In this document: piece by piece, positions 1-64,000 of the stretch
How positions within the stretch are numbered: the stretch's first letter is position 1
Layout of the letters: each line of letters begins with the position of its first letter
Source of the DNA: Caldicellulosiruptor obsidiansis OB47
GTDB lineage: Bacteria > Bacillota > Thermoanaerobacteria > Caldicellulosiruptorales > Caldicellulosiruptoraceae
Length of the DNA: 64,000 bases
Direction of reading: 5' to 3'
Assembly (NCBI RefSeq): GCF_000145215.1
Contig: NC_014392.1
Span: forward strand, 1,744,001-1,808,000
The notes under the pieces: model-generated
What the model was told of the DNA's origin: nothing
What the model saw: only the letters and a program-made list of their open reading frames with translations
The model's database searches: none
Made by a program: the position numbers and the translations under genes

Positions 1-2485
1 GTGATTGAGCCTTTTCAGATGAAGATGTAGATGTCTTTTCTTTTTTGACTATTACTGTATTTTCATCAACAAAGTCCACTATAAACTCGTCACCCTGCTT
101 TATCTTCCCTTCCAATATAGCCTCTGAAATCTTGTCTTCCACCATGGTCTGAATTGCACGTTTTAGTGGTCTTGCACCAAATACAGGATCAAATCCTTTT
201 TTGGCAATTGCTTCTATTAATGCTGGGGTAAACTCTGCATAATACTCACTTGCTTTTATTCTCTCCTGCAAGTTTTTCAGCATTATCTCTACAATCTTTT
301 TAACATCCTCTTCGTCAAGTGGATGGAAGACTATTATCTCATCAATTCTGTTCAAAAACTCTGGTCTGAAAGTTTTCTTAAGCTCAGCCATGACATTTTC
401 TTTTATTCTCTCATATGTCTTTTGTTTTTCGTCCTCCGAAGTTGAAAATCCTAACTTTTTAGGGTTTGTAATGAGGTTTGCACCTATGTTAGATGTCATG
501 ATAATAACAGTGTTTCTAAAACTTACCGTTCTTCCCTGAGAGTCTGTAAGTCTTCCATCGTCAAGTATCTGCAAAAGCAGGTTGAAAACATCAGGGTGCG
601 CTTTTTCTATCTCGTCAAACAGCACAACAGAGTAAGGTCTTCTTCTAACCTTTTCTGTGAGCTGACCACCTTCTTCATACCCAACATAGCCTGGAGGTGA
701 ACCAATGAGCTTTGACACATTGAACTTTTCCATATACTCCGACATATCGATTCTTATCATAGCATCTTCTGTGCCAAACAGTGCCTCTGCCAAAGCCCGT
801 GCAAGCTCTGTTTTACCAACACCAGTAGGTCCAAGGAAGATAAATGAACCAATTGGTCTTTTCGGGTCTTTGAGCCCAACTCTTCCTCGTCTTATAGCTC
901 GTGCAACAGCTTTGACAGCCTCATCCTGACCAACAACTCGTCTGTGCAAAACCTCTTCAAGCTTTAAAAGTCTTTCAGACTCATCTTCGGTAAGTTTATT
1001 TACCGGAATTCCTGTCCAGCTTGATACAATGTATGCAATGTCATCTTCTGTAACAATTGGCTGTGTCTTTTGCTGGTCATTTGTCCATGAATTTTTGATC
1101 TTTTCAAGTTCCTGACGAAGCTTCATTATTTCATCTCTTATCTTTGCAGCTTTTTCATACTCCTGAAGCCTTATAGCCTCTTCTTTTTCCTTCTCAAGTT
1201 TTTCAATCTTCTCTTCAAACTCCTTCACATGCGGTGGCAAAGTGTACATTCTGAGTCTCACTCTTGATGCAGCCTCATCAATAAGGTCAATTGCTTTGTC
1301 CGGCAAGTATCTATCTGTAATATATTTCGTAGACAGCTCAACAGCAGCTTTTATAGCCTCATCAGTTATCTTTACTCCATGATGAGCTTCGTATTTGTCT
1401 CTAAGCCCTTTTAAAATCTGTATAGCCTCTTCAGGTGTTGGCTCACCTACCAAAATTGGCTGGAATCTTCGCTCCAGTGCAGCGTCCTTTTCTATGTGTT
1501 TTCTGTACTCATCAAGAGTTGTTGCACCAATGACCTGTATCTCACCGCGTGCAAGAGCAGGTTTTAAGATGTTTGACGCATCAATTGCACCTTCTGCAGC
1601 ACCAGCACCAATTATAGTGTGCATCTCATCAATAAACAGAATTACATTTCCTGCTTTTCGAACCTCTTCCATAGCTTTTTTGAGCCTTTCTTCAAACTCT
1701 CCTCTGAACTTTGACCCTGCAACCATAGCAGAAAGGTCTAAAGCCACAACCCTTTTATTCCTCAAAAGTTCAGGAACATTTCCTTCAACAATCTTCTGTG
1801 CAAGCCCTTCAACAATAGCAGTCTTACCAACACCCGGCTCACCAATCAAGCACGGGTTGTTCTTTGTTCTTCTTGACAAAATCTGGATGACTCTTTCTAT
1901 CTCCTTTTCACGGCCAATTACAGGGTCAATTTTGCCCTCGAGCGCAAGCTGGGTAAGGTCTCTGCTAAACTGATTCAATGTTGGAGTGTTCTGTGTTTGG
2001 AAATTGATCTGCTGCTGAGGAGATACACCACCAACATTTTTTGCATCCTCGTTCAAAAGCTTCATGATCTCTTCAAAAAGTCTCTGCGGGTCAACACCAA
2101 GATCCATCAAAATCCTGACAGCAACACTTTCACCTTCTCTCATTATAGCAAGTAGTATATGTTCTGTACTGATATAACTGCTGCCAAGCCTTCGCGCTTC
2201 CATGAAGGCAATCTCAAATACTCTTTTTGTCCTCGGGGTAAAACCTGTTGGTGGCTGGGGAAGCTGATAGTCACCCCGTCCAATCAGTTCTTCAATTTCA
2301 TCAATCACCTTTTCTTCAGTGACACCTTGACTGTGTAAAACCCTTGCTGCAATGCCGCCACCTTCTCTTATAAGTCCCAAAAGCAAGTGCTCTGTTCCAA
2401 CATAGTTATGGCCAAGCTCGGCAGCAGCCTGCTGCGCAAGCATTATTGCTTTCTCAGCTCTTTCTGTAAACCTTCCTTGAAACAT
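1..2485 (-). CDS. clpC: ATP-dependent Clp protease ATP-binding subunit ClpC (3' end outside window)
   Basis: HSP100 AAA+ unfoldase that feeds substrates, including McsB-phosphorylated proteins, to ClpP in the cytoplasm. About 828 codons are visible, close to full ClpC length, and no stop occurs before position 1. The protein starts [14 protein letters not shown] after a GGGAGG ribosome binding site. The order is a double Clp-N repeat (about residues 1-145), a first AAA module with Walker A GEPGVGKT near residue 210, a coiled M-domain/UVR-like segment ([12 protein letters not shown]), and a second AAA module with GPTGVGKT near residue 550. The C-terminal tail is Ser/Thr/Lys-rich. It is the last visible gene of the ctsR-mcsA-mcsB-clpC operon, 14 bp after mcsB. 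ClpC rather than ClpB or ClpE is supported by this operon and by the M-domain. Confidence 0.96.
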
Positions 2486-2499
2486 ATTAATCTACCTCC

Positions 2500-3486
2500 C
2501 TATTCTAAAATTTTTCTTATGAGTTCTGCTCTTTTTATGTCTCTTTCTTCCGGTGTCATTTCCCTGCCAAAGTAGTCTTGGATAATAGCAGGCTGAATTA
2601 AATTCAAAAGCACATCCAGGTTATCGATTGTTGTCTCCTTTATTATCCCCATACTGATACCCATTCTCACATCAGATATGAGTTTTAAAGCTTCGTTTGA
2701 AGAGATATTCCTTGCATATTTCAAAATTCCATAAGCTCTGTAGACCTTGTCTTCAACAAAAGCTCTGTTTTCGCTCAAAAGCCTCAACCTTGCTTGCTGT
2801 TCCTGCTCTATTATCTGGTTTGTAATTGAAATTACATTTGCTATAATGTCTTCTTCAGGCTGTCCTAAAGTTATCTGATTAGAAATCTGATACAGGTTCC
2901 CTGCAGCCTCACTTCCCTCACCATAAAATCCTCTTACTGCAATACCCAGCTTTGTTATTGTATCAATAATTCCTTTCATGTACCCCAGAAGTGTCAGGGC
3001 AGGAAGATGAAGCATAAAAGATGCTCTCAAGCCTGTTCCAACATTTGTAGGACATGAAGTAAGATATCCCCATGTTTCATCATAAGCATAAGGAAGATGT
3101 TGTTCTAAAAAATCATCAATTCTGTTTGCATCTTCCCATGCTTTTTGTATTTGCTGTCCCCTGTAAAGAACCTGAATCCTCAAATGGTCTTCTTCATTTA
3201 TCATAATACTGATGTTCTCATTTTGGTCAATTGCTACAGCGCTTTTTATTTTTGAGGACGCAAGTGCAGGAGATATCAAATGCTTTTCTATCAATACCTG
3301 ACGTTTTATAAGAGGTAGTTTTTTCATCTCTAAAAAGTCAAAATGATACTGTTTATTTTGCATAATCACATTTCTTACCCTGTCTATAACATTTGCGGCA
3401 TCATAGTCATTCATCTTTATTGGAAAAGGTATATCAGAAAGATTTCTTGCAAGTCTTATCCTACTTGTAATAACAATATCATTCAT
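2500..3486 (-). CDS. mcsB: Protein arginine kinase McsB
   Basis: Phosphagen-kinase-fold enzyme that phosphorylates arginines on proteins, including CtsR, and so marks them for ClpCP. The 328-residue length fits the family, which lacks the N-terminal domain of creatine kinases. The start MNDIVITSRIRLARNLSDIP carries the nucleotide-binding arginines. The motif MINEEDHLRIQ lies at about 95-105, and the catalytic-loop CPTNVGTGLRAS begins at about 145. It starts 9 bp after mcsA ends and is followed 14 bp later by clpC, so it is cotranscribed. Members of this operon are classically repressed by CtsR; the matching operator is upstream of ctsR. Confidence 0.96.
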   Translation of the reverse strand: MNDIVITSRIRLARNLSDIPFPIKMNDYDAANVIDRVRNVIMQNKQYHFDFLEMKKLPLIKRQVLIEKHLISPALASSKIKSAVAIDQNENISIMINEEDHLRIQVLYRGQQIQKAWEDANRIDDFLEQHLPYAYDETWGYLTSCPTNVGTGLRASFMLHLPALTLLGYMKGIIDTITKLGIAVRGFYGEGSEAAGNLYQISNQITLGQPEEDIIANVISITNQIIEQEQQARLRLLSENRAFVEDKVYRAYGILKYARNISSNEALKLISDVRMGISMGIIKETTIDNLDVLLNLIQPAIIQDYFGREMTPEERDIKRAELIRKILE

Positions 3487-3495
3487 CTTAACAAA

Positions 3496-4008
3496 TCACT
3501 CCCGTGAAAGCTTTTTTTCAAGCTCTCTTATTTTATCTCTTATTCTTGCAGCCTTTTCATACTCCTCATTCTTTATAGCAACATTGAGCTCTATTTTGAG
3601 CCTGTCAATTTCTCTTTTTATTGCTATATCTTCGCCCATCTTTGTAGGGATTTTACCAACATGTTTTGTATTGCCGTGAATTCTGCGGAAAATGGGATAG
3701 AGCTTTTCTGAAAAGGAACTATAACACATAGCACAGCCAAACCTGCCAGCTCTTCTGAACTCGTCAAATGTCATCCCACAACCCTTGCATGTAAGAGCAA
3801 TCTCGAAAGAGGGCTTTAGGACCTGCGCTCCAAAAGCTGGCTCCAGTATTCCTGCCAAAAAGTTTGTTACAGAAAATGGTGCATCAAATTCTATACTGCC
3901 TTTTTGCTTTGCACAAACCTCGCAAAGATGCATCTCGGTCTTAACTCCGTTTATAATCTGGGTATAGTGTACAGTTGCCGGTCTTTTCCCACAATTTTCG
4001 CAAAGCAC
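3496..4008 (-). CDS. mcsA: McsA, zinc-binding activator of McsB
   Basis: Small zinc-finger protein that activates the McsB arginine kinase and takes part in CtsR control. The 170 residues contain four CxxC pairs (CENC and CEVC near the N terminus, CKGC and CAMC in the middle), as in McsA. A C-terminal UVR-type helical hairpin (EYEKAARIRDKIRELEKKL) resembles the segment in UvrB and ClpC. It lies between ctsR and mcsB on the same strand with short gaps, the usual operon order. The start MLCENCGKRP is the only sensible one. Confidence 0.94.
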   Translation of the reverse strand: MLCENCGKRPATVHYTQIINGVKTEMHLCEVCAKQKGSIEFDAPFSVTNFLAGILEPAFGAQVLKPSFEIALTCKGCGMTFDEFRRAGRFGCAMCYSSFSEKLYPIFRRIHGNTKHVGKIPTKMGEDIAIKREIDRLKIELNVAIKNEEYEKAARIRDKIRELEKKLSRE

Positions 4009-4051
4009 GATCTCTCACCGTCCTTTAAAAAGAAAAGCTTTCATTTAAATA

Positions 4052-4510
4052 TTACCCATTCATAAGAGAAATTATCATTGCTTTTAGAATTAACATTCTG
4101 AGCGTATCTTTCAATGGCTGATTCACCGGCAATGTTTTATCATTGAGCGCAGCTTTCATTATACTTGCTTCCCTTTTTGATATTGCACCATTTTCAAGTA
4201 AGCACTCAACAATTTCGTTTGCCTGGTGCTGACTTACAGGTGAGTTTATATTGTTCAGAATATTTTCAAGCAAGTTAGAAGAATTTTCAAACTTGACTTT
4301 TACAATTCTAATAGACCCGCCACCACCACGTTTACTTTCAATGTAATACCCTCTTTCAATAGTAAACCTGGTGGAAAGCACATAATTTATCTGAGATGGT
4401 GCACAGTTGAAAAAGTTTGCAAGCTCATTTCTCTGAATTTCAACCTCACCATCTTTTTTTTCAATAAGTTGTTTGATAAACTCCTCAATGATGTCAGAAA
4501 GCCTCGGCAT
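4052..4510 (-). CDS. ctsR: CtsR, class III stress-gene repressor
   Basis: Winged-helix dimeric repressor of clp genes. I chose the internal start MPRLSDIIEEFIKQL, giving 152 residues, the usual CtsR length. It has a GGGGTGG ribosome binding site, whereas the longer frame opens inside the promoter/operator region. The region FFNCAPSQINYVLSTRFT followed by GYYIESKRGGGGSIRIVK is the DNA-binding domain with its glycine-rich wing. The C-terminal part is the dimerisation domain that McsB targets. It is the first gene of the operon and is preceded by a clear CtsR box, so it is autoregulated. Confidence 0.95.
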   Translation of the reverse strand: MPRLSDIIEEFIKQLIEKKDGEVEIQRNELANFFNCAPSQINYVLSTRFTIERGYYIESKRGGGGSIRIVKVKFENSSNLLENILNNINSPVSQHQANEIVECLLENGAISKREASIMKAALNDKTLPVNQPLKDTLRMLILKAMIISLMNG

Positions 4511-4542
4511 AAAAATTCCACCCCGCTTACTACCCAGCTGAC

Positions 4543-4559
4543 TTTGACTATCTTTGACC
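4543..4559 (-). promoter_or_regulatory. CtsR operator
   Basis: On the minus strand the sequence reads GGTCAAAGATAGTCAAA. This matches the direct heptad repeat known for CtsR (GGTCAAA, 3-nt spacer, GGTCAAA) with one mismatch. It lies just downstream of a promoter-like sequence and 33 bp before the ctsR start, where bound repressor would block transcription. Confidence 0.9.
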
Positions 4560-4569
4560 TTACAAATAT

Positions 4570-4598
4570 ATTTTAATATATTTTTCTTTGAAATGCAA
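4570..4598 (-). promoter_or_regulatory. Putative sigma-A promoter of the ctsR operon
   Basis: TTGCAT, 17-nt spacer, TAAAAT on the minus strand. The start of transcription would fall next to the CtsR box. This is assigned by pattern and position only. Confidence 0.6.
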
Positions 4599-4609
4599 TA
4601 CATTTTTTC

Positions 4610-4639
4610 TTGTTAAGGTGTAAAAAAATATATTATAAT
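4610..4639 (+). promoter_or_regulatory. Putative promoter of the deacetylase gene
   Basis: TTGTTA, 18-nt spacer, perfect TATAAT, 40 bp before the TTG start of the deacetylase gene and divergent from the ctsR promoter. Confidence 0.55.
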
Positions 4640-4679
4640 CTTTTGTATAAAATGCTCGCATGAAAGGAAAGAAAAAAGG

Positions 4680-5582
4680 TTGAACCTCAAAAAGGCAGCG
4701 TATGTATCTTTTTTAATTGTTTTCGCTTTATCTTTATTTCTTATATCTTGGCATATAAGCAAAAACTTTTTTTCAGCAACAATTTTAAAACAAAATCATA
4801 CTTACGTTCAAGAAGAAAAGATTAAGAATCTTGAAAAACCAAAAACTTCACAGAACCAAAAATTAGTTAAAAACGATATAAATAAAAATGACAATATGAA
4901 AAATATTATCAATTCTCAAAGTAAAGATGTAAAAGCCGAAAAGCAAGAAAAAAATGAAAAAATCATTTATCTTACTATTGATGACGGTCCTTCACCTGTT
5001 ACACCTTTAATACTTAAAATCCTAGATAAAGAGAAAATTAAAGCCACATTCTTTGTTGTTGGCTCAAATTGTATAAAGTATCCACAATACTTAAAAGAAA
5101 TCTATCAGAAAGGTCATTTGATAGGAAATCACTCATATTCTCATAATTACAAATATATATATAAAGATTTTAATCATTTTGTTGAAGACTTCAAAAAGGC
5201 ACAAGATACAATATATAAAATTACAGGAATAAAACCTAAATATTACAGATTCCCCGGTGGGTCATTAAATAGAGTTTCAACTCAAATTAAAAAATTCCTT
5301 GACACAAACCAAATTGTTTACATCGACTGGAATGCAATTACTGGAGACTCAAACAAAAATCATGAAAAGCTTTCTCCCAGTCAAATATTAAAAATTACAA
5401 TCTCCACAGCTCACAAAAGAAATGAAGTTGTTCTACTGATGCATGACAGCTTATCTAAGAAGAACGTCATTGAAGTTCTGCCAAGTATAATTAGAACTTT
5501 TAAAAAACAGGGCTATAAATTTGAAACAGTTGATAAAATGCAAAGACCAATTCAATTTAAAATAAAAGCCGCATCACATTGA
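4680..5582 (+). CDS. Membrane-anchored polysaccharide deacetylase (NodB/CE4 fold)
   Basis: Probable metal-dependent deacetylase acting on peptidoglycan or another N-acetylated surface polysaccharide. The 300-residue protein has an N-terminal hydrophobic anchor (about residues 8-24) and a Lys/Asn-rich stalk. The CE4 domain shows motif 1 TIDDGP, motif 2 HSYSH, motif 3 RFPGG, the DWNAITGD segment and the LLMHDS motif, so the metal and catalytic residues are present. I use the TTG start because the ATG 20 bp upstream is in a frame that stops at once. The gene is monocistronic, and its stop codon lies inside the stem of a terminator shared with the next, convergent gene. The exact substrate is not determined. 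Confidence 0.88.
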   Translation: MNLKKAAYVSFLIVFALSLFLISWHISKNFFSATILKQNHTYVQEEKIKNLEKPKTSQNQKLVKNDINKNDNMKNIINSQSKDVKAEKQEKNEKIIYLTIDDGPSPVTPLILKILDKEKIKATFFVVGSNCIKYPQYLKEIYQKGHLIGNHSYSHNYKYIYKDFNHFVEDFKKAQDTIYKITGIKPKYYRFPGGSLNRVSTQIKKFLDTNQIVYIDWNAITGDSNKNHEKLSPSQILKITISTAHKRNEVVLLMHDSLSKKNVIEVLPSIIRTFKKQGYKFETVDKMQRPIQFKIKAASH

Positions 5583-5592
5583 TGCGGCTTTT
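5564..5592. terminator. Bidirectional intrinsic terminator
   Basis: Perfect 13-bp stem (AAAAGCCGCATCA / TGATGCGGCTTTT) with a 3-nt loop and T-rich flanks on both sides. It serves the convergent deacetylase and zinc-ribbon genes. Confidence 0.85.
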
Positions 5593-5624
5593 AACTTCCC
5601 CATTTTTATTTAAACCTGCAGTGG

Positions 5625-5921
5625 TTATCTTGCTGCTTTTATCTTGGAGAAACAATCACTGCAGTATATGGGTCTGTCGTTTCTGGGTCTGAACGGAACC
5701 TTTGTCTCTTTTCCACAAGCACTGCATACTGCATCGTAAAGTTCACGTCTCTGTGTTTGTCTACCTTCTCTTCTTTGCATAGCTTTTCTCTGGTCTCTGC
5801 ACTCTTTGCATCTTGTTGGTTCGTTCTTGAACCCCTTCTGCGCGTAAAATTCCTGTTCACCCGCTGTGAACACAAACTCTCTTCCGCAATCCTTGCAAAC
5901 TAAAACCTTGTCTTGATACAT
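5625..5921 (-). CDS. Small zinc-ribbon protein with four CxxC motifs
   Basis: A 98-residue protein with CKDC and CKEC forming one zinc ribbon and CSAC and CSDC forming a second, separated by a basic stretch. It resembles the conserved CxxC-x17-CxxC small zinc-ribbon proteins common in Firmicutes, whose role is unknown. Binding of nucleic acid or protein is plausible from the zinc ribbons and basic residues, but this is inference. It is convergent with the deacetylase gene and ends at the shared terminator. Confidence 0.75.
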   Translation of the reverse strand: MYQDKVLVCKDCGREFVFTAGEQEFYAQKGFKNEPTRCKECRDQRKAMQRREGRQTQRRELYDAVCSACGKETKVPFRPRNDRPIYCSDCFSKIKAAR

Positions 5922-6048
5922 TCTAAAATTCCCCTCACTTCATGGATTTAGATTTTTCTGACGCCCATTGTTCCCTTGCCGAACAACTAACGTCTTTTTA
6001 ATTATAACCCCATTTTAGCATTTTGTAAATAGCAAATTAAAAAATTTT

Positions 6049-8133
6049 TTACTCCTCTTCTTCCTCCTGCATTGAAGCCTTAGCTGCCTCTATTACCTTT
6101 TGGGCAATATGGCTCGGCACCTCTTCATACCTTGCAAACTCCATGGAAAAATATCCTCTTCCCTGTGTCATAGACCTGAGATCTGTTGCGTATTTGAACA
6201 TCTCTGCAAGAGGAACCTCTGCCAAAATCTCTTCTAAGTGATTATCAAGCGGCTGCATACCTAGAACTCTTCCTCTTCGCCTGTTCAAATCCCCCATAAT
6301 ATCACCTGTGTAGTCTTGCGGAACTACAACCTTTACATTCATGATAGGTTCTAAAAGCACCGGGTTTGCCTGCGCAAGACCCTTTTTGAATGCCAATGAT
6401 GTTGCAACTTTGAACGCAAGCTCTGATGAGTCAACTGGATGATATGATCCGTCAACCAAGGTTGCCTTCAAATTCATAACAGGATAGCCTGCAAGTACAC
6501 CCTTTTTAATACACTCTCTCAGACCCTTTTCAACAGCAGGAATATATTGCTTTGGGACAGCTCCGCCAAATATCTTCTCTTCAAAAACTAAGTCTTCTTC
6601 CGGGCTTGGTTCAAACTCAATAAAAACATGCCCATACTGACCATGCCCACCTGTTTGTTTCTTGTACTTGCCTTCACTTTTTACTTTTTTTCTGATAGTT
6701 TCTCGATATGGAACTTTTGGATCAGACAAGACAACTGAAACGCCAAATTTGTTTTTAAGCTTGCTGACGATCACATCTATGTGCATTTCACCAATACCAT
6801 AGATGATGTTTTGACCAGTCTCATTATTCTTTTCTATCCTGAAAGTGAGGTCCTCTTCCATAAGCCTGTGAAGACCGTTTGAAATCTTTTCCTCATCGCC
6901 TTTTGTCTTTGGCTCAATTGCAAGCATAAGCCAGGGACGTGGAAAATCAATTTCTTCTAACATGATAGGTCTTGACTGCTCGCACAGGGTTGAGTTTGTC
7001 AGAGTAGATTGGAGCTTTGTCACAACACCAATGTCACCTGCAACAAGCTCTGATACAGGAATCTGTTTTTTGCCTCTTATAATGTATATCTGGGAAATCT
7101 TTTCTGGCTTTTCAGACATGGTATTAAACAAGGTCATCTCTGGCTTTAGAACACCGCTTATCACTTTCAGATATGAAATCCTGCCAACAAACGGGTCAGC
7201 AACTGTTTTGAACACAAAAGCACAGACAGGCTGGTTTTTGTCAACCTTTATATTTAATTCACTTCCATTTTTCGTATCCTTTGCTTTATACTGCTTTGTA
7301 TCAGCTGCTGGCAAGAGTTTACAGATGCTGTCCAAAAGTTCTCTTACCCCAAGGTTCTTGGCAGCACAGCCACATAATATGGGAAAGACTGACCTTTGTT
7401 TTATCCCTTCGCTAAGTCCCCTGTAAATTTCATCCTCAGAAATTTCTTCTCCTGCAAAATACTTTTCCATAAGATTTTCATCATTTTCAACCGAATCTTC
7501 TATTAAAGCATTTCTTATCTCCTCAATTTTATCACTCAACCCGCTCGGAACTTCTATTTCCTTTGCGGTGTTATCTTCATACCTGTAAGCTCTTTTTGAA
7601 ATCACATCAACAAAGCCAATAAACTTTCCATTTTCCATTATTGGATACTGAATTGGGATTGCTTTTGGTGTTAAAACCTGATTAATTCTATCTACTACCT
7701 TTTCAAAATTGGCATTTTCCTCATCCATCTTGTTGACAAATATGAGCACTGGAAGTCCATGCTTTTGAGCAAGCTCCCATGCCTTTTCAGTACCAACCTG
7801 CACACCTGTTTTTGCACTGATTACCAACACTGCAGAGTCAGCGACATGCAGCGCTTCGCATACCTCTCCAACAAAGTCAAAGTATCCCGGCGTATCAAGA
7901 ATGTTTATCTTGCAGTCCCGCCACTCAATAGGTTCTACTGTCATTGAAATTGAGATTCGTCTTTTTATCTCCTCCGGGTCAAAGTCTGAGGTAGTTGTAC
8001 CATCTTCTATCCTTCCCATTCTGTCAATACACTTTGCGGCAAATAACATACTCTCTGTTAGGATTGTTTTTCCGTCCCCCCCGTGACCAAGTAAAACCAC
8101 ATTTTTTACATACTGTGGCGCATAGTCTTTCAT
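6049..8133 (-). CDS. EF-G-like translational GTPase (EF-G paralogue)
   Basis: A 694-residue protein with the complete five-domain EF-G plan. The P-loop is GHGGDGKT rather than the GHVDAGKT of canonical EF-G. G2/G3 include RISISMTVEP and DTPGYFDF, and NKMD is G4. Domain IV has YGHVFIEF and the C-terminal domain has RRGRVLGMQP. The altered P-loop, the acidic EEEEE tail and the lack of neighbouring rpsL/rpsG/tuf genes point to the non-essential EF-G2-like group rather than to fusA. Its cellular role is not settled. It is transcribed alone and divergently from the HD-GYP gene. Confidence 0.88.
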   Translation of the reverse strand: MKDYAPQYVKNVVLLGHGGDGKTILTESMLFAAKCIDRMGRIEDGTTTSDFDPEEIKRRISISMTVEPIEWRDCKINILDTPGYFDFVGEVCEALHVADSAVLVISAKTGVQVGTEKAWELAQKHGLPVLIFVNKMDEENANFEKVVDRINQVLTPKAIPIQYPIMENGKFIGFVDVISKRAYRYEDNTAKEIEVPSGLSDKIEEIRNALIEDSVENDENLMEKYFAGEEISEDEIYRGLSEGIKQRSVFPILCGCAAKNLGVRELLDSICKLLPAADTKQYKAKDTKNGSELNIKVDKNQPVCAFVFKTVADPFVGRISYLKVISGVLKPEMTLFNTMSEKPEKISQIYIIRGKKQIPVSELVAGDIGVVTKLQSTLTNSTLCEQSRPIMLEEIDFPRPWLMLAIEPKTKGDEEKISNGLHRLMEEDLTFRIEKNNETGQNIIYGIGEMHIDVIVSKLKNKFGVSVVLSDPKVPYRETIRKKVKSEGKYKKQTGGHGQYGHVFIEFEPSPEEDLVFEEKIFGGAVPKQYIPAVEKGLRECIKKGVLAGYPVMNLKATLVDGSYHPVDSSELAFKVATSLAFKKGLAQANPVLLEPIMNVKVVVPQDYTGDIMGDLNRRRGRVLGMQPLDNHLEEILAEVPLAEMFKYATDLRSMTQGRGYFSMEFARYEEVPSHIAQKVIEAAKASMQEEEEE

Positions 8134-8257
8134 ACAGGCATTCCCCCTTGTAAATCAAAAAGATTTTAAATTTATGGATGATAAATAAGATATTCTACAA
8201 TGATTCTAAAAATCCTTTTACTACTTTACTAATCTTTTCAGAAAAAATTTGAAAAAA

Positions 8258-8287
8258 TTCTTGTATGAGCTTGAGATATGGTATAAT
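8258..8287 (+). promoter_or_regulatory. Putative extended -10 promoter of the HD-GYP gene
   Basis: TGGTATAAT (extended -10) with TTCTTG 18 nt upstream, 108 bp before the HD-GYP start. The rest of the 262-bp divergent region is AT-rich with no other clear signal. Confidence 0.55.
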
Positions 8288-8395
8288 AATTACAATTCTT
8301 AATTCTTATTGACGTATTAAAAAATATTGCTGTAAAATTTTATTTAGAAGCATTTGTTTATTCTCATCACAAAAACAAAGGAGCTTTAAAAGCAC

Positions 8396-9448
8396 ATGAA
8401 AAAAGTGACAATTGATCAGCTTGAAGAGGGTATGAAACTCGCTCAGGATGTGTTTACTGAAAGTGGAAAGCTTTTGCTTCCAGAAGGATTTATCATCAAA
8501 CCCTCACTTATCCAAAAGCTTAAAGAACACAACATCGACAGCGTTTATGTAGAAGATGAAAAAGCTGAAAGTTATGTAAAAGAAGAGGTAATTTACCATG
8601 AAACCTTTGTTGCTATTCAAGACCTTATGCTGTCTGCAAAAGCAGGAGAAATTGTTGACCCATTTGTTGCAAAAGAAATTGTAAATGACATTGTGGCGCA
8701 AATAATTGAAGAAGAGGATGTGTTCTTGAGAATAGTTGGATTTAGAGATGTTGATAACTATACATATTTCCACTCTGTGGATGTAAGTATTTTTGCTGCT
8801 ATAATTGGAAAGCTTTTAGAACTTGACAGAAAACAAATAGAAGATTTGTCTTTGGCAGCACTTCTGCACGATTTTGGCAAAATGAAAATCCCCCATGAAA
8901 TATTAAATAAACCTGCAAAACTTACTGATGAAGAGTTTGAAGAGATGAAAAAACACACTATATATGGATATCAAATTGTAAAAAACATGGATGGTATTTC
9001 TGAACAGATAGCAGAAGTAGCACTTTTGCATCATGAAAGACTCGATGGGTCTGGTTATCCTCTTAAACTCAAAGGTGATAAAATACCTTTGTTTGCAAGA
9101 ATTGTAGCAATTGCAGATGTGTATGATGCTCTGACTGCAGATAGAGTTTACAAAAAGAAAATTGTGCCCACAAAGGCGGCAGATTATTTAACAAAGTATG
9201 CTGGTGTTCATTTTGACAAAGATATTGTCCAAAAGTTTTTAAAAATGGTTGTAAAATATCCGGTGGGTTGCTTTGTTATTCTAAATACTGGTGAGATCGC
9301 AATTGTGTATGAAGAAAATCCTTTCAACAAGACAAGACCAATTGTAAAAGTTGTTGCAAAAAAAGAAGGTCCACCTGTACTTAAACCTTATTTTGTGGAC
9401 CTTTCTCAAGATAATAAAAGAGAAATTATTGATGTAATTAATTATTAA
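8396..9448 (+). CDS. HD-GYP domain protein, probable c-di-GMP phosphodiesterase
   Basis: A 350-residue cytoplasmic protein. Residues 1-65 form the small N-terminal domain often found before HD-GYP (DUF3391-like). The HD-GYP domain has YFHS (His126), HD at 158-159 followed by GK, and HHERLDGSGYP at 212-222, then ADVYDALTADR. All the metal-ligand and GYP signature residues are present, so hydrolysis of c-di-GMP is predicted. In this window it would oppose the GGDEF protein encoded at 18.7 kb, and c-di-GMP-I riboswitches occur at 20.5 and 62.8 kb. Its stop codon overlaps that of the convergent tsaD gene by 3 bp. Confidence 0.9.
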   Translation: MKKVTIDQLEEGMKLAQDVFTESGKLLLPEGFIIKPSLIQKLKEHNIDSVYVEDEKAESYVKEEVIYHETFVAIQDLMLSAKAGEIVDPFVAKEIVNDIVAQIIEEEDVFLRIVGFRDVDNYTYFHSVDVSIFAAIIGKLLELDRKQIEDLSLAALLHDFGKMKIPHEILNKPAKLTDEEFEEMKKHTIYGYQIVKNMDGISEQIAEVALLHHERLDGSGYPLKLKGDKIPLFARIVAIADVYDALTADRVYKKKIVPTKAADYLTKYAGVHFDKDIVQKFLKMVVKYPVGCFVILNTGEIAIVYEENPFNKTRPIVKVVAKKEGPPVLKPYFVDLSQDNKREIIDVINY

Positions 9449-10455
9449 CTCTTTTTACTTACAAGACTTATATAAGGAACAGCATTTTCGCGGTAAGACG
9501 ACACTATTCCTTTTTGCAGCTTAAAGTAGCCGCAGGATGCAATCATAGCTGCATTATCTGTACAGTACTTAAATTCAGGTACAAAAAATTCAATGTTGTG
9601 CTGTGTACATTTTTCATAAAATTCTTTCCTGAGCCTTGAATTTGCAGCAACGCCACCGGCAACTGCAATTTTTTTTATATCTGTCTCAAGTGAAAGATTG
9701 ATTGTCTTTTCTACAAGTATGTTCACCACGGTTTTCTGGAAGGAAGCAGCAATATCTTCTATTTTAAATTTCTCACCATTTTGCAAAAGCCCATGAACAT
9801 GATTTATCACTGCAGATTTCAATCCACTGAAACTAAAATTGTACCCGTCAATATCAGCAACAGGATATTTGTATTTATCCTCATCGCCTAGCTTTGCGAC
9901 CTTGTCTATGGCAGGTCCACCAGGATATCCAAGCCCTAAATATCTTGCAATCTTGTCAAAAGCCTCTCCTGCTGCGTCATCTCTTGTTTTCCCCACTACC
10001 TCATATTCTTCAAAATCTTTTAAAATAATTAAATTTGTATGCCCTCCAGAGACAACCAGAACAATTAGCGGTGGCATAAGCTCAGGGTATGTTATAAAAT
10101 TAGCATAAATATGCCCTTCAATGTGATTCACAGCAACAAACGGAAGTTTTTTAGAAAAACTTAATGCCTTTGCAAATGAAAGTCCAACAAGAAGCGAACC
10201 TACAAGTCCAGGTCCGTACGTTGCAGCAACAGCATCTATATCGTTTACTGTTAAACCCGCCTGCTTGAATGCCATGTCAACAACATATGAAATCTTTTCA
10301 ACATGTTTACGAGAAGCTATTTCTGGAACAACACCACCAAACTGATGATGGATGTCAATCTGAGAGTATATCACATTTGACAGAACCTTTCTTCCATCTT
10401 CTACAATCGCAGCAGAAGTTTCATCGCATGATGTTTCAATTCCAAGTACAAGCAT
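9445..10455 (-). CDS. tsaD: tRNA N6-adenosine threonylcarbamoyltransferase TsaD
   Basis: Transfers the threonylcarbamoyl group to A37 of ANN-decoding tRNAs. The 336-residue length is typical. The protein starts MLVLGIETSCDETSAAIV, the ASKHA phosphate loop. The metal-binding histidines are in NHIEGHIYANF (His111 and His115). VVSGGHTNL and the C-terminal CTDNAAMIA motif are also present. It stands alone on the minus strand, convergent with the HD-GYP gene. Confidence 0.96.
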   Translation of the reverse strand: MLVLGIETSCDETSAAIVEDGRKVLSNVIYSQIDIHHQFGGVVPEIASRKHVEKISYVVDMAFKQAGLTVNDIDAVAATYGPGLVGSLLVGLSFAKALSFSKKLPFVAVNHIEGHIYANFITYPELMPPLIVLVVSGGHTNLIILKDFEEYEVVGKTRDDAAGEAFDKIARYLGLGYPGGPAIDKVAKLGDEDKYKYPVADIDGYNFSFSGLKSAVINHVHGLLQNGEKFKIEDIAASFQKTVVNILVEKTINLSLETDIKKIAVAGGVAANSRLRKEFYEKCTQHNIEFFVPEFKYCTDNAAMIASCGYFKLQKGIVSSYRENAVPYISLVSKKS

Positions 10456-10544
10456 CTTTTAGTTCTCAGCTCCTTATTCAAACTTTAGCACCTTTTATTA
10501 TACCAAACTCTCATAGAATTTTAATTTTTTCTAACACATATTTT

Positions 10545-10553
10545 TGATATAAT
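10545..10553 (+). promoter_or_regulatory. Putative extended -10 element for uppP
   Basis: TGATATAAT, 37 bp before the TTG start. No convincing -35 box is seen, as is common with extended -10 promoters. Confidence 0.45.
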
Positions 10554-10589
10554 AGATTAGTCTAAAATTTAATAGGGGAGGTCATACGT

Positions 10590-11387
10590 TTGACAGTATT
10601 TCAGGCAATCTTTTTAGGAATACTGCAAGGTCTTGGAGAATTCTTGCCAATTTCAAGCTCTGCACACTTGATAATCTTTCCATGGTTTTTTGGCTGGAAA
10701 GAGCACTCCCTTGTATTTGATGTTGCTCTTCATCTTGGAACACTCTTAGCGGTACTTGTATACTTTTGGAAGGATTACTTTGATATTGTAGTGCAAGGAA
10801 TCTCAAAACCAAAATCTGAAAAAGGAAAATTACTCTGGTTTATTATAGTTGCAACAATTCCCGGCGCTCTTTTCGGATACTTTTTTGAAAATGTTATAGA
10901 AAATGTTTTTAGAAAACAATATCTTTTGATTGCAATTGTGCTTGCTGTATTTGGATTTATACTATATTATGTAGATTCAATTGCTAAAAATAAAGTTGAA
11001 CTTTCACAGATGAATGTTTTTCATGCGGCTTTAATTGGTGTCTCACAGGCATTTGCTCTTTTCCCCGGTATTTCACGGTCTGGCATAACAATGACAACTG
11101 GACTTTTACTTGGTCTTAAAAAAGAAGCTGCAGCTAAATTTTCGTTTTTGATGTCAGCACCTATTATACTTGGTGCCGGAGCTGTATCGCTTTTAAAAAA
11201 CATCAATCATGTTGCTGCAGAGTTTTCAAACTTTGCAATTGGCTTTTTTACATCGGCAATAGTAGGTTTTCTGGCAATTCATTTTTTGCTTAGTATTGTC
11301 AAAAAAAGTGGTTTTAAAATCTTTGCATATTACAGATTTTTCTTAGCTGCAGTTATTTTAGCATTCTATCTTTCGAAAGTAGTGTAG
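10590..11387 (+). CDS. uppP: Undecaprenyl-diphosphatase UppP (BacA)
   Basis: Integral membrane enzyme that dephosphorylates undecaprenyl diphosphate to recycle the lipid carrier for cell-wall synthesis. The 265 residues form several membrane segments. The family motifs are present: [13 protein letters not shown] at about 15-27 and FPGISRSG at 157-164. The TTG start is supported by a strong GGGGAGG ribosome binding site. Its 3' end overlaps the convergent YkvI-like gene by 35 bp. Confidence 0.95.
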
Positions 11388-12333
11388 ATAAACTCAACAT
11401 TACTATAATGCCAAGACCTATATATCCCATGAGAGAATATAATTTTCTCAGTAATACCTGGAACTGATTAAAGCCCAAAAGAAGTGAAATAATGATAACA
11501 AAAAATTCTACTTTTGAGTTTTTGATAGAATAGCAAAGTCCCATGTAGTTTGCAAGAACTGTTGTAAGTATTTCTAAAAATGCACTTGCAACAAGAATAA
11601 ACTGAAAAAACACACTCTTTTCAGCTTTTAAAAGAGGCATCTGAGAATTTTGAATACTGCTTTTTGAAAGCAAAATGGTATTTATAATGTTCAGAAGCAA
11701 AAAAATTAATATTGATGATATTACTATTGATAATTTTATCTCCTCTTTATGAAATCTTTCCTTTAGCCCATTTACTACAGGAAATGCTAACAATGAATTG
11801 TAAGCAGAGTAAAGTAGAGGAAAGGTAAGATGCTGGAAAAAATTTTTTGGTAAAGCGTACTTTAAACTTTCAAATTGAAAAATTATCTCATTTTTATGCA
11901 CAGACCTTAGAAAAATAAAACTAACTGTTATAATTAAAATACTAACAACCACCTTATTTATATTTACAACTGCTAAAAGACCATGCTTGAAAATTGCAAT
12001 GCTCAAGATAAAACAAAGCAGAGTAAATATATACCTGCTTACTCCCAAAAATTCTTCTCCAAGTTGACCAAATGCAGAAAACATAACTATTAGTGTGATT
12101 ATAGAAAAGAGCAAGATGTAAGCCCTAAATATATTTAAAATCACTCTACTTTTAATCTTAATATCCATAAGGTAAAGTAAAATGAGAAGTATCAAAATGG
12201 AAGAAAGACTAATATAAAAAATGCTTGTTTCTTTGAACTGAGAGAAAAAATAGAAAATTTCCTGACCGGTGGAAAAACCGGCACCTATTATTGAGCCAAG
12301 GACGCTTGATATAATTGCAAAAATTCTTCCCAT
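11353..12333 (-). CDS. YkvI-like multi-pass membrane protein
   Basis: About 326 residues with roughly ten hydrophobic segments. The first segments ([20 protein letters not shown]) carry the glycine-rich unwound-helix pattern seen in APC/LeuT-fold transporters, including the uncharacterised YkvI family. The substrate is unknown. I start at the internal ATG (MGRIFAIIS) because AGGAG lies 10 nt before it; the in-frame ATG 27 nt further upstream has no ribosome binding site. It is convergent with and overlaps uppP. Confidence 0.7.
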
Positions 12334-12426
12334 GTGCGATGGTTCTCCTAATACCCTCATATATTTCTCAACTTACATGATATTTAAATTCAAAATACTA
12401 TATGAAAGAATTCTGGAGGAAGAAAA

Positions 12427-13053
12427 ATGGAATTTATAAAACAAATATTTATATCCATTGCTGAATACCTTTCTCAATTTGGTCACTTGGGAATATTTAT
12501 AGGAATGACACTTGAGTCTGCCTGCATTCCAATACCCTCTGAGGTCATATTGCCACTTGGTGGATACCTTGTATACAAAGGAATTGGAAGCGTGCTTTCC
12601 ATGACTATTGTGGCAACCTTAGGATGTTTGGCTGGTTCTATAATAGCATATGTAGTAGGGTACTTTGGCGGAAGACCATTTATACTTAAATATGGTAAAT
12701 ACTTTTTTATATCAAAGCACGATTTCGAAAGAGCAGAAAAATTCTTTCAAAAAAGAGGAGAAATCACTATATTTGTAAGTAGACTTTTGCCTGTAATAAG
12801 GACTTTTATCTCACTGCCTGCTGGCATTGCAAAGATGAACTTTGCAAAGTTTTGTATCTATACAATTCTTGGGTCATTTCCATGGTGTTTGCTTTTTGTC
12901 TATCTTGGCAAAAAACTTGGAGATAACTGGAAGTCAATTGAAGAGCATTTAAAAGGGTTGGACTACCTTATATTTATTCTAATAATTTTTGCAATTGTAG
13001 GCTATGTTGTCTATAAAGTCTTCAAAGGCAAAAAATCAGTCGAGGTTGAATAA
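12427..13053 (+). CDS. DedA-family membrane protein
   Basis: A 208-residue protein with the SNARE-associated/DedA (VTT) domain: LESACIPIPSEVILPLGGYL, then GSIIAYVVGYFGGR, a central FFQKRGEITIFVSRLLPVIRTFISLPAG motif, and C-terminal membrane helices. DedA proteins are linked to membrane homeostasis, lipid-carrier flipping and proton-motive-force maintenance. The exact role here is not shown. The ATG follows a GGAGG ribosome binding site. It lies 53 bp before the aminotransferase gene on the same strand. Confidence 0.87.
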   Translation: MEFIKQIFISIAEYLSQFGHLGIFIGMTLESACIPIPSEVILPLGGYLVYKGIGSVLSMTIVATLGCLAGSIIAYVVGYFGGRPFILKYGKYFFISKHDFERAEKFFQKRGEITIFVSRLLPVIRTFISLPAGIAKMNFAKFCIYTILGSFPWCLLFVYLGKKLGDNWKSIEEHLKGLDYLIFILIIFAIVGYVVYKVFKGKKSVEVE

Positions 13054-13106
13054 ATATAAATTTTAATGTATAATTATTAAAAATCTTAAAGTGAGGGGCT
13101 AAGATT

Positions 13107-14312
13107 ATGAAAATAGATGAAATAATCTCTTATGATTCACAGTACTATGTCAACGTATTTGGCAGTCGAATTCCAATTGCTTTTGAAAAAGGAGAAGGAT
13201 GTATTCTTTATGACAGTCAGAACAAAGAATACCTTGATTTTATCTCTGGAATTTCTGTGTGCAATTTAGGGCACAGCCACCCAAAATTTGTGACTGCCTT
13301 AAAAGACCAAATTGAAAAGCTCATACACACATCAAGCCTGTTTTATATTGAACCTCAAGCACTGCTGGCAAAAAGACTTGCTGAAGTTTCTAAATTTGAT
13401 AAAGTATTTTTCTGTAATTCCGGGGCTGAGGCAAATGAGGCTGCAATAAAGCTTGTGAGAAATTATTTTTATAAAAAAGGGCTTTCTAAATATAAAATCA
13501 TTACACTTGAAAATTCATTCCATGGAAGAACACTTGCAACAACTGCTGCAACAGGTCAAAAAAAGTATCAAAAACCCTTTGAGCCAATGCCAGAAGGATT
13601 TATAAACGTTGAGGCAGACATTGAAAAAATAAAAAGTGTTATAGATGACAAAACAGCAGCAGTCATGATTGAGCTTGTCCAGGCAGAAGGTGGAATAAAG
13701 GTGCTTTCAAAAGAGTTTGTACAAAAACTTTTTGCTTTTTGTAAAGAACATGGGCTTTTGTTTGTAATTGACGAGGTTCAAACAGGTATCGGAAGGTGTG
13801 GTAGTCTTTTTTGTTTTGAGCAATATGATGTAACTCCTGATATAATTACTCTCGCAAAAGGGCTTGGAAATGGCGTGCCAATTGGAGCTATGCTTTGCAA
13901 AAAAGAGGTTGCCACATTTGAACCAGGTGAACATGGCTCAACTTTCGGGGGAAATTTGCTTGCAACAAGAGCAGCTCTTGAGGTGTTGAGAATAATTGAA
14001 GAAGAAAATATAATTGAAAATGTAAACAAAATGGGGGATTATTTAAAGCAAAAGCTTCTTGAGCTAAAAGAACAATTCGATTTTATGGTGGATGTCAGAG
14101 GTTTGGGTCTTTTAATAGGTGTTGAATTTTCTTTCCCTGTGAAAGAACTTGTAAAAGAGTTAGCTTTAGCCGGGCTTTTGACAAGCAGCTGCGGAGGTGG
14201 AAACGTCATAAGATTTGCTCCTCCTTTGATTGTTCAAAAAACTCACATAGATAAAGCCTTGGAAATCTTCAAAGACGTGGTGAAAAGGTATGCTGACATG
14301 GGAAGAGCTTGA
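13107..14312 (+). CDS. argD: Class III PLP aminotransferase, acetylornithine aminotransferase-like
   Basis: A 401-residue fold-type I PLP enzyme. It has [16 protein letters not shown] (phosphate binding), [26 protein letters not shown] (Asp222 binds the pyridine nitrogen) and [14 protein letters not shown] with the Schiff-base Lys251. Length and motifs fit ArgD, which makes N-acetylornithine in arginine synthesis. No other arg genes are nearby, so another omega-aminotransferase specificity is possible. Its last 23 bp overlap the uracil-DNA glycosylase gene, so the two are likely translated together. Confidence 0.85.
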
Positions 14313-14847
14313 AAATGCGTGTATTTCATGTGAAAAATGCCCTATTTCTAAAAATCGCACAAACGTTGTAGTAGGTGATGGAAATAAAAATGCAAAGCTT
14401 GTGTTTGTAGGTGAAGCTCCGGGTGAGGAAGAAGACAAGCAAGGAAAACCGTTTGTAGGAAGAGCAGGAAAGTTTTTAGACTTAGCTTTGACTTCTCTGG
14501 AGCTTTCAAGAGAAAAAGATTTTTATATCTGCAACATTTTAAAGTGTAGACCCCCAAACAACCGCGTTCCAACAGAGGTGGAGGCTCAAAACTGCTTGCC
14601 TTTTTTGAAAGCCCAAATAAAACTTATCTCCCCAAAAATAATTGTCTGCCTCGGTGCAACAGCTATGAAATATATTCTTGGCAAAGATCTTAAAATCACT
14701 CAAGACAGGGGAAAGTGGTTTGAAAAAGGTGGTTTTTGGATTATGGCTACATACCATCCAGCAGCACTTTTAAGAGACCCAGGTAAAAGAGAGGATTTTT
14801 ACAGGGATTTGAAAAGTGTAAAGGAAAGGCTGGAGAAGATAAAGTAG
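14290..14847 (+). CDS. Family 4 uracil-DNA glycosylase
   Basis: Removes uracil from DNA, important in a thermophile because cytosine deaminates faster when hot. The 185-residue protein has the family 4 iron-sulfur ligands Cys14, Cys17, Cys86 and Cys102. It also has motif [10 protein letters not shown], the [12 protein letters not shown] segment, and motif [11 protein letters not shown]. The spacing of the cysteines is as in thermophilic family 4 enzymes. The gene overlaps the aminotransferase gene by 23 bp and is followed by an intrinsic terminator. Confidence 0.94.
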
Positions 14848-14872
14848 TGACTAATAAATAAAAAATAAATTT

Positions 14873-14915
14873 AAGGAGCAGACCACCAGATGTTGTCTGC
14901 TCCTTTGTCTTTTTA
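14873..14915. terminator. Intrinsic terminator between convergent genes
   Basis: An 11-bp stem, AAGGAGCAGAC / GTCTGCTCCTT, followed by TGTCTTTTT on the plus strand and by an AT-rich run (TTTATTTTTTATTT) on the minus strand. It can serve both the glycosylase gene and the SLH-protein gene. Confidence 0.85.
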
Positions 14916-16640
14916 TGGTATCTTTACTTTAATTACATTGCTACCCACTACTCTATCTGAGTAGATAGCATAAACTGTAAAGTAATAGTAATGTCCTCTC
15001 TTGAGTTCCTTATATTCCCCATTGATCAAATACTTATCTTTTGCTTTGACATTTATTGAGGTAATGTTTTTATCTGATATTTCTGCCAGTAAACCGTCTT
15101 TATTGAAGTCAGGTGATGAGTTTGTATCAGATATAACAACTCTGTACCCTTGAAGCTTATCATTGTCTATTTTGTCCCATTTTAAGTTAATATACAATTG
15201 TCCATGCCATCTTACTATTTTTGCCTGCAACTTTGGTCTTAACTTTGCAATCTCTAAATTAGAGTAATAAATGGCCTTGATGCTATTCCCAGCGATAAAT
15301 CTATCCTGATACTGAGCTGTTACACTAAAATAATATTCTTCACCATCTTTTAAATACTCGCCAACATCTCCATTTTTATAAGGAATTGTGTTGTCAATAA
15401 CAATCTGAGTCGTATTTTTGTCATTGATAAAAACAAGATAACCATTGTCCGGATATTTAGGTTCTTTAGTTTTTTTGGATATCACAATCCAATATCCTAT
15501 AAGTCGGGGATCATCTATCTTTTGCCAGCTTAAAACAAATTTATTATCTTTATATTCATACTTTACAGATGGTTTTTCAAAATAATTTGGTATAACTGGC
15601 ATTCTCATTTTTATAGCATTACCTTTTACATATATATTCCCTTCATAAATTGCTGTAACACTGAAATAATACTCTTCTCCACTTTTCACATAAACTCCAA
15701 AGTCACCACCCTTATATTTTGAATTTACTCCAATCTCTATATAATTAGCGTTTCTGTCAGACAGTATGGTCAGACAACCATCTTGCGGATATCCCGGCTG
15801 GCTATTGTTCTTTGAGATAACAACTGCGTATCCTTTCAGTTTTTTGTCATTTATTCTATTCCATATCAGGACAACTCTGTCCCCCTTTGTATAGGCAGTA
15901 ACATTGGGTACAGGATAAGTATATTGCTGATTAGAACCCGATGAAGAATTATCATCATAGGTAACTTTTTCTTCAGTTGCTTGAGCATTAATAACGTTGT
16001 ACAACAGCACCGCTGCCTGAGCGCGAGTAAGAATTCCTTGTGGTTCAAATTTATATTGATTAGAATTTGGAACTGGGCTTCCTACCATAATACCTTTTGC
16101 AATAGCAATTGCAACATATTTAACAAGGTTCTTCGATATTTGGTCTTTGTCAATGTAGTTGTTCAAAACATTCATATCAACATTTTCATTCTGCAGCCCC
16201 TTTGCCTTTACAAGAGCAACTGCCATATCCTCTCTTACGGCATAATCAGATGGTTTAAAGTACTCGCCATTTTGAGTTCTAAAACCTGTTAAATAATATT
16301 TTGCAGTTTCTACATAAGGATATGCCCAGTGGTCTTTGGGAACATCTTTAAAGGATGGATTATCTGTCACCTTTATTGGAAGGTTCAGGCTAATTACCAT
16401 AATCCTTGCAAATTCAGATCTTGTGACTGGATTGTCTGGTCTGAATGTTTTGTCCGGATAACCTGCTATAATTCCTCTTTCTACCATGAATTTTACTGCA
16501 TTGTATGCCCAATGATTTTGAGGAAGATCAGAAAAAATTGAGTTTGATTGGTCTTGAGAAAATGAAACCATGCTAAAAATAGAAACTATAAAAACTATTA
16601 CCAACAAACTTGTCAACAGCTTTTTATAACACCATTTCAT
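14913..16640 (-). CDS. SLH-domain surface protein with three FnIII-like repeats
   Basis: An exported protein of about 575 residues. I start at MKWCYKKLLTSLLVIV because AAAGGAG and GAGGAG lie before it; an upstream in-frame ATG lacks a ribosome binding site. A signal peptide is followed by three S-layer homology domains (DLPQNHWAYNAVKFMVERG, DVPKDHWAYPYVETAKYYL, then a third around LVKYVAIAIAKGIM with TRAQAA). These anchor proteins to cell-wall polysaccharide. Then come three repeats of about 105 residues, each containing W(N/Q/D)KI or WNRI, LxGYxVVIS, a GYPxDG-like turn and EYYFSVTA, which look like fibronectin-III-type beta sandwiches. No enzyme domain is seen. A role in surface adhesion or S-layer structure is inferred. 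Confidence 0.85.
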   Translation of the reverse strand: MKWCYKKLLTSLLVIVFIVSIFSMVSFSQDQSNSIFSDLPQNHWAYNAVKFMVERGIIAGYPDKTFRPDNPVTRSEFARIMVISLNLPIKVTDNPSFKDVPKDHWAYPYVETAKYYLTGFRTQNGEYFKPSDYAVREDMAVALVKAKGLQNENVDMNVLNNYIDKDQISKNLVKYVAIAIAKGIMVGSPVPNSNQYKFEPQGILTRAQAAVLLYNVINAQATEEKVTYDDNSSSGSNQQYTYPVPNVTAYTKGDRVVLIWNRINDKKLKGYAVVISKNNSQPGYPQDGCLTILSDRNANYIEIGVNSKYKGGDFGVYVKSGEEYYFSVTAIYEGNIYVKGNAIKMRMPVIPNYFEKPSVKYEYKDNKFVLSWQKIDDPRLIGYWIVISKKTKEPKYPDNGYLVFINDKNTTQIVIDNTIPYKNGDVGEYLKDGEEYYFSVTAQYQDRFIAGNSIKAIYYSNLEIAKLRPKLQAKIVRWHGQLYINLKWDKIDNDKLQGYRVVISDTNSSPDFNKDGLLAEISDKNITSINVKAKDKYLINGEYKELKRGHYYYFTVYAIYSDRVVGSNVIKVKIP

Positions 16641-16829
16641 ACTCCTCAAACTCCTTTCTAAAATAAAATGATTTTTACACAATTACATTATATCCAACAT
16701 TTATATAATTCACATTATGATATTATTACAAATCTATGTAAATTTTATTTTTGTTTTTCACATTGAAACCAGTCCAAATTTTTGAGATAATCTTAATATA
16801 CACAACAGTAGAATCTCGGTGATTTTGAC

Positions 16830-17996
16830 ATGCTTGAAGCATATGAACAGATCACAAAGCTTAAAAATACAATTGAACGTTTTAGCAGTTTTATCATTAA
16901 TACCTCTTCTGAAAAAGATATGAATGAAATACTTCTTATGACAATTGATTCCTGCTTAGAACTAACAGGAAGCGATGGTGCAACAATCTATCTAAAGGAA
17001 ACGATAGACCAAGAAGAAAAGCTTGTTATAAGAGCTACAAAAAATCTGTCTGTTAACTTTGAATTTTATTTAGGATATTCCCTACCTATTTCCCCAATTA
17101 GCCTTTGCGGATATGCAGCAGTACACCAAAAACCTGTTGTAATAAACGATACTTTGAATTTGCCTGAAAATCACGAATTTAGACAGTTCAAATTCTTTGA
17201 CAAGAGTTTACATTATGTTACAATTAATACTATAACTGCACCCATATTTGACTTTAGCAACAATCTGTTGGGAGTGTTGCAAGTAATCAATAAAAAAGCA
17301 AAACCAAATATAAAATTAGACGAAACCAATGCTACCCTTTTTACTATTAGCTACACTGAGACAGATGTAAAGCTCATATTAGCAATTTCTTCTTTTGTAG
17401 GTACTCTTCTTGACAGAGCTAAAGCTTATGAGAAATTTGAAGTATCTATTACTAATACGCAAAAGATGCTGGCTAATATGTTTGATTCTGTAAAAAAGTC
17501 TATTTCAGTTTTAAATGATATTTTAATAAGCGGGCAACAAAAATTTATAGAGTCTTTACAAACCAAAAAGAAAGAAAAAATTCTTTTACTTAAAGAAGGA
17601 ATAGAACTTTTTAAAAAACAATACCAGCTTTCCAAAATTACTGAAACAATCATAAGTATAGCCTATCTGATAACAAGAAACATTGATACAAAGATGATAG
17701 ATATTTTACACGAAGTTATTTCAACAGAAATCAGACTTTATGATATACCTTTAAAAATAAATGAAAGTGAATATGTTATTTTTCTTCACAATGTCGACAT
17801 AATAAAAGCACGAATGATTGCCAAAAGAATAGAACGAAAGGTTTTTGAAAAGCTTAAAATCAATGAAATGCTATCTACCTCATTAAAATTTCTATGGAGT
17901 TTTTATGAATTAAAACCTGATGAAGAGAAAAATATTGAAGAAGTGCTTAGTTATTTACAAAAAATAGCTAAAGAGAATGAAGGTGAAATTACATAA
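16830..17996 (+). CDS. GAF protein with degenerate GGDEF domain that keeps the I-site
   Basis: 388 residues. A GAF sensor domain covers about residues 10-190 and is clearly paralogous to the one encoded at 18728 (shared NLSVNFEF/NYSVNFQF and LGVLQVINKK/IGVLQVLNKK segments). The C-terminal part aligns with the paralogue's GGDEF domain, but the metal-binding aspartates are missing and GGDEF is replaced by NESEY (311-315). The inhibitory I-site RxxD survives as RLYD at 302-305, exactly five residues before the signature. It therefore cannot be an active cyclase but may bind c-di-GMP as a receptor. It is translationally coupled to the next gene by a TAATG overlap. Confidence 0.8.
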   Translation: MLEAYEQITKLKNTIERFSSFIINTSSEKDMNEILLMTIDSCLELTGSDGATIYLKETIDQEEKLVIRATKNLSVNFEFYLGYSLPISPISLCGYAAVHQKPVVINDTLNLPENHEFRQFKFFDKSLHYVTINTITAPIFDFSNNLLGVLQVINKKAKPNIKLDETNATLFTISYTETDVKLILAISSFVGTLLDRAKAYEKFEVSITNTQKMLANMFDSVKKSISVLNDILISGQQKFIESLQTKKKEKILLLKEGIELFKKQYQLSKITETIISIAYLITRNIDTKMIDILHEVISTEIRLYDIPLKINESEYVIFLHNVDIIKARMIAKRIERKVFEKLKINEMLSTSLKFLWSFYELKPDEEKNIEEVLSYLQKIAKENEGEIT

Positions 17997-18712
17997 TGAA
18001 AACACCTGTATTAAATTTTTTAGGAATAGGAAGTGCCTTTAATCCTTACTTTAACAATACTTCTGCTTACTTTGAATTTGACACAGAATTATTTTTAATC
18101 GACTGTGGTGAAGGTATATTTTCAAGTCTTTATAAACTCAAATTACTTGAAAAATACAAAACAATTAACGTTCTTATAACTCATACTCACTCAGACCACA
18201 TAGCTACTTTGGGACATTTACTTCTTTTTTGTTTCTATGAACTAAACAAAAGAGTTAAAATTTTTTTCCCAGAAGAATCTTTAATTTCTTCTTTGCTCAG
18301 TGGTATGGGTGTAGGAAAATATACTTATGAATTAATAAAGTTACAGAACCCATTTATATATAAAGAAATTTTGACGATAATATCAGTAGAACAGATACAT
18401 GTTAATGAAATTCCTTGTTTTGGCTATTTAATTAAAACAAAAGAATGCTGTTTTTTCTATAGTGGTGATTCAAGAACTTTAAATCAGATAATTCTTGAAA
18501 AATTTTTGAAAGACGAAATTGACTTTTTGTACCAAGACACCTGTTTTGAAAACACAACTGAAAATCATCCTCATCTTTCATTATCAGAACTTTGTTATTT
18601 AATTCCACCAGAAAAAAGAAAACACGTTTATTGTATTCATCTTGACAGAAATTTTAATTTTAGCTATGCAAGAAATTTAGGTTTTAATATTCCTGAACAA
18701 ATAAAAACCTGA
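17996..18712 (+). CDS. MBL-fold metal-dependent hydrolase (RNase Z-like superfamily)
   Basis: A 238-residue metallo-beta-lactamase-fold protein. The signature THTHSDH is at 62-68, the second metal aspartate is in SGDS, and a C-terminal histidine lies in YCIHLD. It also has the IDCGEG strand. The shape resembles RNase Z/phosphodiesterase-type MBL proteins, but it is shorter than RNase Z and lacks its exosite arm. The ATG overlaps the previous stop codon, and the gene sits between two GAF regulators. A signalling hydrolase, perhaps for a nucleotide messenger, is a guess from this context. Confidence 0.78.
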   Translation: MKTPVLNFLGIGSAFNPYFNNTSAYFEFDTELFLIDCGEGIFSSLYKLKLLEKYKTINVLITHTHSDHIATLGHLLLFCFYELNKRVKIFFPEESLISSLLSGMGVGKYTYELIKLQNPFIYKEILTIISVEQIHVNEIPCFGYLIKTKECCFFYSGDSRTLNQIILEKFLKDEIDFLYQDTCFENTTENHPHLSLSELCYLIPPEKRKHVYCIHLDRNFNFSYARNLGFNIPEQIKT

Positions 18713-18727
18713 AAGAAGGATAAAATC

Positions 18728-27890: not shown

Positions 27891-28452
27891 TCAACCTTCG
27901 ATAAATAAGAGGTTTATATACAATTTGGCGACCTGTGAATTTGTCCGCAAGAAAGAGAATGTGGCCTTCATAGGACCGCCAGGGACAGGGAAAACACATC
28001 TTGCAATAGCGATAGGACTTAAAGCTGTAGCACTTGGATATAGAGTTTTGTTTACCACAGCAAACGAGATGTTAGAAGAGATGTATATTTCAAGGGCTGA
28101 TAATTCGTATCAACAAAAGTTAAAAAACTATGTTAATGTGGACCTTTTGATAATAGACGAACTGGGTTTGCGGAAATTTAATCAAAGCAGTGTAGATGAT
28201 TTGTATGAGATAATATCGAAGAGGTATGAGAGAGGAGCGATAATAATAACTACAAACAAGGTATTTGAAGAGTGGCCGAGGATATTTTATGATCCAGTTT
28301 TAGCGACAGCGATTTTAGATAGATTTGTACATCACTGTCATTTTGTAGTTATCAAAGGTGAAAGTTATAGGATGAAGCAAAGAGAGGGTGCCATAAAAGC
28401 TTTAACAGATGATTCCAAGAATGAGTCAAATCAGTTAGATAATGATAATTAA
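27891..28452 (+). pseudogene. istB: IstB fragment of the outer IS21 element
   Basis: The reading frame from QPSINKRFIYNLATCEFVRKKENV onward is IstB, with Walker A GPPGTGKTHLAIAIG, Walker B LLIIDELGLRKF and ILDRFVHHCHFVVIKGESYR. The first 85 or so residues are missing and are replaced by the end of the inner element. A longer open frame starting upstream reads through inner-element sequence and is not natural. Confidence 0.82.
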
Positions 28453-28517
28453 ATTTTTTTGAAAACAGGTGGGGAAAAAATATTATCAAAAGTGGGGAAA
28501 AGGTATTGACAATAACA

Positions 28518-29163
28518 CTTAGTCGATACCGAGGCAGGCATTGCAAGTAGCAAATTTGCTCTTACAATTACCTTAACTTCACTTTTGAATAACCATCGAT
28601 GATAAGAGCAAACGCACTTGCAGGTAAGTTCTCTTTGTCTGGGAAACTCAAGCTCATTTTTAAGGTCTTCTTTGATTTTTAGTATTTCATTTTCGGAATA
28701 TAGAAGATTCAAAGCCTTCAAAGTTTGAACAAGGGAATACTCAAGAATAACCATTGATATACTTGCAACATAAACAGATAAGTAGAAAACTATCAACTCT
28801 TTTGTAGGGGGAAGAAGAGGATAGAAGGTCGGAAATTAAAAGTAGTGTGTGCGAGGGACAGAGATTTCAAGACTTGAGGCAGGTGTTGCAAGTTTTACTT
28901 CAATAAAAACCATTGCTTTTGTCATTGTCATCTTTAGCAAGGCTACTTATCTTTCCGATAACATAAAGCAATCAAGCAAGTTTTACTTTAAGTTGCTTTA
29001 TGGCTGGGCGGTTAGGATCATTCACAGGAAGTAAAAATCCTATATGGGCTTCGATGTCATCTGTACTTATGACCATATTTCTGTCTTCTCTGATTTTTTT
29101 ACTTTCTGCAATTACTTACTCACTTTTGTTTATCCTTGCTCACAATGTCAAACTCTAATACTT
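28518..29163 (-). other. Unrecognised, probably decayed sequence inside the long inverted repeats
   Basis: Holds only short broken frames. The longest on the minus strand extends from 28796 to 28449 (about 115 residues, hydrophobic start then charged helix) and I recognise no family. Two segments share the pattern xLAxPAS (near 28540 and 28870), hinting at an internal repeat. A decayed cargo or transposase gene is possible. Confidence 0.35.
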
Positions 29164-29472
29164 TAAATTAACTATCAAAAAGCTTAACAAACTCAAAAAA
29201 CTTATCGCTTAAAACTACAATTTTTCTTAAATTATTAATCTACCAAAAATCTATGGCTTTGTTTTTTACTTAACCTTCTAAAGCCAAGAAGCTAGAAGGT
29301 TTAGGATACTACTGTCTTTTTTAAGCTCGCAAATTTTTGTTATATATTTGTTGCTAATTATTTTTTGTTGTTATTGATAATATTTGGTTATCACTTTGCT
29401 TTTCTTTTTGTATTTTGATTGTATTTCATGTTATTATTGGCATCTCTTGCTTTCAATCACCACCCATTTTAT
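29164..29472 (-). repeat. Right arm of the long inverted repeat
   Basis: Inverted copy of 24379-24686, diverged by small substitutions and indels, with the matching internal hairpin. Together with the left arm it brackets both IS21 elements. No gene lies between it and the PL3 terminator. Confidence 0.85.
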
Positions 29473-29526
29473 AAATGCCTATTTTTTCTTTATCATCAAT
29501 TGTAATAATTTACAAAAGACTCATCC

Positions 29527-29572
29527 AAAAAAATAGCGTGTGATAAATATAAATATTAAATTCATCACACGC
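29527..29572 (-). terminator. Intrinsic terminator of the pectate lyase gene
   Basis: A 9-bp stem, GCGTGTGAT / ATCACACGC, with a 19-nt loop, followed on the minus strand by TATTTTTTTGG. Confidence 0.8.
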
Positions 29573-29637
29573 CCTCTTACCTATTTTTCCTTTTTTTACT
29601 CACTAAAACGCCATTCCCCCTTTCTTAAAATGAACAA

Positions 29638-30969
29638 CTAGTATTGGTGTATCTGCGATTTGGATGGAAATTCAAATAATGTTTTGCAATTATTTACATT
29701 CAAGTTGCGATACCACAGTTCTGATATTGGACTATCAGATTTTGCAACACAGCTTTTTACATTGTTTACTGTTATATCTTCAAGATAAATAACTACTTTG
29801 AAAGTAGTACCACCATTTTGTCTTACAAGTTTTCCTATATTTGTAGCTGTAAAGTTTTTCACTTTGAAAGTACATGGAGCATTAAGCTGAAAGACCTTGT
29901 CAGCTGCTTCCTTTGCTGAGCCACCAATAACTTCAACCACTCCTTCACCTCTGACGGTCAACGCATCCTCTCCAACATCTTCCCACACAACATTTTCAAC
30001 TACATTATCACCATAACAATGTACACCGTCACAACCTGGCGCTCCAATTATTACATTTTTTAATTTTGCACCTTTTTCAAGTTTAAATATAGGTTTTTGA
30101 TTTTCAGATTGACTTCCATCGCCCATTCCTTTAGCTATTATTTTTACTCCTTTACCATCATATGTCTGTCCAGCTTTAACAACTATTGTATCTGTTATAA
30201 TTAATACACCACCAACATTTGGGGTTGGGGTTGGCGTAGGTGTTACTGTTGGAGTCTGTGTTGGTGCAGGTGTCGTAGTTGGAGCCGGTGTTTTGGTTGG
30301 CGTTGGTGTTGCTGTCGGTGCCGAAGTTGGCGTTGGAGTAGGTGTTGTGTTACCCAAACTTGAACTCACAACAACATTATCAAACTCAGCAACACACCTG
30401 TCGGCTATTAAACCTGCTTTACCACTCTCAATCGATGAATCACTCACATTCAATACTTGACTCCCATTAACATACCCAACTAACTTGCTCCCATTTACTT
30501 CTAATTTCACATTATACCAGGTATCCTGATTCAACGTAAACGACTTGAACGCCAATATACTTCTACTACCGTTTGCCTTCTTCACTATCTCTATCTTTGA
30601 ATTTCTTAATACCAACGCATAAAAGTTACCTGAGTCCTTATATCTTACTATCACTCCCGCTCCTGAACTCGAATCCTTCACACCCAATACCTTAACTTTC
30701 GCTTCAACTGTATAATCACTCCAATCAGACGAACCAGTATACGCTCTCGCCTCAGATCCTGTGCTACTCTGCTTTAAAACCTTGCTCCCATCCACTACTA
30801 CACTCCAACTACCGTTCGATGTCGACCATCCATCCCTGTTGCCATCTTCAAAATCATCTGTCAAAAGTGTCGCCGCCTTCGCAACTTCATTACGCAACCC
30901 AACCCCTGTAAACAATGATACAACCATTATCAAACTGACTATAATGGCTAAAATCTTCTTGTTACTCAT
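29638..30969 (-). CDS. Secreted PL3 pectate lyase with N-terminal CBM66-like domain
   Basis: 443 residues starting at the ATG after GGGAGG. The signal peptide (about 1-33) is followed by a beta-sandwich binding domain (LLTDDFEDGNRDGWS to EFDNVVVSS, about 35-207), resembling the CBM66/concanavalin-like module found with PL3 in Caldicellulosiruptor. Next comes a Pro/Thr linker and then a C-terminal PL3 beta-helix (GVKIIAKGMGDGSQSE, CDGVHCYGDNVVENVVWEDVGEDALTVRG, KVFQLNAPCTFKVKNFTATNIGKLVRQNGG). It should cleave homogalacturonan by calcium-dependent beta-elimination outside the cell. It is the most downstream enzyme gene of the locus and ends at its own terminator. Confidence 0.92.
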   Translation of the reverse strand: MSNKKILAIIVSLIMVVSLFTGVGLRNEVAKAATLLTDDFEDGNRDGWSTSNGSWSVVVDGSKVLKQSSTGSEARAYTGSSDWSDYTVEAKVKVLGVKDSSSGAGVIVRYKDSGNFYALVLRNSKIEIVKKANGSRSILAFKSFTLNQDTWYNVKLEVNGSKLVGYVNGSQVLNVSDSSIESGKAGLIADRCVAEFDNVVVSSSLGNTTPTPTPTSAPTATPTPTKTPAPTTTPAPTQTPTVTPTPTPTPNVGGVLIITDTIVVKAGQTYDGKGVKIIAKGMGDGSQSENQKPIFKLEKGAKLKNVIIGAPGCDGVHCYGDNVVENVVWEDVGEDALTVRGEGVVEVIGGSAKEAADKVFQLNAPCTFKVKNFTATNIGKLVRQNGGTTFKVVIYLEDITVNNVKSCVAKSDSPISELWYRNLNVNNCKTLFEFPSKSQIHQY

Positions 30970-31324
30970 CACTCAAACCTCCCTCTTTTTTTGTTAAAAT
31001 AATTTGTGGCTTTGCACCAATTAAAGTTGTTGAAAAAAAGTCCTTTAATTGATTTTTATAAAAAATGTGTCAACAATTTTATCCCTCCCTTGCCATATTG
31101 TTATTTTTGATATTATTTTTTAGTGAGAAGAAATCTTTTCGTTCGATTCCCACCACTCCCTTGTGAGTATAAATATATGAATTTGATTTCTTTATTTCAA
31201 GGGACACTTTTTTAGTTTAATAACGGCTAAATAATATTTTATTTAACTGGTTTGTTTACTTTAAACAAAGAAAATTTTAATCTCTTTGGATTATATTAAG
31301 GCAGGTTTCAATATATTTAGGCAT
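30970..31324. other. Intergenic region between the AraC-type regulator and PL3 genes
   Basis: 355 bp, AT-rich, with the PL3 ribosome binding site at its edge (30976-30981). It must hold the PL3 promoter and probably the regulator's terminator. I see no confident -35/-10 pair or hairpin. Confidence 0.4.
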
Positions 31325-33709
31325 CTACGTATCTTCCTCATTTATGTTAAACATTTCACTTGGTAAATATCCTTTTACCCTTTTGAAGGCTCTTCTGAAG
31401 GTTTTAATATTTGTAAATCCTACCATTTTGCTTATTTCTTCTAAATTCCACTTTTTTAGCTTTATCAATTTACATGCTTCCTCTATTCTAAGCTTTTCAA
31501 CATAATCACTAAACTTTACACCAACTGCCTCTTTAAAAATATGGGAAAAATAAGAATCACATAAATTAAACCTTTCAGCAACAAAAGATATACCCATGTT
31601 TGGATTAAATGCGTTTTTATTTATAAACTCTAATATCTCCTCTATCAACTTTTCTTTAGAAGCCTTCCTATTGCTCCTGATCTTCTCAGCTATATTAATA
31701 AATACTTGCTTTATATCTTCAAATAATCTGTCGATGATATTCTCTTCTATTACAAAACAAAGTTTTTTAACGTCACATAAATTCTCGATATTTAGTTTTG
31801 ACCTTTTTGCAATTTTAACTATTGTTCCAATCAACTCAGTAATTAATAGATACTTCATACTCAATGATATATTCTTTTCTGCAAAGTTTTTATAATACAA
31901 TAAGTTTAAAATTTCTTCTATTTCAGATGTTTTCCCTAAATTCGCTAATGACATTAATTTCTCTTCAATTTCTATTGGATACCAAATATCATTTTTCTCT
32001 TCAGTATCATAATACCAGACTACTCCTTTTTCTATATTTCCTGTTTTAGTAAATTTGTATAATTCAATAAGTTCTTTTGCATCTAAAAATGAAAGTTTAC
32101 ACTCGCTGAGGGTATCGAAAATTCGACCAACTGTCATTATACATTTTCCACACACTTCAATTTCTAACTTGCCCCCTATTGATTTTAACAACAGATCTAC
32201 ACTTTGTTTTACCTTTTCCTCATCATCCTCATCAAATGCCATAATTATAGCAAAATCATTATCTGTAAGTTGGTAAACATAATAAAACACTAAACTAATC
32301 CTCGCATCAATTTCAATATCTTTAAAGTCTTTTTTTATTATATCTTTGAGCCTAACTTGTTGGTTATAAGATAGCACTCTAATTATAGCAACCAGATATT
32401 TTTTCCCTCTTACTTTTAAGCCTACACTTTGGATATTTCTCTCCATTGTCTCTTCATTATGGAACCAACCATAAACAAGCTTTTCTATTATCATATCGTT
32501 TAATACTTCTTGTTGAAGGTTTATTATATTAATGATTTCACTATTGGTAGACTTATGATTTGATATCTCGTGTTCTTTTTCCTCTATCTCATTTAATTTT
32601 TCAAAGAAAATTGTTTTATTTTCATTTTCCATATTTACATTTTTTAAACTGGAAGTTAACTGTTTTATTAATCCTTTGCCTTTTTTGAGGTAAATAATGA
32701 ACAAACCCATAAGTATTATGTAAAATGTAAATCCAGTTTGATATAATCTATAAATAGCTTTACTGCTGTATATTTCATTTTCTAAATTGTTGTACGGTAC
32801 AAGGTAAATATAATCCCATTCACATACATTTGAAGTCAATCGTAAAAATACATACCTAATATTTTGGATTACCACTACATCATATGGGTTAGAACCTGAA
32901 TTTTTCGCCACGTTTAAAATTTTTATAATGCTATTCTTTATTTTGTTAACGTCTGCTCTATTTGAAGCTAATATTTTCTTCTCACCTTTATCGTAAATAA
33001 AAATCGCTGAACCTTGCCTGCTTAATTCGTTCTCACTTAGCAACTTTTGAAACTTATTAATATCAATAATTACTTGAAGAATTCCTAAAAGATTGTCAGA
33101 ATTATTAGAGGGAATGTCGAATGTTGTATACAATGCCGATATCTTCTTTCCATTAATTTGAAATTCATGTGACTTTAATTTGTTTTTGGATTTATCATTA
33201 CTTTTATTAAATACTTCATTGTACCAAACACGGAAGTCCATTCTATAGGGTGAAAAGTAATTATAAAAATTTTTAAATCCAAAGGTAAAGAAAGAACCAA
33301 ATTCTTCGGAAGTAAAATATATTATTTCTCCCTTGCGTAAAAAAAGTATCACGATAGGTTTTAGTTCTCCATTAATCCAATTAATGCATTCAAAGTGTTT
33401 ATAATATTCAAAGTATTCCCATAAATCTGATGAATTTTCTCTTAAATCCCATAGATTCCCTACCCAAATTAATTTACCATTGGTGAGAACACGAGTAACT
33501 ATCTCATTCATTTCTTTAAGCTCGTAGTCTACTTTGTCTCGAAGTTTATTTAGTAAAATTAAATTATTATTAATTTTGTCTTTTATAAGAAGACTTTTAG
33601 ACAAATCTAATAAGAAAACTGACAGTAGAAAAGGAAGTACAAAAATCATAATTGATAAAAAGAACAATACCACATTTACATTTTTTTTAGAGCATAGAAA
33701 GCATTTCAT
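31325..33709 (-). CDS. Membrane-bound AraC-type transcription regulator with extracellular sensor
   Basis: 794 residues. An N-terminal membrane helix (about 13-36) and a second (about 333-350) flank an extracytoplasmic sensor domain of about 290 residues. A cytoplasmic linker region (about 400-680) follows. The C-terminal double HTH (about 690-790) reads GISFVAERFNLCDSYFSHIFKEAVG, then WNLEEISKMVGFTNIKTFRRAFKR. This is the YesN-like plan of Firmicute regulators that sense sugars at the cell surface. Its place between the pectate lyase and the cellulases suggests it activates part of this locus in response to plant polysaccharide products. That role is inferred from context. Confidence 0.87.
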   Translation of the reverse strand: MKCFLCSKKNVNVVLFFLSIMIFVLPFLLSVFLLDLSKSLLIKDKINNNLILLNKLRDKVDYELKEMNEIVTRVLTNGKLIWVGNLWDLRENSSDLWEYFEYYKHFECINWINGELKPIVILFLRKGEIIYFTSEEFGSFFTFGFKNFYNYFSPYRMDFRVWYNEVFNKSNDKSKNKLKSHEFQINGKKISALYTTFDIPSNNSDNLLGILQVIIDINKFQKLLSENELSRQGSAIFIYDKGEKKILASNRADVNKIKNSIIKILNVAKNSGSNPYDVVVIQNIRYVFLRLTSNVCEWDYIYLVPYNNLENEIYSSKAIYRLYQTGFTFYIILMGLFIIYLKKGKGLIKQLTSSLKNVNMENENKTIFFEKLNEIEEKEHEISNHKSTNSEIINIINLQQEVLNDMIIEKLVYGWFHNEETMERNIQSVGLKVRGKKYLVAIIRVLSYNQQVRLKDIIKKDFKDIEIDARISLVFYYVYQLTDNDFAIIMAFDEDDEEKVKQSVDLLLKSIGGKLEIEVCGKCIMTVGRIFDTLSECKLSFLDAKELIELYKFTKTGNIEKGVVWYYDTEEKNDIWYPIEIEEKLMSLANLGKTSEIEEILNLLYYKNFAEKNISLSMKYLLITELIGTIVKIAKRSKLNIENLCDVKKLCFVIEENIIDRLFEDIKQVFINIAEKIRSNRKASKEKLIEEILEFINKNAFNPNMGISFVAERFNLCDSYFSHIFKEAVGVKFSDYVEKLRIEEACKLIKLKKWNLEEISKMVGFTNIKTFRRAFKRVKGYLPSEMFNINEEDT

Positions 33710-34087
33710 TCTTCCACGTAAACCCCCTAACCCACCATATACTAAAAACTGTGTTGTTTACATGATTTCTAAATATTGTAATAAATAAACATATCAATTT
33801 TATTTGCTTCCGCCACTTATAATAAAACTTTATCAAGTAAATCGTCACAGAGTAAACAAGAAAGTTTTATTTCAGCTAGGAAAATTTTAAGCTTGTTTCT
33901 CATTTATAAAATATTAGCCCTCTATTTCATTGCGGTAATTTTGTTTATTAATAATATCTTTTACTAATTGAGTAATCTCTTTTCTTACAATTACGTTAAT
34001 TAAAACATTTTCCATACTTAATCACTTTATCCGGACTATTTCACACAAACTTTTTAATTTTTCAAAATTATATATCTAAGTAAAAAG
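33710..34087. other. Upstream region of the AraC-type regulator
   Basis: Very AT-rich. On the minus strand GGTTAGGGGGTTTACGTGGAAG precedes the regulator's ATG and resembles the GGGGGTTAG leader motif before the enzyme genes. No gene or confident promoter is seen. Confidence 0.4.
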
Positions 34088-34118
34088 GGTAGCACACCAT
34101 ACCTATAGATGTGCTACC
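34082..34118 (-). terminator. Intrinsic terminator of the GH74-GH48 gene
   Basis: A 9-bp stem, GGTAGCACA / TGTGCTACC, followed on the minus strand by CTTTTTA. The same hairpin, with a longer stem, follows celA. Confidence 0.8.
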
Positions 34119-36459
34119 CCGCTAAATTTTCATTTACCTACTTATTATTGATTGCCAAACAGTATTTCATATGTTGCATTAGCTATTGCTATGTCGCACT
34201 GTGCCCAGAACCTGTGATATCTGAACTCCGGTACCTGCCCTGACTTGTATGCCGCCTCTAACTTCGGCCAATCAGGATCTTGTTTGTACTTGCTCCTTAT
34301 GTCTATAAACTTAACTCCACTCTTTATTACATCTCCATTCGGCATCTTCCCTGTCCATCCTGCCGGTATATATACCTCTTGCTCAAAGAACCTCTTGTAG
34401 TCCGCTCTCTTCTCTGGCGCTGATAAACCTTTGTTATCCCTGTACAACTTCCACATCCTGTCCAGCAATTCCTTCGCTAAATTCTTTGCTTCCTCATCAA
34501 ATACCCCATACTTCTTCGTCCCTGCACTATAGTACAACAACGCATTCGCTAGCGACGCTGTTATACCTAAATCTGTACCATAATCAACTACCTTAACGTG
34601 CAAATTCGGATTCCCTGTATATGTCCCCTTCCATGTATCAGGTTGTCCGCTCCAATCAAGCGTCGACGGTATCGCAAATGTCCCATCACTATTCAACTTC
34701 ACTACACTCTTAATCCAGCTTACCCACTTCTCAAGCAGTGCACCTGCATCCTTATCTCCTGTCACATAGTAATACTCCGCTACCCTCTGCATCGACCATG
34801 CCTGGAATCCAAACCATGTGTTGCTGCCAGGATCTCGATATACCGGGTTCGGTTCATACGCCATTCCATAAAATGTCGCTGTACCTGCCGGATATTTCTC
34901 GTACCTGCCATTCCATGAATTTGTCGCGCCTCCTGCTATCGCTCCCTCCGCTGACTGCAACCACCTGTAAAATTCTATCTGCCTCTTCAAACTCTTCGCC
35001 CAGTCGTTCGCTCCGGTCGGCGACTTCGGCTTCATATCACTATCATTCGCTAATGCCCATGCCGCCATCGGATTCTGATATCCAAAGTGCGCATGGCTGC
35101 ACCCTATCTTCCATGACCATGCTCCATCCAATGCTCCGCCCCATGCATAATACCATGACAGCAGATAATGTGCACTGTCATACCCTGTTCCTCCAGCCGC
35201 ATTCTTGTCCTGACATCCTAATGGCTTGAAATACTTGTCAAACATCGCATACCTCAAATAGTCACCCATCTTCGCCGCCTTCGCTACATAGCTGCTTATC
35301 TCATTAAACTTACCTTGCTCCTTCGCCCATACCTTCGCCCAATATGTTGCTTGAATCGCTCTTGCATCCGCATCAGGTGCATCCGTGTATCTCCACTGCT
35401 TCGAATAGTTCTGATCCTTAATAAACAGGTCTAAAAATCCATTCGGTCCGCCCCACTTGAATTCCTCCCAGCTCGGATGCGGCACCGTCTCCCATACAGA
35501 CTCCTCTGGTCCTCTCTGGAACGTATTGATAAATGATGCCCGGCTCACTCCGTCCCCTCTCTTGCCATATCCATACCAGTTGTCTACGTCCATCAACCAG
35601 TGCATACCATACATCAATGTGCTACCATATGTGCTCACAAGTTCATTATGCAACGGGTCTTTGCCAACAGGTACATTAAACTCCAACGGCGATGGATACT
35701 TGTCCGGTGTCTCCCACTCTCCTGCATATGTCGCTGGCTTGTTAGGATCATATGACCTTATCGGCTGATCTTCCGCTGACGGTATCATATACTTCTCTAA
35801 TGTGTCCCATGCTGTCTTAAATTTGCTCCAATCCCCCGTCAACTTCCCATACACTGCCTCCAACCATACATAGTACGAAAATGCCTCACTCGTGGTCAAA
35901 TGACCATAATCAGGTGCTTCGCATATCAGTGTCTCCACCGAATGATATGGTATCCCATCCTGGTTAAAATACCCGTTCGCAGGATCATGGATCTTGTTCC
36001 ACAACCACATAAACCTCTGCCCATATTCGCCAAGCCCGCTCGGTGTGCTGCTAGGTGTCGGTGTAGGCGCAACTGTCACCGTCGGCGTTGGTGTTGGGGT
36101 TGGTGTTGAAGTAGGTGTTAGTGTTGACGTTGGTGTTGGGGCCGGGGTTGGAGTTGGTGTTGGGGTTGGTGTTGCTGTAGGTGCTGGCGTAGGTGTTGGT
36201 GTCGCTACTGGGGCTGCAGTCGCTCCACTCGGCTCCTGACCCCATACCAGCACTCCATCTATATACGCCGTTACCTTCACATTCTCTCCATAACTCGTCA
36301 TGCTCTGTGCCCATGACCAGTCATTTCCCTGATTGTAATTGCTCCAGTCACTCTTGTTAAACCTTATCTGTATCTCCCCTGTGTCCTTCCCAGGCTGCAA
36401 CTGACCCGCTCCACTCTTAAATCCTATCTCTAAATAATAGTCCGCTCCACTTACGCTAC
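34088..36459 (-). repeat. 2.37-kb duplicated block, copy in the GH74-GH48 gene
   Basis: Appears identical to 56867-59238 (constant offset 22779). It covers the terminator hairpin, the whole GH48 module, the linker, and the C-terminal half of the adjacent CBM3. The first difference at the CBM3 side is position 36460 (C here, T in the celA copy at 59239). Confidence 0.88.
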
Positions 36460-39400
36460 CACTCAGCTTCACAAACTTGAATGTCACATTGCTTGCTCCT
36501 ATCTGTGCCCAGTCGCTTACCGCACTCTGTGTCTTGTCTCCATCTACCGTGTACCAGTACCTTATCGTTACCCTGCTCAAATCTATCGCACTGCTACCAC
36601 TATTTACTACCTTCAACCACGGCCTTATCGTGTTCGTCGTAGCATTTGTCTCCATGTTCTTATACAATACCTTTATCTGCCCACCTGTTGCCGGACTGCT
36701 GCTCGGTGTTGGCGTCGGTGCCACCGTCACTGTCGGTGTCGGCGTCGGTGTTGGAGTAGCAGTTGGTGTTGGTGTGGGTGTGGGTGTGGGTGTTGGTGTT
36801 GGCGTTATTGTCACTGTTGGGGTTGGCGTTACTGTTGGTGTCGCAGTTGGTTTCGGTGTTACTGTTGGGGCTGGTGTCGCTCCACTCGGCTCCTGACCCC
36901 ATACCAGCACTCCATCTATATACGCCGTTACCTTCACATTCTCTCCATAACTCGTCATGCTCTGTGCCCATGACCAGTCATTTCCCTGATTGTAATTGCT
37001 CCAGTCACTCTTGTTAAACCTTATCTGTATCTCCCCTGTGTCCTTCCCAGGCTGCAACTGACCCGCTCCACTCTTAAATCCTATCTCTAAATAATAGTCC
37101 GCTCCACTTACGCTACTACTCAGCTTCACAAACTTGAATGTCACATTGCTTGCTCCTATCTGTGCCCAGTCACTTATCGCACTCTGTGCCTTGTCTCCAT
37201 CTACCGTGTACCAGTACCTTATCGTTACCCTGCTCAAATCTATCGCACTGCTACCACTATTTACTACCTTCAACCACGGCCTTATCGTGTTCGTCGTAGC
37301 ATTTGTCTCCATGTTCTTATACAATACCTTTATCTGCCCACCTGTTGCCGGACTGCTGCTCGGCACTGGTGTCGGTGTCGCTGTAACAGTTGGCGTTGGT
37401 GTCACTGTTGGGGTTGGTGTTGTCGTTTGTGTAGGTGTAGGTGTAGGTGTAACACTCGCAGTTGGTGTTGGGGTTGGGGTGGATGTTACTGTTGGAGTCG
37501 GTGTTGGAGTAGGTGACGCAGTTGTTGATACCGGCGTTGATGTTGGAATTGTAGCACTATCAGCAATTTCACCCCATTTTATTCCTAAACCATTAGTAGC
37601 AACGAATACTCTTCCATATACTCTTGGATCTCCAGTAATGTCTGCATTAGCACAACCAAATTGATTATTATCATCATTTATTCTTACCCAACTTGCACCT
37701 GCATCATCAGATCTAAATATTCCTCTGATTCCATTTATCTTTGCATAAGTGTAGATTGCCGGATATGTTTTTCCCTCTGCAGGTTTACCAAACCCAATAC
37801 TTGCTGCTTCCTCTACATTTGCAATTTTTGTAAATGTATAACCACCATCAACCGAATGCCACATTCCATTATTGCCGACTAACCATATATCACCTTCACG
37901 ACCAGGAACAGCCTTAAAGTTCCCGCTTGTTGGCAAGCCAGAAGGTGGTGATTGAACAAAGGTTTTTCCTTTGTCACTACTAATGTAGAATTTCCCATCT
38001 TTAAAAGCATAAAACTTGTTTGGATTAACTCTATCAGAGTATACAATCGCTCCGGAAGGTACATTAGCACACTCATACCATGTATTACCATTATCTGTGG
38101 AATAGGATACAGGTGCACCTTTTGGTGCCCACACAACTACACTAGCATCAGCAGCTGCAGCAACTGTTCCACCTTCTGTCATTCCTTGAGGTTCTTGATT
38201 ACCTTGGAACCATGATTTCCCACCATCATATGAAAAACCAATTCTGTTTGTGTTTGGATTCCATGTTTTGTCAACGTTCCCTACACGCACCATAAAGTTT
38301 GGATTCAATTCAGCGTAATCTATATCAGTAGTCGAACCCATATTGGGTTGAGTATATGTCCAGTTGGGTGCTTTCTCCAAATCATCATGTCTAAACCCTG
38401 CGATATCGTATATTGCACTAAATAAATGTGGTCCGATTGGTGGGCTCACTAATGCTGCAACTGATGTTTCTTCTATTCCAATTCCTTTTACTTTAATTGT
38501 TATCTTTTCACCTTTGTCCCATTTAGTTAAATCATCACACCCATATAACGTAGCACCTGTCCCATATAACATTCTATCAGAGTTAAATGGATCAATCTCA
38601 AGGGCTGCAACCATCCAACCAAGCTTTGGACTTGTCTCGGGAGGAATTGGATTCGTAATACCAAAATTCAACCATGGAGCTGCAGAAATATCCATAGTGT
38701 AGTGAAGCGTTCTGTTAGGATATCCAGCCCATTCCCATATACACTTCCATGTTTCACCACCATCTGTACTACGCCAAATATAAGTATCGGGCCACCATGA
38801 ACTCAAAGCTGCTACCATTACCACTTTTGGATTTTGAGCGTCAACAGCTAATCCTCCATATCCAAAATAAGTATCTTTTGCTGGCATTGGACTTATGTTT
38901 TTCCATTCGCCAGTTTTAGTATTATATCTCCATACTTCTCCATCGTCACCGTTGTAAGGGCCCTGCGTATTGCTATATGTTATATACAGCATCCCATCTG
39001 AACTTAACTTTGCATGTTGTGGAAGTAAACCCGTAGGTTGTCCTGGCAATGCCTCCCATGTTTGCCCACCATCTTTTGTATAGTATATGCTTGTATTTTT
39101 ATCGGCTACCCCTACATAAATCACTTTGCTTCCTTCTCCGGGTTTACCGCTCGTTGGATCAAATACAACCCATACTATACCTGTGATATGATTCAAATAA
39201 TCATAAGGACAATTCGGATCTTCAACATATGTTCCTGGGTTCGGGAAGTTCTCTACTTTTTTCCATGTAACGCCATAATCAGTACTTTTCCATAGTCCAT
39301 TTCCTTCGCGTGTACCTAAATATAAGATACTATTGTTATTCGGATCAATAGCTAATCTCTCTCCCATATTTCGACCGGGCATATTACCGCCCAATTTGAA

Positions 39401-39838
39401 TGGTAAAGGAGTTCGTTCAAATGTATTACCTTTATCTTTTGAACGTAAAAGAACCCCATTCATATTTGTCCAACTATTTGTATAGGTACCTGCAGCAATA
39501 TACAGTCGATTTGGATCAACAGGGTCAGTGGCAATACTCTCCACACCTAACAAATTCCACTCATCATAGCTTACCCAATTCATAAGCTGAGTCCATGTAT
39601 TCCCACCATCTGTACTTCTATAAGCGCCACCAATATCTGTTCTTACATAAACTAGGTTCTTTTCTTTAGGATTGAAAACTATTCCTGTAATAAAACCGCC
39701 ACCACCCTCAATCTTTACATTTTTCCAAATGTACTTTTGAGTAGTGACTACACTCTCCGCCCTAACTGGAATGATTAAGCCATACATAGTTGTGCATAAA
39801 AAGATAATTGCAATAAATAACGCTATACCCCTTCGCAT
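34145..39838 (-). CDS. Secreted GH74-CBM3-CBM3-GH48 enzyme (CelF-type)
   Basis: 1897 residues. The signal peptide (about 1-28) is followed by a GH74 seven-bladed propeller pair (about 29-760) with many BNR-type repeats such as [13 protein letters not shown]. Then a Pro/Thr linker, CBM3 (about 830-986), a linker, CBM3 (about 1049-1205), a linker and GH48 (about 1260-1897). GH74 members attack xyloglucan and beta-glucan; GH48 is a reducing-end cellobiohydrolase. CBM3 modules bind crystalline cellulose. The GH48 part appears identical to that of celA. The start ATG has GAGGGGGTTAAG before it. The layout equals that of CelF of the genus. Confidence 0.95.
36222..36690 (-). repeat. CBM3 module copy 1 (GH74-GH48 gene, next to GH48)
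   Basis: One of eight nearly identical CBM3 coding repeats of about 470 bp, from [15 protein letters not shown] to [12 protein letters not shown]. This copy carries the variant KTQSAVSDW with LSGSVSG, shared with 54154-54622. Confidence 0.9.
36879..37347 (-). repeat. CBM3 module copy 2 (GH74-GH48 gene, after GH74)
   Basis: Variant KAQSAISDW with LSSSVSG, the same combination as the last CBM3 of CelA at 59001-59469. Confidence 0.9.
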
Positions 39839-40110
39839 CTTAACCCCCTCTTTTCAGTTATGGATTTAATAGTCTGAGTTAGGTAATTGAAAATTATACT
39901 TTATCTTGAGTTTCTATCACCTCACTTCTGTCTTTCGTATTGTATTAAATTTTATACACGCTTCCTATCATGTATCATTTTATATTTTTAAGGCAAATTA
40001 ATTCTATCATTATTTTGCAAATAATTATTACAATATTGCTCTTTTTTATATTAACAATTGTTGCATTTTTCCTAAACTTCTATGCAAGTAGAATCAATTT
40101 AAATTTTTGC

Positions 40111-41112
40111 TTAAAGATCTTTTGTTCTATCCTTATAAACATTGATTTTAGATGACTTCTTTAAATTTTCAATGTATAACCTAAAAACTTGGTCTTTCTT
40201 TTGTTTCATCAACTTTGATTGAATTTCTCCTTTTACTTCATCAAGAGGCATGTATTTTTCATCAAGTACTTTTACTATATGATAGCCTTTTATAGTCTTT
40301 ATTATATTACTGACTTGTCCAACGGCTAATTTAAACACTTCCTCTTCAAAAACACTACCATACTCTGCTTCTTTTTCGCCTTTCCTAAAGTAATCAATTA
40401 TTCCTTTTGTTATCCCTACACTTTCATCCTCTGTGTACTTTTTGACTAACTTTTCAAAATCCTCTCCCTTTTTTAATTCAGATACTATCTTATTTGCAAT
40501 TTCTCTTTTTTGAACATCCTCCTCCTCATTCTCCACCTTTAGAAAAATGTCCATGATTTTTATCTTCTTAAACTGATTTTTATTAGTATTATAGTAATTA
40601 ACTATCTCTGAGTCACTAACAGTTGTTTTGCTTGTAATAGAACTGTAAAGTTTATTAATGATTCTAGTCTTATGCAAGTCTCTGTAAAAATGATTTTCAT
40701 CTGAACCTATTTTTCGGAGATACTGGTTAAAGTAACTCCTCATTTCCTCGTTTGCCTTTAGTTCTTCAATATATTTTTTTATTTCTTCTTCTTCTTGCTT
40801 TGTGAGATAAATATTTCTTCTTCTGGCATCCTGTAAGCACAGCAATTCTTCTGTTAAAATCGTAAACAACTCATCTTTCAATAACTCTCTATATGTTTTT
40901 CCGTTAAACACTTGATCCAAGATGTCTGCACGTGAAGAAAATTGAATTGCATTCTCTTTCAGGGTATTAAACCTTATTTTGTACTCTCTTTTGGTAACTT
41001 GTTCTCCATTTACTTCTAACACTACCTTGTGATCATCAATTATCCTTGCAATTTTACCCTTAAAAATAAACAACGACAAGATGATTGAAATAAGCAATAT
41101 ACCCATTACCAA
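40111..41112 (-). CDS. prsA: PrsA-like foldase (PpiC/parvulin), possible frameshift at the start
   Basis: 333 residues: a membrane/signal segment (GILLISIILSLFIF), an N-terminal SurA-like helical domain (EVNGEQVTKREYKIRF) and a parvulin-type peptidyl-prolyl isomerase domain (about 190-295, ending VSNIIKTIKGYHIVKVLDEK). It should help exported enzymes fold outside the membrane. The open frame begins at TTG or the internal ATG with no ribosome binding site. An ideal AGGAGG and ATG (41130-41132) lie just upstream but in another frame. Adding one A to the A7 run at 41120-41126 would join them into a normal signal peptide. It sits between the cellulase genes, fitting a dedicated secretion helper. 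Confidence 0.82.
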   Translation of the reverse strand: MVMGILLISIILSLFIFKGKIARIIDDHKVVLEVNGEQVTKREYKIRFNTLKENAIQFSSRADILDQVFNGKTYRELLKDELFTILTEELLCLQDARRRNIYLTKQEEEEIKKYIEELKANEEMRSYFNQYLRKIGSDENHFYRDLHKTRIINKLYSSITSKTTVSDSEIVNYYNTNKNQFKKIKIMDIFLKVENEEEDVQKREIANKIVSELKKGEDFEKLVKKYTEDESVGITKGIIDYFRKGEKEAEYGSVFEEEVFKLAVGQVSNIIKTIKGYHIVKVLDEKYMPLDEVKGEIQSKLMKQKKDQVFRLYIENLKKSSKINVYKDRTKDL

Positions 41113-41204
41113 AAATAGATTTTTTTATTCATAATAAACCTCCTCAATTTAAAATTTTTTGCTTACTCATTTTTTGTGGGTTAATCATTATAACTATTTC
41201 ATAA

Positions 41205-42743
41205 TTATTTCTTTAGAATAATAACTTTCATGCCTTTCTTTGTAGTATATGCCCAAATATTGTCATTAATTCTCATCATAGAAAACGTTTTGAATCTGTA
41301 AAAGTATTTTTTATTATTCTTAATTACTATGAGAAACCAGGTATCATTTTGTCTTGCAAATATATAATTCCTTGTATGAAGTGTAATTTGGTCAAATTTC
41401 GGTTTCAGCAGTATCTTGCCCGTCTTTAGCAGCACACCCCATTTGCCATTTTTTAGAAATGCTACGTATCCATCTTTTACTTCGCCTATTAAATCATAGT
41501 TCAGTGGTGTTAAAGCTCCCCCGTTCATTTTCGCTAACCCCCACTTTCCATTGAGATAAACTACAATTATGTCTTTGTCTGCTATCCAGATAGAATCATA
41601 CTTTGGCTTAATAACAAACTTCCCATTTTCTGCAATCAACCCCCACTTGTCTTTAACCTTGACTGCCGCAAAACCATTGTTAAATACTGTTATATCATGT
41701 GCTTTTATATCTATCGTCTTTCGTGAATCAAGATTTACTAAGGTTATGACTCCATTATTTTGTTTTATTGAAATCGTTTTGTTTGAAGAAACAACTAGCG
41801 AATCCCTTTTAAAAGCTTTAGCTAACATTTTACCGTCAGAAAACATAATGTACAACTTTTTATCTTTTTTAAGCTCCAACCAGCCTTCATTGTGGACCCA
41901 TATTTCATCATAAATCGCCGGATAAACTTCTGATAATGTTTCAAGATTTAAAATGCCCCACTTATTGTTTCTCATAACAGGTAACATTTTCCCAATGTTT
42001 AATGAAAAGTTGCTATAGTTGTCTTTACTTTCCTTTTTGTTTGTGATCGATATTACTTTGTAACTATCTTTTTCTTTAGCAACAATGACACCCTTGTAAT
42101 TCAAAATTTGTATCTCTTTGTATTTTAATGGTACAATTTGATTTCCTTTTTCATCGATAATTCCCCATTTATTATACTTTTTGGCTTGAATCATTTTGCT
42201 TGGATGTATAATTATGTCTTGATACTGAGGCTTTAAAGTATATTTACCTGACTTATCTATAATTCCCCACCTGTTGTTCACACACACAGCTGCAAGCTGG
42301 TTTGTAAATGCAGTTACATTGTCAAATTGTGGTTTTAGCTTAACTTTCCCATAGATATCAATAAAGCCCCATTTATTTTTAAGCTTGACTGGAATCATTC
42401 CCTCACTTTCTAATAGTATCCTTTCATATGTTGGCTTTACTATAATATTTCCCTTTATATCCATTATCCCCCATTTATCATTCTTTTCAAACATAACTAA
42501 TTTACTATTGAGATATGCTACATTTTGATAACTTTCATCTGAGACTGAAAAAAATTGGTTAGCAATATTTTTTTTGATTACAATTGTTGTTGTGCTATAT
42601 ATTGTTGTTATCAATAAGGATAAAATTAATATGATTATAAAACTTTTTACAATAGGCAACCTCAAAAGTTCTTTGAACTGAATTTTCGTTTGCTGTTTTT
42701 TTTGCTTACCTTTTTGTCTTTTGTTTCTCTTTTTACTCTTCAT
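41205..42743 (-). CDS. WG-repeat protein with N-terminal membrane anchor
   Basis: 512 residues. A very basic N terminus (many KR/K residues) precedes one membrane helix (about 31-52). The rest is made of some ten WG repeats of the form KWGIID-x-GK-x-xxKPxYDxI (for example NKWGFIDIYGKVKLKPQFD). These beta-rich repeats are found in many bacterial surface proteins, and no enzymatic role is known. The predicted topology puts the repeats outside. It lies 92 bp upstream of prsA and 15 bp after the glycosyltransferase gene, so it is probably cotranscribed. Confidence 0.85.
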   Translation of the reverse strand: MKSKKRNKRQKGKQKKQQTKIQFKELLRLPIVKSFIIILILSLLITTIYSTTTIVIKKNIANQFFSVSDESYQNVAYLNSKLVMFEKNDKWGIMDIKGNIIVKPTYERILLESEGMIPVKLKNKWGFIDIYGKVKLKPQFDNVTAFTNQLAAVCVNNRWGIIDKSGKYTLKPQYQDIIIHPSKMIQAKKYNKWGIIDEKGNQIVPLKYKEIQILNYKGVIVAKEKDSYKVISITNKKESKDNYSNFSLNIGKMLPVMRNNKWGILNLETLSEVYPAIYDEIWVHNEGWLELKKDKKLYIMFSDGKMLAKAFKRDSLVVSSNKTISIKQNNGVITLVNLDSRKTIDIKAHDITVFNNGFAAVKVKDKWGLIAENGKFVIKPKYDSIWIADKDIIVVYLNGKWGLAKMNGGALTPLNYDLIGEVKDGYVAFLKNGKWGVLLKTGKILLKPKFDQITLHTRNYIFARQNDTWFLIVIKNNKKYFYRFKTFSMMRINDNIWAYTTKKGMKVIILKK

Positions 42744-42758
42744 TCTTTACCACCCCTC

Positions 42759-44252
42759 CTAAAGTATTTTCTTTTGTTTTCGTGTATTCATGCTATCATA
42801 CCTACACATTTTTTTGTGCTTTAGCAGGCTGCTAGTAATAATATAAAGTGACACAATGAGAATGACAATATTCGCTATTGCCACTAAAAAATTTGAAAAT
42901 TCTCTTTGAACAAAATAAACGTTTGACAGAGAAAGATTCAAAACCTTCGATATATTCATAAAGGTCAACAAGGAAATAATCATTGATATCCTTAACCATC
43001 TTATGTCATTAATCAGTACATATACCATTAGACAAAATAACCATGCAAATATCGAATATCTTTCATGCATACCTGTCATAAGGTTATAAGAAAGTAAGCC
43101 AATTACAAAACCACCTTGCAGGAGATACCTTAGTTGGATTAAATGATCATTTGTTTTTTTTAATCCAATGCCAATTAGCACCAACACCAAAATGTATGCA
43201 ATTGCCAAAATAATTATATTTATGCAATTGTACATACCTCCTGTTTTGACCCAATTTAAGCCTCCTGCGTAATAGATATTAAATGCATTTACTGTGTAAT
43301 AAGGATATTCTCCTGCTATTTTTATAAAGAACTTTGGAAGCCATAAAATCTCCTTATGAGGCATGAAAAGAAAATACAATCCGCCGCTTACAATGCTAAA
43401 AGAAATTATTTGTTTTATTATGTCCACTGTTCTATTTCTAAGCCAAAGATTGTATACCCAGTATAGTACTATTAGCGGAAAATATAGGATAAATTGAGGT
43501 TTTGTGAACAATAAATAGGCTGCTACACATCCAACTAAAATATGGGCATTGTAAACTAAGCTAACAAATAGCATAACCAACAACATGGATACAAAGCTGT
43601 CACTCTGTCCCCACATTGATGAGAGCAAAATTAGTGCGGGATTAAACAAAATTATTGTACTTTCCTCACGAGTTGGTCGACTTCCACACTTTTGCTTAAG
43701 GCCTAACACCATTACTCCAATGGCAATGTCAGCTAAGATGTTCGGTAATTTAATAAGTAGGTCATCTGAAATGGTACTGTGGACTATCGAAGCAATGTTT
43801 TTAAATAATTCTAAGATGATTAAATATCCTGGCAGGTAGTCAATAAAAACGTTCTTCTCATAAATGTTGAACATATCAGTTGAAGCAATGTTCATCCATG
43901 CCTTGAAACAATTTACATCTATCGGATGTCCTGATATTGCACCACCTAAAGCCAATCTTACAAAAAATGCGGTGAATAGCATCCATATGAATTCTATTCT
44001 TGAAATCTGCGATTTGTTGCAAAAGTTTAAATAGTAGCTGTAAAAAATAATTCCAATTATTGTTATAATACTCACTATTATTCTATTCGGCTGCCTGCTT
44101 TTAAACATCACTTCACCGAAATTAGCCATCCACCAGCCTAACGGCAATATTGTAATTAGTATACTGTATGTTATTATTGCTACAACTTTTTTATTTGCAA
44201 CGTCAAGCTTCTTTACTGCTTCATACTTTCTATTTGACATCTTGTTTTCCAT
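42759..44252 (-). CDS. Multi-pass membrane glycosyltransferase-like protein
   Basis: 497 residues with about ten or more membrane helices. The first periplasmic loop contains HPIDVNCFKAWMNIA and YEKNVFIDYLPGYL. LFNPALILLSSMWGQSDSF lies further on. This resembles polyprenyl-phosphate-sugar-dependent GT-C enzymes (PMT/GT39/GT87-like). It is adjacent to a clear GT39 protein gene and probably works with it in glycosylating secreted enzymes. GGGGAG lies directly before the first ATG; the ATG four codons later is also possible. Confidence 0.75.
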   Translation of the reverse strand: MENKMSNRKYEAVKKLDVANKKVVAIITYSILITILPLGWWMANFGEVMFKSRQPNRIIVSIITIIGIIFYSYYLNFCNKSQISRIEFIWMLFTAFFVRLALGGAISGHPIDVNCFKAWMNIASTDMFNIYEKNVFIDYLPGYLIILELFKNIASIVHSTISDDLLIKLPNILADIAIGVMVLGLKQKCGSRPTREESTIILFNPALILLSSMWGQSDSFVSMLLVMLFVSLVYNAHILVGCVAAYLLFTKPQFILYFPLIVLYWVYNLWLRNRTVDIIKQIISFSIVSGGLYFLFMPHKEILWLPKFFIKIAGEYPYYTVNAFNIYYAGGLNWVKTGGMYNCINIIILAIAYILVLVLIGIGLKKTNDHLIQLRYLLQGGFVIGLLSYNLMTGMHERYSIFAWLFCLMVYVLINDIRWLRISMIISLLTFMNISKVLNLSLSNVYFVQREFSNFLVAIANIVILIVSLYIITSSLLKHKKMCRYDSMNTRKQKKIL

Positions 44253-44280
44253 TCTCCCCTTCTCTATTTACACAACTTTG

Positions 44281-45981
44281 TTAGAATATCCAACTCTTCA
44301 TTATCTTTAGCATATCAATGTATTTTGCTGACACAGTCAAACCGCTCACAGCAGGATAGTATATGATAAGCATAATCAGAGCTAAACTACTTACTGTCAT
44401 TGCGACTTTTTCTTTTAATCCTTGCTTTAGATTTAGATTATCAATTGCCATAGCTATCGCTATGTAAAGCCAAGGTAATGCGAGGTAATAATGATATATG
44501 AACTTGATTCTACCTATAAACATCCATGGAACAATTGAAGATATATAGCTTGCAATTACTATAAAAGAACTCAAATTGTTTTTGGGATTTTTCAGAGCCA
44601 CTATCAATAAATATGCCAGCGCTAACAATCCTAGACCCCACATAACTGGATTCCCTAAATATGCAATAGTCGAACGTAAATTACTTGGCAACGAATTGTC
44701 ATAATAAGCCCATAGTGGTTTTGTTGACAATAGCCATTGATACCACTCAGAAGAAAATGGATGCGTTGCCACTAATGTCGAATGGTATTTCCAAATATGG
44801 TTTTGTAACATTACAAAATCACTTATGACTGCCCCTGGCAGGTTATGATATGGATATTTTATTGTTATTGGCAGGTATGTGAGATAATAAGGTATTATAA
44901 AAGCTATGATGGATAATAATCCATTCTTGATTGTCTTTATAACCCAATTTTTGTCATTACTTTTTATAAGATTATACACTCTATATGCGAATGAAATTGT
45001 TAAAATAGGTGTAATTGAATACAAAGCATTCCATTTACATGCAAATGCTAATCCTCCAGTTGAAAATGACAAAAAGTACGCTAAATTCGTTTTGGATAAT
45101 TTTTCTTTCCTGTTTAGTATACTACTTATGTACGACATTCCAAAAATTGAACATAAAAGAATAAAAAACAAACTGAATGTATCGAGGTTCGCTGTTCTCG
45201 ACAAGCTATTATGCAAAAAGTCACTTGCCATCAATATTATAACTGCTATTCCGCACCAAAATGAGGGTTTGTGTAGCTTAGTGAATAAAATTAGTATAAG
45301 AACCAACGCAATTGAACCAAAAATTAAATTAACAATTCTCCATCCAAATGGATTTACCCCCCATATTGCCATTCCAACTGATATTAACCATTTACCTAAG
45401 GGTGGATGAACTAAATCATAAGGCGGCAACCCCTTTAACAGTTCGTAGGCTGTTCTTGCATGATATATCTCATCAAAATATGAACTGTAACGGTAACTTA
45501 CTATACTTTTCATTTTGGTTTGCTCATCAACTAAATTATAAGGATTTCCTGAATAGTTGAAGCCTTTTAAAATACCAATTGCTGCGTTTGAAAAATCTAT
45601 AAACTGTTTGTCATCTTTTTTTGCTGCAATTTCTCTAATCTCAAGACCATTTCCATGTGTCACGATAAGCACTTTGTCAACGACGTTATTAACTGATATT
45701 ACCTTACCTTGAAAAAAGGCTGATTGGACAGATTGTTGGAATATTACAGAGTTATCGTTCAAAAATTGTATATCAACTTTCCCATCTCCGTAACCAAAAT
45801 AGATAAAGAAGTCCTTTATAAACATCTTGGGTGAAATTCTCACTTCAATTGTACTGCCCTCTTCTTTGGATGCCCAATATGTCGTTGGTATTTCTCTTGA
45901 GCCAATGGAAATAACCTGGAGAATAAAGTATCCCGTGGCAATCAGAATTGAGAGTAATAATAATACATTTTTGTTTTTCAT
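44281..45981 (-). CDS. GT39-type protein O-mannosyltransferase-like membrane protein
   Basis: 566 residues with a GT-C membrane fold. The first external loop has the PMT signature YFDEIYHARTAYELLKG and HPPLGKWLISVG, including the acidic FDE catalytic motif. RTANLDTFSLFF is the second family motif. PMT/GT39 enzymes move sugars from lipid carriers to Ser/Thr of exported proteins. The neighbours encode CBM3 cellulases with long Pro/Thr linkers, which are known to be glycosylated in this genus, so the linkers are the likely acceptors. The sugar is not shown by the sequence. Confidence 0.88.
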   Translation of the reverse strand: MKNKNVLLLLSILIATGYFILQVISIGSREIPTTYWASKEEGSTIEVRISPKMFIKDFFIYFGYGDGKVDIQFLNDNSVIFQQSVQSAFFQGKVISVNNVVDKVLIVTHGNGLEIREIAAKKDDKQFIDFSNAAIGILKGFNYSGNPYNLVDEQTKMKSIVSYRYSSYFDEIYHARTAYELLKGLPPYDLVHPPLGKWLISVGMAIWGVNPFGWRIVNLIFGSIALVLILILFTKLHKPSFWCGIAVIILMASDFLHNSLSRTANLDTFSLFFILLCSIFGMSYISSILNRKEKLSKTNLAYFLSFSTGGLAFACKWNALYSITPILTISFAYRVYNLIKSNDKNWVIKTIKNGLLSIIAFIIPYYLTYLPITIKYPYHNLPGAVISDFVMLQNHIWKYHSTLVATHPFSSEWYQWLLSTKPLWAYYDNSLPSNLRSTIAYLGNPVMWGLGLLALAYLLIVALKNPKNNLSSFIVIASYISSIVPWMFIGRIKFIYHYYLALPWLYIAIAMAIDNLNLKQGLKEKVAMTVSSLALIMLIIYYPAVSGLTVSAKYIDMLKIMKSWIF

Positions 45982-46302
45982 TAATTTTTCACTCCTTTGC
46001 TTTTATTGTATATGTTGACAGCCAAACACTGCTTAGAAATTTTTTTAATTGTTTTATTTTTTTAATTGTTTTAGTAATTAAAAAAATATAACATTGGTTG
46101 CGTAGAGTTCTTCTGATGACTTTCTAATAATTATACACTTAACACTCTTCAATGCAACATTTTTAACAATCGATAATGCATAAAATTTTTATAGGATGGG
46201 TATTCTGGACAAATACGAGTATAAAGCATTCTATTCAGTTGTGATTAAGTTAATGGTTCAAATTTTTGATATTTTTTTGCATAACGTGTGTTTCATAAAA
46301 TC
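45982..46302. other. Leader region of the glycosyltransferase group
   Basis: AT-rich stretch between the GT39 gene and the terminator of the upstream enzyme gene. GGAG lies 8 bp before the GT39 start. No gene is seen. It probably contains the promoter for the 40.1-46.0 kb gene group. Confidence 0.4.
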
Positions 46303-46334
46303 AACAGGGCGGGCGTATAGAAGACCCACCCTGT
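46303..46334 (-). terminator. Putative intrinsic terminator of the GH9-GH5 gene
   Basis: Stem of ACAGGGTGGG with CCCGCCCTGT (G-U tolerated) and an 11-nt loop, followed on the minus strand by TGATTTTAT, a weak U tract. Confidence 0.7.
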
Positions 46335-46407
46335 CATTTGACTAAATAATTCATATATTAGTGCTAATTGGACTATCATATCTTTCAAATAATTTTCGCA
46401 CTTCACT

Positions 46408-49400
46408 TTATTTAGCACCAATCGCATTAGTTTTATACCATTGTCCCCATGGAGTTGGATTATTGGGATCCCAATTGTTTACCATGTCCAAATAACCTAC
46501 ATAGCTCGAATTGCCACACCAAGACCAGCTAAAAAGTCCTATCTTGTATTGTTTTGCATACCTGACAATAGCTTCCTCGTCAGGATCACCATCTGTATGC
46601 TGATGCCCAAACTCCCCAATAACTAATGGCAGCCCTTTCTCCACAAATGACTTGATATATTCTTCTACCTTGCTTGCTGTATTGTATACACCGTACATAT
46701 GAATCGAAAATACCAAATTGCGCAGCGGATCTGCTTCCATTATGCTCTGGGCATTGTCTCTCATAGTATTAGACCAATCCTGCCCCCAGTTCGGCGCATC
46801 CACCATTATCGTGTGTTTGAATCCTGCATCCCTTAGCGCTTTTATAGCATTCTTCGTGTCATTAACCCAGTTTTGATAGTTATTGTTCCCATACGGCTCA
46901 TTACCAATGTTTATTATAACAAAATCCTCATTACCTTCTAACACACTCTTTATCTCTTTCCAGTATTCTACTGCTTGTGCCAATGAACATGCTGCCCCGT
47001 CCTCACCATATCCTGTCGTGTCGTGAACTTCTAATACAATAGCTCTGAACCCAAGACTTCTTGACAATGATATAATATTTGCCACTTCGCTTGCTGGTAT
47101 CTTCGTCCATCGGTAGCCATTACTCAGCACTACCCTCACAGAGTTCATACCCCATGACCTTATTCCTCGCAATGCCGTCTCCAGTTTATCTCTGTACCAG
47201 CAATGTGCGTGATTGGTTCCTATTAATGTGCTAGTATCTATTCTCACTATCCCACTGCTCGGCGTTGGTGTAGGTGTCGGTGTAACTGTCACCGTCGGCG
47301 TTGGGGTTAACGTTGGGGTTGGTGTTGGAGTAGGCGTTGTTGTCACTGTTGGGGTTGGCGTTACTGTTGGTGTCGCAGTTGGTTTCGGTGTTACTGTTGG
47401 GGCTGGTGTCGCTCCACTCGGCTCCTGACCCCATACCAGCACTCCATCTATATACGCCGTTACCTTCACATTCTCTCCATAACTCGTCATGCTCTGTGCC
47501 CATGACCAGTCATTTCCCTGATTGTAATTGCTCCAGTCACTCTTGTTAAACCTTATCTGTATCTCCCCTGTGTCCTTCCCAGGCTGCAACTGACCCGCTC
47601 CACTCTTAAATCCTATCTCTAAATAATAGTCCGCTCCACTTACGCTACTACTCAGCTTCACAAACTTGAATGTCACATTGCTTGCTCCTATCTGTGCCCA
47701 GTCACTTACCGCACTCTGTGCCTTGTCTCCATCTACCGTGTACCAGTACCTTATCGTTACCCTGCTCAAATCTATCGCACTGCTACCACTATTTACTACC
47801 TTCAACCACGGTCTTATCGTGTTCGTCGTAGCATTTGTCTCCATGTTCTTATACAATACCTTTATCTGCCCACCTGTTGCCGGACTGCTGCTCGGTGTTG
47901 GCGTCGGTGCCACCGTCACTGTCGGTGTCGGCGTCGGTGTTGGAGTAGCAGTTGGTGTTGGTGTGGGTGTGGGTGTGGGTGTTGGTGTTGGCGTTGTTGT
48001 CACTGTTGGGGTTGGCGTTACTGTTGGTGTCGCAGTTGGTTTCGGTGTTACTGTTGGGGCTGGTGTCGCTCCACTCGGCTCCTGACCCCATACCAGCACT
48101 CCATCTATATACGCCGTTACCTTCACATTCTCTCCATAACTCGTCATGCTCTGTGCCCATGACCAGTCATTTCCCTGATTGTAATTGCTCCAGTCACTCT
48201 TGTTAAACCTTATCTGTATCTCCCCTGTGTCCTTCCCAGGCTGCAACTGACCCGCTCCACTCTTAAATCCTATCTCTAAATAATAGTCCGCTCCACTTAC
48301 GCTACTACTCAGCTTCACAAACTTGAATGTCACATTGCTTGCTCCTATCTGTGCCCAGTCACTTACCGCACTCTGTGCCTTGTCTCCATCTACCGTGTAC
48401 CAGTACCTTATCGTTACCCTGCTCAAATCTATCGCACTGCTACCACTATTTACTACCTTCAACCACGGTCTTATCGTGTTCGTCGTAGCATTTGTCTCCA
48501 TGTTCTTATACAATACCTTTATCTGCCCACCTGTTGCCGGACTGCTGCTCGGTGTTGGCGTCGGTGCCACCGTCACTGTCGGTGTCGGCGTCGGTGTTGG
48601 AGTAGCAGTTGGTGTTGGTGTGGGTGTGGGTGTGGATGTCACGGTTGACGTCGGAGCTGGGATGGAACCTGCTGAACCGCCTGGTTCTTGTCCCCATACC
48701 AAGGTATCACCCTCATAAGCTGCTATGAATTTATTCTTGCTTAAATCTCTAGTTAATCCTGCATAAGATGGATCATTTGTTGGATCCCAAGGAACACCTT
48801 GAGGTACAGATATCTTAAATTGCGCTTGTTTCTTGTGTTCTACTTCTCCACCTGGATATATTTTTGTTCCTGTAAAGTCCACCAGTATATAATAAAGGTT
48901 TTTCGACGCGTTCCAAACATAAGGACCCGATATTTTAGCCCCTTCTGCATAATAAGTGTCTACTTTAACAACGTCAGCACTATACCCTGCATTGATTAGC
49001 TCACTAAGATCGATGAAGTATTTGAACTTTAAATTTTCTGTTACACGTGGAGGCCATCCTGTTCGATTGTAGATATATGAAATTATTTCCGTATAATTTG
49101 CACCTTGCGAATTACCAAATTTAGATTCAACAAAAATTTCATCGTTAGTTGGTGTCTCTATTGCTTTAAAATTAGGTATGGGTTCTCCTCCATACATAAG
49201 GTACATCTTTGCCAATGCACCAACAATGCCGGCATTGTAATCGCAAGCAACCTCGTTTTGTACGTAGTCTGTAATGTCGTCATTATAGCTGTCATCTGAG
49301 CCTGGGCCTCCCACTAAAGCACCATAAAGTATATGACGATGATATTCTGGTATTCGCATACTATTAGCCCATGAGCTATGAGCATTTCTATGATGTGGAT

Positions 49401-50589
49401 GTTGTGGATAATTATGGCCAAATCCTACTAAAAAGCTTCTACCTGTTGAACCTAATGCATAGTTAATCTGACTCTCACCAAATTTTAGATAAGCTGTTCG
49501 CTTATATTCTGGACATCCCGACCAATCTGCATAAACAAACGCTAAGAAAGCAGCAGTTGTAGCATACCTAAGTGAGCCCCACCCTGTTAACCATGCAAGA
49601 CCCTTAGGTGTATATGTTATGTTATATGTCCAATGATTAAGATTTCTTTCAACAGCACCTTTATATATGTCTTTATTAGTAATTTTTGCTAAAAGTAATA
49701 TTGCTCCGTATCTTACATCGTCCCAGCACTGTGTCCATGTATTTGTGCCACCGGCATATTCTGCCATAAGCGCCTCAGCTTTATCTAAATATGATTTGTC
49801 ATTTGTCGCAAGATATAACCACACTGCCGCCCAACCAAGATCATCTATGAAACCACCTGATGTATAAAAGCCCGTTGCTGCTATGTACCCTGTATCGCTG
49901 CGAGTTCTGTCTGCAAAATCAAAAAGATCTATCGCATGCTGTAAATATATGTCCGCTTTCTGTTTATTTCTCTCACGTATTACAATTGATGCAGCTGCTA
50001 AAGATGCTGCTGTCTCAGCAACAACTGAACTAGCAGGGTTATTCAAATCACACTTGTATGCAGGTCGTTTCATTTGCATTACTTCTGCCGGACCCCAGAA
50101 ATTGTGGTCTTCAATTGGATCACCAACTTGATAATAGTATACATACTTTAATGGATGACATTTTACAAAGTAGTCGTTTACCCATTCTATCTGATTGAGT
50201 ATATGTTCAAGCTGCCCGCTCTTCTCAAATGCTGTTCTGTACTCATAAACCGCCCATGCAAGCATTGATGCGCTATATGACATTGGAAGATTAAACTTTA
50301 CATGATCACCTGCATCATGCCAACCACCAGTGAGGTCCAAACCAACATCTTTACCATCATTCAGACCTGAATCTCCACGCCAGTTGTTACGAACCCATGA
50401 CGGTAGTTTACCCGACATTTGGAATTCGTAAAACATAATCGCCTTTTGAAGAGCTTCACCATAGTTAAATGTTGTTGCCGCTTTAGCCTTGTTGTAATTA
50501 TTTCCATGAAAGAAAAGAATGACTTGTAGGAGAAACACTACAATTAAGGATACGGTTAACCCTCTTAGCACTTTTTTAGTTCCCCTCAT
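46408..50589 (-). CDS. Secreted GH9-CBM3c-CBM3-CBM3-GH5 enzyme (CelC-type)
   Basis: 1393 residues. Signal peptide (about 1-38), GH9 endoglucanase (about 40-480) with [18 protein letters not shown] and the acid in [17 protein letters not shown]3c (about 500-650, starting [12 protein letters not shown]) is fused to GH9 as in processive endoglucanases. Two CBM3 modules (about 684-840 and 903-1059) in Pro/Thr linkers follow, then a C-terminal GH5 (about 1105-1393) with [11 protein letters not shown] (acid/base) and LVIGEFGHQ (nucleophile). The GH5 resembles subfamily 8 mannanases. The product would attack cellulose and mannan together. GAGGGGGTTAG precedes the ATG. Confidence 0.94.
47411..47879 (-). 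repeat. CBM3 module copy 3 (GH9-GH5 gene, next to GH5)
   Basis: Variant KAQSAVSDW with LSSSVSG; appears identical in protein to copy 4. Confidence 0.9.
48068..48536 (-). repeat. CBM3 module copy 4 (GH9-GH5 gene, after CBM3c)
   Basis: Variant KAQSAVSDW with LSSSVSG. The linker on its GH5 side ([20 protein letters not shown]) recurs in the GH10-GH5 and GH74-GH48 genes. Confidence 0.9.
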
Positions 50590-50974
50590 TTTTACTTCTA
50601 ACCCCCTCTTCTTTCTTTTCTAATAAATCTTTCTTTCTAATAAATTTCTTTGATTTTGATTTGACTTAAACTGTTTGTCATACTCTCTTCAATGTAAATT
50701 ATTAGTAATTACTAATGATTTTGAACGCTTCACCTCCTCGTATCATATAATTATCAAATCACTTAAAACTTCATATCTCAATTGGTACATTAAATTATTA
50801 GTACCAATTGATTACTGGAAACTCACCTTTATAGCAAAGCTTTTCTTAAAACACTCACTTCTCAAAAATTGAATATTAAAATTGACTGCTACAACTTAAA
50901 TTTGCCCTTTATCTTTGGTAAACTAAAATCAGAAAAAGTTTAAGCCTGATTTAGTTTATTTGGATATTTTTTGA
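50590..50974. other. Upstream region of the GH9-GH5 gene
   Basis: AT-rich. It contains the GAGGGGGTTAG ribosome-binding motif at 50601-50611 and a near-repeated TCTTTCTAATAAAT. The gene's promoter should be here or was displaced by the IS110 element. No confident promoter is identified. Confidence 0.4.
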
Positions 50975-50987
50975 CCACCTCCTGCTG

Positions 50988-51177
50988 GACGTGCTTTGAT
51001 ATCTGCACGTCACAGCTCGCGGAAGACTGAACCCCAAAGGATTACATGAGTAATGTTTACTCGTTTGCTGTGCACGGTCAGTTTTCCACATCTGATTTGA
51101 GCATGTCAGATGTGTGCTACAGCATAAACTGCTCAAGTAGCTCTAATATCGGCGAGGCTGCTATTGTCATGTAATCC
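50988..51177 (+). ncRNA. Candidate IS110 bridge RNA region
   Basis: The stretch before the transposase is much richer in GC than its surroundings and highly structured. It has a 7-bp hairpin (GACGTGC / GCACGTC, 50988-51011), a 9-bp hairpin (CACATCTGA / TCAGATGTG, 51087-51114) and a perfect 11-bp long-range stem (GGATTACATGA 51039-51049 with TCATGTAATCC 51167-51177). Members of the IS110 group encode a bridge RNA in this position that specifies target and donor. The assignment is by position and foldability only. Confidence 0.55.
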
Positions 51178-51237
51178 CCAGGGATAAAGGGCTTAATACT
51201 TTTTCTTACCACTACTTGCAAAAAGGAGGTCTTCAAA

Positions 51238-52440
51238 TTGCCAAATACTTTAATCGTGGGCATTGATATCAGTAGTCAGTCAAATTCCATCTTCTTCATC
51301 GATGATGCCGGTAACCACTTGATTAAAAAACCTTTTTCCTTGCCTAACCATCAAGAAGGTGCTAACGAATTAATCAAAAGAGTTATTGACTGCCTCAGCC
51401 AGTATAATCTATCCTACGTTAAATTCGGCATGGAAGCAACTTGCTATTTCGCTTGGCATCTGCACTTGTTTCTTGCTTCTTCATCTGAACTGCTGCCATA
51501 TAAACCAACTTTTTATGTCCTCAACCCAAGCGTTGTCAAAGGCTTTAAAAAAATCTACACTTTCTTGCCTAAAACAGATAACATCGATGCAATTATCATC
51601 GCTGAATGTGTCAGGTTCAGTAAGCTAAATCCAACACCTTTACCAGATTTCAAATATGCTGCACTACAACGCCTTACCAGAATGCACTACCACCTTGTTC
51701 ATAATCTAACTCGTGAAAAAAAACAGAGCTCTAAATCTCATATACCTTAAATTCTCCACTTTCTCTCAAGATTGTCCTTTTTCCAATATCTTCGGTAAGG
51801 CATCTTGTGCTATCATCGAAAACTTTACACCTGACGACATTGCCTCCATGCCACAAGAAAGATTTAATTAAGTTCGTATCCGATAACGGCAACAATAGAC
51901 TCTCAGATGTCAACAAAATCGCTGAAATACTTAAAACCGAGGCTCAAGCGTTCATACAGATTACATCCTATGTTGGCTGAGGCAAATGACTTAGCTTTGT
52001 CTATGACCCTTGAAAACATTAGATTTATGCAAGAACAACTTAAAAAACTCGACAAAGAAATCTCAAAACTTCTTAAAGCTTTCTCTCAAACCCTGACTAC
52101 CATTCCTGGCATAGGTGATGTTCTTGCAGCTGCTATCTGCGCTGAAATCGGTGATATCAAGCGCTTCAAAAATGAAGCTGCTTTAGCTAAATACTCCGGC
52201 CTGGTCTGGACTCAATATCAATCAGGCAATTTCAATGCCCAAGATGTATCATTGGCTAAGTGTGGTAACCAATATCTGAGATACTATCTTGTTGAGGCTG
52301 CTAACTGTGTGCTGTAGCACACAGTACGTTACAAAGCTTTCTACAACAAGAAGTTCTCAGAGGTTACCAAACACCAGCATAAACGTGCCCTCGTCCTAAC
52401 CGCAAGACGTTTGATTCCTCTGATCTTTGCCATGCTCTAG
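51238..52440 (+). pseudogene. IS110-family DEDD transposase, frameshifted
   Basis: Starts at TTG after a perfect AAGGAGG. The N-terminal RuvC-like DEDD domain shows GIDISSQSNS, GMEATCYFAWHL and KTDNIDAIII. The C-terminal Transposase_20 domain shows TIPGIGDVLAAAICAEIGD and YSGL. Between them the frame breaks: an A8 run at 51717-51724 (A7 would keep the frame), another shift near 51870 and one near 51940. A TAG then interrupts the C terminus at 52315-52317 before HTVRYKAFYNKKF. At least three frameshifts and one stop mean it is inactive. Confidence 0.9.
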
Positions 52441-52733
52441 CCTTGGTCAAATATATCAAGAAAGAGGTGATGTTTACAATACTTAGTTAGTCCCAATTTT
52501 TTAATTTAATAATCTTCTCTAAACAAGCTGCCAGTTAAATTTTTCCATGCTGAGTGGCTCGGTATTCTATTGTCTTTTTTGCCCTAATTATCTAAAAAAT
52601 TTTTTTAAAAACCCCCTTGACATTATACCGTTTGTCTCTCTTCTTTCATTTCTTTGCCCAATGTTTTGAATTTGTGGTAGCTTTACCTTCTTATTTTTCC
52701 TTGAATATACGTTACGATTGTTATATTTTTCCC
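52441..52733. other. Region between the IS110 pseudogene and the GH10-GH5 stop codon
   Basis: About 290 bp, AT-rich, with no gene. AACCCCCTTGAC at 52610 is a remnant-like match to the leader motif seen before the enzyme genes. No clear terminator for the GH10-GH5 gene is visible. Confidence 0.4.
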
Positions 52734-55700
52734 TTATTTTGTGACCGGTACTGGTGCCGGTTCATTGTTATTATAGTATATTGTAACGTTAATATTCTTT
52801 CCATTCGTACCTAGAGGTCGCTTGTGATCTAATCCAACAAATCTACCTTGGCTGTCTTGCCACAGAGCAGGTTTTAAGAATGTGTATTTACTCTCATCCC
52901 ATGTTGTGAAATCATACTCTACCAATCCGCCTGTATCACCTGAATTTGCGTTAAAGCACCAGAATGTATGATGTATATGATTTTCTATAATATAGTCACG
53001 CAAACATTTCATCCACTTTTCATTATCTCCTCCATCAAGGTATCCACCCCATTCTCCAATCAACAAGGGTGCTATATTTTCTTCCATAATGTATACCCAA
53101 TTTGGACGCCAGCAGTCTTGAAGCAATGTTTCTTTCGTGAAGCCTGGATAGAACCACGGTTGTTGGTAAACAGACGGCCCATAATCATGAGGTGAATATA
53201 CCACTTTGTTTTGATATTTACCAAGGTTAATTGGATATTTCCTTACACCTCGCAGGTTTCCACCCCACCACGTCGAGTAGTAATCGCTTGAGGATTTAGA
53301 AGTCCATGTCACATCATCTTTCGGATATGCTTCAATTCCCTCTATTACGATGAGAAGATTTGGATTTATGTTGAGTATTCCTTTCGCACACGTCTCAGCC
53401 GCATACTTCCAATTATTTATATCTGTTGAATCATCCCATTTTGCAAAAGTCGCATCTTGCCAAGGTTTGCCATGTGGCTCATTTTTTAGGTCGAAGGCAA
53501 TTATTGTATCGTCATTTTTATATCTATTCGTAATCCATTCGCAAGCTTTGTAGAAATCTTCTGGGGTGTATTTGTCATCATACCATACTGGATATATATG
53601 TCCCATCGCATCTGTTTTTATGCTATGGATGTCCAACATAATTTTCAATCCGACCTCTTTACATGTCTGCACAACAATATCAAATACTTCAAGACTATTT
53701 TTACCCTCAAGCTCTGGATTTACATAGTAGTTTATGTTGGGCTTTGGATAAATACCTTGTGACCAGTTCAGAATCAACTCTGCAGAGATTGGTACTCTCA
53801 ATAAGTTAAATCCTCTATTTGCTATTTCTGCAAGAGTACTTTTAAGATTACAACTCCAAACACCATCGAATACATTCGTTCCTGTATTGTAACCGAACCA
53901 GTTCACACCTGTTAGCCAAACAGGTCTGCCGTCTTTATCAACAATCTTGTTGCCGCTTACATAGAGCCAGTCATCATTCGTATCGTCCGAATATGCCGGT
54001 GTGGATGTTGGAGCGGGAGTTGGAGTCGGGGTAGCTGTGATTGTTGGAGTTGGCGTGATTGTTGGAGCAGCTGTTGGTGTTGCTGTCGCTGTCGGTGTTG
54101 GAGTTGCTGTAGGTGCTGGCGTAGGTGTTGGTGTCGCTACTGGGGCTGGTGTCGCTCCACTCGGCTCCTGACCCCATACCAGCACTCCATCTATATACGC
54201 CGTTACCTTCACATTCTCTCCATAACTCGTCATGCTCTGTGCCCATGACCAGTCATTTCCCTGATTGTAATTGCTCCAGTCACTCTTGTTAAACCTTATC
54301 TGTATCTCCCCTGTGTCCTTCCCAGGCTGCAACTGACCCGCTCCACTCTTAAATCCTATCTCTAAATAATAGTCCGCTCCACTTACGCTACCACTCAGCT
54401 TCACAAACTTGAATGTCACATTGCTTGCTCCTATCTGTGCCCAGTCGCTTACCGCACTCTGTGTCTTGTCTCCATCTACCGTGTACCAGTACCTTATCGT
54501 TACCCTGCTCAAATCTATCGCACTGCTACCACTATTTACTACCTTCAACCACGGTCTTATCGTGTTCGTCGTAGCATTTGTCTCCATGTTCTTATACAAT
54601 ACCTTTATCTGCCCACCTGTTGCCGGACTGCTGCTCGGTGTTGGCGTCGGTGCCACCGTCACTGTCGGTGTCGGCGTCGGTGTTGGAGTAGCAGTTGGTG
54701 TTGGTGTGGGTGTGGGTGTGGGTGTTGGTGTTGGCGTTGTTGTCACTGTTGGGGTTGGCGTTACTGTTGGTGTCGCAGTTGGTTTCGGTGTTACTGTTGG
54801 GGCTGGTGTCGCTCCACTCGGCTCCTGACCCCATACCAGCACTCCATCTATATACGCCGTTACCTTCACATTCTCTCCATAACTCGTCATGCTCTGTGCC
54901 CATGACCAGTCATTTCCCTGATTGTAATTGCTCCAGTCACTCTTGTTAAACCTTATCTGTATCTCCCCTGTGTCCTTCCCAGGCTGCAACTGACCCGCTC
55001 CACTCTTAAATCCTATCTCTAAATAATAGTCCGCTCCACTTACGCTACTACTCAGCTTCACAAACTTGAATGTCACATTGCTTGCTCCTATCTGTGCCCA
55101 GTCGCTTACCGCACTCTGTGTCTTGTCTCCATCTACCGTGTACCAGTACCTTATCGTTACCCTGCTCAAATCTATCGCACTGCTACCACTATTTACTACC
55201 TTCAACCACGGTCTTATCGTGTTCGTCGTAGCATTTGTCTCCATGTTCTTATACAATACCTTTATCTGCCCACCTGTTGCCGGACTGCTGCTCGGTGTTG
55301 GCGTCGGTGCCACCGTCACTGTCGGTGTCGGCGTCGGTGTTGGAGTAGCAGTTGGTGTAGGTGTTGGGGTTGGCGTAATAGTTGTAGTTGGAGCTGGTGT
55401 TGTTGATGCCCCTGATGCTTCTATTACTGCCCAATAAGCTGGTTTTGCACTGTAATCCTCAAAAAACAATAATGGCCAATCATTCTTGCCATTAAAAGAT
55501 CTTAACCATGAATAATCATCTTTTAATCCCCAAAAAGTTACACTTTTTACAACATCCTTATACTTCTTCAACATTGTAAATAATTCTTTGTACTTCTGAG
55601 CTTGCTTCTGAAGCAAGTCCTGCGGTGGTGTCGAATAGTTTTCGCTTGATCCGTAATTGTATAAACTCATATCAAGCTCTGTTATATGAATTTCTATGCC

Positions 55701-56531
55701 TGGTATTGAACTGAATAACTTTATGCTATTCTCTATTTCGCTAACTGATGGCCAGTTAACATTTATATGGCATTGCATTCCAATACCATGTATTGGTATT
55801 CCTTTTGATTTTAAATTTTTAACCATGTTGTATATGAAATCTCTTTTCTTGGAAATCTCAGTATTATAGTCATTATAAAATAGCTTTGCGTTGGGATCTG
55901 CTTCATGTGCCCATATAAATGCTTTCTCAATGTATTCTGGTCCACAAATCTCATACCATGTCGAACGCCTATAACCATCAGACTGATTCTCATCAATAGC
56001 TTCATTTACAACGTCCCATGCGTATACTTTTCCCTTATACCTTCCTACAACATCATATATATATTGCTTCAATCTTGCTAACAACGCATCCTTGGTTAAC
56101 CTTTGTCCACTGCTGTCTTTAAAAAACCAATCAGGCGTCTGGCTGTGCCACACTAAAGTATGTCCTCTAATTCCTATATTGTTCGTATTCGCAAAGTCTA
56201 CAAAGGCATCAGCAGTGCTAAATCTATAATTTAAGCCTGTACTTGTTTGCCCAGCTAATAAACTTTCTGGCTTCATTTCATTCTCCGCTGTTAGACTGTT
56301 AAAATGTTTCAATACCATCCTTCTGTCTGTATCGTTGCTCAAACATTTTGCAGGTATTGCTACACCTATCCTAAAATCATTCTTATAACTCTCATATAAA
56401 CTTGGAATGCTCCAGTCAGGTGCTGCTTTGGTTTCAATTGGATAATAACTCATTGTACCAAACAAACAAATACTTGCTATAAATATAATCAATGTCAAGC
56501 GAGCTACAATTTTAACTAATTTTTTCTTCAT
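52734..56531 (-). CDS. Secreted GH10-CBM3-CBM3-GH5 enzyme (CelB-type)
   Basis: 1265 residues. Signal peptide (about 1-36), then GH10 xylanase (about 38-375) with [22 protein letters not shown] (acid/base) and [10 protein letters not shown] (nucleophile). Two CBM3 modules (about 417-573 and 636-792) follow in Pro/Thr linkers. The C-terminal GH5 endoglucanase (about 855-1240) has FDLKNEPHG (acid/base) and [13 protein letters not shown] (nucleophile). The layout is that of CelB in the genus and attacks xylan and cellulose. GAGGGGGTTAG stands before the ATG. It lies downstream of celA, with an imperfect hairpin between them. Confidence 0.95.
54154..54622 (-). repeat. CBM3 module copy 5 (GH10-GH5 gene, next to GH5)
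   Basis: Variant KTQSAVSDW with LSGSVSG, as in copy 1. Confidence 0.9.
54811..55279 (-). repeat. CBM3 module copy 6 (GH10-GH5 gene, after GH10)
   Basis: Hybrid variant KTQSAVSDW with LSSSVSG: it shares the first marker with copies 1 and 5 and the second with copies 2, 3, 4, 7 and 8. Confidence 0.9.
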
Positions 56532-56679
56532 ATTATCTACTAACCCCCTCTTTTTATTTTACCTTTTATTTTACATTTAGATGAAAAATATTCTAACAAC
56601 ACAATATCTACCGTTATATACAATCATTATGAAATAATATTCCTTACGTCCCAATAATAGCTACAATTCTGCGCTATAA

Positions 56680-56772
56680 CTAAAGCCTGTAAAACCTAAG
56701 CTCTGGTGCCTGCCAAGATTCACACGTCAACTCTAACCATCTCTTTCCTATTTTTGTTTTTACTCTCATCAT
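56680..56772 (-). CDS. Candidate 30-residue small ORF in the celA-GH10 intergenic region
   Basis: A short frame, MMRVKTKIGKRWLELT and onward to a TAG, preceded by GAGGGGGTTAGGTTTT, the same ribosome-binding motif that precedes the giant enzyme genes. It is basic and not recognisable. It could be a translated leader, or a remnant left when an enzyme gene start was lost. Coding status is unproven. Confidence 0.3.
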   Translation of the reverse strand: MMRVKTKIGKRWLELTCESWQAPELRFYRL

Positions 56773-56860
56773 AAAACCTAACCCCCTCTTTTTTATGCAT
56801 TTTTTCCATTATACCTCTTTATTTTTTGTACTATTTTTTGAACACCTCTATACAGGATTT

Positions 56861-56903
56861 TAGCGAGGTAGCACACCATACCTATAGATGTGCTACCCCG
56901 CTA
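56861..56903 (-). terminator. 3' hairpin of celA, weak terminator
   Basis: A 14-bp stem with one mismatch: TAGCG plus GGTAGCACA paired with TGTGCTACC plus CGCTA. On the minus strand it is followed by AAATCCTG, without a U tract, so it may stabilise or process the mRNA rather than stop transcription completely. Readthrough into the GH10-GH5 gene is possible. Confidence 0.6.
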
Positions 56904-59238
56904 AATTTTCATTTACCTACTTATTATTGATTGCCAAACAGTATTTCATATGTTGCATTAGCTATTGCTATGTCGCACTGTGCCCAGAACCTGTGATATC
57001 TGAACTCCGGTACCTGCCCTGACTTGTATGCCGCCTCTAACTTCGGCCAATCAGGATCTTGTTTGTACTTGCTCCTTATGTCTATAAACTTAACTCCACT
57101 CTTTATTACATCTCCATTCGGCATCTTCCCTGTCCATCCTGCCGGTATATATACCTCTTGCTCAAAGAACCTCTTGTAGTCCGCTCTCTTCTCTGGCGCT
57201 GATAAACCTTTGTTATCCCTGTACAACTTCCACATCCTGTCCAGCAATTCCTTCGCTAAATTCTTTGCTTCCTCATCAAATACCCCATACTTCTTCGTCC
57301 CTGCACTATAGTACAACAACGCATTCGCTAGCGACGCTGTTATACCTAAATCTGTACCATAATCAACTACCTTAACGTGCAAATTCGGATTCCCTGTATA
57401 TGTCCCCTTCCATGTATCAGGTTGTCCGCTCCAATCAAGCGTCGACGGTATCGCAAATGTCCCATCACTATTCAACTTCACTACACTCTTAATCCAGCTT
57501 ACCCACTTCTCAAGCAGTGCACCTGCATCCTTATCTCCTGTCACATAGTAATACTCCGCTACCCTCTGCATCGACCATGCCTGGAATCCAAACCATGTGT
57601 TGCTGCCAGGATCTCGATATACCGGGTTCGGTTCATACGCCATTCCATAAAATGTCGCTGTACCTGCCGGATATTTCTCGTACCTGCCATTCCATGAATT
57701 TGTCGCGCCTCCTGCTATCGCTCCCTCCGCTGACTGCAACCACCTGTAAAATTCTATCTGCCTCTTCAAACTCTTCGCCCAGTCGTTCGCTCCGGTCGGC
57801 GACTTCGGCTTCATATCACTATCATTCGCTAATGCCCATGCCGCCATCGGATTCTGATATCCAAAGTGCGCATGGCTGCACCCTATCTTCCATGACCATG
57901 CTCCATCCAATGCTCCGCCCCATGCATAATACCATGACAGCAGATAATGTGCACTGTCATACCCTGTTCCTCCAGCCGCATTCTTGTCCTGACATCCTAA
58001 TGGCTTGAAATACTTGTCAAACATCGCATACCTCAAATAGTCACCCATCTTCGCCGCCTTCGCTACATAGCTGCTTATCTCATTAAACTTACCTTGCTCC
58101 TTCGCCCATACCTTCGCCCAATATGTTGCTTGAATCGCTCTTGCATCCGCATCAGGTGCATCCGTGTATCTCCACTGCTTCGAATAGTTCTGATCCTTAA
58201 TAAACAGGTCTAAAAATCCATTCGGTCCGCCCCACTTGAATTCCTCCCAGCTCGGATGCGGCACCGTCTCCCATACAGACTCCTCTGGTCCTCTCTGGAA
58301 CGTATTGATAAATGATGCCCGGCTCACTCCGTCCCCTCTCTTGCCATATCCATACCAGTTGTCTACGTCCATCAACCAGTGCATACCATACATCAATGTG
58401 CTACCATATGTGCTCACAAGTTCATTATGCAACGGGTCTTTGCCAACAGGTACATTAAACTCCAACGGCGATGGATACTTGTCCGGTGTCTCCCACTCTC
58501 CTGCATATGTCGCTGGCTTGTTAGGATCATATGACCTTATCGGCTGATCTTCCGCTGACGGTATCATATACTTCTCTAATGTGTCCCATGCTGTCTTAAA
58601 TTTGCTCCAATCCCCCGTCAACTTCCCATACACTGCCTCCAACCATACATAGTACGAAAATGCCTCACTCGTGGTCAAATGACCATAATCAGGTGCTTCG
58701 CATATCAGTGTCTCCACCGAATGATATGGTATCCCATCCTGGTTAAAATACCCGTTCGCAGGATCATGGATCTTGTTCCACAACCACATAAACCTCTGCC
58801 CATATTCGCCAAGCCCGCTCGGTGTGCTGCTAGGTGTCGGTGTAGGCGCAACTGTCACCGTCGGCGTTGGTGTTGGGGTTGGTGTTGAAGTAGGTGTTAG
58901 TGTTGACGTTGGTGTTGGGGCCGGGGTTGGAGTTGGTGTTGGGGTTGGTGTTGCTGTAGGTGCTGGCGTAGGTGTTGGTGTCGCTACTGGGGCTGCAGTC
59001 GCTCCACTCGGCTCCTGACCCCATACCAGCACTCCATCTATATACGCCGTTACCTTCACATTCTCTCCATAACTCGTCATGCTCTGTGCCCATGACCAGT
59101 CATTTCCCTGATTGTAATTGCTCCAGTCACTCTTGTTAAACCTTATCTGTATCTCCCCTGTGTCCTTCCCAGGCTGCAACTGACCCGCTCCACTCTTAAA
59201 TCCTATCTCTAAATAATAGTCCGCTCCACTTACGCTAC
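56867..59238 (-). repeat. 2.37-kb duplicated block, copy in celA
   Basis: Partner of 34088-36459. In this copy the hairpin at the outer edge is complete on both sides, whereas in the other copy the identity starts in the middle of the stem. Confidence 0.88.
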
Positions 59239-62185
59239 TACTCAGCTTCACAAACTTGAATGTCACATTGCTTGCTCCTATCTGTGCCCAGTCACTTATC
59301 GCACTCTGTGCCTTGTCTCCATCTACCGTGTACCAGTACCTTATCGTTACCCTGCTCAAATCTATCGCACTGCTACCACTATTTACTACCTTCAACCACG
59401 GCCTTATCGTGTTCGTCGTAGCATTTGTCTCCATGTTCTTATACAATACCTTTATCTGCCCACCTGTTGCCGGACTGCTGCTCGGCACTGGTGTCGGTGT
59501 CGCTGTAACAGTTGGCGTTGGTGTCACTGTTGGGGTTGGCGTTACTGTTGGTGTCGCAGTTGGGGTCGGTGTTACTGTTGGGGCTGGTGTCGCTCCACTC
59601 GGCTCCTGACCCCATACCAGCACTCCATCTATATACGCCGTTACCTTCACATTCTCTCCATAACTCGTCATGCTCTGTGCCCATGACCAGTCATTTCCCT
59701 GATTGTAATTGCTCCAGTCACTCTTGTTAAACCTTATCTGTATCTCCCCTGTGTCCTTCCCAGGCTGCAACTGACCCGCTCCACTCTTAAATCCTATCTC
59801 TAAATAATAGTCCGCTCCACTTACGCTACTACTCAGCTTCACAAACTTGAATGTCACATTGCTTGCTCCTATCTGTGCCCAGTCGCTTACCGCACTCTGT
59901 GCCTTGTCTCCATCTACCGTGTACCAGTACCTTATCGTTACCCTGCTCAAATCTATCGCACTGCTACCACTATTTACTACCTCCAACCACGGCCTTATCG
60001 TGTTCGTCGTAGCATTTGTCTCCATGTTCTTATACAATACCTTTATCTGCCCACCTGTTGCCGGACTGCTGCTCGGCACTGGTGTCGGTGTCGCTGTAAC
60101 AGTTGGCGTTGGTGTCACTGTTGGGGTTGGGGTTGGGGTTGGTGTTGTCGTTTGTGTAGGTGTAGGTGTAGGTGTAACACTCGCAGTTGGTGTTGGGGTC
60201 GGTGTAGCAGTTACTGTTGGTGTTGGTGTTGGTGTTGCTCCAGAAGTTCCTGGTTCCTCACCCCATACTTTTACATCTCCATCATAAAGTGGAATATATT
60301 TAGTTTTAACAACTGAACCACTTGAAACTCCCTTTATATCCTGGAATGAATAGTCGTTAGAATTATCCCACTGTACATTCTGTGGCGCTGCAATTCTAAA
60401 TTGAACTTCTTTCTTATATTTGTCTTGGCCACCTGGATAAATCAATGTGCCAGTAAAGTCTACTAAAATGTAGTATATATTCTTGCTTGCATCCCATACA
60501 TAAGGTCCACTTACTTTTGCACCTTGATTATAATTGGTACTCAAGGTTAATTGATTTGGTGAATATCCTGCTTTAATTAATTCGCTCAGGTCAACAAAAT
60601 ATCTAAATTTAAGCTTATCTGTTGCTCTGGCAGGCCAACCACTTTGGTTATTAACTATCGCTTTAATTTCAATAAAGTTAGTTCCGGATGCATTTATACC
60701 AGCTTCAACAAAGAATTCGTCGTTTGTTGGGGTTTCAATAGCTTTGAAGTTTGGTATTGGATTGCCACCATACAACAGATACATCTTTGCTAATGCACCC
60801 ACAAACCCTGCATTATAATCACATGCAACCTCGTTGTTCACATAGTTGCTTATATCATCTGTGTAGCTATCATCAGAGCCCGGACCGCCTACAAGTGCTC
60901 CATACAATGTATGTCTATGGTATGATGGTATACTCTGACTGTCTGCCCACGAACTATGTGCAGTTCTGTGATGTGGTCTCTTGGGTGGATTTGTACCAAA
61001 TCCTACAACAAAACTTCTTCCGGCTGAACCCAATGCATAATCTATCTGGCTTTCTCCAAATTTTCTATATGTTTCTTTTTTGGTGCTTGGACAGCCAGCC
61101 CAATCGCTATAAACAAATGCCAAAAATGCTGTAGTTGTTGCATATCTCAACGAACCCCACTGATCAAGCCATGCCAACCCTTTTGGAGTATACTTAATTC
61201 TTTCCCCATTGTAACCTGTTGTCCAATAATCTAAGTGCATCTCAATAATTTGTTTGTAAGTATCTTTTCCAGTAATTTTCGCTAACAACAATGCCGCACC
61301 ATTATGAACGTCATCCCAGCAATGAGCCCACTTGTAGTCGATTGTATTGCTGCCTGAAATTTTGGGCCAGTTTTGAACGTATGATTCTGCCTTTGTTAAG
61401 TACGTTGAATCATTTGTTGCCAAATACAACCATACCGCTGCCCATGACAGTTCATCATAGAAACCGCTCCATGAATTATAATATCCATTTGCAGCTGTGT
61501 AACCCGAATCGCTTTTTGTAACTTCCGCAAACTCGTATAAATCTTTTGCATGTTGCAAATATGTCGCTGCTTTAGTGGGATTTCTGTCTTTCAAAACAAT
61601 TGAGGCCGCTGCTAAAGAAGCTGCCGTCTCTGCTACTACAGTAGAACCTGGACTGCTTTGTGTAACTTTAAATGAAGGCCTTTCCATTTGCATAACCTCA
61701 GCAGGACCCCACCATGCATGGTCCTTGCTGCCATCTCCAACCTGGTAGTAGTATACATATTTGCTTGGATGGCATTTTACAAAATAGTCATTAACCCATT
61801 CGATTTGGTTTAAGATATGTTCCAATTGACCACTCTTGACAAATGCATCTTTGTATTCATACACTGCCCATGACAACATTGTACCAGTGTATGACATTGG
61901 AAGGTTAAACTTGACGTGATCACCTGCGTCAAACCAACCACCTGTCAAATCAAGTCCATTGTCTTGACCATCTTTTAATGCTGAGTCGCCACGCCAGTTG
62001 TTGCGTACCCAACTTGGAAGTTTACCAGACATTTGAAATTCGTAGAACATAATAGCTTTTTGTAAAGCTTCCCCATAGTTAAATGAACCAGCCCGAACCT
62101 CCTGCCATGGTTTAACCCCATATACCACTCCTAAAATAAATATGAAGGTTACAACCATTGCAATAATTCTTCTGTAACGCTGCAT
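56924..62185 (-). CDS. celA: Secreted cellulase CelA, GH9-CBM3c-CBM3-CBM3-GH48
   Basis: 1753 residues. Signal peptide (about 1-32), GH9 (about 34-480) with [18 protein letters not shown] and the catalytic acid in [13 protein letters not shown], fused CBM3c (about 500-650), and CBM3 modules at about 708-864 and 905-1061 in Pro/Thr linkers. GH48 reducing-end cellobiohydrolase follows (about 1115-1753). This is the architecture of CelA, the main crystalline-cellulose-degrading enzyme of Caldicellulosiruptor: the GH9 endoglucanase cuts chains and GH48 processes them. AAGGAGG precedes the ATG. The roughly 740-nt leader carries a c-di-GMP-I riboswitch, a terminator and another hairpin, so transcription is probably gated by c-di-GMP. 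Confidence 0.97.
59001..59469 (-). repeat. CBM3 module copy 7 (celA, next to GH48)
   Basis: Variant KAQSAISDW with LSSSVSG. Its C-terminal half belongs to the 2.37-kb duplicated block. Confidence 0.9.
59592..60060 (-). repeat. CBM3 module copy 8 (celA, after CBM3c)
   Basis: Variant KAQSAVSDW with LSSSVSG and a unique substitution [10 protein letters not shown] where other copies have [10 protein letters not shown]. Confidence 0.9.
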
Positions 62186-62425
62186 GAAATTCTAACCTCC
62201 TTATTCAGTTTACTATAATTTTTGATTTTATTATATACCAAAAATACTTGCATGCCAATTGATTTTTTTGTCTAATTTGTTTATTTAATTGTCAAAAACG
62301 CAATACGCTATTTCTATTTTTCATTCCTTATACACACTTTTATTCTTTATGCTCTTTTTATTACAAAATTATAACACATATGTTTCTAATATTTTGCATT
62401 ATTTTGCTCTATGGAGGTCAAAAAA

Positions 62426-62524
62426 ATGCAACAAAATAATTTGGTATTAAACGGAATTCATATGGATATGATCCGGTTAAGAAAAGATAGTTATATTCTT
62501 TTGAATAGCTTTATGATGTGGTAG
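62426..62524 (+). CDS. Candidate 32-residue small ORF opposite the celA leader
   Basis: ATG with a good GGAGG ribosome binding site 10 nt upstream. The frame reads MQQNNLVLNGIHMDMIRLRK and on to a TAG. It is antisense to the celA leader. No family is recognised and no promoter is identified. It could be a true small protein, a leftover of a deleted gene, or chance. Confidence 0.25.
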   Translation: MQQNNLVLNGIHMDMIRLRKDSYILLNSFMMW

Positions 62525-62553
62525 AAACTTTTTTCAGTAGCTAAACAAAGTTA

Positions 62554-62584
62554 ATATTGGCTGCCTCTGCACGGCAGCCAATAT
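62554..62584 (-). other. Strong hairpin in the celA leader
   Basis: A perfect 12-bp stem, ATATTGGCTGCC / GGCAGCCAATAT, with a 7-nt loop, between the riboswitch terminator and the celA start. It lacks a U tract on either strand. It could protect the mRNA 5' end after processing or be a protein-binding site. A GAGGGGGTTAG motif lies next to it on the plus strand at 62607. Confidence 0.6.
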
Positions 62585-62721
62585 ATATATAAGTATATAT
62601 TGTAAAGAGGGGGTTAGGGGATAGCTTCTTTCAGCGTTACAGAAGAATCTATCTAAATTTTAGATTACTATCTTTATTTATACTTTAACATATGCCTATG
62701 AACCATTCTTTAATTTCATCC

Positions 62722-62756
62722 CAAAAATAAAACGGCGTCGCGCCAGACGCCGTTTT
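62722..62756 (-). terminator. Riboswitch expression-platform terminator upstream of celA
   Basis: A perfect 11-bp stem, AAAACGGCGTC / GACGCCGTTTT, with a 6-nt loop, followed on the minus strand by ATTTTTGG. It lies just downstream of the c-di-GMP-I aptamer and far upstream of celA, where it can only serve as an attenuator. Confidence 0.92.
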
Positions 62757-62785
62757 AACCTTTTCTCAACCCTCTATTAAGCCCG

Positions 62786-62884
62786 AGTAGGTTTCGGCAG
62801 CCTGGCAACCATAGGAAGTTTTTCTTCCGACAGGCCCATGGCTTTGCGCCCCTGCCTTTCGACAGGTTTGCCCTTTCGACCACT
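62786..62884 (-). ncRNA. Cyclic di-GMP-I (GEMM-I) riboswitch upstream of celA
   Basis: Read on the minus strand, it has GGGCAAACC, the GTCGAAAGGC hairpin, GGGGCGCAAAGCC, a second helix closing with GGTTGCCAGGC, and GCCGAAAC. P1 pairs AGTGGT with ACC-ACT around one bulged U. The core is nearly identical to the aptamer at 20539-20644. It is followed by an intrinsic terminator, and a consensus-like promoter stands upstream. Celluloytic output would thereby respond to c-di-GMP; the sign of the response is not deducible by eye. Confidence 0.94.
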
Positions 62885-62931
62885 TACTTCATATTTAATT
62901 TTTTAATTTCTTTATTTCACATTTTAATAAT

Positions 62932-62961
62932 ATTGTAATACTAACACCAATGATTTGTCAA
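62932..62961 (-). promoter_or_regulatory. Putative sigma-A promoter of celA
   Basis: Perfect -35 TTGACA, 18-nt spacer, -10 TACAAT on the minus strand. Transcription would start about 40 nt before the c-di-GMP-I aptamer. Confidence 0.75.
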
Positions 62962-63058
62962 CTACTTTTTCATTTTAGGACTCGAATAGGTGTAAAGATA
63001 TTTACCACAGCGAAAGAATGTACGAAAACAATAATGAAAAGCCCATAAAAAGAATTGT

Positions 63059-63147
63059 GGCTGCCTCCCTCCTGTTTGATATAATAAAAAAGTGTAATAT
63101 TCCATTCAAAAGAAACATCAAAAAACTACCAGGATGGGAGGGCAGCC
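63059..63147 (+). promoter_or_regulatory. Leader stem-loop that can mask the transposase ribosome binding site
   Basis: GGCTGCCTCCCTCCTG (63059-63074) pairs with CAGGATGGGAGGGCAGCC (63130-63147) over 16 bp with two single-base bulges. The right arm contains the GGGAGG ribosome binding site, so a read-through transcript would hide it. Confidence 0.65.
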
Positions 63148-63151
63148 TACT

Positions 63152-64000
63152 ATGAATATTATACCATATCATGAACTCAGAAAAATATCTCCTGAAAAGG
63201 CCAGAGAATTAATTCGAAAAGTATTTGAGGCAAATAACAAAAACATATCAAAAACTGCTAAAATATTAGGTGTATCAAGACACACTGTAAGAAGAGCAGT
63301 ATATGGTCCTGTTGAGGATAAGTCTAGAAAGCCTAAAACTTGCCCTAAAAAACTTTCTTCTGAGCTTGAAAATCTCATTATCCAAGAGGCTAAAAAAACA
63401 GGATTCAGATACAGACGTCTTTCTCTTTATTTATTCAGAAAATATGGCGTTAAAATAAGTGAAAACACGATAAAATCTATTCTCAAAAGAAATAGTGTGC
63501 CGAGAAAGACAAGAAAGACGAAAAAGGGAGAAAGAAGTCTTTACGATTATGAGTCTCTCATCCCATTTTCTGAATTTCAGCTTGATACGAAACATCTTTT
63601 AGACAAAGAAAGCCTCCCAAAAGAAGTATATGAGCACATGATAAAATACAATCTACCGTGTTATGAGTGGAACATGATAGATGTTGCTACAAGGACAAGA
63701 TTTACAGCTTATTCATATGAGCTTTCATCTACTTTTGGTTTTATGTTCATAACATTAGTAGTTTTATGGCTTAGGACACATAATGTAAGAAACCCAATAA
63801 GGATAAGATTAGATAATGGAGCAGAGTTTTGTGGTGGGAGCGAAAAAAAGCTAAAGGAGTGGAATGAGATGTTGTCATTTTTGGGAGTAGAGCTAAATCC
63901 TATTCCACCAAAAGCAAAACACTTGATGGGTATAATTGAAAATTCACATAGAGCAGATGATGAATATTTTTTGATGATTCATGCTGAAAGATGCATAACA
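63152..64000 (+). CDS. Transposase with HTH and DDE integrase core (3' end outside window)
   Basis: 283 codons are open to the window end. An N-terminal HTH (NISKTAKILGVSRHTVRRAV) and a second helical domain (FRYRRLSLYLFRKYGVKIS) precede an rve-type integrase core. Catalytic residues appear in FQLDTKHLL (Asp), RLDNGAEF (Asp) and MGIIENSHRADD (Glu). This resembles IS481/IS3-type transposases. The frame appears intact as far as visible. It lies just upstream of the celA promoter and transcribes away from it. Confidence 0.88.
   Translation, partial: MNIIPYHELRKISPEKARELIRKVFEANNKNISKTAKILGVSRHTVRRAVYGPVEDKSRKPKTCPKKLSSELENLIIQEAKKTGFRYRRLSLYLFRKYGVKISENTIKSILKRNSVPRKTRKTKKGERSLYDYESLIPFSEFQLDTKHLLDKESLPKEVYEHMIKYNLPCYEWNMIDVATRTRFTAYSYELSSTFGFMFITLVVLWLRTHNVRNPIRIRLDNGAEFCGGSEKKLKEWNEMLSFLGVELNPIPPKAKHLMGIIENSHRADDEYFLMIHAERCIT

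Follow-up and report, generated by a model that had tools for sequence, protein, structure and literature searches.

Upstream of the cellulase gene celA of Caldicellulosiruptor obsidiansis OB47 there is an element which, from its sequence, is almost certainly a c-di-GMP-I riboswitch. We consider it reasonably probable that the noncoding RNA gated by this riboswitch represses cellulase translation, and that high c-di-GMP would terminate this RNA and derepress the cellulase. The window, that is, the whole stretch of DNA analyzed, has 64,000 nucleotides (contig NC_014392.1, positions 1,744,001 to 1,808,000), and all coordinates given below refer to it unless a locus is named. The aptamer, its promoter and terminator, the antiterminator pairing, and the antisense complementarity with its conservation have been computed here.

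The riboswitch cassette

The initial annotation described a minus-strand cassette at 62722-62961, formed by a promoter, a GEMM-I aptamer and an intrinsic terminator with a U tract. All three are found in this region:

62932..62961, minus strand: TTGACA-18-TACAAT promoter for the riboswitch RNA, agreeing with the consensus at 11 of 12 positions (pattern scan)
62792..62881, minus strand: c-di-GMP-I (GEMM-I) aptamer
62795..62806, minus strand: aptamer 3' strand GCCAGGCTGCCG, 5' half of the predicted antiterminator, pairing with 62752-62742 once the transcript is cut at the 5' arm of the terminator
62722..62757, minus strand: intrinsic terminator T1, stem 62757-62728 plus U tail (pattern scan)
62752-62742, minus strand: 5' arm and loop of T1, CGGCGTCTGGC, doubling as 3' half of the antiterminator (folding of the cut transcript)

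Comparison with Rfam, the check proposed for the aptamer, gives matches well above the cut-off. With cmscan, the aptamer scores 69.3 bits as RF03167, c-di-GMP-I-GGC (gathering score 59, E 2.5e-14), and 80.7 bits as the parent family RF01051, c-di-GMP-I (gathering score 35); the bits favour RF01051, the E-values tie. Helices P2, with its GAAA tetraloop, and P3 are conserved as helices, with two-sided changes in 9 of 24 pairs among 26 sequences. The celA aptamer also contains GGGCAAACC, CGCAAAGCC and GCTGCCGA, which we take to be the equivalents of the Vc2 ligand contacts G20, A47 and C92, the numbering being matched by hand.

The cassette goes beyond a chance resemblance. Four c-di-GMP-I switches are present in the genome (2.53 Mb, one contig), and seven of the eight celA-bearing Caldicellulosiruptor species have the promoter, the aptamer and the terminator 5' of celA, so the conservation that the initial annotation proposed to look for does exist. 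In these seven genomes, some 650-700 nt separate the riboswitch from the celA start downstream. According to the alignment, its promoter is at the same position in six of the seven orthologues, and three have TTGACA-17-TATAAT. The promoter region of the celA cassette in G003 differs from that of the other species. In this genome (L022 compared with L028), the celA riboswitch seems to have had its promoter and 5' strand exchanged for those of the paralogous switch, and its P1 is poorly paired; gene conversion is a possible source of this replacement.

A transposase-like gene (63134-64000, plus strand) is found between the second tapirin gene and the celA riboswitch, and a similar gene occupies the same place in G011. 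We have ruled out an orphan riboswitch left by the adjoining transposase, because the cassette and the spacer are kept in seven species.

The expression platform

When the transcript is cut at the 5' arm of T1 and folded at 37 C, this arm pairs with the aptamer 3' strand GCCAGGCUGCC in all 26 terminator-type leaders. The antiterminator formed in this way has 10-11 pairs and is 5-13 kcal/mol better than a structure in which the arm is kept free. Antiterminator and terminator are mutually exclusive, with the aptamer strand taking part in the antiterminator (26/26 at 37 C). The terminator sequence depends on the class of leader: AACGGCGTCTGGC for celA, GGCATCTGGC for tapirin and GGCACCTGGC for the small proteins. 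Complementarity to the aptamer 3' strand persists across these three unrelated sequences. In celA-type T1, the 5' arm and the UGGC loop are identical in seven species, and the next two loop bases vary; the UGGC bases are dispensable for the hairpin, still they are identical.

The longer RNA folds into the terminator in the celA-type leaders of G000, G002 and G003. In the tapirin leader L007, the antiterminator stays the calculated minimum even in the longer RNA. Folding at 75 C gives smaller energies, and the antiterminator is then no longer preferred in some switches of the tapirin and small-protein types; the celA copies keep this preference. These folding results make it very probable that the T1 platform belongs to a switch turned off by its ligand. 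Such a ligand-OFF architecture has been reported for c-di-GMP-I elements, for example C. difficile flgB (PMC3649979).

The region between T1 and celA

The initial annotation placed celA next downstream, and no other gene intervenes; yet celA begins about 540 nt beyond T1, and conserved elements located between them were overlooked. The distance from T1 to the celA ATG is 522-573 nt in the seven riboswitch-bearing species (522 nt in C. bescii). Alignment of the 830 nt 5' of celA from the eight celA-bearing species reveals that, apart from the riboswitch, three parts of the spacer are conserved: a proximal promoter block, a hairpin (T2) and a 45-nt antisense block. The features of this region are:

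56924..62185, minus strand: celA, GH9-CBM3-GH48 cellulase (Pfam), main predicted target; its RBS and start pair with the antisense block
62230..62258, minus strand: proximal celA promoter TTGGCA-17-TATAAT, near-consensus (pattern scan)
62604..62648, minus strand: antisense block ATTCTTCTGTAACGCTGAAAGAAGCTATCCCCTAACCCCCTCTTT, 45 nt, between T1 and T2
62648-62632, minus strand: part of the block complementary to celA codons 2-7 (62182-62166), 17 nt
62617-62607, minus strand: part of the block complementary to the celA Shine-Dalgarno (62202-62192), 11 nt
62554..62584, minus strand: hairpin T2, ATATTGGCTGCC-7-GGCAGCCAATAT, which probably marks the 3' end of the antisense RNA or acts as its weak terminator (pattern scan, repeat finder)

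The proximal promoter block is common to all eight celA species, including G008, which lacks the riboswitch. No conserved frame for a short protein gene is seen in the alignment between T1 and celA, and the matches of this spacer to further Rfam families are sub-threshold and due to chance. Another conserved stretch upstream of celA, at about 62435-62365 (minus strand), has an extended -10 TGTTATAAT and is possibly a further celA promoter.

The initial annotation proposed that c-di-GMP controls celA by direct gating. The riboswitch is real and conserved, and its coupling to celA is probable; the direct control of transcription is the part which does not hold well. According to this explanation, the long leader would be the main celA mRNA, shut off by c-di-GMP. 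It agrees with the position of the cassette, on the same strand upstream of celA in seven species with no gene between, and with the usual mode of action of these switches, also found for the second tapirin gene in the same locus. We consider it unlikely for three reasons. First, celA has its own conserved promoter. Second, in the genome-wide 5'-end mapping of C. bescii, the longest mapped 5' UTR among carbohydrate-utilisation operons has 329 nt (PMC8579813), to be compared with a T1 located 522-573 nt upstream. Third, past T1 a long transcript would contain the antisense block and sequester its own celA start. From the sequence, we expect the main celA mRNA to start from the proximal promoter and to be free of the antisense block.

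The antisense block

The reverse complement of the block is AAAGAGGGGGTTAGGGGATAGCTTCTTTCAGCGTTACAGAAGAAT; for comparison, the celA start region in G011 is GAGGGGGTTAGAGATTTTATGCAGCGTTACAGAAGAAT. The duplex between the block and the celA start has a calculated energy of -45.3 kcal/mol, a value reached by none of 1000 dinucleotide shuffles (mean -25.4, sd 3.6, z -5.5). It ranges from -40.8 to -53.9 kcal/mol in all seven riboswitch species. In G008, which has celA and no riboswitch, the block is absent and the duplex is at background level (-22.1 kcal/mol). A repeat finder independently detects a 23-nt inverted repeat between the block and the celA start, with arms 437 nt apart. At 75 C, the calculation continues to favour the dimer between the block and the celA mRNA, by 8-21 kcal/mol. 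The noncoding RNA past the terminator is thus complementary to the translation start of its target, as in antisense RNAs of the AspocR kind.

Compensatory changes between the block and celA were looked for across the species and were not found. Changes in celA codon 2 (CAG or AAG) and in one block base, in G002 and G007, weaken the pairing and are not repaired. The support therefore comes from conservation and co-occurrence, not from covariation. Pairwise identity of the block is about 0.9-1.0, compared with 0.24-0.8 in the adjoining windows, and the block strictly co-occurs with the riboswitch.

The block might also be left over from an inverted duplication that involved the celA start, or be a DNA-binding site, in both cases without a function as RNA and with a nearly inert riboswitch. 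It does resemble an inverted copy of the celA start, and the lack of compensation between species would be expected. Its conservation, far above that of the flanks, and its strict association with the riboswitch argue against this explanation, and a protein operator would have no need of pairing with a Shine-Dalgarno and codons, so we regard it as very unlikely. A function of the antisense block on celA is likely. As the read-through RNA is antisense to the celA RBS and first codons, it should repress celA, an effect opposite in sign to that of a simple OFF switch.

A Shine-Dalgarno shared by cellulase genes

celA heads a cellulase cluster, the glucan degradation locus. The C-rich core of the block, UAACCCCCUCU, is complementary to the 11-mer AGAGGGGGTTA, an unusual Shine-Dalgarno. 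This 11-mer occurs five times in the genome: the block contains one copy in reverse orientation, and the cellulase locus has four copies in sense orientation. The four sense copies are located 2-9 nt before a start codon. Three of them correspond to the following genes:

52734..56551, minus strand: GH10-CBM3-GH5 gene, predicted target, Shine-Dalgarno at 56551-56541
46408..50609, minus strand: GH9-CBM3-GH5 gene, predicted target, Shine-Dalgarno at 50609-50599
34145..39851, minus strand: BNR/Sortilin-repeat (GH74-like)-CBM3-GH48 gene, predicted target, Shine-Dalgarno at 39851-39841

The fourth precedes a 30-codon ORF (56789-56690, minus strand), which seems to be the surviving 5' end of a lost cellulase gene; this gene is intact in related species. 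The flanks of the 11-mer in the genes of the locus are mutually unlike.

In the other six block-bearing species, 19 of 28 further occurrences are at starts in the same locus. Taking 55 kb as the size of the locus, the enrichment has a p value of 0.065 in G009 and of 7e-7 to 3e-5 in the other five. No copies at starts are found in the comparable locus of G008, which has no block. We have also ranked the 35 start regions within the window by their pairing with the block: five starts of secreted CAZymes of the locus are among the top six (p 1.8e-5). The remaining one belongs to an AraC-type regulator (33709, minus strand) with GGGTTAGGGGG near its start. Non-CAZyme genes inside the locus pair weakly.

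Translation alone might be enough reason for the common Shine-Dalgarno to be maintained. For the antisense RNA acting in trans on the other cellulase genes, this sequence evidence leaves the chances slightly short of even. The arms of T2 form a perfect hairpin which is identical in seven species and is found nowhere else in 12 genomes of the genus. Its U tail is interrupted and weak, so the antisense RNA may not end there. Read-through RNA might then always run into celA, the block keeping this long mRNA untranslated, with no sRNA acting in trans and with the distal promoter mainly interfering with the proximal one or insulating it. The weak tail would favour this possibility, as would the strength of the intramolecular pairing: in the long cis transcript, 28-31 of the 37 bases of the start region pair with the block. 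Nevertheless, the T2 arms are conserved to the base, and the C-rich core also fits the starts of four other ORFs, at distances of kilobases; only an action in trans would make use of these matches. An effect restricted to cis is thus improbable.

Other c-di-GMP-I switches

All 12 genomes of the genus which we have searched contain c-di-GMP-I switches. Upstream of celA there are type IV pilus genes and two genes for tapirins, which are cellulose adhesins (PDB 6n2b, 4wa0). An OFF-type switch located between the two tapirin genes directly precedes the second one (L009, 7311-9269, minus strand, switch core 9508). Five other species have similar switches, located upstream of the celA one. The other two switches of the genome precede secreted proteins of unknown family, one of them beside a GGDEF gene. 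The second switch in the window (20547-20637, minus strand) precedes a secreted protein of about 139 aa with no Pfam family (19997-20416, minus strand), which is conserved in the genus and is convergent with a GAF-GGDEF gene (18728-19936). The antiterminator motif is missing from a fourth class of switches (L010, 7857-8840, minus strand; L029; L030). Translational control of a 327-aa secreted protein is suggested in this class by L008 and L029, where CTCCTTATATGGAG, at the end of the aptamer, has its complement in CTCCATATAAGGAGG, which covers the Shine-Dalgarno.

The genome contains six GGDEF domains, and c-di-GMP is made, and has been measured, in the genus (PMC4342205, PMC9933333). Outside the genus, a strict scan for the core motif at 80 GH48 loci, with flanks of up to 7 kb, did not detect c-di-GMP-I elements beside GH48 cellulases. 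RF01051 matches in the genomes behind 39 of these 80 loci gave no evident co-location, the contig numbers being matched in part.

Proposed mechanism

If the main celA mRNA starts at the proximal promoter and lacks the block, the RNA past T1 is best interpreted as repressing the translation of cellulases, and c-di-GMP as activating it. The riboswitch, with its own promoter, would set by transcription termination the output of a noncoding RNA of about 380 nt (from about 62925 to 62548). When c-di-GMP is absent, the aptamer 3' strand and the T1 5' arm would form the antiterminator and RNA polymerase would read on. When it is present, the aptamer would keep its 3' strand, T1 would form, and transcription would end after about 200 nt. 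The read-through part contains the 45-nt antisense to the celA Shine-Dalgarno and first codons, which would block ribosome binding, in trans on the celA mRNA made from the proximal promoter and in cis on any long transcript running on into celA. The C-rich core, matching the Shine-Dalgarno of other cellulase genes in the glucan degradation locus, could extend this action to them. The net result would be that high c-di-GMP switches the repressor RNA off and cellulase translation rises. Binding of c-di-GMP, the OFF direction in the cell, the end at T2, repression and trans action are the steps which we infer. A more tentative proposal, somewhat less than evenly probable, is that a trans-acting sRNA, whose C-rich seed matches a dedicated AGAGGGGGTTA, defines a post-transcriptional regulon of secreted cellulases under c-di-GMP, the messenger of surface attachment.

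According to PMC8579813, the main cellulase locus of the genus has no dedicated transcription factor. If real, an antisense RNA gated by c-di-GMP would be a candidate for this missing control. It would also link attachment to cellulose digestion in the sense expected from physiology: c-di-GMP as an activator of cellulases fits cells which digest cellulose when attached. The model is directly testable in C. bescii, for which genetics is available. It also illustrates that the direction in which a gene responds may differ from what a riboswitch in front of it would lead one to expect.

Comparison with known systems

Regulatory RNAs gated by riboswitches have precedents in Listeria, with AspocR and Rli55 (PMC8079631), and in Clostridium acetobutylicum, with its S-box RNA (PMC9943018). 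In the literature searched, we have not found a riboswitch in such a role tied to celA or to this genus, and the combination of c-di-GMP, an antisense block and a cellulase locus is new to that literature. If confirmed, it would add c-di-GMP to the ligands of riboswitch-gated antisense RNAs, and a multigene set to their targets.

Several c-di-GMP-I systems share parts of this arrangement. C. difficile flgB has the same aptamer family, and c-di-GMP lowers expression past the terminator; switches of this type gate an mRNA, whereas the product gated by the celA switch looks like a regulatory RNA (PMC3649979). Vc1 of Vibrio cholerae precedes gbpA, which codes for a secreted binder of insoluble polysaccharide. 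It differs in its positive cis action on gbpA, within a 225-nt 5' UTR, and the available text reports no antisense block (PMC4744006). In Bc1 of Bacillus thuringiensis, a c-di-GMP-I aptamer is followed by two hairpin terminators; these are 28 bp apart, and no antisense element is reported in the accessible part of the paper, which also states that Bc1 binds c-di-GMP, yet downstream expression is unchanged in vivo (PMC11218506). By analogy, this lack of response in the cell counts as a caution for the celA model.

The S-box antisense RNA at ubiG-mccBA of C. acetobutylicum is similar in that a riboswitch controls an antisense transcript, with a sign opposite to that of a plain riboswitch. It differs in its ligand, SAM, and in its convergent transcription from the 3' end of the operon (PMC9943018). 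The nearest precedent appears to be AspocR of Listeria monocytogenes, where a B12 riboswitch gates an antisense RNA to pocR: The ligand ends the noncoding RNA early, and the full RNA made without ligand represses its target, probably at translation initiation (PMC8079631). The proposed celA system differs in the ligand, c-di-GMP instead of B12. AspocR is transcribed across its target from the opposite strand, whereas the celA system would use a short upstream block in inverted orientation and, unlike AspocR, has a seed which fits several cellulase genes.
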